From NCBI GenBank assembly GCA_900465685.1, contig UEGR01000014.1, positions 1 to 64,000 of the forward strand: 64,000 bases of DNA, read 5' to 3'. The position numbers were made by a program, and so were the translations under genes. This DNA comes from Hyphomicrobiales bacterium (GTDB lineage Bacteria > Pseudomonadota > Alphaproteobacteria > Rhizobiales > Rhizobiaceae). The notes under the pieces are model-generated. The model saw only the letters and a program-made list of their open reading frames with translations, was not told the origin of the DNA and did not search any database. Each line of letters begins with the position of its first letter. The stretch's first letter is position 1. Positions 1 through 64,000 of this stretch are shown in pieces.

Positions 1-30
1 GACACGTTTTACTGCGACAACTGCCTTCAT
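1..30 (-). CDS. Partial gene start, probably electron transfer flavoprotein beta subunit
   Basis: Only the first ten codons lie in the window (MKAVVAVKRV), reading off the left edge. An N-terminus of the form MKxxVxVKRV is typical of EtfB. A purine-rich ribosome site (GGAAAGG) lies about eight bases upstream. The gene follows the dimethylglycine dehydrogenase-like gene on the same strand after 81 bases, and dehydrogenases of that class pass electrons to ETF, so the context fits. Ten residues are too few to prove the family, so the call is mostly inference. Confidence 0.45.
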   Translation of the reverse strand, partial: MKAVVAVKRV

Positions 31-111
31 GGGGCTAACCTTTCCTTGCTGCGAGCCGGATCGTCGTGACGATATATCGGAGCCGGTTCGCACAAATTAT
101 TGGACGGACGA

Positions 112-2553
112 TCAGAGGCGCGCGCGCTTGGCTTCCGGATCGTATGGCGATTCCTCGATCACGCGGGCCTTGCGCATCTCACCCAGAACCGGGATTTCCA
201 GTTCCGTGCCCGGCACGCCAAGCTCGACCGGCAGCAGCGCCAGCGCGATATCGTGCCCGAACGTGTAGGAATAGCTGCCCGAAGTGACGCGACCCACCAG
301 CTTGCCATCGTGGTAGACACCCTCGCAGGTCAGCGTGCTGGCGCCATCGGTTTCAACCGCAAGCGTGACGGAGCGGCGCTTGATGCCGCGTTCCTTTTCC
401 TCGACCAGCGCCTGTTTGCCGATGAAATCGCCCTTGTCGAGACGGATGAAGCGTTCGAGGCCGCTTTCCCAGGCGCTCAGCTCGATGTTCATGTCGCGGT
501 ACATGGCGCGATAGGACTTGTCGAGCCGCAGCGATTCCAGCGCATGCAGGCCGATAAGGCGCAGGCCGTGCTCCTTGCCGGATGCAAGCAAGGCTTCCAG
601 CAGGTGACGCTGATAGGCCAGCGGATGATAAAGCTCCCAGCCCAGTTCGCCTTCATAATTGACGCGCAGCAGGCGCACATCGCTGGCAAGGCCGACCGTT
701 CCAGACTTGATGCCGAACCACGGGAATGCTTCGTTGGACAGATCGATTTCGGTAAGCGACTGCAACACGTCACGCGCCTTCGGCCCGACGATGGTGAAGC
801 AACCCCGATCATTGGTCACATTGCGCAGGGTGACGCTGCCGTCCTTCGGCAGCAGCTTCGACAGATCGTCAAAGTTCCAGCGTTCGGCGCGCGGAGTGGA
901 AATCATATAGAACGTGCCGTCATCGAGACGCGACACCACATATTCAGCCTGCACGCCGCCCTTCTTCGTCAGATGATGCGCAAGGTTGACGCGGCCAATT
1001 TTCGGCAGGCGGTTGGCGAGAATGCCGTCGAGCCAGGCTTCCGCGCCGGAACCGCTGACCTCGAATTTGGTCATCGGCGTCATTTCGACGAGGCCGACCG
1101 CATTGCGGACCGCTTCAACTTCCTCGCCAACATATTTGCCCTTTTCCGTCCAGCGCCAGCTATACTGATCCTTGGCCTCGAGGCCCTTAGGCGCGAACCA
1201 GTTCGGCATTTCCCAACCGTTGAGGCAACCCCAGACAGCACCCAGTTCCGTCAGTCGGTCATAGGACGGCGCGGTTTTCTGCGGGCGAGCGGCGGGCATG
1301 TCCTGCCCCGGATAATGCTGCTCGGCATGGGTGCCCCAGGATTCGCGCACCTTTTCGCGGGTCCAGTTCTTGTTGGCGTAATCGCCGAAACGACGCGGAT
1401 CGAGTTCGGACGTATCGATGCTGTTGCCGCCCTCCACGATACGCTCCGAAAGATAATAGCCAATAGCACCGCCCCACAGGATGCCGCCCGGAACGCCTTC
1501 GGCCAGCCAGACATTGTCCAGCCCCCAGGCCGGACCGACCAGCGGCAGTTCATCCGCCGTCATCTGGAACGGCCCACGCACATTGGCCTTGATGCCGACG
1601 CGACCGAGTGCGGGAACCATCTCGATGGCCTGCTCCCAGTTCCACGAAACAGAATCGAAATCCTCTTCCAGAAGATCGGCGCCGAACCATTCCGGCACGC
1701 CGTTTTCAGCAAAGAGCTTCAGATGTTCCGTCTTCTCATAAGGGCCGAACATCAGCCCGTCGCCTTCCTCGCGCAGATAGCCCTCAAAGCCCTCGTCGCG
1801 CAGGATCGGCATTTCCGGCAGACCCTGACGCTTGCGCTCGATCACTTCCGGCACCGCATCGGTGATCCAGTATTGATGGATGATCGGGATTGCCGGAATG
1901 TCGAGGCCGAGCATGGCCCCGGTCTGGCGGGCGTAGTTGCCGGTCGCCGAGATGATATGCTCGCAGATGATGTCGCCCTGATTGGTCTTCACCTTCCACT
2001 CGCCGCCCGGCAGACGCTCGAAACCGTTGACCTGCGTGTTGAGATGAATCTTTGCGCCTCTGTCGCGCGCGCCCTTGGCAAGCGCCATGGTGACGTCGGC
2101 AGGCGCGATATGACCGTCATCCGGGTGATAAAGCGCGCCCAGCATGTCATGATTGTTTTCAAGCAGCGGCCACAATTCACGGGCGCGTGCCGGAGAAACC
2201 AGCTCGGCGCGCAGGCCCTGCACTTCGGCAACGCTCATATAGCTCTTATATTCGTCCAGCCGGTCGCGCGTGTTGGCAATGCGCAACTGGCCGCATTTGT
2301 GCCAGCCGACATGCTGGCCGGTCTCGGCTTCCAGACCTTCATAAATCTCGATGGATTTGTTGATCATGCGGCCGATATTGATGCTGCGCGCATAGGACGG
2401 GATCAGGCCTGCCGCGTGCCATGTGGAACCGGCGGTGAGCTGCGTTCGTTCCAGAAGAACGACATCCGACCAGCCCCGCTTGGCCAGACCGTAAAGAATG
2501 GAGGCGCCGACGCAACCTCCCCCGATGACAACCGCGCGCGCATGAGTCTGCAT
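112..2553 (-). CDS. Dimethylglycine/sarcosine dehydrogenase-like FAD enzyme with GcvT domain
   Basis: A protein of 813 aa with two parts. The N-terminal half is a DAO-type FAD domain with the dinucleotide motif GGGCVG at residues 11-16 and the sequence GSTWHAAG, whose His46 matches the histidine that carries covalent FAD in dimethylglycine and sarcosine dehydrogenases. The C-terminal half is a GcvT-like folate-binding domain that would capture the removed methyl group as 5,10-methylene-THF. The reading frame stays open upstream to 3024, but the ATG at 2553 starts directly at the FAD domain and has a GGAAGGGAAC ribosome site, so that start is chosen. A GcvA-type regulator is divergent and a likely etfB follows. 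The exact N-methyl substrate (dimethylglycine, sarcosine or another) cannot be told from sequence. Confidence 0.88.
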   Translation of the reverse strand: MQTHARAVVIGGGCVGASILYGLAKRGWSDVVLLERTQLTAGSTWHAAGLIPSYARSINIGRMINKSIEIYEGLEAETGQHVGWHKCGQLRIANTRDRLDEYKSYMSVAEVQGLRAELVSPARARELWPLLENNHDMLGALYHPDDGHIAPADVTMALAKGARDRGAKIHLNTQVNGFERLPGGEWKVKTNQGDIICEHIISATGNYARQTGAMLGLDIPAIPIIHQYWITDAVPEVIERKRQGLPEMPILRDEGFEGYLREEGDGLMFGPYEKTEHLKLFAENGVPEWFGADLLEEDFDSVSWNWEQAIEMVPALGRVGIKANVRGPFQMTADELPLVGPAWGLDNVWLAEGVPGGILWGGAIGYYLSERIVEGGNSIDTSELDPRRFGDYANKNWTREKVRESWGTHAEQHYPGQDMPAARPQKTAPSYDRLTELGAVWGCLNGWEMPNWFAPKGLEAKDQYSWRWTEKGKYVGEEVEAVRNAVGLVEMTPMTKFEVSGSGAEAWLDGILANRLPKIGRVNLAHHLTKKGGVQAEYVVSRLDDGTFYMISTPRAERWNFDDLSKLLPKDGSVTLRNVTNDRGCFTIVGPKARDVLQSLTEIDLSNEAFPWFGIKSGTVGLASDVRLLRVNYEGELGWELYHPLAYQRHLLEALLASGKEHGLRLIGLHALESLRLDKSYRAMYRDMNIELSAWESGLERFIRLDKGDFIGKQALVEEKERGIKRRSVTLAVETDGASTLTCEGVYHDGKLVGRVTSGSYSYTFGHDIALALLPVELGVPGTELEIPVLGEMRKARVIEESPYDPEAKRARL

Positions 2554-2697
2554 TCTAAGTTCCCTTCCAATATATGATTTGGAGATTGCCGAAGCGTCGC
2601 TCCCGGCGACAATACGGACTCCTTTGTGCGTTACATTACAGAGGGTTCTGCGCCCTGTGAGCTTGATAAAAAATCCGCGAAGATATAACTTCAGATT

Positions 2698-3621
2698 ATG
2701 CATAGACTCCGCTCGCTCATCCCCTCGGCCAATTACCTCTTCGTGTTTGAGGCGGCAGCCCGACGGCTGAGCTTTACCGCGGCAGCGGAAGAGCTGAATG
2801 TAAGCCAGCCAGCGGTAAGCAAGACGATCAAGCTTCTGGAAGAAGCCACCGGATTGAAGCTTTTTCGGCGCGAGCGCAGCCGTCTGGAGCTGACGGCGGA
2901 AGGCCAGCGGCTTTATCGTGAAACGCAGGAAGCATTCGACCATCTGCACATGGTCATCTCGTCCATGCGCAAGAAACACTCGCGCGATATCATCCGCGTG
3001 TCGTTCTCGGCGTCCTTCGTGCAACTATGGCTTTTGCCACGCCTGAAAGGGTTCAAGGAAAAGCATCCGGATGTGGCGCTGCGCATCGAAGAAAGCAGCC
3101 GCGACGATCAGGATTTACTTGAAGAAGATATCGACGTTTCAGCGCGTCTGGGGAGAGGCAAATGGCCGGGCATCCTCGCCTGGCCCTTCGTGACGGAGGA
3201 AGTCTGGCCGGTTTGCAGCCCCGCATATCTGAAGGAGCGCGGACAGATCGAGGAAGCGAGCGATCTTCTGAACCACACGCTGCTGCATTTCGAGGAGCGC
3301 CACCGCTCGCGGCTTGGCTGGCGCGAATGGCTGGAACGCTCCGGCGTACCAAACCCGCGCATTGAACAGGATTTCGTCTTTACCGACGCGCTCAGCTCCA
3401 TCGAGGCTGCGGTGCAGGGGCAAGGCGTGGCGCTTGGCTGGAAACACCTCGTCCATGATCATATCGTGGCCGGACGCCTTGTGCCCGCCACGCATATTTT
3501 TCATCGGTCCGGCGATACAATTCATCTCGTCATGCCCGCTCAACGCCCGCCAAAGCGGGGGGCTGAACTGTTCCGCGACTGGCTTCTCGAACAGGGCGCA
3601 GACGCGGAACTGGATATATAG
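2698..3621 (+). CDS. LysR-family regulator, GcvA type
   Basis: A 307 aa LysR-type regulator. The winged helix-turn-helix covers about residues 10-70 (AAEELNVSQPAVSKTIKLLE) and the effector-binding domain fills the rest. The sequence style near the C-terminus (GVALGWKHLVHDH) is that of the GcvA subgroup. The gene is divergent from the dimethylglycine dehydrogenase-like gene with 144 bases between the starts, which suggests that it controls that gene and itself. No clear ribosome site precedes the ATG, but no better start exists, because the DNA-binding domain begins within the first 15 residues. It ends nine bases before the convergent purU. Confidence 0.85.
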   Translation: MHRLRSLIPSANYLFVFEAAARRLSFTAAAEELNVSQPAVSKTIKLLEEATGLKLFRRERSRLELTAEGQRLYRETQEAFDHLHMVISSMRKKHSRDIIRVSFSASFVQLWLLPRLKGFKEKHPDVALRIEESSRDDQDLLEEDIDVSARLGRGKWPGILAWPFVTEEVWPVCSPAYLKERGQIEEASDLLNHTLLHFEERHRSRLGWREWLERSGVPNPRIEQDFVFTDALSSIEAAVQGQGVALGWKHLVHDHIVAGRLVPATHIFHRSGDTIHLVMPAQRPPKRGAELFRDWLLEQGADAELDI

Positions 3622-3630
3622 GCCCTCGGC

Positions 3631-4527
3631 CTATTGCGCGAAAACCACCGTCTTGTGCCCATTGAGCATGACGCGATTTTCTAGATGCATCTTCACCGCC
3701 CGCGCAAGAACCCGGCTTTCGATATCGCGCCCGGTGGCGACGAAATCTTCCGCGCTCATGGAATGCGTGACGCGCTCGGTTTCCTGCTCGATGATCGGGC
3801 CTTCGTCGAGATCCGGCGTCACATAGTGCGCCGTTGCACCGATCAGCTTCACGCCGCGCTCGAACGCCTGATGATAGGGCTTTGCACCCTTGAAGGATGG
3901 CAGAAACGAATGGTGGATGTTGATAATCTTGCCGAACAGGCGGTTGGACAGATTATCCGATAGCACCTGCATATAGCGTGCGAGGACCACCAGGTCGGCC
4001 TGCGTCTCACGCACCAGATCGATCAGGCGGGCTTCCTGCTCGGCCTTGTTGTCCTTGTTCACGCCCCATGAATGATAGGGAATGCCCGCACTTTCCGCCG
4101 TTTCGCGGCTATCTTCATGATTGGAGACGATGGCAACGACCTCGGCATTCAGCCAGCCGACGCGGATCTGATAGAGAAGATGCAGCATGGCGTGATCGAA
4201 TTTGGACACCATGAGAACGATCTTCGGCTTGCGGCTGGCATCGGCCACCGCGAATTTCATGCCGAACCGCTCGCCTGCCGGTTTCAGTGCGTGCTCGATC
4301 GCCTCACGCGACATGCCAAGCGGCGCGCTGAAAGCAATGCGCATGAAAAAGCGGTTGGTCAGCCTGTCGCGAAACTGATTGCTTTCCACGATATTGCCGC
4401 CGATGGCCACCAGTTCCGTGGTGATGGCCGCCACGATGCCGGGCTTGTCATCGCAATCGAGCGTAAGGACAAAAAGGGTTGGTTCGACGGCGGCGACAGA
4501 GCGCACCTTCGCGGGCATGTCGTTCAT
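3631..4527 (-). CDS. purU: Formyltetrahydrofolate deformylase PurU
   Basis: A 298 aa enzyme that hydrolyses 10-formyl-THF to THF and formate. Residues 17-95 form an ACT domain and residues 100-285 a formyltransferase fold. The active-site segment NIHHSFLPSFKG lies at 203-214 and the second catalytic segment DLDEGP at 239-244. Length is normal for PurU. Here it sits between a methyl-group-removing dehydrogenase and an N-methyl demethylase, so its likely job is to recycle THF and dispose of one-carbon units made during demethylation, as PurU-type genes do in glycine-betaine clusters. The ATG is preceded by an AAGGAACC ribosome site. Confidence 0.93.
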   Translation of the reverse strand: MNDMPAKVRSVAAVEPTLFVLTLDCDDKPGIVAAITTELVAIGGNIVESNQFRDRLTNRFFMRIAFSAPLGMSREAIEHALKPAGERFGMKFAVADASRKPKIVLMVSKFDHAMLHLLYQIRVGWLNAEVVAIVSNHEDSRETAESAGIPYHSWGVNKDNKAEQEARLIDLVRETQADLVVLARYMQVLSDNLSNRLFGKIINIHHSFLPSFKGAKPYHQAFERGVKLIGATAHYVTPDLDEGPIIEQETERVTHSMSAEDFVATGRDIESRVLARAVKMHLENRVMLNGHKTVVFAQ

Positions 4528-4546
4528 GGTGGTTCCTTAAGACTGA

Positions 4547-5677
4547 TCAGTCGTTCTTGGGAGGCTTTCCGAAAGCGTATTCACCAACCTTCGGCACGAA
4601 ATGCGGATGCTGATAACCGGCAGGCTTGTCACCGACCGAAACGCCGGTGTTGAGAATGCCCGCCTGATAATCCGGCGCGAAAAGCGAATAGGGATAGGTG
4701 GGTTGAAGGGTGCTTGCGCCCTCCAGTCTGGCACGCAACTCATCCGGAATTGTAAATGCGAGCGCGCCCAGATTGTCATCGAGCTGCGCAAGCTTGCTCG
4801 CGCCGATAATAGCTGCCGCAATGCCCGGCTGTGTCACCACCCAGTTAAGGGCGACCTGCGCCATCGGCTTGCCCATAGCATCTGCAACCTCGGCCAGCGC
4901 CGTGACGATGCGGGTGTTGCGTTCGGTAAACAGCCCCAGCCCTTCGGCATTGTCGCGGTTCAGGCGGCCTTCGCCACCCGCACGATATTTGCCTGACAGA
5001 AGCCCCATGGCCAGCGGGCTCCATGCGGTGATGCCAAGGCCGAGATTTTGACCGAGCGGCACGAATTCCTGCTCGATGCTGCGCTCGACCAGCGAATAGG
5101 GCAGTTGAAGGCTGATCGGCTGCGAAAGCGCATGCGCTTCCGCCCAGGTTTGCGCCCGCGCCGCATACCAGGCAGGTACGTCGGAAAGGCCGCAGTAGCG
5201 GATTTTACCCGCACGGATCAAATCATCGAAGCCGCGCATTACCTCTTCCACGGGGGTCATCCCGTCCCAGGTATGCACCATATAGAGATCGATATAATCG
5301 GTCTTCAGTCGCTTTAGCGACTGGTCGACCGCCCGCATCATGTTCTTGCGGCCATTGCCGCCGGCATTGGGATTGCCCGGCTGCAGATTGTTCGAATATT
5401 TGGTCGCAATGACCACGCGATCCCGTGCGCCAGCTTCCTCGACAAACTTGCCGACCAGTGTTTCGCTGAGACCCGCGCCATAGGAATCCGCCGTGTCGAT
5501 GAAATTACCACCCGCTTCCAGATAGCGGTCGAAAATGGCCCGCGCATTGTCCTCGTCGGTGCCCCACGACCCGCCGATCCCCCTGATCCCGGCATTGCCG
5601 AATGTCATCGTGCCAAGCGCCAGACGGCTGACACGAAGACCGGAACGACCGAGAAGGAAATAGTGATCGAGCGCCAT
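4547..5677 (-). CDS. Aldo/keto reductase
   Basis: A 376 aa NAD(P)H-dependent aldo/keto reductase with a TIM-barrel layout. The catalytic tetrad can be read as Asp61, Tyr66 (in FIDTADSYG), Lys93 (ATKYS) and His135 (VHTW). The length and the extended N-terminal GTMTFG segment resemble the AKR groups related to general stress protein 69 and voltage-gated potassium channel beta subunits. The chosen ATG has a perfect GGAGGT ribosome site six bases upstream; the open frame continues to 5740 but without such a site. It lies 19 bases upstream of purU on the same strand, so the two are probably co-transcribed. The substrate is not known. Confidence 0.88.
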   Translation of the reverse strand: MALDHYFLLGRSGLRVSRLALGTMTFGNAGIRGIGGSWGTDEDNARAIFDRYLEAGGNFIDTADSYGAGLSETLVGKFVEEAGARDRVVIATKYSNNLQPGNPNAGGNGRKNMMRAVDQSLKRLKTDYIDLYMVHTWDGMTPVEEVMRGFDDLIRAGKIRYCGLSDVPAWYAARAQTWAEAHALSQPISLQLPYSLVERSIEQEFVPLGQNLGLGITAWSPLAMGLLSGKYRAGGEGRLNRDNAEGLGLFTERNTRIVTALAEVADAMGKPMAQVALNWVVTQPGIAAAIIGASKLAQLDDNLGALAFTIPDELRARLEGASTLQPTYPYSLFAPDYQAGILNTGVSVGDKPAGYQHPHFVPKVGEYAFGKPPKND

Positions 5678-5758
5678 GGCGGCACCTCCGCAAAATGCCA
5701 TTATGCAGGTGGTTGCGGATGCGGCGGTCAGCCGCCGCATCCGGTCATGATGATGGGA

Positions 5759-6592
5759 TTACTCGATGAGCTTCGGCGCACCGGTGTCACCGGCGCTTTC
5801 ATCGAGACCGTAGGACTTCAGGATTTTGGCAATCGTGCCGTCCTTTTGCATTTCCTCGATATTGGCATCGAGTGCCGCACCGAAATCCGTCGCGCTCTTG
5901 GCATAAGGCAGGCTTGCCTGCGCCGCTTCCTTGGTGGCGCGGATGCGCGGATCAGGCTGCGCAACCTCGACCTTGATATCCTTGAGCGTGCCATTCTTGG
6001 CCGCATAAGCGCCGGTCGAATAGCCATCGATGCCGATGTCGATGCGCCCCGATGCGAGATCCTGATGCATGTTCACGGAGTTCGGATAAAGGCGCAGTTT
6101 CGCACCCAGAAGTTTCTTGGCATCGGTGACCCAGAGATAGCCCTGAACGGTGCCAACATTCTTGCCGACCAGTTCCTCGACAGTCTTGGCGCCATCCTTG
6201 GAATAAAGACCCATCTGGTCCTTATAGAGCGGATAGGAAAGGTTCATGACCTTGGCGCGTTCGGCGGTGCGATACCAGTCGCCGGTGGTGATATCGGCCT
6301 GACCCGACAGCACATACTGGATGGCCGCAGCCGGATCGACGGCGACCGGCTTGACGGTCAGGCATTCGCGCTTGGCGAATTCGGTTGCGATATCGCCATC
6401 GAGACCCTTCAGCTTGCCGCTCTCATCCATGAAGGAATGCGGTGCATAGGTGGTGACAGCAATCGTCAGCGTGCCCGGCGTGATGGTCTTGAACTCATGC
6501 TTCGGCTTGCAATCCTCTGCGAACGCTGCCGAAGACAGGCCCATAAGCAATGCGGCGCCGAGAACACCTTTACGTATCATCCCATTTTTCAT
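5759..6592 (-). CDS. Amino-acid type ABC transporter periplasmic binding protein
   Basis: A 277 aa extracellular solute-binding protein of family 3 (polar amino acids and opines). Residues 1-25 form a Sec signal peptide ending AFAED. The mature part has the two-lobe features of the family, including a GLDGDIATEFAK segment early and GRIDIGIDGY in the second lobe. It is the last gene of a four-gene importer operon, downstream of two permeases and an ATPase. Its neighbours suggest a methylated amino acid or betaine as ligand, but that is inference; family 3 proteins usually bind amino acids. The ATG has a GGGGAGTAG ribosome site. Confidence 0.88.
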   Translation of the reverse strand: MKNGMIRKGVLGAALLMGLSSAAFAEDCKPKHEFKTITPGTLTIAVTTYAPHSFMDESGKLKGLDGDIATEFAKRECLTVKPVAVDPAAAIQYVLSGQADITTGDWYRTAERAKVMNLSYPLYKDQMGLYSKDGAKTVEELVGKNVGTVQGYLWVTDAKKLLGAKLRLYPNSVNMHQDLASGRIDIGIDGYSTGAYAAKNGTLKDIKVEVAQPDPRIRATKEAAQASLPYAKSATDFGAALDANIEEMQKDGTIAKILKSYGLDESAGDTGAPKLIE

Positions 6593-6639
6593 CTGCTACT
6601 CCCCTTTATTGTTGTGGGCATTTATTGTTGCGTTGGGTT

Positions 6640-7302
6640 TTATCGGGTGGCGTAAGCGGATGAGCGCTTCTCCACATAGGAAACGATCCATGCTGCCGGA
6701 ATGCAGATCGTGGCATAGAGCAAGCCGGCCAGCAGCAAGGCAGGCATATAGCGGAACGTGTTGGACCCGATTTCGTAGGCATTGCTGACGAGTTCCGGCA
6801 GGGCAATCGTGAAGCAGAGCGACGTGCCCTGAAAAATCAGGATCGCGAAGCCCAGGAGAGCCGGAAGCGCCACGCGCAGAGCCTGTGGCAGCAGGACAAA
6901 GCGCAGTTCGTCAAGCGCATTGAAGCCCATCGCCTCTGCCGCCTCGCGCTGGCCGTGATGGATCGATTGCAGGCTCGCGCGGATGATCTCGCTCGTGTAA
7001 GCGCCTGTATTCCAGGCCAGTGCCACCACGGCAGCTGAAAACGAGGTCATCGTCAGACCGGTCGCAGGCAGGCCGAAATACATGAACTGCAACAGCACCA
7101 GCGCGGGAGCCCCGCGCCCGATCTCGACCAGAAACAGGCTCAGATAGCGATTGAAGCGCGATTTTGCACCGACGCCCAGCGCCAGCAACAGCCCGAGCGG
7201 AATGCCGATGGCGAGGCTCAGCGCCGCCACCTGCAAGCTGACTTGCAACCCGCCGAGCAGCGCGGGCATCCATTCGTAGAATTCTTCAGAGGTCGGGAAC
7301 AT
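6640..7302 (-). CDS. Amino-acid type ABC transporter permease (second)
   Basis: A 220 aa inner-membrane permease of the HisM/GlnP type, with about five membrane segments and the conserved EAA loop around the stretch REAAEAMGFNALDELRFVLLPQA, which contacts the ATPase. The start at 7302 overlaps the stop of the preceding permease by one base (TGATG), indicating translational coupling. The frame stays open to 7611, but that extension reads through the other permease in the wrong frame. It pairs with the next permease to form the transmembrane heterodimer. Confidence 0.88.
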   Translation of the reverse strand: MFPTSEEFYEWMPALLGGLQVSLQVAALSLAIGIPLGLLLALGVGAKSRFNRYLSLFLVEIGRGAPALVLLQFMYFGLPATGLTMTSFSAAVVALAWNTGAYTSEIIRASLQSIHHGQREAAEAMGFNALDELRFVLLPQALRVALPALLGFAILIFQGTSLCFTIALPELVSNAYEIGSNTFRYMPALLLAGLLYATICIPAAWIVSYVEKRSSAYATR

Positions 7303-7946
7303 CAGCGCGCCACCTTTGCTCTCAGATAGCTGTCGGCAGAGCGCGACAGCCACGCGACGGGGAGGCTCAGGAAAATGTAGAACAGGCCGACCAGCGCGAA
7401 GACCTCGATGCCCTTGAAGGTAAGCTGCGACACCTGATTGCCCCGGAAGGCGAGGTCCGCGACACCGATCGTTGAGGCAACGGCTGTTTCCTTCATCAGC
7501 CCGATCAGATAGCTCGCCGCCGATGGCAGTGCGACACGAAAGGCCTGCGGCGCGACCACATCGACCAGCGTATGGCGGGTGCCGAAATTCAACGCCGTCG
7601 CCGCTTCCCACTGGCCATGATGAAGAGAGGCTAGCGCGCCGCGATAGATTTCAGCCATATTGGCCGATGCGATCAGCCCAAGACCGATCAGCGCCGCCAC
7701 AAACGGATTGATCGGCATGATGCCCATGCCAATGCCGAAGAAGATGATGAACAGCCAGAGAATCGGCGGCAGGGCGCGCACGATCTGGATCAGCACGGCC
7801 GCGATCCACAGTACCGGCGCGAGACGCGCCTGACGCGCGGCGAGAAGCGGGACGCCGAGAATGCAGCCGATTGCGAAGGAACCCAGCGTCAGCGCTATGG
7901 TCCATGGCAGGCCGCTCAGGATGAGGAGAACATTGTCCGCTGTCAT
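7302..7946 (-). CDS. Amino-acid type ABC transporter permease (first)
   Basis: A 214 aa inner-membrane permease of the polar amino-acid family, with hydrophobic segments throughout and the EAA motif region around [20 protein letters not shown]. It starts inside the end of the ATPase gene (four-base ATGA overlap at 7943-7946) and overlaps the next permease by one base, so all three are one transcript. The partner permease is the gene just downstream. The substrate is that of the cognate binding protein and is not known. Confidence 0.88.
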
Positions 7947-8764
7947 CGGTCATGCACCGCACGAAGAAACCGCTTCGTGCGTTCCTCTTGCGGATTGCGC
8001 ATGACATCCTTCGATGCTCCCTTCTCGATGATGCGCCCATCGGCCATGATCATGACCGTATCGGAGACATTTTCCGCGAAACCCATTTCATGGGTCACCA
8101 CGAGCATGGTCATGCCGCTTTCGGCAAGCTCGCGCATGACGGCAAGCACTTCAAGCCCCAGTTCAGGATCGAGCGCCGAGGTCGGCTCGTCAAACAGCAT
8201 CACCTGCGGATTGAGCGCCAGCGAGCGCGCGATGGCGATGCGCTGCTGCTGACCACCGGAGCAACGGCCGGGATATTGTGTTGCCTTGTCAGCAAGACCG
8301 ACGCGTTCGAGAAGCTGGATCGCCCGCTCCTCGGCTTCTGCGCGGCTGCGACCCAGCACACGTTCCTGCGGCAGGCTGACATTGCGCAGAACACTCATAT
8401 GCGGGAACAGATTGAACGACTGGAACACCATGCCAACCGTATTGCGCAATTCTTTCAGCTGCGCAGTACGCGGCGCCTGCGTGGCGTCGAGCTTCACCTT
8501 GCCGACCGTCAGGAGACCGCCATCCGGCCTTTCCAGATAATTGATGCAACGCAGAAGTGTGCTCTTGCCCGAGCCGCTGGGACCGATGATTGCCAGCACT
8601 TCGCCTTGCGCAACTTCCAGATCGATATTCTCAAGGACGAGATGCGCCCCGAAATGTTTACTCAACCCCTCAAGGCGTATGAGTTTCGATGCGGAGGCAG
8701 GCGCATTTTCCACGCCAGCAGACCCTGACACCAAAGTCGGTCGCATTGCGTTCAATAACCGCAC
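7943..8764 (-). CDS. Amino-acid type ABC transporter ATP-binding protein
   Basis: A 273 aa ATPase of the GlnQ/HisP class, first gene of the importer operon. Walker A is GPSGSGKS, the signature region reads CSGGQQQR, and Walker B is [12 protein letters not shown], followed by the switch histidine in VVTHEMGF. About 25 residues precede the conserved core, so a later start is possible, though none is clearly better. It energises the two permeases encoded just downstream. The upstream 225 bases hold a perfect palindrome that may be its operator. Confidence 0.9.
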
Positions 8765-8957
8765 TCCCCTTTTTTATCGTTCATCGCGACAGTCCCATCT
8801 TTACGCGGATGCAGGCCGGAAATGCCTGCAAGACACGCTGGATCTATGCTCGTTCTGGCGGAACCTTGATTATTTATTATGCCGCCGACGTTCCCTTTAT
8901 CTTCATCACGATAGTGACCGCTGGAAAGAATACAAAGGCAAAAAATGTCTACGACTT

Positions 8958-8974
8958 CATAACTCTTAGTTATG
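8958..8974. promoter_or_regulatory. Palindrome upstream of the amino-acid ABC operon
   Basis: A perfect inverted repeat, CATAACT-ctt-AGTTATG, sits in the 225-base gap between the ABC operon (start 8764) and the end of the demethylase gene (8990). Its size fits a dimeric regulator site. Its distance to the ATPase start (about 195 bases) is long, so it could also belong to a 3' structure of the demethylase mRNA. Confidence 0.35.
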
Positions 8975-8989
8975 AGGTCATGCCTCTGA

Positions 8990-11026
8990 CTACAGATCCT
9001 TGCCCAGCCTCAACCCGTCATAAATGGCCGCATGGGTGTTACGGGCCGCAACGGCATCGCCAATCCGATAAAGCTCGAAAGCGCCTTGCGCATTTCTGAC
9101 GACGGCCTGCCTGCGCCCCTCGATCAGGGCTTCGTAATCCACCGCGCCGAGGTTGCGAGACAGGGGTTTCAGCTCAAAATACAGCGCATCCATCGGACGT
9201 GTACCGTCATTGACGACGATCTGGTCAAATTCGCGCTCGCTGACAGGCGCGCCATAATCGCTGCCGATCCGAGCAACGAACCTGTTACCGTCGCGGTGAA
9301 TACCTTCCAGTCGATAGCCGACGGTGAAGGTGACATCCTTCTTTTGCAGGCTGCGCATATAGGGCACGAGGTTCATGCCCATAACTTCCGGTGCGAATGT
9401 GCGGTCGGCAGTCATGATTTCTACCTTGCCGCCCGCATTGGCGATAAATTCCGCGGCCTGAAGCCCGGCATGATCTCCCGCCTCGTCAAAGACCAGCGCA
9501 TTGGTTCCCGGGCGCACATCGCCGGAAATGATGTCCCAGGCGGAAACGGCAAGCTCGTTGCCCGCGCCAAGCAGGCTCATTTCCGGCATGCCGCCGGTCG
9601 CGATGATCGCCACATCCGGCGCTTCCGCCGTTACCGTGTCGGCCTCGGCCCAGGCATTGAAGCGAAAATCGACGCCGAGCTTTTCACACTGCGCCATGCG
9701 CCAGTCGATGACGCCCATCATCTCGCGCCGGCGCGGGCTCTGCGCTGTCAGCCGCACCTGACCGCCCGGCTGGCTCGCCGCCTCGAAGACAACGACCTTA
9801 TGGCCGCGCTCGGCGCTGACGCGCGCAACTTCCAGCCCGGCGGGACCGGCACCGACCACCACGATGCGGCGGCTTTGTTCAGCCTTGTTGACGACATGCG
9901 GCATCGAGGTCTCGCGGCCCGTGGCGGGATTATGGATGCAATAGGCTGCACCGCCCTGATAAATCCGGTCGAGGCAGTAATTCGCGCCGACGCAGGGGCG
10001 GATTTCCTCTTCCCGCTTTTCAAGGATTTTGCGCACGATATGCGGGTCGGTCATATGGGCACGCGTCATGCCGACCATGTCGAGTTTGCCGGATGCAATC
10101 GCATGGCGCGCTGTTGCCACATCCTGAATCTTGGAGGCATGGAACGTCGCCATTCCGGTGCTGGACCGGATCTCGCCCGCGAAATCCAGATGCGGCGCAC
10201 TCGGCATGCCCTGAATGGGAATGACGTCGGTCAAACCGGCATCGGTTTCAATATGGCCGCGAATGACATTGAGAAAATCGACCAGACCGCTGTCCTTCAG
10301 CCTGCGGGAAATCTCCAGTCCATCCGCACGCGTCAGGCCGCCTTCAAGCGTCTCATCGGCCACATAACGGATGCCGACCAGAAAATCCGGCCCGACCCGC
10401 TCGCGAATGGCGCTCAAAACCTGAAAGGAAAACCGCAGCCGGTTGTCGAGCGAACCGCCGTAATCTCCATCAAGCTCATTGGTCAGCGGCGACCAGAACT
10501 GGTCGAGCAGGTGGCCATAGGCCTCCAGTTCCAGACCGTCGAGACCGGCAGCTTTCATCCGCTCCGCCGCATCGGCATAATCGCGGATGATACGCTCGAT
10601 ATCCCAGTCTTCGGCCCGCTTGGGGTAAGCGCGATGGGCCGGTTCGTGCTTTGCCGTTGACGAGACGGAGGGCAGCCAGTCGCCCTTGTCCCAACGGGTG
10701 CGGCGACCGAGATGGGTAAGCTGGATCATCACCGCCGCGCCGTGCTCATGGCACTCATCCGCCAGCATCCGCAACCAGGGCACAACCTCGTCCTTATAGG
10801 CCAGCACATTGTTGAAGGCAGGCGGACTGTCCTTCGACACCGAGGCGGAGCCCGCCGTCATCGTCAGTGCGATACCGGCCTTGGCCCGTTCGACGTGATA
10901 GGCGCGATAGCGTTCCTTCGGCATGCCGTCATCGGCATAGGCTGGCTCATGCGAGGTGAGCATGATGCGGTTACGAAGCGTCAGATGCTTGATGGTAAGC
11001 GGCTGCAACAGCGGATCGGCTGACAT
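8990..11026 (-). CDS. N-methylproline demethylase-like NADH:flavin oxidoreductase
   Basis: A 678 aa modular flavoenzyme of the trimethylamine dehydrogenase/2,4-dienoyl-CoA reductase family. Residues 1-370 form the FMN barrel, residues 345-363 a cysteine cluster for an Fe-S centre, and residues 385-678 an FAD/NAD half with GAGPAG at 392-397. The barrel segment LEAYGHLLDQFWSP resembles the StcD/HpbA enzymes of proline-betaine breakdown, as I remember them. Only three of the usual four cluster cysteines are present (Cys345, Cys351, Cys363; position 348 is Ala). An ATG 15 bases further upstream (11041) is also possible; the chosen one has GGGAA eight bases before it. A TetR gene is divergent. Substrate is inferred from family and neighbours. 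Confidence 0.8.
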   Translation of the reverse strand: MSADPLLQPLTIKHLTLRNRIMLTSHEPAYADDGMPKERYRAYHVERAKAGIALTMTAGSASVSKDSPPAFNNVLAYKDEVVPWLRMLADECHEHGAAVMIQLTHLGRRTRWDKGDWLPSVSSTAKHEPAHRAYPKRAEDWDIERIIRDYADAAERMKAAGLDGLELEAYGHLLDQFWSPLTNELDGDYGGSLDNRLRFSFQVLSAIRERVGPDFLVGIRYVADETLEGGLTRADGLEISRRLKDSGLVDFLNVIRGHIETDAGLTDVIPIQGMPSAPHLDFAGEIRSSTGMATFHASKIQDVATARHAIASGKLDMVGMTRAHMTDPHIVRKILEKREEEIRPCVGANYCLDRIYQGGAAYCIHNPATGRETSMPHVVNKAEQSRRIVVVGAGPAGLEVARVSAERGHKVVVFEAASQPGGQVRLTAQSPRRREMMGVIDWRMAQCEKLGVDFRFNAWAEADTVTAEAPDVAIIATGGMPEMSLLGAGNELAVSAWDIISGDVRPGTNALVFDEAGDHAGLQAAEFIANAGGKVEIMTADRTFAPEVMGMNLVPYMRSLQKKDVTFTVGYRLEGIHRDGNRFVARIGSDYGAPVSEREFDQIVVNDGTRPMDALYFELKPLSRNLGAVDYEALIEGRRQAVVRNAQGAFELYRIGDAVAARNTHAAIYDGLRLGKDL

Positions 11027-11071
11027 TTCGATCGTTCCCATTTGTTGTTTTCAGCAAGGCTAGCTAGAAAT

Positions 11072-11125
11072 GTACATAACTGTCAATTTAATAATCACAT
11101 ATGTCATTTTACCGTACAAAACTGT
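11072..11125. promoter_or_regulatory. Direct repeats, candidate TetR operator
   Basis: Two near-identical 12-mers, GTACATAACTGT (11072-11083) and GTACAAAACTGT (11114-11125), lie 42 bases apart, which is four helical turns, in the gap between the divergent demethylase and TetR genes. The position and phasing suggest an operator controlling both. Confidence 0.45.
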
Positions 11126-11169
11126 TTAGTCTTCTTGCCAAATGCCGACTGTCTGGTAGAACTGACGCC

Positions 11170-11799
11170 ATGGAACAACCGGTGACAAACGAAACGGGGT
11201 GGCGCGGATCGCCCGACCTCTGGCTTGAAGCGGCTTATGATGCGCTGATCGAAAGCGGCGTGGAGGCCGTGCGCATTTTACCGCTGGCCAAGCGGCTCGA
11301 TCTGTCACGCACCAGTTTCTACTGGTTCTTCAAGGACCGCGAAGAGCTGCTTGATGCGCTGGTCAGCCGCTGGCGCGACAAGAACACCGGCGCGCTTCTC
11401 AAACAGACGGAAGCCTATGCAGAGACGCTTGAGGAAGCGGTTCTCAATGTTTTCGACTGCTGGCTCGATCGGGATATTTTCGATCCGGCATTCGAATTTG
11501 CGGTGCGCAGCTGGGCGCTGCAATCGGTGCAGGTGGAAGAGGAAGTGCGCGCCGCTGATGCAAGCCGTCTGGCCGGTCTGGCGCGCCTGTTCGAACGGTT
11601 TGGTTTTGAGCCAGTGGTTGCCGATGTTCGCGCCCGCACGCTTTATCTGGTGCAGATCGGCTATATCTCGATGCGCACGCAGGAAAACACCGCATTGCGG
11701 CTGGCACGCATTCCGCATTATGTGGCGGCCTTCACCGGCAAAGCCCCCTTGCAAAAAGAGATGGATCGCTTTCTGGCGCGCCACGTCGCGCCCCGGTAA
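11170..11799 (+). CDS. TetR-family transcriptional regulator
   Basis: A 209 aa TetR/AcrR-type repressor. The N-terminal helix-turn-helix is visible as ILPLAKRLDLSRTSFYWFFKDREELLDALV (given here in part: LDLSRTSFYWFF), followed by an all-helical ligand domain. The open frame begins at 11101, but that start lacks a ribosome site and would cover the putative operator; the ATG at 11170 begins just before the conserved core. It is divergent from the demethylase gene and is likely its regulator. Confidence 0.82.
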   Translation: MEQPVTNETGWRGSPDLWLEAAYDALIESGVEAVRILPLAKRLDLSRTSFYWFFKDREELLDALVSRWRDKNTGALLKQTEAYAETLEEAVLNVFDCWLDRDIFDPAFEFAVRSWALQSVQVEEEVRAADASRLAGLARLFERFGFEPVVADVRARTLYLVQIGYISMRTQENTALRLARIPHYVAAFTGKAPLQKEMDRFLARHVAPR

Positions 11800-11892
11800 G
11801 TATCTCCTGATCCGGCTAACTTCGATGGGCCATTTCAGGCTTTTACCCGGCGAATAGTCTTAGCAATTCCGGTTGGTCACAGGCCCGATTAT

Positions 11893-11921
11893 CTGTCAAC
11901 TTCCTGTCATACACACGTCAT
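11893..11921 (+). promoter_or_regulatory. Pho box with three half-sites
   Basis: Three 7-base half-sites follow one another at an exact 11-base period: CTGTCAA at 11893, CTGTCAT at 11904 and ACGTCAT at 11915, each separated by four bases. The PhoB consensus is two CTGTCAT repeats with a four-base spacer. The block lies 44 bases before the start of the ABC ATPase gene, in the right place to activate that operon under phosphate limitation. Confidence 0.75.
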
Positions 11922-11964
11922 GCAATCCGAATAGAAGCGGCGAAACCGTTCAGATTGCAGGCAG

Positions 11965-13056
11965 ATGTTACATAGTCGTCCACTATCCGCAGATATCGCC
12001 GTTCAGACAGCTGGCCTCAGCCTCGCTTATGGTCCGGCGACCATTCTGAACGACATCAGCCTCACGCTTCCCAAGGGCCAGACCCTTGCGTTGCTCGGGC
12101 CGTCCGGCTGTGGAAAAACGACACTTCTGCGTCTCGTGGCAGGCCTGCTCGAACCGACCAAGGGTTCCGTCACCATCAATGGCGTCACGGTTGCGGATGC
12201 CGACAGCCGCAGCTTCATTCCGCCGGAAAAGCGGCATCTCGGCATGGTGTTTCAGGATTATGCGCTCTGGCCGCATATGACCGTCTTCGGTAATGTCTCC
12301 TTTCCGCTCGAAATGCGCGGCGTCAATCGTGCCGAGCGGGAAAAGCGCGTCGCTGCCGCGCTGGATCGTGTTGGCCTTTCGGGCTTTGGCAATCGCTCCA
12401 TCAGCGACATGTCCGGCGGGCAGCAACAGCGCGTGGCGATTGCCCGCGCCATTGTCGCGGAGCCGGGACTGGTTCTGTTCGACGAACCGCTGTCCAATCT
12501 CGACCGTGAATTGCGTGAGAACATGGTCACCGAAATCGGCCAGCTGGTTTCCAATCTCGGTCTGACGGCCATCTATGTCACCCACGACCAGAGCGAGGCT
12601 TTTTCGCTGGCCGATCAGGTTGCCGTCATGCGCGGCGGCGTGATCGAACAGCTCGCAGCGCCCGAACAGCTGGTTGCCCAGCCGAAGACGCCAGAAGTCG
12701 CCGATTTCCTGCGTCTGGGATGTGTCGTGCCCGTCGAACGTTATAACGACGCCTATCGCATCACCCGCACCGATATCCGCATCGCTCACAATACGGGAGC
12801 GGATGCCGCCCAGAATGCAGTCACGCATGTGCTTTTGCCGTCGCGATCCGTGCGCAGCGTGCCGCTCAATGACGAGGCAATCCCGGCCACCGTATTGCGC
12901 AGCCAGTTTCGCGGTGACGGACATCTGACGACGGTTCGGATCGGCATGGAAGATGCCGGACATGAACTGACCTATCTCGACGGTATTCGCCTGTCGCCGG
13001 GTGTTCCCGTCGGCATCGCCATCGATCCGGGCCAGCTGCGCTGGTTCTCGAAGTAA
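11965..13056 (+). CDS. ABC importer ATP-binding protein, Fe3+/phosphonate type
   Basis: A 363 aa ATPase of the FbpC/PotA class. Walker A is GPSGCGKT, the signature MSGGQQQR, Walker B LVLFDEPLSNLD, and a regulatory C-terminal TOBE-like domain follows residue 245. It is the first gene of a three-gene operon with a periplasmic binding protein and a fused permease. Proteins of this set are annotated either as ferric-iron or as 2-aminoethylphosphonate importers. The Pho box upstream favours a phosphorus-containing ligand such as a phosphonate or phosphate ester, by inference. Confidence 0.87.
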   Translation: MLHSRPLSADIAVQTAGLSLAYGPATILNDISLTLPKGQTLALLGPSGCGKTTLLRLVAGLLEPTKGSVTINGVTVADADSRSFIPPEKRHLGMVFQDYALWPHMTVFGNVSFPLEMRGVNRAEREKRVAAALDRVGLSGFGNRSISDMSGGQQQRVAIARAIVAEPGLVLFDEPLSNLDRELRENMVTEIGQLVSNLGLTAIYVTHDQSEAFSLADQVAVMRGGVIEQLAAPEQLVAQPKTPEVADFLRLGCVVPVERYNDAYRITRTDIRIAHNTGADAAQNAVTHVLLPSRSVRSVPLNDEAIPATVLRSQFRGDGHLTTVRIGMEDAGHELTYLDGIRLSPGVPVGIAIDPGQLRWFSK

Positions 13057-13089
13057 GACCCATTACAGGCAACATCTCAGGAGCTACAG

Positions 13090-14064
13090 ATGAAGAAATC
13101 GATCCTCGGTGCCAAAGTCGCGGCAGGCTTTGCGCTCATGACCGCACTCTTCGCGAGCACGGCGGCTTATGCCGATATCACCGTCTATTCCGCCGGTCCC
13201 GGCAGCCTGATTGAAAAGCTCGCCACGGGCTTTACCGCCAAGACCGGCGCGAAGGTCAATGTCTTCCAGGCGACGACCGGCAAGATCATGGCCCGCATCG
13301 AGGCCGAAGCCGCCAATCCGGTGGTGGACGTGCTGATTTCGGCATCCTGGGACACGGCGACGGATTTCGCCAAGCGCGACTGGCTGGTCGCCTATACCAG
13401 CCCCAATGCCGAAAAAGTGCCGGATTTCCTGAAGAACGAAACCGCTGTCGCACAGGGTGTTTCGGCGCTTGGTATCGCATGGAACCCGGCCAGCAAGACC
13501 CCGAAGCCGACCGAATGGGCCGATCTCGCCAAGCCTGAATATAAGGATCTGGTGAACCTGCCCGATCCGGCACAGTCGGGCGCAAGCTTTGAACTGGTGG
13601 CCGCGCTTCAGTCGACACAGGGCTGGGATCTGTTCAAGAATCTGCACGCCAATGGCGCAACCGTTGCCGGCGCCAATGCCGAAGCGCTGAACCCTGTACT
13701 TCAGGGCGCCAAAGCAGCCGTGTTCGGCGCTGTCGATTACATCTCGCTTGCAGGCAAGGCCAAGGGTGAATCGATCGATGTGATCTTCCCGGCTTCCGGC
13801 ACGGTTGTTGCGCCGCGCCCGGCCATGATCCTGAAATGGTCGAAGAACCAGGACGAAGCCAAGCAGTTCATCGATTACATGCTGTCCGACGAAGGCCAGA
13901 AACTGGTTGCTGCAACCTATCTGATGCCATCGCGCACCGACATTCCGGCCAATCGTCCGCTGATCAACGACCTCAAGGTCCTGACCATCGACGCCAAGGA
14001 AGTCTATGGCAAGCGCAATGAAACGCTGAAGGAATTCGGCGCGATTTTCGCAGCCAGCAACTAA
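13090..14064 (+). CDS. ABC importer periplasmic binding protein, FbpA/AepX-like
   Basis: A 324 aa extracellular solute-binding protein with a Sec signal peptide (residues 1-28, ending TAAYAD). It belongs to the family 1 group that includes ferric-iron and aminoethylphosphonate binding proteins (core start ITVYSAGPGSLIEKLATGF). The tyrosine pair that binds iron in FbpA is not evident, which together with the Pho box speaks against iron, although this was judged by eye. It lies 33 bases after the ATPase gene with a CAGGAG ribosome site and 11 bases before the permease gene. Confidence 0.85.
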   Translation: MKKSILGAKVAAGFALMTALFASTAAYADITVYSAGPGSLIEKLATGFTAKTGAKVNVFQATTGKIMARIEAEAANPVVDVLISASWDTATDFAKRDWLVAYTSPNAEKVPDFLKNETAVAQGVSALGIAWNPASKTPKPTEWADLAKPEYKDLVNLPDPAQSGASFELVAALQSTQGWDLFKNLHANGATVAGANAEALNPVLQGAKAAVFGAVDYISLAGKAKGESIDVIFPASGTVVAPRPAMILKWSKNQDEAKQFIDYMLSDEGQKLVAATYLMPSRTDIPANRPLINDLKVLTIDAKEVYGKRNETLKEFGAIFAASN

Positions 14065-14075
14065 GAAGCATCGTC

Positions 14076-15755
14076 ATGAAGACAAATAGCAGCGCTGGCG
14101 CAAACCCGCTCGGACTTGTCGCCACCGCCGGACTGGCGCTGGTTGTGGCCGTCCCCTTTGTCTTCATCGTGCTTCAGGCTGTCTTTCCAAAACTGGGACA
14201 GGGCTCGCTGGCCGAGCCCTTCCTGCATCTTCCAGCCTTGTTCGGCGATCCGAAGCTCTTGCGCATGAGCGCCAATACGGTGCTGCTCGGCCTTTGTGTG
14301 GTCGTGCTGTCAGCACTGATCGCGGTGCCGCTCGCAGTGTTTCGCGCACTTTACAAGGTGCCCTTTGCGGTCGTCTGGGACGTGCTGATGCTCGTTCCCT
14401 TCATGATCCCACCCTATATCGCGACGCTTGGCTGGATCATGACCTTGCAGCCGCGCGGCTATCTCGAACAGCTGACCGGATTTCATCTCGCACCATTTCT
14501 GTTCTCGCTCGCGGGCATGACCTTCGTGATGGCGCTCAACACCTTCCCACTGGTCTATTTCGCCGTATCGCGGACCATCGAAGCGGTCGGCGCGCGCTAT
14601 TCCGATGTGGGCCGCGTCTTCGGCGCATCGCCATGGCGGTCCTTCTTCCGCATCACCCTGCCGCTCGCCACACCGGGACTGGCGGCAAGCCTGCTTCTCG
14701 TCTTCGCCGCGGCAATCGAAGAATATGGCACCCCCGCAGCGCTTGGACGCCGCTCGGGCTTTGAAGTGCTGGTGACGGAAATCGACTTGCGCATTTCCGA
14801 CTGGCCGATTGATCTGGCCGGGGCTTCCGTCTTTTCGCTCACGCTGGTCTGCCTGTCGCTGGCGGCCTTTCTGTTCCAGCGCTGGATCTTGACCCGCCGC
14901 TCCTATGTGACCACAGGCGGCAAGCCGCAATCGAAAGACAAGCGCCCGCTTGGCGCAATGACCGCGCCAGTGGTGGCGCTGTTTGCGCTGGTCGCTTTTG
15001 CGGCCACCGGTGTTCCGCTGCTGGCGATCCTCGCAACGGCGCTGTCCAAAACCGTATCCGGCGGACTGACGCCCGCCAATCTTGGCTTCGACAACTTCGC
15101 AGCCATCGCCGAAAACAGTGCTGGCGGCATGCGCGCCTTGTTCAACAGCCTGTCGCTCGGTCTCGGCAGCGCGCTGTTGACCGGGTTTCTCGGTGCCGTC
15201 GCTGCCTATGCCGTAGTGAAAATGCGGTTTCGCGGCCGCTTCTGGCTCGATGTGCTGACCGTTCTGCCCAACGCCCTGCCCGGCGTCGTCGTGGCGGTCG
15301 GCCTCATTCTGGCGTGGAACCAGCCGTCTTTGCCGATCTCGCCCTATAATACGCCGCTCATCCTGCTGCTCGCCTATTGCTGCATTCTGCTGCCGCAGCC
15401 GATCCGCTATGCGACCGCCGCTTTTCACCAGATCGGCGACAATCTGGAAGCCGCTGCCCGTGTTTGCGGCGCTAACAGCTTCACGGCTTTCCGTCGCATC
15501 ATGCTGCCGCTGATCGCGCCAAGCCTGATCACCGCCATGCTGCTGGTATTTGCGGTCGCAACACGTGAACTGGTCGCCTCGGTTCTGGTTGCGCCTGTCG
15601 GCATGCAGACCATATCCATCTTCATCTGGCGTCAGTTCGAACAAGGTTCGGTCGGGCTTGGCATGGCGATGGCCTTCATCGCCATCGTGATTACGACATT
15701 CGTGCCGCTGGTGCTGCTGGGCGTGCTCAAGCGCTTTGAGCGCACGGGCGCTTAG
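14076..15755 (+). CDS. ABC importer permease, two fused transmembrane domains
   Basis: A 559 aa inner-membrane protein made of two permease units in tandem, each with about six helices and its own EAA loop (around VGRVFGASPWRSFFRITLPLA in the first half and AARVCGANSFTAFRRIMLPL in the second, both quoted partly). Such FbpB-like fusions replace the permease dimer. It completes the operon that starts at 11965. Its stop codon overlaps the stop of the convergent phosphatidyltransferase gene by four bases. Confidence 0.88.
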   Translation: MKTNSSAGANPLGLVATAGLALVVAVPFVFIVLQAVFPKLGQGSLAEPFLHLPALFGDPKLLRMSANTVLLGLCVVVLSALIAVPLAVFRALYKVPFAVVWDVLMLVPFMIPPYIATLGWIMTLQPRGYLEQLTGFHLAPFLFSLAGMTFVMALNTFPLVYFAVSRTIEAVGARYSDVGRVFGASPWRSFFRITLPLATPGLAASLLLVFAAAIEEYGTPAALGRRSGFEVLVTEIDLRISDWPIDLAGASVFSLTLVCLSLAAFLFQRWILTRRSYVTTGGKPQSKDKRPLGAMTAPVVALFALVAFAATGVPLLAILATALSKTVSGGLTPANLGFDNFAAIAENSAGGMRALFNSLSLGLGSALLTGFLGAVAAYAVVKMRFRGRFWLDVLTVLPNALPGVVVAVGLILAWNQPSLPISPYNTPLILLLAYCCILLPQPIRYATAAFHQIGDNLEAAARVCGANSFTAFRRIMLPLIAPSLITAMLLVFAVATRELVASVLVAPVGMQTISIFIWRQFEQGSVGLGMAMAFIAIVITTFVPLVLLGVLKRFERTGA

Positions 15756-16360
15756 ACCCTAGAAGCCACTTCGCCAAGACCGCCGCGAACGCGCGTGATC
15801 ACTGTCACCGCCAGAAGCAGGCACAGCAACGGTTGAACCCAGAAGGCCCAGCCTGGCAATCCACCGTCAATGGCGATCCATGCACCAAGAACGCCGAAGA
15901 CCACCGCGCGGTCGCTCTTGCCCATCGGCCCGTCATAGCGTCTGCTCGCGCCCAGTGCAGCACCTGTGACGCCGACAAATTCGGTCAGAACTGCAAGCAG
16001 AACGATGGCGAACATCCACGCACCGGAGAACGGCGCGACAAGGACGAATGGCGCATAGAGTGCGGCATCGGAAACGACATCGCCAACCTCGTTCAGATAA
16101 GCGCCGAGTGTACTCTTCTGATTGTGCTCCCGCGCCAGCATTCCGTCCACCGCATTCAGCGCCATGCGCAGGAAAAGCCAGACCGGCACCAGCGCGAACC
16201 AGACCGCGCTACCGCTCCAGAAAAGCAGTGCGCCAAGTATGACCGACCCCAACGCCGCGCCTATCGTGACTTGATTGGCCGTTACTCCGGCACGGGCAAG
16301 TCGCACGACAACAGGCCTCAGTAAATTCTGGAATTGTGACTTAAGCTGATAGACGGACAT
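15752..16360 (-). CDS. CDP-alcohol phosphatidyltransferase, YnbA-like
   Basis: A 202 aa integral membrane enzyme with about six helices. The CDP-alcohol phosphatidyltransferase motif is clear: DG, two residues, AR, eight residues, G, as in VDGMLAREHNQKSTLG, followed by NEVGDVVSD. Two of the four signature aspartates are Asn here (NAVDG in place of DxxDG, and AYLN in place of xxxD), while the catalytic-base aspartate remains. As I recall, E. coli YnbA has the same pattern. The enzyme would join a CDP-activated lipid to an unknown alcohol. It is divergent from the ynb-like operon starting at 16606, which supplies matching lipid chemistry. Confidence 0.82.
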   Translation of the reverse strand: MSVYQLKSQFQNLLRPVVVRLARAGVTANQVTIGAALGSVILGALLFWSGSAVWFALVPVWLFLRMALNAVDGMLAREHNQKSTLGAYLNEVGDVVSDAALYAPFVLVAPFSGAWMFAIVLLAVLTEFVGVTGAALGASRRYDGPMGKSDRAVVFGVLGAWIAIDGGLPGWAFWVQPLLCLLLAVTVITRVRGGLGEVASRV

Positions 16361-16441
16361 CGAGAATCTCTTGGGAAATGGACAATATCGGACAAACAGC
16401 TATTTGCGGTTCGCATTTGCTCGTTTATTCAAACATTCTAC

Positions 16442-16473
16442 TGCACTCAATACTAATTGGGATTAATTGAGTG
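16442..16473. promoter_or_regulatory. Inverted repeat between divergent lipid genes
   Basis: Nine-base arms GCACTCAAT and ATTGAGTGC enclose an inner four-base stem with a two-base bulge. It is AT-rich and lies between the divergent phosphatidyltransferase and hydrolase-methyltransferase genes, so it may be an operator for both or an RNA hairpin. Confidence 0.35.
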
Positions 16474-16483
16474 CGGGCAGCTT

Positions 16484-16585
16484 AGAGCGCATCCCGAAAA
16501 GTGTGAAACGGTTTTCGGAACAGATGCGCGTTAAAATAGGGAACTAGAGCGCCGATCTGATCCAATCAGATCAAAGAGCGCTCTA
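16484..16585. repeat. Interspersed palindromic repeat, long form
   Basis: The first half folds as nested stems: GCGCAT/ATGCGC enclosing CCGAAAA/TTTTCGG. The second half is a separate inverted repeat beginning AGAGCGC and ending GAGCGCTCT, with ATCTGAT/ATCAGAT inside. Similar units occur at 21724 and 46677, and this repeat type is common in rhizobia and Brucella. It ends about 20 bases before the ATG of the next gene, so it is inside the 5' leader. Confidence 0.75.
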
Positions 16586-16605
16586 GGCAATTGGGGAGGA
16601 AACGG

Positions 16606-18405
16606 ATGAGCCAGCACGCTGAAATGCCGACGCACAAGACGGCACATCGCGAAGCGACAGAAGCCCAGTTTACAACCCATGACGGTACATCGCTGTTCTA
16701 TCGTGTCTGGCCAGCCGCCTCGCCCTGCCCGAAAGGCGTGATCGTCCTGCTGCATCGCGGCCACGAACATAGCGGACGTGTTGCGCATCTGGTCGATGAA
16801 CTCGGCCTTCATGATTTCGCTTTCTATGCCTGGGATGCACGCGGCCACGGACGTTCGCCCGGCGAGCGCGGCTTCTCACCGTCCTTCGGCGCTTCAATCC
16901 GCGATCTCGACAGCTTTGTCGCGCATATACGCGAAGAAACCGGTGCTGCCATTGAAGATGTCGCCATTGTCGCGCAGAGCGTGGGCGCGGTGCTTGCCGC
17001 CGCATGGGTGCATGACTATGCGCCGAATATTCGTGCGCTGGTGCTGGCCTCGCCTGCCTTCGACATCAAGCTCTATGTGCCTTTCGCCAAGGAAGGCATT
17101 GCGCTTTGGCAGAAGCTGAAAGGCACGTTCTACGTCAATTCCTACGTCAAGCCGCAGTTTTTGACCCATGATCCCGAGCGGATCGAATCCTATCGCACCG
17201 ACCCGCTGATCACCCGCCCCATCGCCTCGCATATTCTGCTGCAACTTTATGAAGCGGCCAAGCGCGTGGTGGACGACGCCCGCGCCATCACCGTGCCGAC
17301 GCAGCTTCTGATTTCCGGCAGCGATTTCGTGGTGCGCCCCACGCCACAGCATCGCTTCTTTGAAAATCTCGGCAGCCGCATCAAGGAGCGGCATGTGCTG
17401 AAGGGCTTCTATCACGATACGCTGGGCGAGAAGGACCGCAAGCAGGCCATCGACAAGATCAAGACCTTCATCGACCAGCGCTTTGCCGAAGAGCCGCAGC
17501 GCGCCGACCTGACCGAAGCGCATATTGCGGGCTATACCCGCGACGAAGCCGACAGGCTTTCCAGTCCATTGCCGCTGTTGTCGCCGCGCGGGCTATACTG
17601 GGCGTCGACCCGCTCCTCCATCGCCTTCGGCGCGCTTTTCTCCGAAGGGCTCAAAGTGGGGCAGCGCACCGGTTTCGATTCCGGCTCGACGCTCGATTAT
17701 GTCTATGAAAACGAGACACGCGGGTTCGGCCCGGGCGGCAAACTGATCGACCGCCAGTTCCTCGACGCCATTGGCTGGCGCGGCATCCGCCAGCGCAAGG
17801 TGCATCTGGAAGAGCTGATCGGCAAGGCGCTGACCCGCCTGAAAAGCGAAGGCCGCCCCACCAATATCCTCGATATTGCCTGCGGCCATGGTCGCTATGT
17901 GATTGATGCGGTGGCGCGTGCGGGCATCATGCCCGACAGCATTCATCTGCGCGATTATTCGCCTATCAATGTGGTTGCCGGGCGCAAGCTGATTGCCGAT
18001 CGCGGGCTGGAAGCCATTGCCCATATGGAAGAAGGCGATGCCTTCGACGCGGAAAGCCTCGCCACCGTCGACCCCCGGCCCAATCTGGCAATCGTATCGG
18101 GCCTCTATGAGCTTTTTGCCGACAATGCGCTGATTAATCGCTCGCTATCGGGACTGGCGCGTGCGCAAAAGCCCGGCTCCCTGCTGATCTACACCAACCA
18201 GCCATGGCATCCGCAGCTTGAGATGATCGCCCGCGCACTGACCTCGCATCGCGGCGGCGAGGCCTGGATCATGCGCCGCCGCACGCAGGGCGAAATGGAT
18301 CAGCTGGTGGAAAAGGCCGGTTATCGCAAGCTGGAACAGCGCATTGACCAATGGGGCATTTTCACCGTTTCAATCGCCGAGCGCATCGGAGAGCCGGAAG
18401 CGTGA
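16606..18405 (+). CDS. Alpha/beta hydrolase fused to SAM-dependent methyltransferase, YnbC-like
   Basis: A 599 aa two-domain protein. Residues 20-300 are an alpha/beta hydrolase of the monoacylglycerol-lipase type: LLHRGHEHSGR forms the oxyanion region and Ser125 in VAQSVG is the likely nucleophile (the usual first Gly of GxSxG is Ala). Residues about 330-595 are a class I methyltransferase with the SAM-binding segment DIACGHGRYV near 420-430. The architecture matches E. coli YnbC. The ATG at 16606 has a GGGGAGGA site; an in-frame TTG at 16591 lies within that site and is not used. It heads a five-gene operon. Its substrate is unknown; a lysophospholipid or modified lipid is inferred. Confidence 0.85.
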   Translation: MSQHAEMPTHKTAHREATEAQFTTHDGTSLFYRVWPAASPCPKGVIVLLHRGHEHSGRVAHLVDELGLHDFAFYAWDARGHGRSPGERGFSPSFGASIRDLDSFVAHIREETGAAIEDVAIVAQSVGAVLAAAWVHDYAPNIRALVLASPAFDIKLYVPFAKEGIALWQKLKGTFYVNSYVKPQFLTHDPERIESYRTDPLITRPIASHILLQLYEAAKRVVDDARAITVPTQLLISGSDFVVRPTPQHRFFENLGSRIKERHVLKGFYHDTLGEKDRKQAIDKIKTFIDQRFAEEPQRADLTEAHIAGYTRDEADRLSSPLPLLSPRGLYWASTRSSIAFGALFSEGLKVGQRTGFDSGSTLDYVYENETRGFGPGGKLIDRQFLDAIGWRGIRQRKVHLEELIGKALTRLKSEGRPTNILDIACGHGRYVIDAVARAGIMPDSIHLRDYSPINVVAGRKLIADRGLEAIAHMEEGDAFDAESLATVDPRPNLAIVSGLYELFADNALINRSLSGLARAQKPGSLLIYTNQPWHPQLEMIARALTSHRGGEAWIMRRRTQGEMDQLVEKAGYRKLEQRIDQWGIFTVSIAERIGEPEA

Positions 18406-19715
18406 CAGCAGCATTGGGGGGAATCGATGGGTCATCGCGGCGTCCGGTCATCCGGCGCGCCATTCTGTGGCTGTTGTTTCTCGGTCCCTTTTTCTACCTG
18501 ACCTATGGCACCGCCAACTGGCTCGCTTCGCTGCGCGGCGACGTTCCCAATCTGGCGCTTGGTTGGGAAAGCCACGTGCCGTTCATCGCCTGGAGCATCG
18601 TGCCCTATTGGTCGGTCAACCTGTTCTACGCCATTGCGCTTTTCGTCAATGAAAGCCCCGAACAGGTGGACCGTCTGGCAAAACGCTATCTGACAGCGCA
18701 GATTATCGCCGTCATCTGCTTCGTTGCATTTCCGCTGACCGCGACTTTCGTAAAGCCCGAGACTTCAGGGCTGCCGGGCTTCATGTTCGATGTGCTGGGC
18801 GGTTTCGACAAGCCGTTCAATCAGGCGCCTTCGCTGCATATTGCACTGTTGATTGTCATCTGGGACCAGATGCGCCGCATCATGAGCAGCGGTGTCCGCA
18901 TCGTCTGGCATATCTGGTGCCTGCTGATCGGCCTGTCGGTGCTGACGACCTATCAGCACCATGCGGTCGATATTCCGGCGGGTGCATTGCTTGGATTTTT
19001 CGTGCTCTGGCTGTTTCCGCGCACCGGCTCTTCGCCGCTTGCCACGTTTCATCTGACAGACAATCCAAAAGCACGGCGTCTCGGCAGTTATTATCTGGCG
19101 GGCGCGCTTTTGTTGCTCGCGCTTGGCATCCATGGTCTCAGCCTGACCGGCTATGCGATTTTCTGGTTCTGGCCAGCCCTTGCTCTCGCCATCGTGGCGG
19201 CAGGCTATTTCGGTGCCGGTCCCGACATTTTCCAGAAACGAACTGACGGCACTGTCACCCTCGCGAGCCGCTGGCTGCTCGCACCCTACCGGCTGTTTGC
19301 ACGCCTCAATATCCGTTTCTGGACGCGGAAACTGCCGCCCAATGTTGCTTTGACCGACACTGTGTTTCTCGGTCGCTTCCCCTCGAAGAGCGAAGCCCGC
19401 GCTTTCATCACCGTCATTGATCTCGCCGCCGAAATGGTCGCCCCGCGCGGTGTGGAAGACTGGAAGAGCTTCTGTGCCATGGACCTGCTGCTGCCGTCAC
19501 CGGAAAAGCTTCGGCTCGCAGCCGATGCTGTCGAAGCCGCCCGACATAGCGGCCCGGTCCTGATCTGCTGTGCGCTTGGTTTCCAGCGAAGCGCTACGGT
19601 CGCCGTTGACTGGCTGGTGCAATCAGGTCATGCAACCAGCGCCCGTGAGGCCGAAAACCTCATCCGCGCCAAGGGCTGGCCACTCCGCCTGCACTCGCAT
19701 GAGGTGCGGGAATGA
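18402..19715 (+). CDS. PAP2 phosphatase fused to dual-specificity phosphatase, YnbD-like
   Basis: A 437 aa membrane protein. The N-terminal half has about eight hydrophobic segments with PAP2 elements (SLHIALL and YQHHAVDIPAG), and the C-terminal 120 residues form a dual-specificity phosphatase with the CX5R loop CALGFQRS. This combination is that of E. coli YnbD. The start is a GTG overlapping the upstream stop codon (GTGA at 18402-18405), since no ATG fits and the hydrophobic core begins 18 residues later. It probably dephosphorylates a phosphatidyl or similar lipid intermediate, but whether both domains act on lipid is not known. Confidence 0.83.
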   Translation: MTAALGGIDGSSRRPVIRRAILWLLFLGPFFYLTYGTANWLASLRGDVPNLALGWESHVPFIAWSIVPYWSVNLFYAIALFVNESPEQVDRLAKRYLTAQIIAVICFVAFPLTATFVKPETSGLPGFMFDVLGGFDKPFNQAPSLHIALLIVIWDQMRRIMSSGVRIVWHIWCLLIGLSVLTTYQHHAVDIPAGALLGFFVLWLFPRTGSSPLATFHLTDNPKARRLGSYYLAGALLLLALGIHGLSLTGYAIFWFWPALALAIVAAGYFGAGPDIFQKRTDGTVTLASRWLLAPYRLFARLNIRFWTRKLPPNVALTDTVFLGRFPSKSEARAFITVIDLAAEMVAPRGVEDWKSFCAMDLLLPSPEKLRLAADAVEAARHSGPVLICCALGFQRSATVAVDWLVQSGHATSAREAENLIRAKGWPLRLHSHEVRE

Positions 19716-20137
19716 CCTCTCCAGCCGCAGATAGCGCCAAAGCCTTGCGCAGCCACGCCTTTATCGGGCTTGGCATCGCGATTGTTCTGGTCGGTGTCGC
19801 GCCGTTTGCGCGCGCGCAACACGACCTTGTCTTCTGGCTGATCTGGCCGGCGCTACTGGCAAGCACCCTGATTGTACTGGGCATTGCCGCGCATCTTCTG
19901 TTCGACGCCGCCTTATTTCGAATGATCGCCGCGGGCGACGATGAAAAGGCAGCCCTTGCGGAGGTCGATTCCATTCTGGAAAGAATGGGCCTGCGCGCAA
20001 AACAACCGACCGTGCGCCCGCTCTCGGGCCGCATTGCGGGATCGCGCCGCATTGCCCGCCGTCTCCATCTTTTTCTCGGACTGGCTATCGTCCTTTTCAG
20101 CCTGCTGGCGCTTTTGCCGCCGGGCGCGGAGTTCTGA
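19712..20137 (+). CDS. Small membrane protein of the lipid cassette
   Basis: A 141 aa protein with two hydrophobic helices near the N-terminus, a cytoplasmic middle section (AAGDDEKAALAEVDSILERM) and a third helix at the C-terminus. No family is recognised. It overlaps the upstream phosphatase gene by four bases (ATGA) and ends one base before the acyltransferase start, so it is translated as part of the operon and probably works with these lipid enzymes at the inner membrane. Confidence 0.7.
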   Translation: MTSPAADSAKALRSHAFIGLGIAIVLVGVAPFARAQHDLVFWLIWPALLASTLIVLGIAAHLLFDAALFRMIAAGDDEKAALAEVDSILERMGLRAKQPTVRPLSGRIAGSRRIARRLHLFLGLAIVLFSLLALLPPGAEF

Positions 20138-20138
20138 C

Positions 20139-20792
20139 ATGCGCACCATCATTCGTCATCAGGTGCAATCTTTGTTCGGCTCGTTGCTCGCCATCCTGTC
20201 CCGCGGCATCACCGGCGTGCGACCGATCTGGAGCGGTACGGGGCCATCGCGCAACCAGCGCATCTATTATGCCAACCACACCAGCCATGGCGATTTCATC
20301 CTGCTCGCCTCCTGTCTCAATCAGGAGGAACGGGCGCGCACCCGCGCCGTGGCGGGCGCAGACTATTGGCGCGCCAATCGCGTGCGGCAATTCATGGCCG
20401 AAGTGCTGCTGCGCACGGTTCTGGTTGAACGGAACTGGGTGGAACGCACGCAAGACCCGATGGAAGTGATGCTGACCGCGCTGGCCGATGGGCATTCGCT
20501 GATCATCTTCCCGGAAGGCACACGCAACATGACGGACGAACCGCTGCTGCGTTTTCGCTCCGGTCTCTACAATCTCGCGCTGGCGCGGCCCGATGTCGAG
20601 TTCGTCCCCTGCTGGATCGAGAACATGTCGCGCGTGCTGCCGAAGGGCGCCGCCCTGCCGGTGCCTTTGCTGTGCCGCGTCGTTTTCGGTGCGCCGGTGC
20701 AGCTTGGCGACGGCGAGGACCGCAAGGAATTTCTGACGCGAGCCCGCCAGCAACTTCTTGATATACAGCCCAGAAACGGTAACTGCCCATGA
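20139..20792 (+). CDS. 1-acyl-glycerophosphate acyltransferase-like protein (PlsC family)
   Basis: A 217 aa acyltransferase. The catalytic HX4D motif is at residues 47-52 (NHTSHGD) and the phosphate-binding motif FPEGTRN lies near residue 128. A short hydrophobic N-terminus suggests a membrane anchor. It would move a fatty acyl chain onto a lysophospholipid or similar acceptor. The start at 20139 follows the previous stop by one base; the much longer open frame upstream is not coding. E. coli ynbABCD has no acyltransferase as I recall, so this is an addition to the cassette. Confidence 0.83.
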   Translation: MRTIIRHQVQSLFGSLLAILSRGITGVRPIWSGTGPSRNQRIYYANHTSHGDFILLASCLNQEERARTRAVAGADYWRANRVRQFMAEVLLRTVLVERNWVERTQDPMEVMLTALADGHSLIIFPEGTRNMTDEPLLRFRSGLYNLALARPDVEFVPCWIENMSRVLPKGAALPVPLLCRVVFGAPVQLGDGEDRKEFLTRARQQLLDIQPRNGNCP

Positions 20793-21718
20793 GTGAAACA
20801 ACTCAATTATTCATCGGCCTCATGGGCGTTCTGGGAACGGCGAGCCTCGTCGCCGCCGTTCTGTCCTGGCGCGCGCCGAAGCCGCTTTCATCCACACTGG
20901 TCAACCTCAATGCCCGTATCAAGGCATGGTGGATCATGGTCGCGGCCATGTGCATTGCCTTCCTGTTTGGCAAAGGCGGCGTGATCATTCTGTTCGCGCT
21001 CGTATCCTTCGCATCGCTGCGCGAATATGTGACGCTGACCCAGACCCGCCGCAGCGACCACCGCATCCTGCTCGGCATGTTCCTGCTGGTCATTCCGGTG
21101 CAATATTATCTGATCTGGATCGAATGGTATGGGCTCTATTCGATCTTCATCCCGGTCTATTGCTTCCTCGCCATGCCGGTGCTGACCGCGCTTTCCGGCG
21201 ATACGTCGCGCTTTCTCGAACGCATCAGCGAACAGCAATGGGGCATCATGCTGTCGGTCTATTGCATCAGCCATGTTCCGGCGCTGATGACGCTGGATAT
21301 CCCCGGCTATGACAGTGAAAAACTGCTGCTGATCGCCTTTCTGGTCGCAACTGTGCAGGGCAGCGACGTGCTGCAATATGTGTTCGGCAAACTGTTCGGC
21401 AAACATCGCATCGCGCCGAATATCTCGCCATCCAAGACATGGGAAGGCTTTGTCGGCGGCGTGGCCAGCGCATCGCTGCTGGGCGCAGGACTTGCCTGGC
21501 TTACGCCTTTCTCACCGCTTCAGGCGGGCGCGCTGGCGGCGGTCTCTTGCGTCATGGGCTTTTTTGGCGGGCTGGTGGCCTCGGCCATCAAGCGCGACCG
21601 GGGCGTCAAGGATTGGGGCCACATGATCGAGGGCCATGGCGGCATGCTCGACCGCGCCGACAGCCTTGTCTTTTCAGCGCCGGTGTTCTTTCACTTCGTG
21701 CGTTATTTCTGGACGTGA
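20789..21718 (+). CDS. Phosphatidate cytidylyltransferase-like protein, CdsA/YnbB type
   Basis: A 309 aa polytopic membrane protein. The CdsA signature is complete near the C-terminus: SAIKRDRGVKDWGH followed by EGHGGMLDRADS. It would convert phosphatidate and CTP into CDP-diacylglycerol, the activated lipid used by the phosphatidyltransferase encoded at 15752. It overlaps the acyltransferase gene by four bases and ends the operon. A housekeeping CdsA would be expected elsewhere in the genome, so this is probably a specialised paralogue like E. coli YnbB. Confidence 0.85.
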   Translation: MSETTQLFIGLMGVLGTASLVAAVLSWRAPKPLSSTLVNLNARIKAWWIMVAAMCIAFLFGKGGVIILFALVSFASLREYVTLTQTRRSDHRILLGMFLLVIPVQYYLIWIEWYGLYSIFIPVYCFLAMPVLTALSGDTSRFLERISEQQWGIMLSVYCISHVPALMTLDIPGYDSEKLLLIAFLVATVQGSDVLQYVFGKLFGKHRIAPNISPSKTWEGFVGGVASASLLGAGLAWLTPFSPLQAGALAAVSCVMGFFGGLVASAIKRDRGVKDWGHMIEGHGGMLDRADSLVFSAPVFFHFVRYFWT

Positions 21719-21723
21719 GGGCT

Positions 21724-21826
21724 AGAGCATTTCCAGCAAAAGTGCGAAGCGGTTTTGCGTAGGATAATGCGTAAAAACAAATGGATAGAGCGGTTCCGAC
21801 AATTCCGTTAAACAGGAACCGCTCTA
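21724..21826. repeat. Interspersed palindromic repeat, long form (second copy)
   Basis: The same architecture as the copy at 16484: a first half with GCAAAA/TTTTGC around the loop GTGCGAAGCGG, then an inverted repeat with arms AGAGCGGTTCC and GGAACCGCTCT. It starts six bases after the end of the lipid operon, and its last three bases are the stop codon of the convergent response regulator. It may act as a terminator for either operon. Confidence 0.72.
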
Positions 21827-22549
21827 AGCGGATTGCCGGCTCAGCCATTCGTTGAGCTCGGCTTCCGCACGCTCCAGCGCGCTGTAATTCAACAATTTGC
21901 GCAACAGCGCTACGGTCACGGCACGGGCGCGAAAATTGAACCGCCCCTCGTCGGTATCGCTTTTTTCCTGATAAACGCCGAGCTTTTCATAAAGCTGCTG
22001 CAGGCGGTTCTGAACGCTGCGCAGCGACAGATTGCGACGGCGCGCAATCATCTTGTCCGTCAGGCCCAGCGCGATATCAATCAGGATTTCATATTCGCTC
22101 TCGGTAAAACCGCTGGCATGGCTGAGGCTCTTCTGCTGCAGGCCGCGCACTTCCCGGTCGACGACACATTGCGCCTCGACGAAAATGCTGCGCAGAGCCA
22201 GCCGCAGCTTGTCGTCGGAAGCCGATTTCAGCACATAGCCATAGGCCGCACCTTCCGGCACGATGCGCGACACCCCGCGCACATAAGCCTCATCGGCATA
22301 GTTCGACCAGAACAGAATGCGGGTTTCGGGGTTTTCTTTCCAGATGGTGCGCGCCGCCTCGATGCCGTTGCGACCGTTCATCTGCAAATCCATAACGATA
22401 TGTGCATCGCGATGCTGGCGCGCCAGTTTCTCGCCCGCCGACCCGTTTCCAGCCTCGAATATGTCGCTGCATTCCGGCAGTGCCGCCCGTACCGCCTCGC
22501 CCAGATAAGTGCGATGCAGCGGGTCATCCTCAACGATCAGAACCTGCAT
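21824..22549 (-). CDS. Response regulator, receiver plus LuxR-type output
   Basis: A 241 aa response regulator of the NarL/FixJ type. The receiver domain spans residues 1-120, with acidic pocket EDD at 7-9 and the phospho-acceptor Asp in IVMDLQMNGRNG. The DNA-binding helix-turn-helix is near the C-terminus (IALGLTDKMIARRRNLSLRS). The start ATG at 22549 has a GGAGAGAG site and overlaps the histidine kinase gene by 20 bases, so the two are coupled. An ATG 12 bases upstream is less well placed. Its target is likely the divergent sugar transporter operon at 24195. Confidence 0.86.
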   Translation of the reverse strand: MQVLIVEDDPLHRTYLGEAVRAALPECSDIFEAGNGSAGEKLARQHRDAHIVMDLQMNGRNGIEAARTIWKENPETRILFWSNYADEAYVRGVSRIVPEGAAYGYVLKSASDDKLRLALRSIFVEAQCVVDREVRGLQQKSLSHASGFTESEYEILIDIALGLTDKMIARRRNLSLRSVQNRLQQLYEKLGVYQEKSDTDEGRFNFRARAVTVALLRKLLNYSALERAEAELNEWLSRQSA

Positions 22550-23936
22550 CACTCTCTCCATTCATCGGTTTGCACATTTCCGGCGGCAAAAGCACCGTTA
22601 CACTGGTTCCCGGGCCTGTCGCATTTTTTCGGATGGCGAAGCCTGCTGAAATCAGCCGCGCACGGGTACGCATATTGTCGATGCCGTGACCCAATGTGAG
22701 TTCGGGGGTGAGTTCGGGCGTCAGTTCCGCAGCCGAACCGGAACGCTGGGCCGGACGGTCGGTGCCGATACCGTTATCGATCACTTCCACCAGAAGCCGC
22801 CCGCTCCGGTCGCTCAGCTTCACCCGCAATTCGCTGGCATGGGCATGGCGGATGACATTGTTGATCGCTTCCTGAACGATGCGAAACAGCGATGTCGCGA
22901 CCGTTTCTTCCAGCCTGTCGGCCATGCCGTCGCTCTGGTCATCCAGCGTCCATTCAATCGCCGCATCGCTGTCGCGCACCGAACGGTCGAGATGGTTTTC
23001 CGTGGCCTGAACGAAACCGAATAGCTGGAGAATGGAGGGCTTGGCCTCCTCGATGATCTGCCGCAGATCGCGCATGCAATGCTGGAGACCGCGAAACAGC
23101 GGCTCCAGCTGTTCACCGGAAAGATCCGGTGCGCGGGTGAGCCGCTCGACGTGGCGAGCAAGCCGGGTCAGATCGGCCAGTGTCTGGTCATGCAAATCCA
23201 TGCCGATGCGGTGTCGTTCTGTCTCCAATGCCTCGGTCAGTTTCAGCGCGCCGGACCGCAAGCCCTCCTCGCGGGCGCGGGCTTCCGTTTCCACAATGGC
23301 CGAACGCTTGGCCTGCTCCGCGGCGCGAATGGCAAAAAAGTAAGGCGCCAGAAGATCGGCGATCGATTGCCCGTTCTCCACGTCGCGCATGGAATAGCAG
23401 GCAGGCGTCAGGCTGGAACAGCTCAGTGCACCGATGATATCGCCCTGCGCCTTCAGCGGAACATGGACCCGGCCCTTCAGATCGTGCTCGATGATCGGGC
23501 TGGAGAAGGAGCCTTCGAAATGAAAGCGCGGATCAACGCGCGCATCGTCGGTCAGGAGATATCCCGCCTCGCCGGACAGCAAGGTGCGGATCGGGCTGCC
23601 GGACAGAAGCGCTGGCGGATTGCGGCTCCAGGCGGTCGCAATACCGGCCTCATAGGCAATGTGGAACTTGCCATCGAGCATCTTGATGCAGACGTCGAGA
23701 TGATCATAGGGCAGGATGCAGGCAATCTCGGCCGCCACCGCCTGAATGATGGAATCGAAATCGAGCTGCCCCGCCAGAAGCCGGGAAATATTCAGGTAGT
23801 GATCCAGAAGGCTTTCGGCCTGCCCGTGATCGTGCTTGCTATCCTGCTGTCTGGGCGCGAGTTCGGCCAAGCGTTTCTCCTCCAAACGCAAGTTACGCTC
23901 ATCTGTACGAGACCTATGATACGCCGCGTTCTCCAT
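22530..23936 (-). CDS. GAF-domain sensor histidine kinase (HisKA_3)
   Basis: A 468 aa soluble sensor kinase. A GAF-like sensor domain covers roughly residues 40-200, the HisKA_3 dimerisation domain has the phospho-His in GMDLHDQTLADLTRLARH, and the ATPase domain carries EAINNVIRHAHA (N box) and VEVIDNGIG (G1). No membrane helix is visible, so it senses a cytoplasmic cue. An unusual tandem repeat (LTPE-type, AELTPELTPELTLG) sits in the ATP lid before the second glycine box. The frame is open to 23960 from a TTG, but the ATG at 23936 is preferred. It partners the overlapping response regulator. Confidence 0.85.
   Translation of the reverse strand: MENAAYHRSRTDERNLRLEEKRLAELAPRQQDSKHDHGQAESLLDHYLNISRLLAGQLDFDSIIQAVAAEIACILPYDHLDVCIKMLDGKFHIAYEAGIATAWSRNPPALLSGSPIRTLLSGEAGYLLTDDARVDPRFHFEGSFSSPIIEHDLKGRVHVPLKAQGDIIGALSCSSLTPACYSMRDVENGQSIADLLAPYFFAIRAAEQAKRSAIVETEARAREEGLRSGALKLTEALETERHRIGMDLHDQTLADLTRLARHVERLTRAPDLSGEQLEPLFRGLQHCMRDLRQIIEEAKPSILQLFGFVQATENHLDRSVRDSDAAIEWTLDDQSDGMADRLEETVATSLFRIVQEAINNVIRHAHASELRVKLSDRSGRLLVEVIDNGIGTDRPAQRSGSAAELTPELTPELTLGHGIDNMRTRARLISAGFAIRKNATGPGTSVTVLLPPEMCKPMNGESDAGSDR
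22696..22731 (-). repeat. Tandem 12-base repeat inside histidine kinase
   Basis: Two near-perfect units of GTGAGTTCGGGG (22696-22707 and 22708-22719) plus a diverged third unit (22720-22731) on the plus strand. They encode a repeated E-L-T-P type tetrapeptide in the kinase ATP lid. Unit length is a multiple of three, so copy-number changes keep the frame. Confidence 0.7.
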
Positions 23937-23944
23937 GGCGCGTC

Positions 23945-23980
23945 TTGCGGGAAACCGCAATTTTGCTGCGGGAACCCGCA
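23945..23980. promoter_or_regulatory. Paired palindromes between two-component system and sugar importer
   Basis: Two palindromes lie side by side: TTGCGGGAAACCGCAA at 23945-23960 (arms TTGCGG/CCGCAA) and TGCGGGAACCCGCA at 23967-23980 (perfect). Their centres are 21 bases apart, two helical turns, on the same DNA face. They are in the 258-base gap between the divergent kinase and binding-protein genes, nine bases from the kinase ATG, so they are likely operator sites for a dimeric regulator. Confidence 0.55.
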
Positions 23981-24194
23981 GCTCAGTTGCTGCATTCGGC
24001 CTTCACAGACCGCGCCGCTTCTTCCATCTTCGCTTCACCAGAAAATTGCCCGCAAGACAAGAGTGAAATCACGTCAATTGCGGTTGGTGCCGTTGAGGAG
24101 CGGCGGTGCGGGAGGCTTCGCACCAATTTCGAGTTTGAACGAACCGAAGCGCCGGGGCGCTGCGGGGCGGAATATTTGCAACCGGGAGGAAAGA

Positions 24195-25211
24195 ATGAAG
24201 CTTGGGAAAATCCTTTTTGCGTCTGCGGCACTGGCAGGCGTTCTTGCGGCAGGCAGCGCGCTTGCCGACACTTCGTCGAAGAAGATTGCATTCTCGAACA
24301 ACTATGCAGGCAATTCCTGGCGTCAGGCCATGCTGCAAAGCTGGGACAAGATCACCAAGGAAGCCGTGAAGGCTGGTGTGGTGGCCGCTGCCGACCCGTT
24401 CACGACCGCTGAAAATCAGGCAACTGAACAGGCTGCCCAGATCCAGAACATGATCTTGCAGGGCTATGACGCCATCGTCATCAACGCCGCTTCGCCGACC
24501 GCTCTGAACGGTGCCGTCAAGGAAGCCTGCGATGCAGGCATCACCGTTGTTTCCTTCGACGGCATTGTCACCGAGCCTTGCGCATGGCGCATCGCAGTCG
24601 ATTTCAAAGCCATGGGCGAAGGCCAGATCGATTATCTCGCAAAGCGTTACCCCGATGGCGGTAACCTGCTTGAAATCCGCGGCCTCGCCGGCGTTTCGGT
24701 CGATGACAATATTCATGCCGGTATCGAAGAAGGCGTGAAGAAGCATCCGAAGTTCAAGGTTGTCGGTTCGGTCAACGGTGACTGGGCTGCCGACGTTGCG
24801 CAGCGTGCGGTTGCCGGTATCCTGCCGAGCCTGCCGAAAGTCGATGCTGTGGTAACGCAGGGCGGCGACGGCTACGGCGCTGCACAGGCTTTCGCTGCCG
24901 CCAAGCGCGAAACGCCGACCATCATCATGGGCAACCGTGAAGACGAACTGCAGTGGTGGAAGCAGCAGAAGGACGCCAACGGCTACGAAACCATGTCGGT
25001 TTCGATTGCACCGGGCGTGTCCACGCTGGCTTTCTGGGTCGCACAGCAGATTCTCGACGGCAAGGAAGTGAAGAAAGACCTCGTCGTTCCATTCCTCAGC
25101 GTCAGCCAGGAATCGCTCGACAAGGATCTGGCCAACACCCAGAAGGGTGGCGTTGCCAATGTCGAATATGCGCTTGAAGACGCGCAGAAAGTCATCGACG
25201 CCGCGAAATAA
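24195..25211 (+). CDS. Sugar ABC transporter periplasmic binding protein
   Basis: A 338 aa binding protein of the periplasmic-binding-protein-like group 4 (ribose/galactose type), with a Sec signal peptide (residues 1-24, ending SALADT). The core shows IAFSNNYAGNSWRQAM and the ligand-lobe segment VVSFDGIVTEPCAWRIAVD. The ATG has a GGGAGGAAAGA ribosome site. A strong hairpin with T-rich tail follows the gene, which would give more binding protein than transporter. It heads an operon with ATPase, two permeases and a sugar lactonase. The sugar is not known; an aldose that forms a lactone is suggested by the last gene. Confidence 0.88.
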   Translation: MKLGKILFASAALAGVLAAGSALADTSSKKIAFSNNYAGNSWRQAMLQSWDKITKEAVKAGVVAAADPFTTAENQATEQAAQIQNMILQGYDAIVINAASPTALNGAVKEACDAGITVVSFDGIVTEPCAWRIAVDFKAMGEGQIDYLAKRYPDGGNLLEIRGLAGVSVDDNIHAGIEEGVKKHPKFKVVGSVNGDWAADVAQRAVAGILPSLPKVDAVVTQGGDGYGAAQAFAAAKRETPTIIMGNREDELQWWKQQKDANGYETMSVSIAPGVSTLAFWVAQQILDGKEVKKDLVVPFLSVSQESLDKDLANTQKGGVANVEYALEDAQKVIDAAK

Positions 25212-25230
25212 GCGGATCGGCCCAAAACAT

Positions 25231-25260
25231 GAGGGGCGAGTTCATCCTCGCCCCTTCTTT
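25231..25260 (+). terminator. Intra-operon hairpin after binding protein gene
   Basis: Arms AGGGGCGAG and CTCGCCCCT with a six-base loop, followed by TCTTT. It lies 20 bases after the binding protein stop and about 80 bases before the ATPase start. It would terminate part of transcription or protect the upstream message. Confidence 0.65.
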
Positions 25261-25339
25261 GTCCCTTTACTTTGACGCTTTTCCGACGGCCAAGCCCTTT
25301 GCTGGCTTCGCCGGAAACGTCCAATCGTTAGTTGAGTGT

Positions 25340-26800
25340 ATGACAGAAACAGCAGAGAAACAGGAGGTCGTCGCCGCGCGCAATATTCGCGTGCAGTTCG
25401 GTGCGGTAAAAGCACTGGATGGCGCCGAACTCGTGATCCGCGAAGGCGAATGTGTGGGGCTGGTCGGCCATAATGGCGCTGGCAAATCCACCATCGTCAA
25501 TGTCATCAATGGCGGGCTTTCCCCGCATGAGGGCAGCATCTCCTATCATGGCGAAGCGGGACATGGCGTGGCAACGGCACGCAAGCATGGCATTCGCTGC
25601 GTGTTTCAGGAATTGTCGCTGTTTCCAAACCTCACCATTGCCGAAAATGTCCGCATCATGCAGCGCGACCTGACCGGCGCGAGCTGGCGCGGCAAGGCCA
25701 TCGAACTGATTGCAAAAAAACTCGACGAGATTTTCCCCGGTCACAAGATCGACTGCGCCGCGACTATCGATGAGCTTTCCATTGCCGAGCGCCAGATGGT
25801 CGAAATCGCCATCAACTTCACCGCGCCCGGCACTGCGCCAAAGCTTGTCATTCTCGATGAGCCCACCTCCTCGCTCGACGCTGGCATTGCTGCGCAGCTT
25901 ATGGCCTATGTGCGCCGTTTCGTCGGCACCGGAGGCTCCGTTATCCTGATTTCGCATATGCTGGGCGAAATCCTCACGACGTCTGACCGCATCGTCGTGA
26001 TGAAGGACGGCAAGGTCGTCGCCAACCGTGCGGCCAGCGACTTCACCAATCGCAGCCTCGTTGAAGCCATGGGCAGCGTCGAGCGCGAGAAGACGGCGCG
26101 CCGCGTTGCAAAGACCGATGCGAGCGGCACACCCGTTCTGTCCTTTGCCAAGCGTGCCAGCGACATCAAGCCATTTCAGGCATTCAAGGGCGAAGTCATC
26201 GGTCTCGCCGGTCTGGCCGGACACGGGCAGACCAAGATGCTGCTTGATCTTTACTATGCGCGGCGGCCGAACTGGGTTCCGGCCCGCACATGCGAAATCG
26301 CATTCGTGGCAGGTGACCGCAGCCTCAACGGTACTTTCCCGCTGTGGAGCATTTTGCACAATCTTACCATCGGCTCGCTGGACCGGCTGTCCTCGGCAAA
26401 GCTCGTTGACCAGAAGCGCGAAGACACGCTTGGCAGCCAGTGGAAAGACCGCATCCAGATCCGCACGCCGGATATGGGCAACCGCATCCTGTCGCTTTCG
26501 GGCGGCAACCAGCAGAAGGTGCTTTTTGCCCGCGCGCTGGCAACCAGCGCCAACGCCATTTTGATGGACGATCCGATGCGTGGCGTCGATGTCGGCACCA
26601 AGCAGGAAGTCTATGAAATCCTGCGTCATGAAGCCGAAAACGGACGCACCTTTGTCTGGTACTCCACCGAGATGGATGAAATCGAACTTTGTGACCGCGT
26701 CTATGTTTTCCGCGACGGCGCTATCGTTGCGGAACTGACCGGCGAAGACATTACGGAAAAGAACGTGCTTGCAGCATCTTTTGAGGGAGGTCACGAATAA
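25340..26800 (+). CDS. Sugar ABC transporter ATP-binding protein, two nucleotide domains
   Basis: A 486 aa ATPase of the RbsA/MglA class with two nucleotide-binding domains. The first has Walker A GHNGAGKS and Walker B LVILDEPTSSLD. The second has a degenerate Walker A (GLAGHGQTK), as usual in this class, and a good signature LSLSGGNQQK with Walker B ILMDDPMRGVD. The ATG at 25340 starts just before the conserved core; the open frame from 25229 lies over the terminator hairpin. The stop overlaps the next gene start by one base. Confidence 0.86.
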   Translation: MTETAEKQEVVAARNIRVQFGAVKALDGAELVIREGECVGLVGHNGAGKSTIVNVINGGLSPHEGSISYHGEAGHGVATARKHGIRCVFQELSLFPNLTIAENVRIMQRDLTGASWRGKAIELIAKKLDEIFPGHKIDCAATIDELSIAERQMVEIAINFTAPGTAPKLVILDEPTSSLDAGIAAQLMAYVRRFVGTGGSVILISHMLGEILTTSDRIVVMKDGKVVANRAASDFTNRSLVEAMGSVEREKTARRVAKTDASGTPVLSFAKRASDIKPFQAFKGEVIGLAGLAGHGQTKMLLDLYYARRPNWVPARTCEIAFVAGDRSLNGTFPLWSILHNLTIGSLDRLSSAKLVDQKREDTLGSQWKDRIQIRTPDMGNRILSLSGGNQQKVLFARALATSANAILMDDPMRGVDVGTKQEVYEILRHEAENGRTFVWYSTEMDEIELCDRVYVFRDGAIVAELTGEDITEKNVLAASFEGGHE

Positions 26801-27741
26801 TGCGCCTTTCCTCTTCTTCCATCCGCCTGCTGACACCGGTATTCTCGCTGGTCCTGCTGCTTGCCGCCGTCTTCTACATGCAGCCGCGCGCCATGAGCTA
26901 TACGGGGCTGAACCTGCTGTTCAATCTGGCAGTGCCTATCGCTCTGGCGACCATCGCCCAGATGCTGATCATGGCCGTCAACGATCTCGACCTTTCGATG
27001 GGAACCTTTGTGAGCTTTGTTGTCTGCGTTGCGGCGACCTATCTCAACACGGCTCCCCTTATCGGTGTGCTGATCCTCGCAGCCGCAATTGCCGCTTATG
27101 CGGCGCTCGGCGCAATCATCCATCTGCGCAATCTGCCTTCCATCGTCGTCACGCTAGGCATGAGCTTCGTCTGGGGCGGTCTGGCCGTGTTGCTGTTGCC
27201 CTCGCCGGGTGGACAGGCGCCGGACTGGGCGCGCTGGATCATGACAGCCAAGCCGCCTTTCATCCCCATGGCGATCGTCGCCAGCATCGTGATTGCCATC
27301 GTTACGCATTTCATCGTCATGCGCTCGACCTTCGGCGTGCTGATGCGTGGTGCGGGCGGCAATACCCGCTCCATCGATCGCGCAGGCTGGTCGGTCACCG
27401 CAATTCGCGCCGCAACCTATGCGCTGGCCGCCTTCTTCGCCGTACTCGCCGGGATCGCACTGGTCGGCCTCACCACCTCGGCGGACGCCAATATCGCGTT
27501 GCGTTATACGCTCCTTTCCATCGCGGGCGTCATTCTGGGCGGCGGTGAATTCGTCGGCGGACGCGTTTCCCCCATCGGTGCCGTCATCGGCGCGCTGACG
27601 CTGACGCTTGCAGGTTCGTTCCTCTCCTTCATGCGCATTTCGCCGGACTGGCAGATTGGCGCGCAGGGCGGCATTCTCATCGTGGTGCTGGCATTGCGCC
27701 TCTTCCTCAACCGCCTCGAAAAGAGGGAGAAAAAGCAATGA
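26800..27741 (+). CDS. Sugar ABC transporter permease (first)
   Basis: A 313 aa inner-membrane permease of the RbsC/BPD_transp_2 type with about eight to ten hydrophobic helices and the family segment MAVNDLDLSMGTFVSF. It starts on the last base of the ATPase stop codon and overlaps the next permease by four bases. The two different permeases form the channel of the sugar importer. Confidence 0.88.
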   Translation: MRLSSSSIRLLTPVFSLVLLLAAVFYMQPRAMSYTGLNLLFNLAVPIALATIAQMLIMAVNDLDLSMGTFVSFVVCVAATYLNTAPLIGVLILAAAIAAYAALGAIIHLRNLPSIVVTLGMSFVWGGLAVLLLPSPGGQAPDWARWIMTAKPPFIPMAIVASIVIAIVTHFIVMRSTFGVLMRGAGGNTRSIDRAGWSVTAIRAATYALAAFFAVLAGIALVGLTTSADANIALRYTLLSIAGVILGGGEFVGGRVSPIGAVIGALTLTLAGSFLSFMRISPDWQIGAQGGILIVVLALRLFLNRLEKREKKQ

Positions 27742-28685
27742 ACGCCATGTCTGTACTCACCAGCCGTCCGTGGATATGGTCGTTTATAGCGACCGCTGCG
27801 GTGTGGATCATTACCATCCTGTTCACCGGTGGAGCAGGCGCGCACGGGCTTTCCCATGCAGCCTTCACGTTCGCATCCTTTTCGGTGATCGTCGGGCTGG
27901 GCCAGATGTTCGTCATCACGCTCGGACCCGGCAATATCGACCTGTCAGTCCCGGCCAACATGACGCTCGCCGCCACACTGGCGCTGAAGCTCATGGATAC
28001 GCAGGACGGCATGGTGCTGGCAGGCCTCGCCGTCGCCATACTGATCGGCCTTGCCATCGGCATCTGCAACTACGCGCTGATCAAGCTCCTGCGCATTCCG
28101 CCCATCATCGCCACCTTGTCGATGAGCTTCCTGATCCAGTCGACCGCCATCTGGAGCAATCGCGGCCTGCGCGTGAAACCGCCGGAAAGCCTTTCGCAAT
28201 TCACCACATCCTCCACGCTTGGCATTCCCAATGTCGCCATCGTGGCGCTGATCCTCTCGCTGATCGGCTGGGTGCTTTTGAAAAAGAGTATCTATGGACG
28301 CTGGATTTCCGCAATCGGCCAGAACCCCTTCGCAGCGCGCATGGCAGGCGTTCCGGTCGATGGCACCCGCTTCGTCACCTATCTGCTCTGCGCGGTGCTC
28401 GCCTCTCTCTGCGGCTTCCTGCTGGCCTGTTTCTCGGGCGGCGCGGCGCTGAACATGGGCGCGGAATATCTCCTGATGTCGATTGCTGTCGTCATCATCG
28501 GCGGTACGGCGGTTGCAGGCGGCGATTCCAACATCCCCGGTATTTGGGGTGCCGCTCTCTTCATGTTCCTCATAGTCTCGATGCTCAACACCTACGGCTT
28601 CGGCGCCGGTGTTCGCCTCGTGCTGACTGGCCTCACCATCATCGCGGTGATCTTCCTCGCCAGCAGCCGTCGGGCAGAGCGTTAA
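27738..28685 (+). CDS. Sugar ABC transporter permease (second)
   Basis: A 315 aa permease of the same RbsC-like family, with the matching motif TLGPGNIDLSVPANMTLAA and GGTAVAGGDSNIPG near the C-terminus. It overlaps the first permease by four bases (ATGA) and is followed after 20 bases by the lactonase gene, so all five genes form one transcript. Confidence 0.88.
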   Translation: MNAMSVLTSRPWIWSFIATAAVWIITILFTGGAGAHGLSHAAFTFASFSVIVGLGQMFVITLGPGNIDLSVPANMTLAATLALKLMDTQDGMVLAGLAVAILIGLAIGICNYALIKLLRIPPIIATLSMSFLIQSTAIWSNRGLRVKPPESLSQFTTSSTLGIPNVAIVALILSLIGWVLLKKSIYGRWISAIGQNPFAARMAGVPVDGTRFVTYLLCAVLASLCGFLLACFSGGAALNMGAEYLLMSIAVVIIGGTAVAGGDSNIPGIWGAALFMFLIVSMLNTYGFGAGVRLVLTGLTIIAVIFLASSRRAER

Positions 28686-28705
28686 AATTTCTCGGAGTAT
28701 CTTCC

Positions 28706-29650
28706 TTGTCTCAGACTGTTTCGATCTACGAAATCCACGACGAACGTTTCAAGCAGATGATCGTGCCGAGCGCCGATCTGGACGAACTTTACAGCGGCTG
28801 CCGCTGGGCGGAAGGCCCGGTCTGGTTCAACGACCTGAACTGCCTGCTGTGGAGCGATATCCCGAACCAGCGCATCCTGCGCTGGGTGCCGGGAAGCGAA
28901 ATTGAAGGCGAAACCGGCGGCGGCGTTTCAGTGTTCCGCAACCCGTCCAATTTCTCCAATGGCAATACGCGTGACCGCGAAGGGCGTCTCGTCACCTGCG
29001 AGCATGGCGGCCGTCGCGTCACGCGCACAGAGCCTGATGGCAGCATCACCGTGCTCGCCGACAGCTATCAGGGCAAGAAGCTGAATGCGCCAAACGATGT
29101 CATCGTGCGCTCGGATGGCACCGTGTGGTTCACAGACCCGACCTACGGCATTCTGGCGGATTATGAAGGCTATAAGGCCGACCCGGAGCAGCCATCGCGG
29201 AATGTCTACCGTCTCGATCCGAAGACCGGTGAAATCGATGCCGTCGTCACCGACTTCCACCAGCCGAACGGACTGGCCTTTTCGCCGGACGAAACCAAGC
29301 TCTATGTTGCCGACAGCGCCTATAGCCACGACGAGAACGCACCGCGCCATATCCGCGTCTTCGACGTTGTGGATGGCGGCAAGCGCCTGTCGGGCGGCAG
29401 TGTGTTCTGCACCATCGACAACGGCCTGCCGGACGGCTTCCGCTTCGATACGGACGGCAATCTGTGGACCAGCGCGGGCGATGGCGTGCATTGCTTCTCG
29501 CCGGAAGGCACGCTTCTCGGCAAGATCAAGACGCCGCAGACGGTCGCTAATCTGACCTTCGGCGGTCCACGCCGCAACCGCCTGTTCATCGCCGCCACGA
29601 AATCGCTTTACGCGGTCTATCTCACCGTGACCGGCGCACAATACCCCTGA
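28706..29650 (+). CDS. SMP-30/gluconolactonase family protein
   Basis: A 314 aa six-bladed beta-propeller of the SMP-30/regucalcin/gluconolactonase family. Typical metal-binding elements are visible: AEGPVW near residue 33 (Glu ligand), APNDVIVRSDGTVWFTDP (Asn ligand) and the later Asn and Asp in NGLAFSPDE and YVADSA. It would open a sugar lactone made from the imported sugar. The start is a TTG at 28706 with GGAG upstream, because no ATG or GTG lies near the conserved N-terminus (SQTVSIYEIHDERF). It is followed by a strong bidirectional terminator. Confidence 0.83.
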   Translation: MSQTVSIYEIHDERFKQMIVPSADLDELYSGCRWAEGPVWFNDLNCLLWSDIPNQRILRWVPGSEIEGETGGGVSVFRNPSNFSNGNTRDREGRLVTCEHGGRRVTRTEPDGSITVLADSYQGKKLNAPNDVIVRSDGTVWFTDPTYGILADYEGYKADPEQPSRNVYRLDPKTGEIDAVVTDFHQPNGLAFSPDETKLYVADSAYSHDENAPRHIRVFDVVDGGKRLSGGSVFCTIDNGLPDGFRFDTDGNLWTSAGDGVHCFSPEGTLLGKIKTPQTVANLTFGGPRRNRLFIAATKSLYAVYLTVTGAQYP

Positions 29651-29671
29651 TCTGATTGTTGTCAGCCCATT

Positions 29672-29714
29672 AAAACAAAACCGCCGGAGTTTTGAACTCC
29701 GGCGGTTTTGTTTT
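29672..29714. terminator. Bidirectional terminator between lactonase and guaA
   Basis: A perfect 20-base inverted repeat with a three-base loop. The GC core is CCGCCGGAGTT/AACTCCGGCGG and the outer part is A-rich on the left and T-rich on the right, so it ends transcription from both convergent operons. Confidence 0.92.
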
Positions 29715-29728
29715 GGACTATTGCGGGA

Positions 29729-31291
29729 TTATTCCCACTCGATGGTGCCGGGCGGCTTCGAGGTCACGTCGTAGACGACGCGGTTGATGCCGCGGACTTC
29801 ATTGATGATGCGGGTGGCCGCATTGCCAAGGAAGTTCATGTCGTAGTGGTAGAAATCCGCCGTCATGCCGTCGACCGAAGTCACCGCGCGCAGTGCGCAG
29901 ACGAATTCGTAGGTGCGGCCATCGCCCATCACGCCCACAGTCTGAACCGGCAGCAGAACGGCGAAAGCCTGCCAGATGGCATCATAGAGGCCAGCCTTGC
30001 GGATTTCATCGAGATAGATCGCATCGGCTTCGCGCAGGATTTCCAGCTTGTCGCGGGTGATGCCGCCCGGGCAGCGGATGGCAAGGCCCGGACCCGGGAA
30101 CGGGTGACGGCCAATGAAGCTGTCCGGCAGGCCGAGTTCCTTGCCGAGCATACGCACTTCGTCCTTGAACAATTCGCGCAGCGGCTCGACGAGCTGCATC
30201 TTCATGCGCTCGGGCAGGCCACCCACATTGTGGTGCGACTTGATCGTGACCGAAGGGCCGCCTGTGAACGAAACGCTTTCGATGACGTCCGGATAAAGCG
30301 TGCCCTGCACGAGAAAATCCGCGCCGCCGAGCTTCTTGGCTTCTTCTTCGAACACTTCGATGAAGAGACGGCCAATCGTCTTGCGCTTCTTTTCCGGATC
30401 GCTTTCGCCTTCCAGCTCGCCGATGAAACGGTCGGCTGCATCCACGAGGATCAGCGGAAGATTATAATGTTCGCGGAACATTTCCACGACCTGTTGCGCT
30501 TCGTTTTTGCGCATCAGACCATGATCGACGAGAATGCAGGTCAGCTGGTCGCCGATGGCTTCATGCGCCAGAAGCGCTGCAACAGACGAATCCACGCCGC
30601 CGGAAAGCGCGCAGATAACCTTGCCGCTGCCAACCTGCTTGCGGATTGCCTCGACGGCCTGCTCACGATAGGCGCCCATCGTCCAGCCCGGCTTTACGCC
30701 GACAATGCGATGAACGAAGTTCTGCAACAGCTTTGCGCCGTCCGGCGTGTGCACGACTTCCGGATGGAACTGCACGCCATAATATTTGCGCTTTTCATCG
30801 GCAATGGCCGCGAAAGGTGCATTCGGCGAGGTGCCGATGATGGTAAAACCGTCCGGGAGCGAGGTGACGCGGTCACCATGGCTCATCCAGACCTGATGGC
30901 GGGTGCCCTTGGCCCAGATGCCGGCGAAAAGCGGGCTGTCTTCCTGCACGTCGAGGAAGGCGCGCCCGAATTCGCGGTCATGGCCGCTTTCAACCTTGCC
31001 GCCCAGCTGGGCGCACATGGTCTGTTCGCCGTAGCAGATGCCGAGAACCGGAATGCCTTGGTCGAAGACCGCCTGCGGCGCGCGCGGCGAGCCGATGTCG
31101 GTTGTCGAATGCGGGCTGCCCGAGAGGATGACGCCTTTCGGCTTCAACCGCTGGAATGCCTCTTCCGCAGACTGGAACGGGACGATTTCGCAATAGACAT
31201 TGGCTTCGCGTACACGTCGCGCAATCAGCTGCGTGACCTGGCTGCCAAAGTCGATGATCAGGATTGTGTCAGGATGTGCCGTGGTGCTCAT
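29729..31291 (-). CDS. guaA: GMP synthase, glutamine-hydrolysing
   Basis: A 520 aa enzyme that aminates XMP to GMP. The N-terminal class I glutamine amidotransferase has the nucleophile Cys in GICYGEQTM and the later His/Glu (FHPEVVHT). The ATP-pyrophosphatase domain has the P-loop [10 protein letters not shown], and the C-terminal dimerisation domain ends in KPPGTIEWE. Length is normal. Two in-frame ATGs are nine bases apart (31300 and 31291); the inner one gives the standard N-terminus. No strong ribosome site is seen for either. It follows the rsmB-thioesterase-nucleosidase genes by 102 bases. Confidence 0.97.
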
Positions 31292-31393
31292 GTGCAGCAT
31301 CTATTTAAAAAGTGGTGAGGATGCAATGTTTATGTGGTGGGCATATACGGATTATATGCGCTTCCCTCAACAGCGCAGTGACAGGAATGAGGC

Positions 31394-32044
31394 CTATCCT
31401 GACACACCATTGTCAGGAGGTGGCAAAAGTCCACCGGCAATCGCCGCTTCCAGTTCTTCCACCGCAACAGCCATTTTCTCGTCGATGACATGCAGATATT
31501 GCGTCCAGTCGCCGACATGATGCAGCTCGTCCGCACCATCGGAAATGCCGCGCAGGCCGTAAAGCGGCACGCCATGAATCTGGCAGGCGCGCAGGCAGGC
31601 GAATGTTTCCATATCCACCATATCCGCGTCGATGGTTTCATAGACCTTGCCGGACACCACATTGGCGCCAGTCGACAGCGTTGCGCTGGCGAGGCCTTCC
31701 ACCTGATACGGCAGCTTGATCATCTTCGGCAGATCGAGAAATGGCGTCAGTCCCTTCTCGAAGCCAAGCGGCGAAGCGTCCATGTCGCGATAGGAAACCG
31801 AGGAGACCTGAAACACTTCCGCCTGCGGCAGTTTCGCGGAACCCGCCGAGCCGAGCGAGACCACGAGATCGGGCTGCTCGCCGTCACGTTCCATGCGGAA
31901 CAATGCACGGGAGAGGTTGATCGCCGCCTCAACCGGGCCGACGCCGATCATCAGCGGATCGAAGAGCTTGGCCAGATGACGCCCATATTCGGCGTCGGCA
32001 GCCATCACATAAAGCAGGCGTCGTCCGGCAACGGTCTTCAACAT
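31394..32044 (-). CDS. 5'-methylthioadenosine/S-adenosylhomocysteine nucleosidase-like protein
   Basis: A 216 aa nucleoside phosphorylase-fold protein. Family features are an early acidic residue (AADAEYG), the glycine-rich GVGPVEAA and GSAGSAK, the purine/ribose segment DMETFACLRA and the catalytic-type Asp in ISDGAD. It would cleave methylthioadenosine or S-adenosylhomocysteine, though other purine nucleosides are possible. It lies ten bases after the thioesterase gene in a likely rsmB operon. Confidence 0.82.
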   Translation of the reverse strand: MLKTVAGRRLLYVMAADAEYGRHLAKLFDPLMIGVGPVEAAINLSRALFRMERDGEQPDLVVSLGSAGSAKLPQAEVFQVSSVSYRDMDASPLGFEKGLTPFLDLPKMIKLPYQVEGLASATLSTGANVVSGKVYETIDADMVDMETFACLRACQIHGVPLYGLRGISDGADELHHVGDWTQYLHVIDEKMAVAVEELEAAIAGGLLPPPDNGVSG

Positions 32045-32054
32045 CCCTGTAGCC

Positions 32055-32510
32055 CTATCCTTGCAAACCTTTGCGATCCTGCACGACCATCATCGTGCCT
32101 GTCATTGTGGCAATGAGACGAACTTCCGTATCGGTTACGGCAAAAGCCTGCCCGTCGCTGACCATGATCGTGCGGCCGGGCTTGGTGACCTCGCCGCGAA
32201 ACAGGAAGCGTTCGCCCTTACCGGGCGCCAGCAGATTGACCTTGAATTCGATGGTCAGCACCGCCGCCTCGGCGGGCATCAGCGTCAGCGCCGCATAGCC
32301 GCAGGCAGAATCGAGCGCGGCGGAAATCATGCCCGCGTGCAGAATGCCGTGCTGCTGGGTGAGTTCCTCCCGGAACGGCATTTCCACTTCAACAATCCCG
32401 GGTTCGCATCGCGTCAGCTCTGCGCCGATCAGTTTCATGGCGGCCTGCCGCCCGAAACTTTCCTCGACGCGTTCCTTGAAATCCGGTTCGGCTATGCGAT
32501 GCGCTGACAT
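32055..32510 (-). CDS. PaaI-family hotdog-fold thioesterase
   Basis: A 151 aa single-domain hotdog thioesterase. The motif HGILHAGMISAALDSACGYAAL (read in two parts: HGILHAG and DSACGYAAL) is typical of PaaI-type acyl-CoA thioesterases, with the catalytic acidic residue in ALDSA. The start has a GGGGAA ribosome site. It lies 12 bases after rsmB and 10 bases before the nucleosidase gene. The acyl substrate is unknown. Confidence 0.85.
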   Translation of the reverse strand: MSAHRIAEPDFKERVEESFGRQAAMKLIGAELTRCEPGIVEVEMPFREELTQQHGILHAGMISAALDSACGYAALTLMPAEAAVLTIEFKVNLLAPGKGERFLFRGEVTKPGRTIMVSDGQAFAVTDTEVRLIATMTGTMMVVQDRKGLQG

Positions 32511-32522
32511 TTATTCCCCGAT

Positions 32523-33812
32523 TTAAGAAGCTTTCTTCATGACACTTACATAAAACCCGTCCGTGCCGGTGGACAATGGGGAAAACACACTGCCATGCTT
32601 CGGAAATACCGGTTCTGCGCCATCGGCATCCGTCACAACCGACTGCCACAGCGCTTGCGCGGGCATTTCCGTGAAATCGGGATTGTCGGTCAGAAAGCGC
32701 GCAACCTGCCGCGTGTTTTCTTCTGCAAACAGCGAACAGGTGACATAGGCCAGACGCCCGCCCGGCTTCACATAATGCTTGGCCGATTCGAGCACTTCTT
32801 GCTGGTCCTGAACCCGGCGTTCGAGCTGCTGGTCGTTGAGACGCCATTTCGCATCCGGCCTGCGCCGCCATGTGCCGGAGCCTGTGCAAGGCGCATCGGT
32901 CAGCACAAGGTCCATATGACCCGTGAGCGGGTCAAGCGCATCCAGATTGCCATGCACCTGCGTGTTGCGCACGCCAGCCCGCTGCAAGCGCTCATGCATA
33001 GGCGAAAGGCGCGCACGCTCCGCATCATAGGCGTGCACCTGACCCTTGTTCTGCATGGCTGCCGCTAGTGCCAGCGTCTTGCCGCCCGCACCGGCGCAAT
33101 AATCGAGAACCTGCTCGCCGGGCTTGGCTCCGGCAAAAAGCGCCGCGAGCTGTGAACCCAGATCCTGCACTTCGAACCAGCCATCGAGAAAGGCCTGTTC
33201 GCCCTGCACATTCGGATGACGACCCAGCGCTTCAATCGGCGGAATGCGCAATGCCTGCGCCAGAAATGGTGCGGGAGCCGCACCAGCCTTTTCCAGGGCT
33301 GCGAGCGTCTGTTCAGGCTTCGCCTTCAGGCTGTTGACGCGCAGATCAACCGGCGGACGGGTGGCAAGCGCCTTGCCTTCCTCGACCCAGCGTTCACCGA
33401 AAAGCTCCCGAAGCGAAGCAGCGCACCATTCCGGCACATCGGCCTGAACATAATCGGGTGCGGCAGCGCTATCGCGGCTTTCCCAGGCGATACGGCGTGC
33501 CTGTTCCAGCGTTTCGGGCGCGAACTTGTCGCCATCCAGTGCCGCGTCGATGGCTGCAATTTCCATGCCGCCATCGGCCAGCAAAGCGCCAAAGGCCAGT
33601 GCGCGCGCATCGTCGGCGTCCATGCGCCATGCGATGGAGAGCTTACGGCGCAGTGCGTCATAGACGATGTTGCCGATCACCGCGCGGTCCCCCGCGCCTG
33701 CGAAACGATGAGCGGAACCCCAGTCCTTCAGCACATCGGAAGCCGGGCGTTTGCCTGCTTCGATATCGCCCAGAACCTCGATTGCCGCCTGCAGGCGTCC
33801 ACCAAGCCGCAT
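32523..33812 (-). CDS. rsmB: 16S rRNA m5C967 methyltransferase RsmB
   Basis: A 429 aa RNA cytosine-C5 methyltransferase. An N-terminal NusB-like helical domain spans about residues 1-140, followed by the SAM-binding fold with DYCAGAGGKT and the two catalytic cysteines in DAPCTGSGTWRR and VTCSLFAEEN. The start has an AAGGAGAAG ribosome site. It heads a minus-strand run of thioesterase, nucleosidase and perhaps guaA. Other RsmB/NOP2 family members are possible alternatives, but the NusB-like part favours RsmB. Confidence 0.88.
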   Translation of the reverse strand: MRLGGRLQAAIEVLGDIEAGKRPASDVLKDWGSAHRFAGAGDRAVIGNIVYDALRRKLSIAWRMDADDARALAFGALLADGGMEIAAIDAALDGDKFAPETLEQARRIAWESRDSAAAPDYVQADVPEWCAASLRELFGERWVEEGKALATRPPVDLRVNSLKAKPEQTLAALEKAGAAPAPFLAQALRIPPIEALGRHPNVQGEQAFLDGWFEVQDLGSQLAALFAGAKPGEQVLDYCAGAGGKTLALAAAMQNKGQVHAYDAERARLSPMHERLQRAGVRNTQVHGNLDALDPLTGHMDLVLTDAPCTGSGTWRRRPDAKWRLNDQQLERRVQDQQEVLESAKHYVKPGGRLAYVTCSLFAEENTRQVARFLTDNPDFTEMPAQALWQSVVTDADGAEPVFPKHGSVFSPLSTGTDGFYVSVMKKAS

Positions 33813-33885
33813 TGCTTCTCCTTAATAATTAGCTTTCACGGCATAGCCTTCCTTACAGGCAAAAGGCAATCGCCAAATCAAAACA

Positions 33886-33912
33886 AAAGCCGGAGCACGA
33901 GGCTCCGGCTTT
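33886..33912 (-). terminator. guaB terminator
   Basis: Arms AAAGCCGGAGC and GCTCCGGCTTT with a five-base loop. Read on the minus strand, it is followed by TTTTGTTTTG. It lies about 30 bases after the guaB stop codon. Confidence 0.9.
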
Positions 33913-33940
33913 CATCGGCTTCAATTGAAGCGAATTTATC

Positions 33941-35494
<1,554 letters not shown>

Positions 35495-35638
35495 TCAGGG
35501 TTTACTTGGTTGAATTGGCACTGGCTGGTAACACGGTTATGACCAAATGGAAAGCCTTTTGCTTACAAGTTTCAGTTACCGCTAAGAATTAGCGTGATAG
35601 ACCACAAATCGATTTCAATCCCACCCCGAGGGGAGACA

Positions 35639-36997
35639 ATGCGAAAGTCGTATAAGCGCGTTCGGTTGATCCGTCGTTCCAGAGTGATGTGGATGTCGCC
35701 ACGGCTCTGGAAACCGCGGCTCGTTTTCTGGTGCGGCGCGCTTGCCATCGGGATTATCAGCGTCGGCTTTGCAGAGGCGGCCGACATTGCACAAAACTGG
35801 TTCAAGGCGCTGACAGATGGCACCGGGGGCAGCTTCTGGCGCGCCTGGCTACCGCTTGTCATCACGCCGCTCGGCTTCATGGCCTGTTCGTGGATCGCCA
35901 TCGCCTGGTTCCCGAATTCCGGCGGCAGCGGTATCCCGCAAGCCATCGCTGCGCGGCATCTCGACGACCATCAGGATCGCTCGATGCTTCTGTCGATCCG
36001 GATTGCCATCGGCAAGATCGTGCTCACTGTCGTGGGCCTGTTTTGCGGTGCATCCATCGGGCGCGAAGGCCCCACCCTGCAGATCGGCGCGTCGATCATG
36101 CTGCAATCGGCGCGGATCGGCGGCATGGAACAGGCGCGCGGATTGATCCTCGCCGGATCAGCCGCCGGTATCGCTGCGGCCTTCAACACGCCGCTTGCCG
36201 GGATTGTTTTCGCGATTGAGGAAATGGGCCGCGCTTATGCGGCGCGCACCAACGGGCTGGTGCTGTCGGCGGTCATTCTGGCCGGTCTCGCCTCGCTCGG
36301 TCTGGTCGGTAACTACAATTATTTCGGCATGACAACCATCACGGCCACGACCGGCAAGGACTGGGTTCTGGTGGTCGCCTGCGGCGTGATCGGCGGCGCT
36401 TTCGGCGCGGCTTTCAGCGCGCTGGCGCTCGATCTCGGACGTCGCGTGCGCCGCCATGTGCAGAAAGTTCCGCTGCGCAACGCAGTGTTGTTTGCCGGCA
36501 TTTGCGGGCTATTGGTTGCGATCATCGGCATCGCTTCGGGCGGTTCGACTTTCGGCACCGGCTATGATCAGGCCCGTGGCGCGGTCGAGGGATTGGCGTT
36601 ACCGCCATTCTACTTCGTTGAAAAATTTGTTGCCGGTCTGCTCTCGATGATATCGGGCATTCCGGGCGGTATTTTCGCACCGTCGCTCTCGGTCGGCGCA
36701 GGACTTGGCAGCACAATCGGCCTTGTGCTCGGCACCAGCGCGAGCCTCGCCGCCGTGCTCGGCATGGCCGGTTATTTTGCCGGCGTCGTTCAGGCGCCGA
36801 TGACGGCTTTCGTCATCATTCTCGAAATGACCGGCAATCATAACAATGTCATTCCGCTGATGTGCGCCTCGATGCTCGGTTACGGTACGGCGCGGCTTAT
36901 TTCCAATGAGCCGCTCTACCACGCCCTGTCGCGCAACTTCGTGGCGGATGTGCTGCGCCAGCGGCGCGCACGCGAAAAAAATGCGCTTTCGGAGTGA
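35639..36997 (+). CDS. ClC-family chloride/proton antiporter
   Basis: A 452 aa inner-membrane ClC protein. The three selectivity segments are clear: GGSGIPQ, GREGPTLQIG with the gating Glu, and GGIFAPSLSVG. The internal proton glutamate region (NTPLAGIVFAIEEM) also keeps its Glu pair, which favours a Cl-/H+ exchanger over a channel. Ten or more helices follow a basic N-terminus. The ATG at 35639 has a GAGGGGAGA ribosome site; a GTG at 35594 is in frame but lacks one. A peptidase gene follows after 27 bases. Confidence 0.88.
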   Translation: MRKSYKRVRLIRRSRVMWMSPRLWKPRLVFWCGALAIGIISVGFAEAADIAQNWFKALTDGTGGSFWRAWLPLVITPLGFMACSWIAIAWFPNSGGSGIPQAIAARHLDDHQDRSMLLSIRIAIGKIVLTVVGLFCGASIGREGPTLQIGASIMLQSARIGGMEQARGLILAGSAAGIAAAFNTPLAGIVFAIEEMGRAYAARTNGLVLSAVILAGLASLGLVGNYNYFGMTTITATTGKDWVLVVACGVIGGAFGAAFSALALDLGRRVRRHVQKVPLRNAVLFAGICGLLVAIIGIASGGSTFGTGYDQARGAVEGLALPPFYFVEKFVAGLLSMISGIPGGIFAPSLSVGAGLGSTIGLVLGTSASLAAVLGMAGYFAGVVQAPMTAFVIILEMTGNHNNVIPLMCASMLGYGTARLISNEPLYHALSRNFVADVLRQRRAREKNALSE

Positions 36998-37024
36998 AGC
37001 GTCAGATGGAGGAGAAAACTGTTT

Positions 37025-38116
37025 ATGGATCGCAGAACATTCGGCAAATCGCTTGCAGGGCTGGGAGCAATGCCCTTTGTCGTTAGCGCGGCAGCGGCAG
37101 CGAGCACGGGAGGAAAGAGCATGCTGGAACTTATGGGCGGAAGCATTTCGGATGTACCGGGGATCAAGCTCGGCCATCACACACTGACCAAGCGCCCCAC
37201 CGGCTGCACCGTTCTTCTGTGCGAAGAAGGCGCCTCGGCTGGCGTCGATGTGCGCGGTTCCGCGCCCGGCACCCGCGAGACCGACCTTCTCGATCCCATC
37301 AATTATGTGCAGCAGGTGCAGGCTATTCTCCTGTCCGGCGGCAGCGCCTATGGCCTTAGCGCCGCAACCGGCGTGATGCGCTATCTGGAAGAAAACAAGC
37401 TCGGCTTCAAGATCGGCAACGGCGTGGTGCCCATCGTGCCCGCAGCGATCCTGATGGATCTCGGCGTCGGCGATTTTTCGATCCGTCCCGATGAGGAAGC
37501 CGGTTATCTCGCCTGTAAGGCGGCCAAGGCGGAAGCTTCCGGCGAAGGCAATATCGGCGCTGGCGCTGGCGCGACGGTCGGCAAGATGTTCGGCAAGGAT
37601 TTCGCCATGAAGGGTGGCCTCGGCACGGCAAGTTACAAGGTGCCCGGCACGGAAATCGTGGTTGGCGCAATCGTCGCCGTCAACGCGGTTGGCGATGTCT
37701 ATGCGCCCAACTCGCGCCAGATCCTGGCCGGTGCGCGCAGCGAAGACGGCAAGGGCTTCCGCAATACGATGCAGGCCATCATGCAAGGCCACGGCGTGGT
37801 CAAATCCGGTGGCGCCAACACGACCATCGGGGCGATTGCCACCAATGTGCCGTTCAACAAGGCTGAACTGAAAAAGATCGCAGGCATGGCTCATGACGGC
37901 TTTGCGCGCACCATCAATCCGATCCACACCACGTGGGACGGCGATACGATTTTCGCGCTCTCGACCGGCAAGGCCAAGGATGTGGAAGCGGACGTGACCG
38001 CCATCGGCGCAATCGCTGCAACCGTCATGGCGGATGCTGTCGCGCGGGCGGTCGTTAACGCAGATAGCCTTAACGATTTGAATTTGCCCGCCTATAAGGA
38101 TTATCACCCGCAATAG
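37025..38116 (+). CDS. P1-family (DmpA/NylC-like) N-terminal nucleophile peptidase with Tat signal
   Basis: A 363 aa protein of peptidase family S58/P1. The self-cleavage and nucleophile region is GGANTTIGAIATN, where a Thr would be the nucleophile as in NylC rather than the Ser of DmpA. The N-terminus (DRRTFGKSLAGLGA, then an Ala-rich stretch) reads as a twin-arginine signal, so the enzyme is probably periplasmic, which is unusual for the family in my recollection. Likely activities are aminopeptidase or amide hydrolase. A GGAGGAG site precedes the ATG by about ten bases. Confidence 0.82.
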   Translation: MDRRTFGKSLAGLGAMPFVVSAAAAASTGGKSMLELMGGSISDVPGIKLGHHTLTKRPTGCTVLLCEEGASAGVDVRGSAPGTRETDLLDPINYVQQVQAILLSGGSAYGLSAATGVMRYLEENKLGFKIGNGVVPIVPAAILMDLGVGDFSIRPDEEAGYLACKAAKAEASGEGNIGAGAGATVGKMFGKDFAMKGGLGTASYKVPGTEIVVGAIVAVNAVGDVYAPNSRQILAGARSEDGKGFRNTMQAIMQGHGVVKSGGANTTIGAIATNVPFNKAELKKIAGMAHDGFARTINPIHTTWDGDTIFALSTGKAKDVEADVTAIGAIAATVMADAVARAVVNADSLNDLNLPAYKDYHPQ

Positions 38117-38127
38117 GATGCACATCT

Positions 38128-38197
38128 TGCACCATTGAAGGGATCGGTCCTGTATCGAAATAAGGTTATAAGATATCTGACCATCCCTGATGGTGCA
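38128..38197. promoter_or_regulatory. Long interrupted inverted repeat upstream of phosphomannomutase
   Basis: Three stem blocks match in order: TGCACCAT with ATGGTGCA, AGGGAT with ATCCCT, and GGTC with GACC, giving 18 paired bases with small bulges and a 30-base loop. The loop holds AT-rich sequence that could include a promoter -10 (TTATAAGAT). It may be an operator pair, a leader hairpin or the terminator of the peptidase gene. Confidence 0.45.
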
Positions 38198-38223
38198 GTT
38201 TCGCAAGAAGGCAGAGTGAAGGC

Positions 38224-39654
38224 ATGAGTGGCAGTTCCCTTAAATTCGGCACCAGCGGTCTCAGGGGATTGGCGGACGAGCTGAACGGCTTGCCCGCCTA
38301 TGCTTATTCGCTCGCCTTCGTGCGCATGCTCGTCGAAAGCGGCAAGCTGAAAAATGGAGCGGAGGTCTTCGTCGGACGGGACCTCCGCCCATCCAGTCCC
38401 GACATTGCCGCCCTTTGCATGGCGGCCATAGAAGACGGCGGCTTTACGCCGGTCAATTGCGGTGTGCTGCCCACCCCGGCGCTCAGCTTCCACGCCATGG
38501 CGAAAGGTGCACCTTCCATCATGGTCACAGGAAGCCATATCCCCGATGATCGCAATGGTCTGAAATTCTATCGGGCCGATGGCGAAATCGACAAGAACGA
38601 CGAGCAGGCGATCAATGCGGCCTATACCGCCCTGCCCACCGACCTCACCGCAAGGCACTCCGGCAACATCGCGGAAAGCGCCACAGCGACCAGCGCCTAT
38701 GAGAAACGTTATATCGATTATCTGGGGCGCGGCGCCCTCAAAGGCCTGCGCGTCGGCGTCTACCAGCACTCGTCTGTCGCCCGCGATGTTATAACGGATA
38801 TTCTGACCGCGCTTGGCGCGGAAACCCTCGCGCTTGGGCGCTCCGACATTTTCGTGCCGGTGGATACCGAGGCGTTGCGCCCGGAAGATATCCGGCTTCT
38901 CGACCAGTGGGCTAAGGAAAACCGCCTTGACGCCATCGTTTCCACGGATGGCGATGCGGACCGACCTTTGATTGCCGATGCGCGCGGCCAATTCGTGCGC
39001 GGTGATCTCGTCGGCGCAATTACCGCGAGCTGGATCGGCGCGGACACCATCGTCACGCCAGTGACCTCCAATGCAGCGCTGGAAGAATGCGGGCGTTTCG
39101 ACCGCGTTGTCAGAACCCGCGTCGGTTCTCCTTATGTCATCGAAGGCATGGCACGCGCCAAGGCCGAGGGCGCAAAGATTGTCGTCGGCTTCGAAGCCAA
39201 TGGCGGCGTGCTTTTGGGCAGCGACAGCACCCGCAATGGCCACACGCTTTCCGCACTGCCGACCCGCGATGCGCTGCTGCCGATCCTCGCCTGCCTGAGC
39301 ATGATCAAAGAGCAGAGCAAGCCGCTTGCGGAAATTGGCGCGGCTTTCAACTTCCGCATCGCGCTTAGCGATCGGTTACAGAACGTCCCGCAGGAAAAGA
39401 GCGGTGCATTTCTCGCCATCCTCAAGGATGAAGCCGGGCGCAAGGCGCTGTTTCCGGCAACGGATGCGATCATCCGGTCGGAGGCCATTGACGGCGTCAA
39501 ACTGTTCTTCCATTCCGGCAATGCCGTCCACTATCGCGCTTCCGGCAATGCACCGGAATTACGCTGCTATGTGGAAGCGGCCAATGAAAACCAGGCCGTT
39601 AAACTTCTGGCCATGGGCCTCGATATCGCCCGCAACGCAACAAAGGATGCCTGA
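38224..39654 (+). CDS. Phosphomannomutase/phosphoglucomutase
   Basis: A 476 aa alpha-D-phosphohexomutase. The order of signatures is normal: TSGLRG near residue 10, the phospho-Ser in TGSHIPDDRNG, the metal site DGDADRP, and the sugar-binding segment GFEANGG. It would interconvert mannose-6-phosphate and mannose-1-phosphate. The next gene, three bases downstream, uses mannose-1-phosphate, so phosphomannomutase is the more likely activity. The two genes supply GDP-mannose for surface polysaccharides or O-antigen. Confidence 0.88.
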   Translation: MSGSSLKFGTSGLRGLADELNGLPAYAYSLAFVRMLVESGKLKNGAEVFVGRDLRPSSPDIAALCMAAIEDGGFTPVNCGVLPTPALSFHAMAKGAPSIMVTGSHIPDDRNGLKFYRADGEIDKNDEQAINAAYTALPTDLTARHSGNIAESATATSAYEKRYIDYLGRGALKGLRVGVYQHSSVARDVITDILTALGAETLALGRSDIFVPVDTEALRPEDIRLLDQWAKENRLDAIVSTDGDADRPLIADARGQFVRGDLVGAITASWIGADTIVTPVTSNAALEECGRFDRVVRTRVGSPYVIEGMARAKAEGAKIVVGFEANGGVLLGSDSTRNGHTLSALPTRDALLPILACLSMIKEQSKPLAEIGAAFNFRIALSDRLQNVPQEKSGAFLAILKDEAGRKALFPATDAIIRSEAIDGVKLFFHSGNAVHYRASGNAPELRCYVEAANENQAVKLLAMGLDIARNATKDA

Positions 39655-39657
39655 GCA

Positions 39658-41073
39658 ATGAGCTTTATTCCTGTCATCATCAGCGGCGGTTCCGGTTCAA
39701 GGCTCTGGCCGCTTTCGCGCGATGCCCACCCGAAGCCCTTCATCGAACTGCCAGACGGCAGCACGTTGATCGGCAAGACCTATAACCGGGCGGCACGGCT
39801 TGAAGGCGTCGATCACATCCTGACCGTTACCAATCGCGATTTTCTGTTTCTGACGCTCGACGCCTATGCGGACGCCAAGGCGCCCAAGACCGATAATGCG
39901 TTTCTGCTGGAACCCTTGGGGCGCGATACCGCGCCTGCGGTGGCGCTTGCGGCCATGCATGCCGCCGCGACCTACGGCCCGGACGCCACGCTTCTGGTGA
40001 TGCCTGCCGACCACCTGATCGAAGACGAACCCGCCTTTGCGGAAGCGGTTCAAAAGGCGCGGCAGCTTGCCGAAACCGGTCGCATCGTGACATTCGGCAT
40101 TGTGCCCGATCATCCGGAAACAGGTTTTGGCTATATCGAGGCGGATGGCGTGGATGTTCTGCGCTTTGTCGAAAAGCCCGATGCCGAAACCGCGCAGGCC
40201 TATGTCGAGAGCGGACGCTATTTCTGGAATTCGGGCATGTTCTGCTTTACCGCGCGAACCATGCTGGAAGCGATGCGCGCCCACGCGCCGGAGATTTTCA
40301 ACGGCGTGCAGGCTTCGCTCGAACATGCGCGCCGCGGCGTCAATGGCGACACCACGACTATCGAGATTCCGAAAGAAGATTTTGCGGCGACACCGGCCAT
40401 TTCCATCGATTATGCCATCATGGAAAAGGCCGACAATATTGCCTGCATTCCCGTTTCATGCGGCTGGTCGGATATCGGTTCCTGGGCAGCCATGGCCGAC
40501 CTGATTAATCCGGATGCCGATGGCAATCGTCTGCGCGGCGAGACCGTTCTGGAAGACACGACCAACAGTTTTGTCCTGTCGGAAACCCGACTGGTCAGCC
40601 TTGTCGGTGTGCACGACCTTCTGGTCGTCGATACGCCGGACGCGCTGCTTGTCGCCCATCGCGACAAGGCGCAGGATGTGCGCAAGGTTTTCAACCGTCT
40701 GCGCGCTGACGGCCACGAAGCCGCGAAACTGCACCGCACCGCCCACCGACCATGGGGCACCTATACCGTGCTGGAAGAAGGCGACGGCTTCAAGATCAAG
40801 CGCATTGAGGTCAAGCCCGGACGACGCCTGAGCCTACAGGCGCATCATCACCGTTCCGAACACTGGATCGTCGTGTCCGGCACGGCCAAAGTGACCAATG
40901 GCGACCGGGAAATTCTGCTGACCAACAACCAGTCGACCTATATTCCCTGCGGCTTCAAGCACCGTCTGGAAAATCCGGGCATTCTGCCCTTGGTTCTGAT
41001 CGAAGTGCAGAGCGGCGAATATCTCGGCGAAGACGATATCGTGCGTTTCGACGATATTTACGGTCGGGTATAA
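39658..41073 (+). CDS. manC: Mannose-1-phosphate guanylyltransferase/mannose-6-phosphate isomerase
   Basis: A 471 aa bifunctional enzyme. The N-terminal nucleotidyltransferase begins IISGGSGSRLWPLSR and carries FVEKPD; the C-terminal 120 residues form a cupin-type type II phosphomannose isomerase domain (PGRRLSLQAHHHRSEHW with the metal-binding residues). It makes GDP-mannose from GTP and mannose-1-phosphate supplied by the preceding mutase. The gap of three bases to the mutase gene shows one operon. Confidence 0.92.
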   Translation: MSFIPVIISGGSGSRLWPLSRDAHPKPFIELPDGSTLIGKTYNRAARLEGVDHILTVTNRDFLFLTLDAYADAKAPKTDNAFLLEPLGRDTAPAVALAAMHAAATYGPDATLLVMPADHLIEDEPAFAEAVQKARQLAETGRIVTFGIVPDHPETGFGYIEADGVDVLRFVEKPDAETAQAYVESGRYFWNSGMFCFTARTMLEAMRAHAPEIFNGVQASLEHARRGVNGDTTTIEIPKEDFAATPAISIDYAIMEKADNIACIPVSCGWSDIGSWAAMADLINPDADGNRLRGETVLEDTTNSFVLSETRLVSLVGVHDLLVVDTPDALLVAHRDKAQDVRKVFNRLRADGHEAAKLHRTAHRPWGTYTVLEEGDGFKIKRIEVKPGRRLSLQAHHHRSEHWIVVSGTAKVTNGDREILLTNNQSTYIPCGFKHRLENPGILPLVLIEVQSGEYLGEDDIVRFDDIYGRV

Positions 41074-41078
41074 AAGAC

Positions 41079-41110
41079 CAGCGCCGACGAAGAAAACTTC
41101 GCCGGCGCTG
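41079..41110. terminator. Hairpin between convergent manC and rhaI
   Basis: Arms CAGCGCCG and CGGCGCTG, extended by ACGAA/TTCG around a short A-rich loop. It sits between two convergent stop codons, so it can serve both genes, although T-tracts are short. Confidence 0.6.
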
Positions 41111-41131
41111 TATTTCACGTCATTCAGTGTG

Positions 41132-42424
41132 TCAATTGAAAGCGCCGCTGTCGCTTTTGCTTTCCGGGCGTTCCGCTGCGACCTTCTGGCGATAACCGCT
41201 GGCGCGATAGGCGGCAATCGGTTCGATCGCCCCGCCAGTGCGGCGACGGGCTTCGGCCAAAATCGGTTCAACATCGGTGCGATAGGCGCGTTTCAGCGTG
41301 TCGGATGCCATCAGCGCATCGTTTTCCTGCTGATAGGTTTCCAGCGCCTCGCGGTCCACCAGCAGCGCCTGCGCATAAGCGCGGCGGATTTCATTTGCCG
41401 ACGAAATGAGGCTCTCCAGCGGATCAGTCACATTGTGCGACTGGTCGATCATATGCGCCGGATTAAAGTCCTTCACGCCGCGATATTCGGCATCCACCAG
41501 CTCGTTGAATACCAGAAACAGGCGATAGGGATCGATGGAACCGGCATCGAGATCGTCATCGCCATATTTGCTGTCGTTGAAATGGAAACCGCCGAGTTTG
41601 CCGAACTGCATCAGCCGCGCCACGATCATTTCGATATTGGTGTTGGGCGCATGGTGGCCGAGATCGACCAGACATTGCGCCTTGGGACCAAGCGTCGAGG
41701 CGATGAGATAATTTGTGCCCCAGTCCTGAACCACCGTCGAATAGAAGGCCGGTTCATACATTTTATGCTCGGAGAACAAGCGCCAGTCATCGGGCAGCGC
41801 TTTATAGATTTCGCCCATCGAGACCAGATAGCGCTCGAAAGCACGGGTGAAATTCTGCTGGCCGGGGAAATTGGACCCGTCGCCGAGCCAGACCGTCAGC
41901 GCCTTGGAGCCAATGGCATTGCCGATTTCGATACATTCGAGATTGTGGTCAACAGCCTGCGCCCGCACCGCCGCATCGACATGGGTGAGCGATCCGTATT
42001 TGTAGGACAGTTTCTGATCAGCCGCGTCCGAAAACGTGTTGGAATTCATGGCGTCGAAGCCGAGACCCAGCGCTGAGGCATGGGCATTCAGCTTCTTCGG
42101 GTCTGCCTTGTCCCACGGAATATGCAGCGAGACATTCGGCGTTGCGCGCGAAAGCTCGTTGATAACGGCGCAATCGTCCAGCTTGTCGAAAATGCCACGC
42201 GGCTCGCCGCCGCCCGGAAAGCGACCAAAACGGGTGCCGCCCGTGCCCGTGCCCCACGAAGGCACGGCGACGAAATAGCTTGCCACCTTGTCGGTGACGG
42301 TATCGATCTCGATGCCGCGACGCGCCAGCTGCGCGCCCAGCGCCTGATAATCGCTATTCAGCGCCTTTTCGAAACCGGAATTATGCTCGGCGATGAAATC
42401 CGCCGAAATACGTTGATCGGACAT
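41132..42424 (-). CDS. rhaI: L-rhamnose isomerase, rhizobial type
   Basis: A 430 aa sugar isomerase of the xylose-isomerase-like superfamily, of the kind called RhaI in Rhizobium leguminosarum, distinct from enterobacterial RhaA. Metal-binding features are visible (GFHFNDSKYGDDDLD and the QCLVDLGHHAPNTNIE region). It converts L-rhamnose to L-rhamnulose. The ATG at 42424 has a GGGAGGAACC ribosome site; the frame upstream of it overlaps the end of rhaD and is not used. It follows rhaD on the same strand after 31 bases. Confidence 0.93.
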   Translation of the reverse strand: MSDQRISADFIAEHNSGFEKALNSDYQALGAQLARRGIEIDTVTDKVASYFVAVPSWGTGTGGTRFGRFPGGGEPRGIFDKLDDCAVINELSRATPNVSLHIPWDKADPKKLNAHASALGLGFDAMNSNTFSDAADQKLSYKYGSLTHVDAAVRAQAVDHNLECIEIGNAIGSKALTVWLGDGSNFPGQQNFTRAFERYLVSMGEIYKALPDDWRLFSEHKMYEPAFYSTVVQDWGTNYLIASTLGPKAQCLVDLGHHAPNTNIEMIVARLMQFGKLGGFHFNDSKYGDDDLDAGSIDPYRLFLVFNELVDAEYRGVKDFNPAHMIDQSHNVTDPLESLISSANEIRRAYAQALLVDREALETYQQENDALMASDTLKRAYRTDVEPILAEARRRTGGAIEPIAAYRASGYRQKVAAERPESKSDSGAFN

Positions 42425-42455
42425 GGTTCCTCCCAGAACATTCCAGATTATAGGG

Positions 42456-44552
42456 TCAACGTGGGAAACTCTGCTGGTTCCCGGCATCGACATTGATGAT
42501 GTTGCCGGTGGATTTAGCCGAAGCGTCGCTGGCGAGGAAATAGATCGCCTCGGCAATATCTTCCGGCAGGACATTGAGCTTCAGCAGCGACCGCTTGCGA
42601 TAATGCTCCTCCAGCTCCGAAACATCGATCTTGGAGGATGCCGCGCGCTGTTCGCGCCACTCGCCGTCCCAGATCTTGGATCCGCGCAGAACTGCATCGG
42701 GGTTGACGACATTGACGCGGATGCCGGCATCAGCGCCTTCCAGCGCCAGACAACGGGCCAGATGGATTTCAGCAGCCTTGGCCGTGCAATAGGCGGATGC
42801 ATTGGGTGAAGCAGCCAGACCATTCTTGGAAGCGACGAACACCACATTGCCGCCGATCTTCTGGCGGCGGAACAGGCGGAAGGCCTCCCGCGACACGAGG
42901 AAATAGCCGGTCGCCAGAATGTCGATATTACGGTTCCACATCGACAATTCGGTCGCTTCGACCGGAGCCGATGACGCGATGCCTGCATTGGAGACCAGAA
43001 TGTCGATGCCGCCCAGCTCGACGCTGGCTTCGACAAAGGCGTTTGCGACGCCCTTTTCATCGGTCACGTTCAACTCGACGCTGCGAACCTGATCGGCGCC
43101 ATAACGCTTTGACAGATTGGCGTGAGCGGATTTGAGCGATTCTGCGTCAATATCCGCCAGAACCACGCATGCGCCCTCGCCCGCCAGCCGCTCGGCGGTA
43201 GCATAGCCGATGCCGCCAGCGCCGCCGGTGATAAGCGCGATGCGCCCGGCAAGGCTTTTCGGCTTTGGCATGCGTTGCAGCTTGGCTTCCTCAAGCAGCC
43301 AATATTCGATGTCGAAGGCTTCCTGTTCCGGTAGACCCTGATATTCGGATACAGCGGATGCGCCGCGCATGACGTTGATCGCGTTGACATAGAATTCGCC
43401 AGCGATGCGTGCCGTCGCCTTGTCGCGAGCAAAAGACAGCATGCCGACGCCGGGGATCAGGAAAATCACCGGATTGGGATCGCGCATCTTCGGCGAATTG
43501 TCGTGCTTGCAGGCTTCATAATAGCGCTTGTAATCGGCGCGATAGGCTTCCAGCGCATCTTCAAGCCCGGCAACGATAGCGTCGACATCCGGCTTGGCCG
43601 GATCAAAATTGACGACCAGCGGGCGGATCTTGGTGCGCAGGAAATGATCCGGGCAGGATGTGCCCAAAGCGGCCAGCGGGCGCAATTCCTTCGCATTCAC
43701 GAATTCCAGCACCGCATCCTGATCATCGAAATGGCCGAGCTTGCGCTCTTCCTTGCCGATGAGCCCGCGAATTTCCGGCATCAGACGCGCCGCAATGGCG
43801 CGACGCTCCGCAGCAGCCAGGCTTTGTGTGACAGCACCGCCGAATGCGGCCTTGCCCGCCGTCTTCCGGTCCAGCCATTCAATGGCCTTGTTGATGATAG
43901 CGAGCGTGGTTTCGTAGCACGTCTTCGCATCATTGGCCCAGGTGAAAAGCCCATGACTTTCAAGGACAACGCCCTTGGCCTGCGGATGCGCCTTGACGAA
44001 AGCTTCGAGATCGAGACCGAGCTGGAAGCCCGGGCGACGCCACGGCAGCCAGCCAATATCGTCACCGAAAATCTCGGCCGTCAGCTCGCGGGAATTCCTG
44101 GAGGCAGCAATCGCAATGATCGCATCGGGATGCATGTGATCGACATGGCTGAAAGCGACGAAACCATGCAGCGGCGTATCGATGGATGCCGCGCGCGGAT
44201 TGAGGTTGAAGGTGCAGTGCGGCAGGAAGCCGACCATGCGGTCCTCATCCTCAACGCCCTTATAGATGCCCTTCAGCGCATCCAGCTTGTCCTGATAAAG
44301 CGTGGCAAAACCGTCGAGCTTTATGGTGCCGACATCGCCGCCCGAACCCTTGACCCAGAGAACCTGAACCTTTTCGCCGGTCAGCGGATCAATTTCCTCG
44401 ACCTTGGCAGAGGTGTTGCCGCCGCCGTAATTGGTGATGCGCTTGTCAGACCCGAGCAGATTGGAGCGGTAAAGCAGCTTTCCCGGCTCATCCAGCGTTG
44501 CCGCCTTGGCGTCGTCCCAGCGATTATCGAGCAGCTGATTGCTGACCACCAT
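42456..44552 (-). CDS. rhaD: Bifunctional rhamnulose-1-phosphate aldolase/short-chain dehydrogenase
   Basis: A 698 aa fusion. Residues 1-400 are a class II aldolase with metal-binding histidines around FSHVDHMHPDA. Residues 440-698 are a short-chain dehydrogenase with the cofactor motif GGAGGIGYA and the catalytic Tyr/Lys of SAYCTAKAAE. The protein would cleave L-rhamnulose-1-phosphate to dihydroxyacetone phosphate and lactaldehyde and oxidise or reduce the latter. It is the known rhizobial RhaD. It is divergent from rhaR across a strong operator and has a GGGAGGATG ribosome site. Confidence 0.93.
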   Translation of the reverse strand: MVVSNQLLDNRWDDAKAATLDEPGKLLYRSNLLGSDKRITNYGGGNTSAKVEEIDPLTGEKVQVLWVKGSGGDVGTIKLDGFATLYQDKLDALKGIYKGVEDEDRMVGFLPHCTFNLNPRAASIDTPLHGFVAFSHVDHMHPDAIIAIAASRNSRELTAEIFGDDIGWLPWRRPGFQLGLDLEAFVKAHPQAKGVVLESHGLFTWANDAKTCYETTLAIINKAIEWLDRKTAGKAAFGGAVTQSLAAAERRAIAARLMPEIRGLIGKEERKLGHFDDQDAVLEFVNAKELRPLAALGTSCPDHFLRTKIRPLVVNFDPAKPDVDAIVAGLEDALEAYRADYKRYYEACKHDNSPKMRDPNPVIFLIPGVGMLSFARDKATARIAGEFYVNAINVMRGASAVSEYQGLPEQEAFDIEYWLLEEAKLQRMPKPKSLAGRIALITGGAGGIGYATAERLAGEGACVVLADIDAESLKSAHANLSKRYGADQVRSVELNVTDEKGVANAFVEASVELGGIDILVSNAGIASSAPVEATELSMWNRNIDILATGYFLVSREAFRLFRRQKIGGNVVFVASKNGLAASPNASAYCTAKAAEIHLARCLALEGADAGIRVNVVNPDAVLRGSKIWDGEWREQRAASSKIDVSELEEHYRKRSLLKLNVLPEDIAEAIYFLASDASAKSTGNIINVDAGNQQSFPR

Positions 44553-44662
44553 ATCATCCTCCCAAGTCAGTTATGCCAGGTTATGGCCAATCGCAGCGCG
44601 CATATCCTTCCCATGCGCGAGCGATCATGTTGGCGGCAGATATGACGCATGAAACGAAATAC

Positions 44663-44735
44663 TGTCAATCATAAACAATCATAATCGATCAAATATTTCA
44701 CACATGTGCGAATTATTGATTGTTTGTGATTGACA
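44663..44735. promoter_or_regulatory. Rhamnose divergent operator-promoter region
   Basis: Two 19-base arms, TGTCAATCATAAACAATCA at 44663-44681 and its inverted copy at 44717-44735, match at 18 of 19 positions. The core CAATCATAA is also repeated directly within and next to the left arm at a ten-base period. A perfect TTGACA -35 is embedded in each arm, one for rhaD-rhaI (minus) and one for rhaR (plus, 44730-44735). This is the expected site for the DeoR-type RhaR. Confidence 0.75.
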
Positions 44736-44775
44736 TGCGCCAGCAATATGAGAATAGATGGAAGCAGGAGGAGCG

Positions 44776-45600
44776 ATGCACGAAAGAGAGCGCCACCGCA
44801 TCATCCTGAGCGCTGTTCAGGAGAAACCGGTGATCACCATTCAGGATCTGGTGGAATTGACGGAGGCGTCCGAAGCGACCCTTCGGCGCGATATCGCATC
44901 GTTACATATGCAGGGCCGTATCAAGCGCGTGCGCGGTGGGGCCGAAGCCATCCATCCGCCGCAGTTCGGCAGTCTGGCAGGGCGTCCGTTCAAGGTTTCC
45001 GAGTCTGAAAATGGTGATCGCAAGCGCGCCATCGCCCGCGAAGCTGTGGCGCTTTGCGATGAAGGCGACAGCATCATCATCAACGGCGGCTCCACGACAT
45101 TCCAGATGGTGCATTATCTGACGGCACGCCGCCTTCAGGTGCTGACCAACTCCTTCGCTATTGCCGAACATCTGTTGCGGCAGTCGAAAAGCACGGTGAT
45201 CGTGCCCGGCGGCGCGATCTATCGCGACCAGAGCCTGATCCTTTCGCCTTTCGACAATGACGTCATCCGTAATTTTTACGGTCGGCGCATGTTCATGGGC
45301 TGTCAGGGTGTGAGCCCGCTCGGCGTGATGGAATCCGACGCGCTGATCATCCAGAGCGAACAGAAACTGATGGGCCAGGCGGACGAACTTGTCCTGATGG
45401 TCGATTCATCGAAATTCACCCGCCGTTCCAGCCTCATCCTTTGCCCGCTCGACCGTGTCAGCACGCTGATCACCGATGACGGCATTTCCGATGAGGCGCG
45501 GCGGATGGTCGAAAATGCGGGTATCCGGCTGATTGTAGCGCAGGTTTCCGCAAATGCCGGCAAGGGCGGCGAACAGGGGGATTCCGCCGAGGTTGCCTGA
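44776..45600 (+). CDS. rhaR: DeoR-family regulator of rhamnose catabolism
   Basis: A 274 aa DeoR-type regulator. The N-terminal helix-turn-helix is ITIQDLVELTEASEATLRRD, with the family signature continuing into LHMQGRIKRVRGGAEA, and the C-terminal sugar-phosphate sensing domain has GDSIIINGGSTT. It most likely binds the inverted repeat at 44663-44735 and is relieved by a rhamnose-derived sugar phosphate. The ATG at 44776 has AGGAGGAG upstream; an ATG at 44758 is in frame but poorly placed. Confidence 0.9.
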   Translation: MHERERHRIILSAVQEKPVITIQDLVELTEASEATLRRDIASLHMQGRIKRVRGGAEAIHPPQFGSLAGRPFKVSESENGDRKRAIAREAVALCDEGDSIIINGGSTTFQMVHYLTARRLQVLTNSFAIAEHLLRQSKSTVIVPGGAIYRDQSLILSPFDNDVIRNFYGRRMFMGCQGVSPLGVMESDALIIQSEQKLMGQADELVLMVDSSKFTRRSSLILCPLDRVSTLITDDGISDEARRMVENAGIRLIVAQVSANAGKGGEQGDSAEVA

Positions 45601-45615
45601 GCCAACTCTATTATC

Positions 45616-45635
45616 ATCCCGGCCAATGCCGGGAT
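45616..45635 (+). terminator. Hairpin between rhaR and rhaS
   Basis: A perfect stem ATCCCGGC/GCCGGGAT with a four-base CAAT loop lies in the 75-base gap after rhaR. There is no strong T-tract, so it may be a partial terminator or protect the rhaS message. Confidence 0.45.
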
Positions 45636-45675
45636 CATCGTGAAACATATGTCTTTATACTGGGAGGAATGAGAC

Positions 45676-46671
45676 ATGAAGCTTTTCAAGAAACTCGCAC
45701 TTGGTACCGCACTGGCTGTCGCCTTCATGGCAAGTCAGGCGCAGGCCGCCGACATCAAGATCGCGCTCGTCGCGAAGTCGCTCGGCAATGGCTTCTTTGA
45801 AGCCGCCAACAAGGGTGCGCAGGAAGCCGCCAAGGAACTTGGCGGCGTCGAGGTCATCTATACCGGCCCGACCACCACAACCGCCGAAGGCCAGATTGAA
45901 GTCATCAATTCGCTGATTGCCCAGGGCGTCAACGCCATCGCCATTTCCGCCAACGACCCGGATGCGGTCGTACCGGCGCTGAAAAAGGCTGCCCAGCGCG
46001 GCATCAAGGTGATTTCGTGGGATTCGGGTGTGGCTCCAGCTGGCCGTATCGTGCATCTCAACCCATCGTCCAACGAGCTGATCGGCAAGATGTGCCTGAA
46101 GCTTGCAGCCGATCACCTGCCGGACGGCAAGGGCGATTTCGCGATCCTGTCCGCCACCACCACCTCGACCAACCAGAATATCTGGATCGGCGAGATGAAG
46201 AAGCAGCTCAAGGACTTCCCGGGCCTCAATCTGGTCACGACCGTCTATGGCGACGATCTGGCCGACAAGAGCTATCGTGAAGCACAGGGCCTCCTGAAGT
46301 CGAACCCGAACGTCAAGGTCATCGTGGCGCCGACGACCGTGGGCGTTCTGGCCGCTTCGCAGGCCGTAAAGGATGCCGGCAAGATCGGCGATGTCTATGT
46401 GACGGGCCTCGGCCTGCCGTCCGAAATGGCTGGCGCCATCAAGTCCGGCGCGACCAAGGAATTCGCCATCTGGAACCCGATCGATCTCGGCTATTCCGCA
46501 ACCCAGATCGCCTATCACCTCGTGAAGGGTGATGCTGATGGCAAGCCGGGCTCCGAAATCGATGCCGGACGCATGGGCAAGATCAAGATCGGCGAAAACG
46601 GCGAAGCCGCGATGAGCGATCCTTTCGTCTATGACGAGAAGAACATCGACCAGTTCTCCAAGGTCTTCTGA
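45676..46671 (+). CDS. rhaS: Rhamnose ABC transporter binding protein
   Basis: A 331 aa periplasmic sugar-binding protein with a Sec signal peptide (residues 1-24, ending AQAAD). The mature part has the ribose-binding-protein fold features IALVAKSLGNGFFEAANKGA and SANDPDAVVPALKKAA. Gene order and relatives in rhizobia identify it as RhaS of the rhamnose importer. The ribosome site is GGGAGGAATGAG. The interspersed repeat downstream would favour higher expression of this gene than of the transporter. Confidence 0.92.
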   Translation: MKLFKKLALGTALAVAFMASQAQAADIKIALVAKSLGNGFFEAANKGAQEAAKELGGVEVIYTGPTTTTAEGQIEVINSLIAQGVNAIAISANDPDAVVPALKKAAQRGIKVISWDSGVAPAGRIVHLNPSSNELIGKMCLKLAADHLPDGKGDFAILSATTTSTNQNIWIGEMKKQLKDFPGLNLVTTVYGDDLADKSYREAQGLLKSNPNVKVIVAPTTVGVLAASQAVKDAGKIGDVYVTGLGLPSEMAGAIKSGATKEFAIWNPIDLGYSATQIAYHLVKGDADGKPGSEIDAGRMGKIKIGENGEAAMSDPFVYDEKNIDQFSKVF

Positions 46672-46676
46672 TCGGA

Positions 46677-46730
46677 AAGCGCATCCCGAAAAGTGTGAAA
46701 CGGTTTTCGGACACGATGCGCATTTTAAAA
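46677..46730. repeat. Interspersed palindromic repeat, short form (third copy)
   Basis: The block GCGCATCCCGAAAAGTGTG and the complementary TTTTCGG...ATGCGC arms match the first half of the copy at 16484 nearly base for base. The second half seen in the other two copies is absent. It lies six bases after the rhaS stop and about 65 bases before rhaT. Confidence 0.75.
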
Positions 46731-46794
46731 AGAGGCGGCATTCGCTGAACGGGTGCCGCCTCCCGTTCCCCAGAATCGATTTCAGGTGTCTGCA

Positions 46795-48360
<1,566 letters not shown>

Positions 48361-48363
48361 ATC

Positions 48364-49362
48364 ATGAAACAATTGCTGAAACAGCGGGAACTCCTGCTCC
48401 TCGTCATCATCGCGCTTCTGGTGGGCCTGTTTGCAAGCCGCGCGCCGGGCTTTGCCAGCGTCGGCAATCTGGCGGGCATCTTCAACGACACGTCGATCCT
48501 GATCATCATCGCGCTTGGACAGATGGCGGTGATCCTGACCAAATCCATCGATCTATCGGTTGCTGCCAATCTCGCCTTTACCGGCATGGCCGTGGCAATG
48601 CTCAACGCCACCTATCCGGGCCTGCCTCTGGTGCTGCTGATCGTGCTTGCCATCGGCATCGGTGCGGTTTTGGGCGCGATCAACGGCATTCTCGTCTGGA
48701 AGCTCAATATTCCGGCAATTGTCGTCACGCTTGGCACACTCACCATCTATCGCGGCATGGCCTTTGTGCTGTCCGGCGGCGCATGGGTGAATGCGCATCA
48801 GATGACAGCGCCCTTCCTCAACACGCCACGCACGCCTTTTCTCGGCCTGCCGCTCCTCGGCTGGACGGCGATCCTGATCGTGGCGCTCGTCTATGTGTTG
48901 CTGACGCGGACATTCTTCGGTCGCGCCCTTTATGCTTCCGGCGGCAATCCGACCGCCGCCGTCTATACCGGCATCGATGTTGGTCGCACACGCTTCTTCG
49001 CCTTTGTGCTTTCGGGTGCGCTCGCCGGACTGTGCGGCTATCTCTGGGTGTCGCGCTATGCCGTCGCCTATGTGGATGTGGCCGCCGGTTTCGAACTCGA
49101 CAGCGTTGCGGCCTGCGTCATCGGCGGCATCTCGACACTTGGCGGCATCGGCACAGTTGCCGGTGCCGTTCTGGGCGCGCTGTTTCTCGGCGTCATCAAG
49201 AACGCTTTGCCGGTCATCGACATATCGCCCTTCTGGCAGATGGCGATCTCCGGTTCCGTGATCATTCTGGCGGTGATTTTCAATGCGCGGCAGGAAAAGC
49301 GGCGTGGACGCATCATCCTGCGCGACAAGGCCGCGAAGACTTATGAGGAGGTTGCGGCATGA
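48364..49362 (+). CDS. rhaP: Rhamnose ABC transporter permease RhaP
   Basis: A 332 aa inner-membrane permease of the RbsC type with about ten helices, including MAVILTKSIDLSVAANLAF and the C-terminal GGISTLGGIGTVAGAVLGA. It starts three bases after rhaT and overlaps rhaQ by four bases. Together with RhaQ it forms the channel for rhamnose. Confidence 0.9.
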   Translation: MKQLLKQRELLLLVIIALLVGLFASRAPGFASVGNLAGIFNDTSILIIIALGQMAVILTKSIDLSVAANLAFTGMAVAMLNATYPGLPLVLLIVLAIGIGAVLGAINGILVWKLNIPAIVVTLGTLTIYRGMAFVLSGGAWVNAHQMTAPFLNTPRTPFLGLPLLGWTAILIVALVYVLLTRTFFGRALYASGGNPTAAVYTGIDVGRTRFFAFVLSGALAGLCGYLWVSRYAVAYVDVAAGFELDSVAACVIGGISTLGGIGTVAGAVLGALFLGVIKNALPVIDISPFWQMAISGSVIILAVIFNARQEKRRGRIILRDKAAKTYEEVAA

Positions 49363-50369
49363 GCCAGACGGACATGAACGACCAGCGCCGTCATATTCCC
49401 GACCGCCTCGGAACACCCTTCTCGCGCATCTTTGCAAGCTGGGAAATGTTGCTGCTTGGCGTGGCAATTGCGATCTTCATCGCGAATTCTTTCGCCTCGC
49501 CCTATTTCCTCGATGCGTGGAACCTCTCCGACGCCACATTCAACTTCACCGAAAAGGCGCTGATCGCCTTTGCGATGACGCTTCTGATCATTTCCGGTGA
49601 AATCGACCTCTCGGTCGCCGCCATCATTGCGCTTTCCTCGACCGCGATGGGTGCGGCTGCGCAGGCTGGTGTCGGCACGCCGGGTCTGGTCTGCATCGGC
49701 ATCGGCACCGGCCTTGTCTGCGGCGCAATCAATGGTGGGCTGGTGGCCGGGCTGAAACTGCCATCCATCGTCGTAACCATCGGCACGATGAGCCTTTTCC
49801 GCGGCATTTCCTATATCGTGCTCGGCGATCAGGCCTTTGGCGGCTATCCGGAGAGCTTTGCCTATTTCGGGCAAGGCTATGTGTTCTGGGTCTTCTCGTT
49901 CGAATTCGCGCTGTTCATTCTGTTCGCTGTGCTGTTTGGCGTTCTGCTGCATGCCACCAGCTTTGGACGCCGCATCTATGCCATCGGCAATAATGAGTTC
50001 GCGGCCCGCTTTTCCGGCATTCCGGTTGAAAAAACCAAATTCGTGCTTTTCCTGATGACCGGCGTGATGAGTGGCATCGCCGCCGTCTGCCTGACCTCGC
50101 GCCTCGGCTCCACGCGCCCATCCATCGCGCAAGGCTGGGAACTGGAAATCGTCACCATGGTCGTGCTGGGCGGCGTATCGATCCTCGGCGGATCGGGCAC
50201 CATTGTCGGCGTGGTGATTGCGGCTTTCGTGATGGGCCTTGTGACCTTCGGGCTAGGCCTTCTCAACGTGCCGGGCATCGTCATGTCGATCTTTATCGGC
50301 CTCCTGCTCATCGTCACCATTTCGCTGCCGATCCTCATCCGGCAGCTCAAGGGGAGGCGCGCGACATGA
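49359..50369 (+). CDS. rhaQ: Rhamnose ABC transporter permease RhaQ
   Basis: A 336 aa RbsC-type permease, with [20 protein letters not shown] and [19 protein letters not shown]. It overlaps rhaP and rhaU by four bases each, so it is translationally coupled on both sides. Confidence 0.9.
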
Positions 50370-50686
50370 CGGCCGAACGCTATGCATTTCGCATGACGCT
50401 TAATCCGGGCATGGAAGCGGAATATCGCCGCCGCCATGACGAGATCTGGCCCGAACTGGTCGAACTTCTGCACACGGCTGGCGTGTCGGACTATGCGATC
50501 TATCTCGATGAAGAAACCAACATTTTGTTCGGCGTGCTGACGCGCAGCGCCGGACACGGCATGGCGGCCCTGCCCGACCATCCCGTCATGAAGAAATGGT
50601 GGGCGCATATGGCCGACATCATGGCGACGAACCCCGACAATTCACCGGTTTCTGTCGATCTCAAGCCAGTGTTTCACATGTCATGA
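50366..50686 (+). CDS. rhaU: L-rhamnose mutarotase
   Basis: A 106 aa dimeric alpha-beta-barrel enzyme that interconverts the alpha and beta anomers of L-rhamnose. The family features are the early His in [16 protein letters not shown], the middle segment [17 protein letters not shown] and the C-terminal WWAHMADIM. It overlaps rhaQ and rhaK by four bases each. Confidence 0.93.
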
Positions 50687-52071
50687 AGCGCATAGCCATT
50701 CTCGATATCGGCAAGACCAATGCCAAAGTCGTCGTGATCGATGCGGCAGGCGGTGAGGAAATTGCCGCGCGCCGCATGCCGAACACCGTTCTGCGCGACG
50801 GTCCCTATCCGCATTATGATATCGAGGCGCTGTGGCGCTTCTTTCTGGCAAGCCTGGCGGAATTTGCGCAAGAGCCGGGCTTCGATGCCATTTCCATCAC
50901 CACGCATGGCGCGTCAGCAGTCCTTGTCGCTAGAGACGGCACACTGGCCATGCCGGTTCTCGACTACGAACTCGAATATCCAGCCGAAATCCGCGCCGCC
51001 TATGCGGCCATAAAGCCGGATTTTCGCGATACATTTTCGCCGACCCTGTCGCTCGGCCTCAATCTCGGTGCGCAGCTTCACTATCTGAAAACGGTCTTTC
51101 CTGCCGATTTCGCGCGCGCGCATTTCATATTCACCTACCCGCAATATTGGGCATGGCGTCTGACCGGCATTGCCGCATCGGAAGTGACATCGCTTGGCTG
51201 CCACACGGATTTGTGGCTGCCGAAGCAATCGGCTTTTTCGGCGCTTGTCGACCTACTGAACATTCGCGAAAAATTCCCGCCGCTGCGCTCCGCCTTCGAT
51301 GCGCTAGGGCCGCTACTGCCGGAGATCGCGACCAATATCGGACTGCCCTCGCCTGTTCCGGTGCATTGCGGCATTCACGATTCCAACGCATCGCTGCTCG
51401 CACATTTGATGGATCGCAAAGGCCCGTTTTCGGTGGTTTCGACGGGCACATGGGTGGTGAGCTTCGCCGTCGGCGGCAATCTCGACCAGCTGGACCCGAA
51501 ACGCGATACGCTCGCCAATGTTGACGCCTATGGGCGGGCCGTGCCTTCGGCGCGCTATATGGGCGGGCGCGAATTCGATCTGATGACCGAAGGGCTGCAA
51601 AAGCCCTCGCCTGCTGAATACGACAGGCTTGCCGTACAGGTTCTGCATCGCAGGATTATGGCTCAGCCTTCAGCTGTTCCGGGCTGCGGCCCTTTCCCTG
51701 ACACGCATCTGCGCTGGCGCAATGCGGATCAGGCAAGCGATGCCGAACGCTATGCAGCTGCGTGCATCTATGCCGCGCTGATGACGGAAAGCTGTCTTGG
51801 CCTATTGGGCGCCAAGGGACCAATTGTGGTCGAAGGTCCATTTTCTGAAAATGCTATTTATCTGAAAGCATTGGCGAATTTCTCCGGGCGCGAGGTTGAG
51901 GCCATTGCCGGATCAACCGGTACGGCCACTGGTGCTGGGCTTCTGGCCGGTGCTGCGCCCCAGGAAAAGCACGGCAGAACCTATCATCCCGACGATGATG
52001 CTTCCGGCAACACCTATGCCGCCTATCGCGCACAGTGGCTGGAAGTTGTCGCGCCGCAACCAGCGCACTGA
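50683..52071 (+). CDS. rhaK: Rhamnulokinase-type sugar kinase
   Basis: A 462 aa FGGY-family kinase. The N-terminal phosphate loop is [14 protein letters not shown], the sugar-binding middle includes [10 protein letters not shown], and the second ATP segment is [13 protein letters not shown]. In R. leguminosarum this kinase is required for rhamnose use and also affects transport through the ABC system. It ends the rhaRSTPQUK operon. The ATG at 50683 overlaps rhaU by four bases. Confidence 0.9.
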
Positions 52072-52096
52072 TCGTCAGCGCCCTCTCCCAACAAGT

Positions 52097-52114
52097 TGTC
52101 ACGTGATTGTGACA
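52097..52114. promoter_or_regulatory. Palindrome upstream of MarR-EmrAB operon
   Basis: TGTCAC and GTGACA arms with a six-base spacer, 26 bases after the rhaK stop and about 30 bases upstream of the predicted -35 of the marR gene. A possible distal regulator site. Confidence 0.35.
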
Positions 52115-52144
52115 TCGCTGGCGCAAGCCGGCGGTCCAATTCGC

Positions 52145-52195
52145 TTGCCATGTTCAAGACATTTGTCATAAGCTGCAAATAATAAGGTAGCTTAT
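52145..52195 (+). promoter_or_regulatory. marR-emrAB promoter with candidate MarR operator
   Basis: A promoter can be read as TTGCCA (52145-52150), a 16-base spacer and CATAAG (52167-52172). An inverted repeat ATAAGCT/AGCTTAT with a 14-base spacer (52168-52195) covers the -10 and the region up to the GTG start, which is where a MarR repressor would bind. Confidence 0.45.
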
Positions 52196-52201
52196 AAATA
52201 A

Positions 52202-52690
52202 GTGGGCATACAAGTGGCGGACACCCGCGTTCTCGGTTTTCTGTTGCATGATGTTGCCCGCCTTCTTCGCAAACGTTTTGAACAGCGCGCACGCGGAACT
52301 GGCCTGACACGGGCCCAGTGGCAAACGCTGGCATTCCTCTCGAAGAATGACGGGATCATGCAACGCAGTCTGGCTGATCTGCTGGACGTGGAGGCTATAA
52401 CCCTTACGCGCATTCTCGACCGGCTCGTCGAACAGGGATTTGTCGAAAGACGGCCCCATCCGACCGATCGGCGTGCGCATTTGATTTACATATGCGAGGC
52501 GGCGATGCCGCTTCTGGAAGATATGCGCGAACTCGGCGGCCAGACGCGGGCCGAGGCGCTTGAAGGTGTTTCGCAGGCGGAACAGGAACAGCTGATCCAG
52601 ACCCTCCTGTCGATGAAAGACAATCTCTCCCGGGCTTGCCGGTCTCCCGCAAGTCCTGAAATCGTCAACGAAGATACAGATCATGACTGA
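52202..52690 (+). CDS. MarR-family regulator
   Basis: A 162 aa winged-helix regulator. The recognition segment is LADLLDVEAITLTRILDRLVEQG, followed by the beta-wing VERRPHPTDRRAHL. It is the first gene of an operon with an EmrA/EmrB efflux pair and overlaps emrA by eight bases, so it is probably the pump's drug-responsive repressor. The GTG at 52202 is used; a second GTG at 52214 is also possible. Confidence 0.87.
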   Translation: MGIQVADTRVLGFLLHDVARLLRKRFEQRARGTGLTRAQWQTLAFLSKNDGIMQRSLADLLDVEAITLTRILDRLVEQGFVERRPHPTDRRAHLIYICEAAMPLLEDMRELGGQTRAEALEGVSQAEQEQLIQTLLSMKDNLSRACRSPASPEIVNEDTDHD

Positions 52691-53897
52691 TACGTCCAAT
52701 ATCGTAAAACATCCCGCCGCTATCGAACGGGATGAGCCTGAAGCACGTCAGGAAACCCACGCCGAAAGCACCGGTCCGGCCGCGCAGCCGCAAAGCTCCA
52801 TCGACGCGACCCTGAAGCCGAGCGCGAGCGACATCGCCGCACGTCGCCGGTTGAAGCGCCGCCGCATGATGTTTTCGCTTCTGCCGCTGGCGCTTGTTGT
52901 CGGCGGCTATTTCTACGTCACTGGCGGGCGCTATGTTTCGACAGATAATGCCTATGTACAGGCCGATATGGTGGGCATCTCGACCGATGTTTCGGGACTT
53001 GTTGCCGGCATTGATGTGCATGAAAACGAGCTGGTCAAAGCCGGTCAGGTGCTGTTTCGCCTGAAGCCGGATTCCTTTGCCATTGCGCTTGAAGGTGCGC
53101 AGGCCGAACTCGGCCAGGTGCGCAACCAGATATTGGGTCTTCAGGCCAGCTATCAGCAGTCGCTTGCCGAAATCACGCAGGCCGAAGCCGATCTGCCTTT
53201 CTATCAGGCCACATTCAAGCGGCAGCAGGATCTCGTGGCGACCAGCGCGTCATCGCGCGCGACATTCGATCAGGCAAAGCACGATCTCGATGCTGCCCAG
53301 CAGAAGGTTGCCGTGGCCAAGGCGCAGGCCCAGTCGGCGCTGGCTCAGCTTGGCGGCAATGCTGACCAGCCTGTGGAACAGAACCCGCTTTACCTGCAAG
53401 CCAAGGCCAAGGTGGATGAGGCCCAGCGCCAGCTCAATGACGCCACCATTCGCGCGCCGTTTGACGGCATCGTCACCAATGTGAACAGCCTGCAGGTCGG
53501 CTCCTATCTGCAAGCCGCGCAACAGGCATTCTCGCTGGTTTCATCCGATCATCTCTGGATCACCGCCAATCCGAAGGAAACCGAACTGACGGGGATCGAA
53601 CCCGGCCAGCCCGTAACGATTTCGGTCGATACCTATCCCGATGCGCGCTGGGAAGGCAAAGTCGCCAGCATCAGCCCGGCTTCGGGCTCCAGCTTCTCGC
53701 TGCTGCCAGCCCAGAATACGTCTGGCAACTGGGTCAAGGTCGTGCAGCGCATCCCCATGCGTGTCAGCATCGACAATAAGAGCGGCCAGCCGCCGCTGCG
53801 TGTCGGCATGAGCGTCAATGTTGAAGTCGATACCGGCCACCCGCGCGGTCTGCCGAGCTTCATTACCAATCTTTTCGGCGGTGGAAACCATGTCTAA
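52683..53897 (+). CDS. EmrA-like membrane fusion protein (HlyD family)
   Basis: A 404 aa periplasmic adaptor. A cytoplasmic, charged N-terminus of about 60 residues is followed by one membrane helix (FSLLPLALVVGGYFYV), two lipoyl-like segments (ISTDVSGLVAGIDVHENELVKAGQVL and ATIRAPFDGIVTNVN, each quoted partly) and a coiled-coil hairpin between them. It links the inner-membrane MFS pump encoded next to an outer-membrane channel. Genes on both sides overlap by eight bases. Confidence 0.9.
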   Translation: MTDTSNIVKHPAAIERDEPEARQETHAESTGPAAQPQSSIDATLKPSASDIAARRRLKRRRMMFSLLPLALVVGGYFYVTGGRYVSTDNAYVQADMVGISTDVSGLVAGIDVHENELVKAGQVLFRLKPDSFAIALEGAQAELGQVRNQILGLQASYQQSLAEITQAEADLPFYQATFKRQQDLVATSASSRATFDQAKHDLDAAQQKVAVAKAQAQSALAQLGGNADQPVEQNPLYLQAKAKVDEAQRQLNDATIRAPFDGIVTNVNSLQVGSYLQAAQQAFSLVSSDHLWITANPKETELTGIEPGQPVTISVDTYPDARWEGKVASISPASGSSFSLLPAQNTSGNWVKVVQRIPMRVSIDNKSGQPPLRVGMSVNVEVDTGHPRGLPSFITNLFGGGNHV

Positions 53898-55434
53898 CGT
53901 CGCCATTTCCGGCGCGTCTATCGTCGCACATCGCGGCGCGATCACCGCTTGCGTCATTCTCGCGGTCATCATGCAGGCGCTGGATACGACGATTGCCAAT
54001 GTCGCCCTGCCCTATATTCAGGGCAGCGTTTCGGCAAGCGCCGACCAGATCAACTGGGTGCTGACCTCCTATATCGTGGCGGCCGCGATCATGACGCCGC
54101 CGTCAGGCTTTCTTGCCGCCAAATTCGGCCGCAAGCGGGTGCTGCTGGCGGCCATTGCGGGCTTCGTTGTGGCCTCCGTCCTTTGCGGTCTTGCACAATC
54201 CCTGCCGCAGATTGTCGGCTTCCGTCTTTTGCAGGGCCTGTTTGGCGCTTCGCTGGTGCCGCTGTCGCAAGGTATTCTGCTCGATATCTACACGCTGGAA
54301 GAACGTGGCTCCGCCATGGCGCTTTTCGGCGTTTCAGTGATGGTTGGGCCGGTTCTCGGACCCGTCATCGGCGGTTGGCTCACCGATAATATGAGCTGGC
54401 GCTGGGTTTTCTATATCAATGTTCCGATTGGTGCGCTGGCTTTTGCCGGGATCATGGTCTTCGTGTCCGAAACCAAGATAGATCGAATGGCGCGTCTCGA
54501 CTGGACCGGCTTCGGTCTCCTCAGTCTCGCCATTGCTTCGCTGCAATTGTTTCTCGATCGCGGCGAGCAGATGGACTGGTTTTCATCGAGCGAAATCATC
54601 ATCGAGTCGCTGGTTTGTGCGGCAGCGCTTTACCTGCTTGTTGTGCACACATTCACCGCGGAGAATTCTTTCGTCAAACCGCAGCTGTTTCTGGACCGCA
54701 ATTTCGCGGTGAGTATGCTCTTCATCTTCATTATCGGGGTGACCTATCTGGCGTCGCTGGCATTGATGACGCCTTATCTCCAGACACTGATGGGCTATCC
54801 GGTTACCACCGCCGGTATCGTGATGGGTCCGCGCGGCATGGGAACCATGGCCTGCATGTTTCTGGTCGGCAAGCTGATTGGCCGTGTCGATTCACGCTAT
54901 CTGCTTTTGACCGGTCTCGGACTGACCGCCTGGGCCATGTATGAAATGACCGGCTGGACGCCCAATATTTCGCAATGGACTATCGTGCGGGTTGGCTTCA
55001 TTCAGGGCGCGGGTCTCGGCTTCCTGTTCGTGCCGCTGACCACGATTGCCTTTTCCACCCTCCCCGCCCATCTGCGCGGTGATGGCACCGGCTTGTACAA
55101 TCTCTCGCGCAATATCGGATCCAGCGTCGGCATTTCGGTGGTTTCAGCGCTTCTGACAGAAAATGTTCAGGCCAACCACGCGGATATCAGCGCCTATGTC
55201 ACGCCGTTCAATCATAATTTCGACAGCGCGATTGTTTCGCAATATCTCAACCCGACCACGGCTGCCGGTCGCGCGCTGCTTGATAATATCATCACGCAGC
55301 AGGCGACGGTCATCTCCTATATCGATGATTTCAAGCTACTGATGCTGATGTCGCTCATGGCGATGCCGCTCGTTCTTTTGCTCCGCAAGCCGAAGATCGC
55401 GCAGGAAGTCGATCACACCATCGCCATGGAATAG
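53890..55434 (+). CDS. EmrB-like drug transporter, MFS DHA2 family
   Basis: A 514 aa transporter with 14 predicted membrane segments. The DHA2 motifs are visible: LDTTIANVALPYIQGS in helix 1, GFLAAKFGRKRVLL (motif A) and GPVLGPVIGGWLTD (motif C). It exports hydrophobic drugs or other toxic compounds with the EmrA-like adaptor. It starts eight bases before the adaptor stop. The convergent marC gene begins eight bases after its end. Confidence 0.9.
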   Translation: MSNVAISGASIVAHRGAITACVILAVIMQALDTTIANVALPYIQGSVSASADQINWVLTSYIVAAAIMTPPSGFLAAKFGRKRVLLAAIAGFVVASVLCGLAQSLPQIVGFRLLQGLFGASLVPLSQGILLDIYTLEERGSAMALFGVSVMVGPVLGPVIGGWLTDNMSWRWVFYINVPIGALAFAGIMVFVSETKIDRMARLDWTGFGLLSLAIASLQLFLDRGEQMDWFSSSEIIIESLVCAAALYLLVVHTFTAENSFVKPQLFLDRNFAVSMLFIFIIGVTYLASLALMTPYLQTLMGYPVTTAGIVMGPRGMGTMACMFLVGKLIGRVDSRYLLLTGLGLTAWAMYEMTGWTPNISQWTIVRVGFIQGAGLGFLFVPLTTIAFSTLPAHLRGDGTGLYNLSRNIGSSVGISVVSALLTENVQANHADISAYVTPFNHNFDSAIVSQYLNPTTAAGRALLDNIITQQATVISYIDDFKLLMLMSLMAMPLVLLLRKPKIAQEVDHTIAME

Positions 55435-55442
55435 AGCAAAGC

Positions 55443-56105
55443 CTACACCTTGGTAAACTCGATATAGAAATCGTGGACGCCGGAGGCCAGAAACTGCACG
55501 GCAATACAGGTCAGGAGAAAGCCCATGATCTTTGTGATCGCCTGCATGCCGTGTTCGCCAAGCATTTTCTCGATGAAAGTCGCCGACGATAGGGCTGCAT
55601 AAGCAATGCCGACCGTCAACAGAATGGCGACTATAACAATGATATGGCCGATGATCGTATGTTCTGCCGGTATCTGTGACCCGAAGCTCATCACCACGGC
55701 AATCGATCCCGGTCCTGCAAGACTGGGCATGGCAAGCGGCGAGAAGGAATAATCGATCTCGGCCTTCTTGATCTCAGAAGGCTCGACATTGACTTCCGAA
55801 GACGTGTCTTCACCAGAAAAGATCATTCTCAGCGCCAGGATCATAATGATGATACCGCCTGCCACCCGTATGCCGGGCAGCGAGATATTGAACAGCGCGA
55901 TAATCCCCTGCCCCAGCAGCAGAAAAGCCGTCAGAATGGAGAATGCGTAGATACAGGCCTTTATGGCTTGCTTTTGCTTGTTCTCCTTGCTCATCCGCTT
56001 GGTCAAAGCCATGTAGAGCGGAATGGTGGTGAGCGGGTTCATGATCGGCAGAAGGCCGATGAAGACGATAGAAACATATTTGATGAAATCGATAACCAGA
56101 CTCAC
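55443..56105 (-). CDS. MarC-family integral membrane protein
   Basis: A 220 aa protein with about six membrane helices of the MarC/UPF0056 family. Typical segments are LLPIMNPLTTIPLYMAL near the start and LAMPSLAGPGSIAVVM in the middle. The start is a GTG with AAGG upstream. The function of the family is not established; despite the name it is not shown to confer drug resistance. It is convergent with the efflux operon. Confidence 0.85.
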   Translation of the reverse strand: MSLVIDFIKYVSIVFIGLLPIMNPLTTIPLYMALTKRMSKENKQKQAIKACIYAFSILTAFLLLGQGIIALFNISLPGIRVAGGIIIMILALRMIFSGEDTSSEVNVEPSEIKKAEIDYSFSPLAMPSLAGPGSIAVVMSFGSQIPAEHTIIGHIIVIVAILLTVGIAYAALSSATFIEKMLGEHGMQAITKIMGFLLTCIAVQFLASGVHDFYIEFTKV

Positions 56106-56223
56106 AGCCTTGGTGCTCCAGCCTTGAAATTGAAGTGAACTTATTCCTCACAACGGGTCTGCTGCATATATACAACGCGTTTTGCTGTAAATACACGGAT
56201 AGATAACTTTCTTTTGTCTCGCT

Positions 56224-56240
56224 AACGCTCGATGAGCGTT
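56224..56240. other. Hairpin downstream of repC
   Basis: A perfect palindrome AACGCTC-gat-GAGCGTT lies in the 226-base gap between marC and repC. No T-tract follows on the repC strand, so it is not a standard terminator. In some repABC plasmids partition sites lie downstream of repC, but this sequence does not match the two parS-like palindromes seen upstream. Confidence 0.4.
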
Positions 56241-56331
56241 TGTTGAGTTACTGAGACTTACATTGGGTTAACCATAAATCTGACCAGAAAAGTCCAGTGT
56301 TGTGTGCGAAAGCCAAGTTCGTGCATTTGAT

Positions 56332-57519
56332 CTAATTGGCGCGGCGTTGTGCATTCAGCGCGGCCATCATCATCGGCTTGATCGAGAAACCACTTTCTGC
56401 AGCCTTTTCCGTCAATATACGCAGATATCCGCCTGCTGAACGAATTTGATCGTAACGCTGGAGAATATAGGCAATTGCGATGGCCGTATTATAGTTTCCT
56501 AGCGTCTTTTTGGCCAAATCATAGAGCTTGGCGTCAATCCCGATGAAACTGCGTACAGTCTCGGCAGCATTAACCAGTCCATGCCATTGCCGGATAGGGC
56601 TCGATGAATAGGCTTCAATCTCCGGGCAGGCCCGCAAAACCATTTCGAGCGATACGGTCGGTTCTGCCTGCGTTTTGTCGATAATCGTCTCGCGCTGGTC
56701 GATTTGCGAAACGCTGTCCTTTTCAAAATAGGAATCTGGATTCGATTCAATTTGCTGCCGCTCATTTTGAGACTCATTGCCGCTCAGAATTTCGGTATTT
56801 TGGTGAATATTCAACAGCTTATCGATTTCAGCCGACAGTGTCTCCATTGCAGTGACCAACAGAGCAAGTTCATCACGCTCTGCACGGCGTGGAATCGCAT
56901 CGACTATGGCCCGAAAGCGCTGATTGATGGCTGACCAGTCACCGGACAGTTCCTCGACCATGGCAAATTCAATCAGCTTGGCGATATCACGACGCAGCAA
57001 GGTCAAGCGTTCACGCTGCTCGCGCAATGCAGCCTTCTCGGCTTTCACCTGTTCGGCAGATGCTTCAAGTTCATCTGCGCGCAACAGCAAGGGAGCCAGC
57101 GAAAACCCAAAGGCAATCTGCAACTCACCGCCTTTGGCGCGACGTGCATAACGTTTGCCGTTCGGGCTATCCTGACGGGTGATGAAACCGGCATCGACCA
57201 GCGCGCCAAGATGACGACGCAAGGTTGCGTCTGCCATGCCGTGGGCACGCAGCGCCAACTGCTTGTTGGACGGGAAGACGATCAGGCCTTCATTGGCCTT
57301 GAGTTGATTGTCCGGATGAAAGGACAGCAATGCTGACAGGACTGCCAGCGAGCGATCATTCAGACCATAGATCGTCTTTGCTTCACACAACCAACGATGC
57401 AGTTGCCACTTATCGACCGTCAGGTCCTGTGGCATTTGCCAGGCATTGCGTTGCGCTGCCAACAAGGCAGCCGTCATCGGTCGACTACCAAACGGCGTCG
57501 AAGCCAAATGCATCTCCAT
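56332..57519 (-). CDS. repC: Replication initiator RepC
   Basis: A 395 aa initiator of repABC replicons. The N-terminal winged-helix region shows GMADATLRRHLGALVDAGFITRQDSPNGKRYARR (quoted here in part: ATLRRHLGALVDAGF), which fits RepC's DNA-binding part, and the C-terminal third has YNTAIAIAYILQRYDQIRSAGGYLR. RepC binds an origin inside its own gene, so oriV of this replicon is probably within these bases. The ATG has an AAGGTGAAAG site. It is separated from repB by 353 bases that hold the control elements. Confidence 0.93.
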   Translation of the reverse strand: MEMHLASTPFGSRPMTAALLAAQRNAWQMPQDLTVDKWQLHRWLCEAKTIYGLNDRSLAVLSALLSFHPDNQLKANEGLIVFPSNKQLALRAHGMADATLRRHLGALVDAGFITRQDSPNGKRYARRAKGGELQIAFGFSLAPLLLRADELEASAEQVKAEKAALREQRERLTLLRRDIAKLIEFAMVEELSGDWSAINQRFRAIVDAIPRRAERDELALLVTAMETLSAEIDKLLNIHQNTEILSGNESQNERQQIESNPDSYFEKDSVSQIDQRETIIDKTQAEPTVSLEMVLRACPEIEAYSSSPIRQWHGLVNAAETVRSFIGIDAKLYDLAKKTLGNYNTAIAIAYILQRYDQIRSAGGYLRILTEKAAESGFSIKPMMMAALNAQRRAN

Positions 57520-57872
57520 TTTCTTTCACCTTCCACAAGGCAAAAGAAATCCACCCGCCTAAATGACGCTAATTACACTTGACAGTGATTCGTGGATTTG
57601 CGATTCTCTAGCTGCTAAACCAATGAGAAGGGCTTCCACGCGGCGACGTTTGGGGGCCTTTTTCTTTTGCTATCTCGTTCCTTTTTCCTTGGAGCGAACC
57701 GCAATCATCGAGATCGCTGAAACGGCTCCTCTCTTTTTGTCACACATTTTCCAATGCAAAGCCGTTTCAGACTTTGCTGAAAATGCTTTCAATCACGCGA
57801 TACAGATACGCAGATAATCGTACTCAGATACTGGACCGGGCTGCGGAAACCGCTTTCCAATCCGAATGCTTG
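57520..57872. other. repB-repC intergenic control region
   Basis: This 353-base gap has no convincing protein gene. Besides the candidate antisense RNA it holds an 11-base perfect inverted repeat, CTGAAACGGCT (57717-57727) and AGCCGTTTCAG (57760-57770), 32 bases apart. In the repABC message this would form a large stem-loop upstream of repC, fitting the alternative structures that control repC translation or transcription in this family. Confidence 0.6.
57579..57668 (+). ncRNA. Candidate antisense ctRNA of the repABC operon
   Basis: On the strand opposite to repABC, TTGACA (57579-57584), a 17-base spacer and GATTCT (57602-57607) form a promoter. An RNA starting near 57614 would run about 50 bases and end at GGGGGCCTTTTTCTTTT (57653-57669), a T-tract after an imperfect stem. 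repABC replicons carry a short antisense RNA at this place, between repB and repC, that limits RepC synthesis. The -10 is weak, so the call rests on location plus the -35 and T-tract. Confidence 0.55.
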
Positions 57873-58859
57873 TTACTTCTCGTCATTCTGGAATGACGCA
57901 TAAAGCGTATCCAGATTGCGAGAGAGCCATTCAGCAAAACGTGGTCCATTGGCTGCGCCGAGAGCCAGCGTTGCCGATTTGCCGTTCTGCTTGATTGTGG
58001 CGCTGACGGACTTGTCCGAAGCGGTCCATGTCGAACCTGGGCGTAACGCTGCCTTGGTGACGGACTTCTTCTGACGCGCGCCCTTCAGATACCCATAGAG
58101 CTGTTCGAAGCGTTCACTGGACGAGGCTGCGTTGAAGGCATCCGTTGCCATCAGTTCCTCGGCAGCATCTTTCTTACCGGGAATCTCGACAAGCTTACGC
58201 AATTCAAGCCAGCGATCACGACCGATACCTTTGGCCGGACCGATAGCCAGAAGAATGGCTTCCGGTATGGCCTTGGGAATGGTCAGCATCTTCGAAAGGG
58301 TTTGATAATCGATGGTCAGAGCGGCCTGAATAGCCTCACGCTCAAAACCAAGCGCTTCCAGACGCGCTGCAAACAGAACACGCTCGATGAAGCTGAGATT
58401 GGCGCGCGCCGAGTTTTCCTGACCCTGGCTCAGAATGTGTTCCAGATCGGCAAGTGGCTTGATAACGGCTTTGACCTTCAGGCCCAGTTCACGGGCCACG
58501 CGGGCACGACGATGGCCAAAGACGATCATATAGCGACCGCTAGCCTCAGGGTGCGGTCGCACAAGAATAGGACTGTCCTGCCCGCGATCACGAATGGCTT
58601 CGAGAAGCTCCTGATACTCTAGATCGTCGGCTTCAGGCAGGCGGTCGGCTACGAAAGACGCATCGAGACTGTTCGGATCAAGTTCAACGACGGTTTCGCC
58701 ATCCAGTCTTTGCGAAGCCTGCTTGGCGAGTTCATCGATCGAAGCGGAAAGCGACTTGGCAGCGCCGAACCGACGCGACGTGGCATCGACCGGCTGGGAA
58801 GGCTGTTCCGCTGCCGGTTCGTTCCGCATCACGCTGTCAAAAATGTTCTTCCGTGCCAT
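57873..58859 (-). CDS. repB: Centromere-binding protein RepB (ParB family)
   Basis: A 328 aa ParB-type protein. The ParB N-domain has the CTPase-type segment VFGHRRARVARELG, followed by the helix-turn-helix region around FEREAIQAALTIDYQTLSKML and a C-terminal dimerisation part. It binds parS-like palindromes and works with RepA in partition. The ATG has a GAGGAATAGAG site. It starts 64 bases after repA, and a parS-like palindrome lies in that gap. Confidence 0.93.
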   Translation of the reverse strand: MARKNIFDSVMRNEPAAEQPSQPVDATSRRFGAAKSLSASIDELAKQASQRLDGETVVELDPNSLDASFVADRLPEADDLEYQELLEAIRDRGQDSPILVRPHPEASGRYMIVFGHRRARVARELGLKVKAVIKPLADLEHILSQGQENSARANLSFIERVLFAARLEALGFEREAIQAALTIDYQTLSKMLTIPKAIPEAILLAIGPAKGIGRDRWLELRKLVEIPGKKDAAEELMATDAFNAASSSERFEQLYGYLKGARQKKSVTKAALRPGSTWTASDKSVSATIKQNGKSATLALGAANGPRFAEWLSRNLDTLYASFQNDEK

Positions 58860-58911
58860 TCTCTATTCCTCAAACCGGTCATAGACCTGATTTTATTGCG
58901 TATTTACCGTT

Positions 58912-58927
58912 TTAGACGGCAGTCTAA
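58912..58927. promoter_or_regulatory. parS-like palindrome in the repA-repB junction
   Basis: TTAGACGGCAGTCTAA has six-base perfect arms TTAGAC/GTCTAA around a GC centre, and it overlaps the repA stop codon. A near copy lies upstream of repA at 60308. Partition sites of some repABC plasmids, such as the Ti plasmid, lie between repA and repB, and published sites are 16-base palindromes with a central GC, so this is a good parS candidate. Confidence 0.65.
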
Positions 58928-60117
58928 CGTCCCCATGCTTCGTGGATAAGGCCGCGGATCTCCGAATTGACTGCTTCCATGGCTTCCATCGCGCGATCAT
59001 AAGTGCCGCGATTCATGGAAGAGCGTTCGACTTCATAAAGTGTTTGTTTGGTAAGGCCGGCATCCGAAATGGCCGTTGATTTCAGCATCTGATGCTTGAG
59101 CATATGGGAGGCAAGCATGCTCTGCATGAAGCCAACCATCTGCGCCTGTGGCACGTCGGTCGGCTCATAACGGGTAATCAGATAGCGAAACCAGTCGAGC
59201 TGTACTGCACCGCCAGCTTGGCGAACGGTTTTCAGAATATCGCCCAGCATCAGCAGGAACTGCGACATCGACATGAGGTCGAGCATCTGCGGATGAACGG
59301 TGATCAGCACTGACGTGGCTGCGGACAGCGCCGTCAGCGTCAGATAGCCAAGCTGGGGAGGGCAGTCGATGACGACGACATCGTAGGAATCGTCAACTTC
59401 GGCCAGGACCGACGCGATGCGATTCCAGAACATCTTGCCCTCGCCGCCATTCTGCATGGCCAAAGGCGTATCGTACTCATATTCCTGAAGCTCCAGCATG
59501 GCTGGAATAATGTCGAGACCGGGGAAGTTTGTCCGACGAATGACTTCGCGGATAGGCTTCTTTTCGGAATCGTAACGAATGGCTTCATAGAGCGACGGGA
59601 ATTCATCCAGCTCGGGCTGAATGCCATGCAAAGCCGACAGTGAAGCCTGCGGATCAAGGTCGATGGCAAGCACGCGATGACCGGTCAAGGCGAGATGCTG
59701 CGCAAGATGCGCTGCTGTCGTGGTCTTGCCCGACCCGCCCTTGAAGTTCACAACACCGATGACCTGAAGTTTTTCATGGGCCCGGCGGTGCGGAACATAA
59801 CGCTTCACGTCAGCGCGGCCGTTCTGATCGAGCCACAAACGCAGTTCATGCAGCTGGTCCACGCTATAGGCGCGGCGTCCACCTGTCAGAATGGTCGGCT
59901 CGACGCCTTTGCCTTCGAGATGTAGTTTCTTCAGATTGCTGGGGGAGACGCCAAGAAAGTATGCAGCTTCAGCCATGGAAAACTGGCGCAGGTTTTTCCG
60001 CGCATCCGGAGGGAAGTTTTCATGGCGCAGCAGATTGAGCTTGCGAGAGATTTCTCTCCCCTGCGTCAATATCATGTCGTCAAACGACAATGCTGCTGTT
60101 GAATTTGCGATATTCAT
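58924..60117 (-). CDS. repA: Partition ATPase RepA (ParA family)
   Basis: A 397 aa ParA-type ATPase. An N-terminal MerR-like helix-turn-helix (SMAEAAYFLGVSPSNLKKLH) allows autorepression. The deviant Walker A KGGSGKTTT is at 126-134, followed by IDLDPQASLS and VVIDCPPQLGYL. It drives segregation with RepB and represses repABC. Length is standard. The start lacks a strong ribosome site but fits the family. A promoter and inverted repeat lie just upstream. Confidence 0.94.
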   Translation of the reverse strand: MNIANSTAALSFDDMILTQGREISRKLNLLRHENFPPDARKNLRQFSMAEAAYFLGVSPSNLKKLHLEGKGVEPTILTGGRRAYSVDQLHELRLWLDQNGRADVKRYVPHRRAHEKLQVIGVVNFKGGSGKTTTAAHLAQHLALTGHRVLAIDLDPQASLSALHGIQPELDEFPSLYEAIRYDSEKKPIREVIRRTNFPGLDIIPAMLELQEYEYDTPLAMQNGGEGKMFWNRIASVLAEVDDSYDVVVIDCPPQLGYLTLTALSAATSVLITVHPQMLDLMSMSQFLLMLGDILKTVRQAGGAVQLDWFRYLITRYEPTDVPQAQMVGFMQSMLASHMLKHQMLKSTAISDAGLTKQTLYEVERSSMNRGTYDRAMEAMEAVNSEIRGLIHEAWGR

Positions 60118-60129
60118 TTACTTGGGATC

Positions 60130-60198
60130 CCTAGTGACGGCATCGGAACTAATACCGCCTAAATACCGTCATTATGTCCGATTCTTCTTGTATCGCAA
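60130..60198 (-). promoter_or_regulatory. repABC promoter with inverted repeat
   Basis: On the minus strand, -35 TTGCGA (60193-60198), a 16-base spacer and -10 CATAAT (60171-60176) form a good promoter 54 bases upstream of repA. Directly downstream, TGACGG and CCGTCA flank a region that also contains the direct repeat CGGTATT twice. This is a plausible operator for RepA autorepression. Confidence 0.55.
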
Positions 60199-60307
60199 GT
60201 GCTGCCCGGATTAACAAAGGGTTAGCAGGCAATTAAAAATTACAAAGAATTTTATCTTTCCGAATCGAATTCTTTTATCGAATTGTTTTTAAAAGCTTTT
60301 ATCGAAA

Positions 60308-60323
60308 TTAGACCGCAGTCTAC
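60308..60323. promoter_or_regulatory. Second parS-like palindrome upstream of repA
   Basis: TTAGACCGCAGTCTAC matches the palindrome at 58912 except in one central base and the last base. It lies 191 bases upstream of the repA start, next to AT-rich direct repeats. Confidence 0.6.
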
Positions 60324-61020
60324 CATCTCATGCAGCATGCTGACGATCATAGGTGGAGTCATTTATTGTCATCGTCCACGCTTTTAGGCGGTGGTTGAGC
60401 CGCCCGAATCGTCAATCGCGCTTCCAGCGACCTGATTAACAGAAATGGACAGATTCCAGAGGCTGGAAGACTGGGGCGCTGGTGCTGACGTGAAATGACC
60501 CGCACCGGTCCCGGCAAGGGTTCCGGCCAAATCACTTCGGGCGAAGGGAGCTGGATTTGTGTCGGAAAACCTGCTCAACTGTTGTAGTGCACGATCTACG
60601 CCTTAGCTGGGGGTTGTGTACGGATTGGCAAGGAACGATGTTTTTTGTGCTTTTATGGGTTGATGCTGTAGATTTTTTAACTTCTTCACGGTACCATCTG
60701 AGGCATCGTTACAGAGATTCCTTTTATGAGCTTCCGCCTCGCCTGAACGATAAAATCTCCTCTGAAAGATTGGTTTGAGCACAGTCGCGCTAGGAAAACC
60801 TAACGTCGAATTAGCTTTCATTAGCCGAAAAATGTCGTTTAATCTCAGGCTGTTGAATTTTACCATTCCGCACTCGAAACGACCCGCTTTTCAGCCGATT
60901 TGACGCCCTACGAATGCGGCTTCGTGTTCTCTGATTTAGCTTAGACCTAGAGGCGAATCTGCCCTGCCGCGCGTGGTGAAAATGGATCGCATGCGGTTGC
61001 AGTGATCAACAAATGCGAAA

Positions 61021-61038
61021 CCGTTATACGCACGTCAT
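61021..61038 (+). promoter_or_regulatory. Possible Pho box of the alkaline phosphatase gene
   Basis: Two 7-base half-sites CCGTTAT and ACGTCAT are separated by four bases. Each matches CTGTCAT at five of seven positions, and the second equals the third half-site of the Pho box at 11893. It lies 48 bases before the ATG, with TTATGG about ten bases downstream as a possible -10. Confidence 0.5.
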
Positions 61039-61085
61039 CTAGCTTGCTTATGGAGGCCTGATACTCTTAGGAAGGGGTTTCTATC

Positions 61086-62843
61086 ATGCGTAAGCTTTTG
61101 CTCACTCTTGCATCCGCAACATTTCTTAGCGGCGCTGCCCATGCTGCCGATATCTATCCGCTCGACCGGGCGACCATCCTCGTCGGCTCTCCGTTCGATT
61201 TCAAAGTGGAACTCGACAAGGTCGTGAAGCCGGAAGAGGTCAAGGTGACCGTCAACGGTCAGGATTATGAAGCCTTGTTCGGTTCCAAGGCCGAATTCGT
61301 CGCAGAAGAGAAGGGGAGCGAGGACAAGGTTCTGGGTTCGGCCCTCATCCTGCGCGATCTGAAGCTCGCAGAGCCGGGCGCTTACAAGGTTGAAGTTTCG
61401 GCAGGGGACGAGACGAAGACGGTCACCTGGGATGTTTATCCGACTGCAACTGAAGCGAAAGCCAAGAACATTATCTTCCTCGTCGCGGATGGTCTTTCGG
61501 TCGCGCACCGCACCGGAGCGCGCATCATGTCCAAGGGCATGACTGAGGGCAAGGCCAATGGTCGTCTCAATATGGATGACGTCCCGCCGGTGGCCTTTAT
61601 CGGCACATCGTCGACCCATTCCATCGCAACCGACAGCGCTAACACCATGTCGGCTTACATGACGGGCCACAAATCACGCGTGAATGCGCTTGGCGTTTAT
61701 GCCGACCGCACTCCGGCGAGCCAGGACGACCCGAAGGTCGAAACCATTGCCGAAGCGCTGCGTCGCCAGACGAAGAAGTCTATCGGCATCGTTTCCACGG
61801 CGGAAGTGGAAGACGCAACGCCTGCTGCACTGGTTTCGCATACGCGCAAGCGTTCCGACAAGGCGGACATTGTCGGCATGTTCTACGAGGTCAAGCCCGA
61901 TGTGCTTCTGGGCGGCGGCTCGGCCTATTTCCTGAGCAAGGAAGTTCCGGGCTCCAAGCGCAAGGACGACAAGGATTATATCCAGCTGTTCCGTGACGCG
62001 GGCTATGCTGTCGTCACCGACAAGAACGAGCTTGCCGCTTCCGGTCAGTCCAACCAGCAGAACCTGCTCGGCCTGTTCCACACTGGCAATATGGATGTGA
62101 CGCTGGATCGCGAGTTTCTGAAGAAGGGAACCGTCGACAAGTTCCCGAACCAGCCGGGTCTGGTCGACATGACCAAGGCCGCGCTCGACAAGCTATCCAA
62201 GAACCCGGAAGGCTTCTTCCTGATGGTTGAAGGCGCGTCGATTGACAAGATGAGCCACCCGCTCGACTGGGAGCGCGCGCTGGTCGACACGATCGAGTTC
62301 GACAAGGCCGTTGGCGTTGCGCAGGAATTCGCCAAGAACAACCCGGATACGCTGATCGTTGTGACCGGCGACCACACCCATGGCGTGGCGATTATCGGTA
62401 CGGTCGATGACGACAAGCCGGGCGATGAAATGCGCGCCAAGGTTGGCACCTACGATGCAGCTGGCTTCCCGAACTATGAAGACAAGGACGGCGACGGCTA
62501 TCCGGATCGCGTGGACGTTTCGCGCCGCCTGTTCATGGCTGCCAATAACGGTCCGGACCATTATGAAACCTTCCGCCCGAAGCTTGATGATCCGTTCGTT
62601 CCGGCCATCAAGAACGAAAAGGGTGAATATGTTGCCAATGAGGCCTATAAGAATGTGCCGGGCGCAGTGTTTGTGCAGGGCAACATCCCGAAGGACGAGG
62701 ATACCGGCGTTCATGCGGTAGACGATATCGTTCTTCAGGCGACTGGTCCGGGCTCCGAAGGGCTGCGCGGCTATATGGAACAGAGCGACGTGTATCGCGC
62801 CCTTGCCGATGCCTTTGCTCTCGGCAAGCCGAAGTCCGAGTAA
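61086..62843 (+). CDS. Alkaline phosphatase, PhoA superfamily
   Basis: A 585 aa exported enzyme with a Sec signal peptide (residues 1-20, ending GAAHAAD). An extra N-terminal beta-rich domain of about 95 residues precedes the phosphatase core. The core starts IIFLVADGLSVAHRTGA (metal Asp), has the nucleophile region TDSANTMSAYMTGHKS and the metal histidines in VVTGDHTHG. A DKDGDGYPDR segment near residue 465 resembles a calcium-binding loop. It releases phosphate from monoesters in the periplasm. A possible Pho box precedes it. The ribosome site is GGAAGGGG. Confidence 0.9.
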   Translation: MRKLLLTLASATFLSGAAHAADIYPLDRATILVGSPFDFKVELDKVVKPEEVKVTVNGQDYEALFGSKAEFVAEEKGSEDKVLGSALILRDLKLAEPGAYKVEVSAGDETKTVTWDVYPTATEAKAKNIIFLVADGLSVAHRTGARIMSKGMTEGKANGRLNMDDVPPVAFIGTSSTHSIATDSANTMSAYMTGHKSRVNALGVYADRTPASQDDPKVETIAEALRRQTKKSIGIVSTAEVEDATPAALVSHTRKRSDKADIVGMFYEVKPDVLLGGGSAYFLSKEVPGSKRKDDKDYIQLFRDAGYAVVTDKNELAASGQSNQQNLLGLFHTGNMDVTLDREFLKKGTVDKFPNQPGLVDMTKAALDKLSKNPEGFFLMVEGASIDKMSHPLDWERALVDTIEFDKAVGVAQEFAKNNPDTLIVVTGDHTHGVAIIGTVDDDKPGDEMRAKVGTYDAAGFPNYEDKDGDGYPDRVDVSRRLFMAANNGPDHYETFRPKLDDPFVPAIKNEKGEYVANEAYKNVPGAVFVQGNIPKDEDTGVHAVDDIVLQATGPGSEGLRGYMEQSDVYRALADAFALGKPKSE

Positions 62844-62863
62844 GCACGGTCTATCCTGAAACA

Positions 62864-62889
62864 GGGCAGGCGGCTTGCGCCGCTTGCCC
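62864..62889 (+). terminator. Hairpin after alkaline phosphatase gene
   Basis: Arms GGGCAGGCGGC and GCCGCTTGCCC (one G-T pair) with a four-base loop. No T-tract follows, so it may only reduce read-through or protect the upstream message. Confidence 0.45.
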
Positions 62890-62908
62890 GCAATTGATGG
62901 AGCGTCCG

Positions 62909-63367
62909 ATGTCCAACCGGAACGATTTCAGCCGCCGACAGGTGATGCTTGGCGCACTTGCCATGCCGCTGGTGGCAGGTCTCCCGCAAGCGCGGGCTGC
63001 CGAGCAACTCGGCTTCAACAATCTCTATAAGAGCTTCGGCGTGCTGGGCCTTGAGTTTTCCGATCAGGTCAAGCAGTCGGCTGGCAAGCAAGTTGCCATC
63101 AGCGGCTTTATGGCGCCGCCCTTGAAGGCCGAAGCCAATTTCTTCGTGCTGACCGAAATACCAATGTCGATCTGCCCGTTCTGCTCGTCGGATTCCGACT
63201 GGCCAGACAATATCGTTGTGGTTTATCTCGCGGCGAAGCAGACTTTTGTGCAGTTCAACGCGCCGATCCTCACGCGGGGCACACTTGAATATGGTTCGTG
63301 GACTGATCCTGAAACGGGATTTGTTAGCCAGCTACGCATGCGCGATGCTTCATTCACAACGGTCTGA
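62909..63367 (+). CDS. Small Tat-exported protein of unknown function
   Basis: A 152 aa protein with a clear twin-arginine signal: FSRRQVMLGALAMPLVAG and a cleavage region ARAAEQ. The mature 115 residues include a pair of cysteines in SICPFCSSDSDWPD and the segment VYLAAKQTFVQFNAPILTRGTLEYG, which resembles small periplasmic proteins found next to LolD/FtsX-type ABC genes (DUF3299-like, from memory). The ATG at 62909 has GGAG upstream; an in-frame ATG at 62897 is less suitable. The next gene starts one base after its stop. Confidence 0.7.
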   Translation: MSNRNDFSRRQVMLGALAMPLVAGLPQARAAEQLGFNNLYKSFGVLGLEFSDQVKQSAGKQVAISGFMAPPLKAEANFFVLTEIPMSICPFCSSDSDWPDNIVVVYLAAKQTFVQFNAPILTRGTLEYGSWTDPETGFVSQLRMRDASFTTV

Positions 63368-63368
63368 C

Positions 63369-64000
63369 ATGCTGACTGAACAACGGTCCGGCCTGTCGCT
63401 GGACATTTCTGCGCTGGAAGTCCGCTTTCCCGGCCTTCCAGAGCCTGCGCTCGCCATTGAGACGTTTCATCTGCCGCAAGGCGAACATCTGGCCGTCGCC
63501 GGTGCGTCGGGGTCCGGGAAAAGCACACTGATCAATGCGATCACCGGCCTTGAAGGTGTTCGAACGGGACATGTCTCCTGGAATGGCGAGGCCTTCAGCA
63601 GCCTGTCGGCTTTTCAGCGCGATGCGTTTCGAGCCCGCAATATCGGGCTGGTCATGCAGGATTTCCATCTCTTCCCGGGCCTTTCGGCCATTGCCAATGT
63701 TCTGCTACCTGCAAAACTGAGCCGGGCGGTGAAGCCGGTGCGGCGCGAGCGGGCGCTCGAACTTCTCACAACAGTGGGAATTGCAAGACCCGACCAGCAT
63801 ATCGAAACGCTGTCCCGCGGCGAGATGCAGCGGGTGGCTATCGCGCGTGCGCTTTTCCCCGCGCCGCGGGTCATCATTGCCGACGAGCCGACCGCCAGCC
63901 TCGATCAGAAAACCGGCGGGGAGATTGCCGAACTCCTGGTGCAGCTTGCCGGTGCGCAGGGGGCGACGCTGATTGCCGTCACGCATGATCCGCAATTGAT
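63369..64000 (+). CDS. ABC transporter ATP-binding protein, LolD/MacB type (partial)
   Basis: The first 210 codons of an ATPase that continues past the right edge. Walker A is GASGSGKS, the signature is LSRGEMQR, Walker B is VIIADEPTASLD and the switch His lies in AVTHDP. The short spacing and the LSxGEMQR signature are those of LolD/MacB/FtsE-like exporters, whose permease would be expected to follow. It starts one base after the Tat-protein gene, so the two are coupled and the small protein is probably its periplasmic partner. Confidence 0.87.
   Translation, partial: MLTEQRSGLSLDISALEVRFPGLPEPALAIETFHLPQGEHLAVAGASGSGKSTLINAITGLEGVRTGHVSWNGEAFSSLSAFQRDAFRARNIGLVMQDFHLFPGLSAIANVLLPAKLSRAVKPVRRERALELLTTVGIARPDQHIETLSRGEMQRVAIARALFPAPRVIIADEPTASLDQKTGGEIAELLVQLAGAQGATLIAVTHDPQL

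Follow-up and report, generated by a model that had tools for sequence, protein, structure and literature searches.

What does a set of six lipid genes do in an Ochrobactrum/Brucella-like genome that has, away from this set, a further CdsA-like gene and three additional CDP-alcohol transferases? We investigated the set within a 64,000-nucleotide stretch of DNA, here called the window, in which all six open reading frames (ORFs) were found:

PT (YnbA/Arc1A ortholog), 15752..16360, minus strand: CDP-alcohol phosphatidyltransferase-like membrane protein, 202 aa
PT-HM divergent intergenic region, 16361..16605, no strand: carries a 25-base element in one copy
HM (YnbC/Arc1B position), 16606..18405, plus strand: Hydrolase_4 fused to Methyltransf_20, 599 aa
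DP (YnbD/Arc1C position), 18402..19715, plus strand: PAP2_3 and a dual-specificity-phosphatase-like C-terminus
SM (Arc1D position), 19712..20137, plus strand: small membrane protein with hydrophobic segments, 141 aa
AT (Arc1E position), 20139..20792, plus strand: PlsC-like acyltransferase, 217 aa
CDS (YnbB/Arc1F ortholog), 20789..21718, plus strand: CdsA-like phosphatidate cytidylyltransferase, 309 aa

Gene content and layout of the cassette

PT lies on the minus strand and is divergent from the five other genes. HM and DP overlap by a GTGA, as read from the sequence, if DP starts at GTG 18402; this start is probable, with the DP frame open from ATG 18351, and is also suggested by the DNA of six of the seven near relatives examined. 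Tight overlaps around AT and SM had been described in a preliminary description of the locus. DP/SM and AT/CDS indeed share ATGA overlaps, but SM and AT are one base apart, AT beginning at 20139. The 25-base element occurs in two exact copies in the window (16494-16518 and 46686-46710), and scans for promoters and terminators gave signals not above those of shuffled sequences. In comparisons of the six genes with near relatives, dN/dS was 0.02-0.35 in 23 of 24 cases, which points to purifying selection on each gene; one SM comparison yielded no value.

Profile searches against Pfam and NCBIfam gave Pfam backing for every protein except SM. HM combines Hydrolase_4 (3.6e-71) with Methyltransf_20 (1.1e-151). 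Its hydrolase part is of the lysophospholipase/monoglyceride-lipase type, a resemblance only, since it reached 35.6 bits against a cut-off of 362 for the NCBIfam lysophospholipase PldB (L2) equivalog. DP matched PAP2_3 (1.4e-7), with the motifs PSLH and QHHxxD, and its phosphatase-like C-terminus carries CCALGFQRS and a DSPc match (5.8e-5) that is under the DSPc cut-off. SM had no match in Pfam or NCBIfam at the reporting level of E 0.01. It shows conserved blocks FDA..F and R..G..R, and its profile matched in 84 of 121 loci, with a position between DP and AT wherever both exist. PlsC-type acyltransferases carry the motifs NHx4D and FPEGTR; both are intact in AT of the window (Acyltransferase, 4.2e-18), and at other loci NHx4D was found in 98/99 and a relaxed form of FPEGTR in 99/99. 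Similarly, the C-terminal signature of CdsA-type enzymes, S..KR....KD.G....GHGG..DR.D, is intact in CDS (CTP_transf_1, 7.8e-70) and fits in its strict form 98 of 102 CDS proteins of other loci. Thus, the six-gene lipid set proposed earlier is real, given the presence of all ORFs, Pfam support for five proteins and the apparent selection on all six. An anti-phage system was rejected as a candidate, since PADLOC profiles gave a single weak match (HM to mad2, 7e-4) and none at 0.001 for the other five proteins.

Conservation across Pseudomonadota and orthology with ynb and arc1

We then examined a sample of 398 genomes, 37 of which contain PT. From these, 34 loci were fetched; the remaining three PT genomes comprise that of the window and two genomes from genus g199. 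Our conservation figures rest on this PT-chosen set because a second set, of 80 named loci, was picked by HM as the best 80 of 571. CDS and AT were near PT in 29/34 loci, HM in 24/34, and SM in 12/34 or 18/34 with the stricter or looser profile threshold, respectively. PT, CDS and AT stood alone in eight of the 34. An order-wide search, which covered two of these eight genomes (G022 and G041), found no Methyltransf_20 match in either, indicating that HM is dispensable in some versions. The special CDS was present in 36/37 PT genomes versus 34/361 others (Fisher p 1.8e-30, a value that ignores kinship). The gene set thus recurs across Pseudomonadota, and the genes stay together where the preliminary description would have been contradicted by their dispersal. 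AT is a regular member and SM a recurrent one, so that calling them "added" or "inserted" does not hold, even though both are absent from the E. coli operon. At one locus (L162) an MFS-PlsC-AMP-binding fusion comes after the set; we read it as of LplT/Aas type, a putative link to lipid repair.

Two neighbouring systems were rejected as cassette parts after a partner-gene test in the 80 loci (thresholds E 1e-30 and 35% identity). The permease and binding protein of the ABC transporter (11965-15755) were found in 1/80; its ATP-binding protein was found in 9/80, eight of these at 35-43% identity, a level expected of unrelated ABC proteins. The response regulator and kinase of the two-component system (21824-23960) were found in 2/80. 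An all-against-all ORF comparison for further partners was uninformative, as ORFs antisense to the six genes dominated its output.

All four Ynb proteins of E. coli K-12 (YnbA-D) have homologs in this one cluster (PT-YnbA 44%, CDS-YnbB 37%, HM-YnbC 55% and DP-YnbD 34% identity), so the ynb likeness noticed before goes beyond architecture. Of 5426 E. coli genomes, 4242 contain at least 80% of the ynbABCD operon. YnbB was stated, as "data not shown," to be unable to substitute for CdsA (PMC6362211), a ynbC insertion was reported to cause a strain-dependent polyphosphate phenotype (PMC2435150), and ynbC is mentioned in a study of persistence (PMC13313352). Our literature search on ynb and Methyltransf_20 found no enzymology beyond that on YnbB (PMC6362211).

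In genome G583 (6.6 Mb), we found the published PA2541 start-primer site, which was present in only this one of the 25 genomes of its genus. Six of nine PA2541/PA2536 primer pieces were found there with at most one mismatch and three were not found; on these pieces we took G583 as a putative P. aeruginosa. Its gene order is PT-HM-DP-SM-AT-CDS, with five genes at 44-60% identity to the cassette and SM recognized by profile only. The identities at this locus (L214) were 58% for PT (the PA2541 counterpart), 60% for HM, 44% for DP, 53% for AT and 60% for CDS. PA2536 carries the annotation "probable phosphatidate cytidylyltransferase" (PMC8190622). The gene order beside the PA2541 and PA2536 primer sites identifies the cassette as an ortholog of arc1A-F (PA2541-36), and its membership in the six-gene Arc1 cluster, judged by gene content, is firm. 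This published Pseudomonas relative is absent from the preliminary description. The statement there that the ynb-type operon has no known function no longer holds, since arc1A-F has a published antagonism-defence phenotype.

Indeed, arc1 is induced by Gac/Rsm, a system said to be restricted to gamma-proteobacteria, and protects P. aeruginosa from the type VI secretion system (T6SS) of B. thailandensis (PMC8926400). When the two most strongly hit operon genes were deleted (PA2541; PA2541 plus PA2536), the double mutant fared no worse than the single one (PMC8926400), as expected of one pathway. Together with the conserved neighbourhood, this result supports the earlier proposal of one lipid pathway distinct from bulk synthesis. 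Moreover, arc1A adds to resistance against the lipase effectors TseL and Tle1 and was judged auxiliary to arc3A in 2025 (PMC12663445). Several findings of PMC8926400 count against an envelope-guarding role: strains lacking Arc1 survived like the wild type under detergent, heat, peroxide and salt; the arc1 defect persisted with every B. thailandensis single-effector mutant; a single Arc1 gene exceeded the cut-off for Tle3 defence; loss of arc1 also modestly raised attacker survival; and the lysophospholipid phenotype belongs to Arc3. Our literature search found no paper on Arc1 chemistry, no experiment on the Ochrobactrum cassette genes and no defence test in the genus.

An altered active site in the transferase

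PT passed the Pfam CDP-OH_P_transf cut-off (1.6e-8; 35.5 bits versus 22). The signature of CDP-alcohol phosphotransferases, D1xxD2G1xxAR...G2xxxD3xxxD4, comprises eight residues described as absolutely conserved (PMC4634129). PT reads N69..D72 G73..A76 R77...G86...N90...D94: Asn replaces D1 and D3 and the other six residues are kept, so that the class I signature is incomplete. Asn was found at both positions in 120 of 122 PT-profile hits, which include many from close relatives and related species, and was invariant in PT alignments A2 (12 rows) and A3 (34 rows). The same two alignments, of the family here called PT1, also showed no variation at D2, D4, either glycine, the AR pair or R151, which suggests catalysis. 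A remote member (L160) has lost both D1 and the Arg of AR. Among the other transferases of this genome, two of three have Asp at both positions; in the third (L172) D1 is Asp and D3 was left unscored by the search pattern. One of them, the PgsA-like protein L169, is Asp/Asp and falls outside the PT1+PT2 group in a tree that has long outgroup branches.

The nearest solved relative of PT is the PIP synthase 6h53, a class I CDP-alcohol phosphotransferase that is, by residue numbering, the M. tuberculosis PgsA1 in which D1 and D3 carry metals, D3 bridging both (PMC6506517). The two proteins share the sequence family, D2, D4, G1, A, R, G2 and the two acceptor-phosphate arginines (R155/R195, kept as R151 and R190 in PT). 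Unlike 6h53, PT has Asn at D1 and D3 and has lost the equivalents of S132, K135 and R94, which contact the inositol ring. PT reached 76 against the NCBIfam archaetidylinositol-phosphate synthase (cut-off 180) and 59 against PIPSynth (cut-off 170), and the inositol-1-phosphate synthase domain PF07994 had no match in this genome. PT thus keeps the phosphate site of a PIP synthase but not its ring contacts, and no source of inositol phosphate was matched in this genome. A phosphatidylinositol pathway was therefore rejected.

Weak PT-profile hits led to a second family, PT2 (for example L193, L194 and L211), known from 16 loci that give no frequency estimate. Like PT, it has Asn at D1 and D3 (16/16), and in 15/16 loci the adjoining AT and CDS are of the same families as those of the cassette. 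PT2 differs from PT in being another transferase family, in the loss of the Arg of AR (16/16) and in an Arg after D4. No DP or HM match adjoins the PT2 clusters except at L200, where the HM profile matched, at 69 bits, an ORF of 286 aa that lies two genes away from the set. The Asn/Asn site of both families is newly reported here. It runs counter to a signature said to be absolutely conserved, and raises the sharp biochemical question whether these proteins use another metal chemistry, use another nucleophile or are dead enzymes.

A putative pathway for envelope integrity

We think it fairly probable that the cassette, as the Ochrobactrum ortholog of Arc1, encodes a private, non-bulk phospholipid pathway guarding the envelope from lipid damage, above all from the phospholipase toxins of rivals. 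In our best reading, this side pathway, inducible in Pseudomonas, would repair damaged phospholipid of the envelope, or substitute for it, by means of a special phosphatidyl lipid. The hydrolase of HM may trim damaged or lyso lipids, AT would acylate lysophosphatidate to phosphatidate, and CDS would convert this to CDP-diacylglycerol. PT, through its altered metal site, would pass the phosphatidyl moiety on to an acceptor that is phosphorylated but is not inositol. DP, by way of its phosphatase and PAP2 domains, may then strip the extra phosphate, and the methyltransferase of HM would cap the head group, perhaps yielding a poor lipase substrate. Gene content, conservation, orthology and the active-site change are observed; the order of steps, the acceptor and the final lipid are those we infer, as is defence in this organism, by analogy with the published resistance of Pseudomonas to type VI attack, including lipase effectors. 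Specialized chemistry is favoured by the rise of MPIase on YnbB overproduction, the failure of YnbB to replace CdsA, the other CdsA-like and transferase genes elsewhere in the genome, the retained R151 and R190, the Asn/Asn site and the lack of an inositol-1-phosphate synthase match.

Alternatively, no special lipid would be made, and the genes would form an inducible duplicate of the phosphatidylglycerol (PG)/Kennedy route that re-synthesizes ordinary phospholipid after damage, AT giving PA, CDS CDP-DAG, PT PGP and DP PG, with a minor target for the methyltransferase. Homology to enzymes of phosphatidylglycerol synthesis was noted for four of the Arc1 genes (PMC8926400), DP could serve as PGP phosphatase, and the minimal PT-CDS-AT core does occur alone. 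We consider this account unlikely, although worth keeping in view: PT is not close to PgsA, as judged from L169 and its placement among long branches, YnbB does not stand in for CdsA (PMC6362211), and HM is kept in most PT-selected loci.

Somewhat less probable still, PT could lack activity and, as a pseudoenzyme, bind CDP-DAG for delivery to a working core of CDS and AT, or regulate this core. The invariant residues of the PT1 alignments and a PT dN/dS of 0.09-0.15 versus near relatives speak against this notion, which draws on the metal-carrying positions of PgsA1 (PMC6506517) being Asn in nearly all PT hits and on the loss of the Arg of AR in PT2 and of D1 and this Arg in L160. We doubt most of all that PT moves the phosphatidyl group onto a sugar-1-phosphate, the Asn pair making room for a dianionic phosphate nucleophile, to give a pyrophosphate-linked glycolipid like the MPIase precursor: PT keeps the phosphate-binding arginines without the ring contacts, and MPIase, with GlcNAc-PP-DAG as its first intermediate, rises when YnbB is overproduced, but formation of this intermediate is credited to CdsA/YnbB themselves, a ynbB knockout did not significantly change MPIase (PMC6362211), PT retains D4, which usually serves as the base toward an alcohol acceptor, and the charge argument is our own.

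Returning to the envelope-guarding pathway, we tentatively extend it, with distinctly less confidence, to a general proposal: the Asn/Asn transferases (YnbA/Arc1A and PT2) may be an unrecognized branch of CDP-alcohol phosphotransferases that, with a dedicated AT and CDP-DAG synthase and a modified metal site, make a probably phosphorylated and then methylated phosphatidyl lipid that would shield the Gram-negative envelope from lipase toxins in bacteria ranging from E. coli to rhizobia. The cassette now joins three topics that we found treated apart: in E. coli K-12, an operon that lacks an explanation; in Pseudomonas, a cluster for defence against antagonism; and, among rhizobia and ochrobactra, a gene set of wide occurrence. 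Through this link, the harmless K-12 operon offers a direct way to test the chemistry.

Among known systems, Arc3/DUF2339 and LplT-Aas lysophospholipid defence resemble Arc1 in conferring lipase resistance in Pseudomonas; Arc3 prevents lysolipid accumulation and Aas re-acylates (PMC8926400), and we saw no relation of either to the cassette. The E. coli K-12 ynbABCD operon, without AT or SM, runs PT-CDS-HM-DP. Gac/Rsm control is a feature of Pseudomonas arc1 that is not expected outside gamma-proteobacteria, and PT is inverted and divergent in the cassette, unlike in arc1A-F (antagonism resistance cluster 1; Ting et al. 2022, PMC8926400), which shares with it all six genes and their order.

Gene content and conservation of the cassette

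All six open reading frames of the preliminary description were found in the sequence of the window, whose host genome (5.14 Mb) belongs to the Ochrobactrum/Brucella group. The gene of the CDP-alcohol phosphatidyltransferase-like protein (PT) is divergent from the remaining five, which encode a hydrolase-methyltransferase fusion (HM), a PAP2 and dual-specificity phosphatase (DP), a small membrane protein (SM), a PlsC-like acyltransferase (AT) and a CdsA-like cytidylyltransferase (CDS) and lie tightly together, adjacent genes overlapping by 4 bases or being 1 base apart. GTG 18402 appears to be a better DP start than an ATG further upstream, because 6/7 near relatives inspected have this GTG as well, again overlapping the stop of HM. 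The nearest named locus is that of Ochrobactrum sp. Q0168 (98% for HM).

Dual-specificity phosphatases usually carry a His before the catalytic Cys (HCx5R). In DP (window 19560-19600) this His is replaced by Cys (CCALG...), as in 95 of the 104 DP sequences counted; the residue is His in E. coli YnbD and Ala at L214, the arc1 counterpart in genome G583. We also observed a 25-base partly palindromic element in two exact copies (16494-16518 and 46686-46710; 0 expected in shuffles), one of them within the divergent PT/HM intergenic region. A LuxR-type response regulator and a GAF histidine kinase (21824-23960) are convergent with the cassette and adjoin it in only 2/80 loci. The adjoining transporter and two-component genes were rejected as cassette parts, being not conserved across loci.

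A PT profile search of 398 Pseudomonadota genomes yielded two groups of scores, with 37 genomes scoring at least 175 bits and the next match at 67. Of these 37 genomes, 35 were examined, as the window and 34 fetched loci. Both AT and CDS lay inside the fetched stretch at 29/34 of these PT-selected loci, HM at 24/34, DP at 22/34 and SM at 12/34 or 18/34 (stricter or looser profile threshold); eight of the 34 carried PT, CDS and AT alone. The exceptions for AT and CDS were two Rhizobium-family loci with both genes elsewhere, one locus with PT and HM only and CDS elsewhere, one decayed locus in which a stop interrupts PT and CDS is a fragment, and one locus with PT alone. In a named set selected by HM (best 80 of 571 loci), PT was near HM at all 80, co-directional at 44 and inverted at 36 (Brucellaceae, Shinella, Rhizobium and others). 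At E 1e-40, 70/398 genomes contained the special CDS type, and it was present in 36/37 PT-carrying genomes.

SM was matched in 84/121 loci, and three of its four dN/dS comparisons gave 0.12-0.35 (the remaining one being undefined); SM is thus a real family. Given these matches and the counts among PT-selected loci, AT belongs to the set regularly and SM recurrently. The observation of the preliminary description was therefore confirmed, and its interpretation was partly right: the genes are kept together across Pseudomonadota, but AT and SM, which it regarded as additions to the cassette, are not peculiar to the window. The cassette in one record titled Bacillus subtilis SK6B4 (JAHREI010000008.1) falls among Brucellaceae in the tree; the record is probably mislabelled or contaminated.

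An Asn/Asn signature in two transferase families

In M. tuberculosis PgsA1, Mg-1 is held by the signature aspartates D1, D2 and D3, with D3 also forming a bridge to Mg-2, and D4 presumably serves as the base (PMC4634129, PMC6506517). Alignment with PgsA1 (6h53) placed N69 of PT at D68, D72 at D71, N90 at D89 and D94 at D93, so that D1 and D3 are both Asn. This Asn/Asn signature was found in 120/122 PT-profile hits (121 loci), and the PA2541 counterpart at L214 has it as well. Of the two remaining hits, one (L163) is the second half of a gene that has been split, and the other (L160, in genome G462) is a derived protein that stands alone. In L160, for which neither CDS nor AT was matched nearby, D1 and the AR-pair Arg are also lost; it appears to be a further decayed or repurposed PT copy. 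Of the three other CDP-alcohol transferases of the window's genome, a PgsA-like (L169) and a PssA-like (L170) protein were Asp/Asp, and a third (L172) had Asp at D1, with D3 outside the scored pattern.

In the same alignment, R151 and R190 of PT are counterparts of the acceptor-phosphate arginines R155 and R195, and S132, K135 and R94 of PgsA1 have no counterpart; we thus infer a phosphorylated acceptor distinct from inositol phosphate. A search of the window's genome gave no match to an inositol-1-phosphate synthase domain.

A second transferase, PT2, adjoins the AT-CDS pair in three (L193, L211, L212) of the four Rhizobium-family AT-CDS loci examined; none was detected at the fourth, L207. 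Its loci were as follows.

PT2 loci, all taxa
L193-L206, L211 and L212 (n=16): second CDP-alcohol transferase family

All 16 sequences had Asn at D1 and D3 and retained the Arg after D4; in none was the AR-pair Arg preserved. AT and CDS were both nearby at 15/16 loci, L199 being the exception. In a tree with long branches, PT and PT2 formed one group (support 91/97) separate from five outgroups, each of them Asp/Asp. At L200, an open reading frame two genes from the PT2-AT-CDS set (4606-5493) gave a 69-bit HM-profile match.

A proposed side pathway

We favour an inducible side pathway in which the hydrolase would trim a lipid, AT would re-acylate it, CDS would activate the product, PT would perform the transfer, DP would dephosphorylate and a methyl cap would be added. 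This reading is favoured because of the phenotype of the Pseudomonas Arc1 relative, the finding that YnbB raises MPIase yet fails to replace CdsA (PMC6362211), and a relative cluster ending in an LplT/Aas-like fusion. That cluster (L162:1203-8470) encodes a TetR regulator, a methyltransferase without hydrolase, PT, AT, CDS and a 1144-aa MFS-PlsC-AMP-binding fusion, and is possibly a lysophospholipid-repair operon. However, arc1 mutants were reported to be normal in detergent and general stress, and the lysolipid phenotype is attributed to Arc3 (PMC8926400). Also against a side pathway, some loci lack HM and DP, and no Methyltransf_20 match was reported for two genomes with such loci.

Relation to ynbABCD and arc1

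Homologs of PT, CDS, HM and DP are found in the ynbABCD operon of E. coli K-12, which lacks AT and SM. The operon (L003:4122-8702) was at least 80% covered in 4242/5426 complete E. coli genomes, with any match in 4579; strain ET12567 carries an IS4-like transposase inside it. A ynbC insertion was reported to make HMS174(DE3), but not Keio strains, accumulate polyphosphate (PMC2435150), which fits membrane stress but proves nothing.

In P. aeruginosa, PA2541-36 is arc1A-F, a Gac/Rsm-controlled operon with five of six genes predicted to be phospholipid genes, which defends against the B. thailandensis T6SS; a second deletion in the operon was reported to have no further effect (Ting et al. 2022, PMC8926400). 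A 2025 study described arc1A as needed for full resistance to the V. cholerae and A. baylyi lipase effectors TseL and Tle1, and as auxiliary to arc3A (PMC12663445). PA2536 is annotated as a probable phosphatidate cytidylyltransferase (PMC8190622). Ting et al. do not use the term ynb in their main text (PMC8926400), and our literature search for the ynb genes and arc1 found no paper joining ynbABCD to arc1.

The published PA2541 start-primer sequence was present in one of 25 genomes of one genus (G583, L214), where 6/9 PA2541/PA2536 primer pieces matched with at most one mismatch and three were not found. The gene order at L214 is PT-HM-DP-SM-AT-CDS, with identities to the window of 58% (PT), 60% (HM), 44% (DP), 53% (AT) and 60% (CDS); SM gave a profile match only (1e-6). 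The Asn/Asn signature and the link between ynbABCD and arc1 are worth following. The cassette belongs to a kind that is known and has a phenotype, but whose biochemistry is not explained in the papers found; this arc1A-F counterpart has the same six genes as the cassette.
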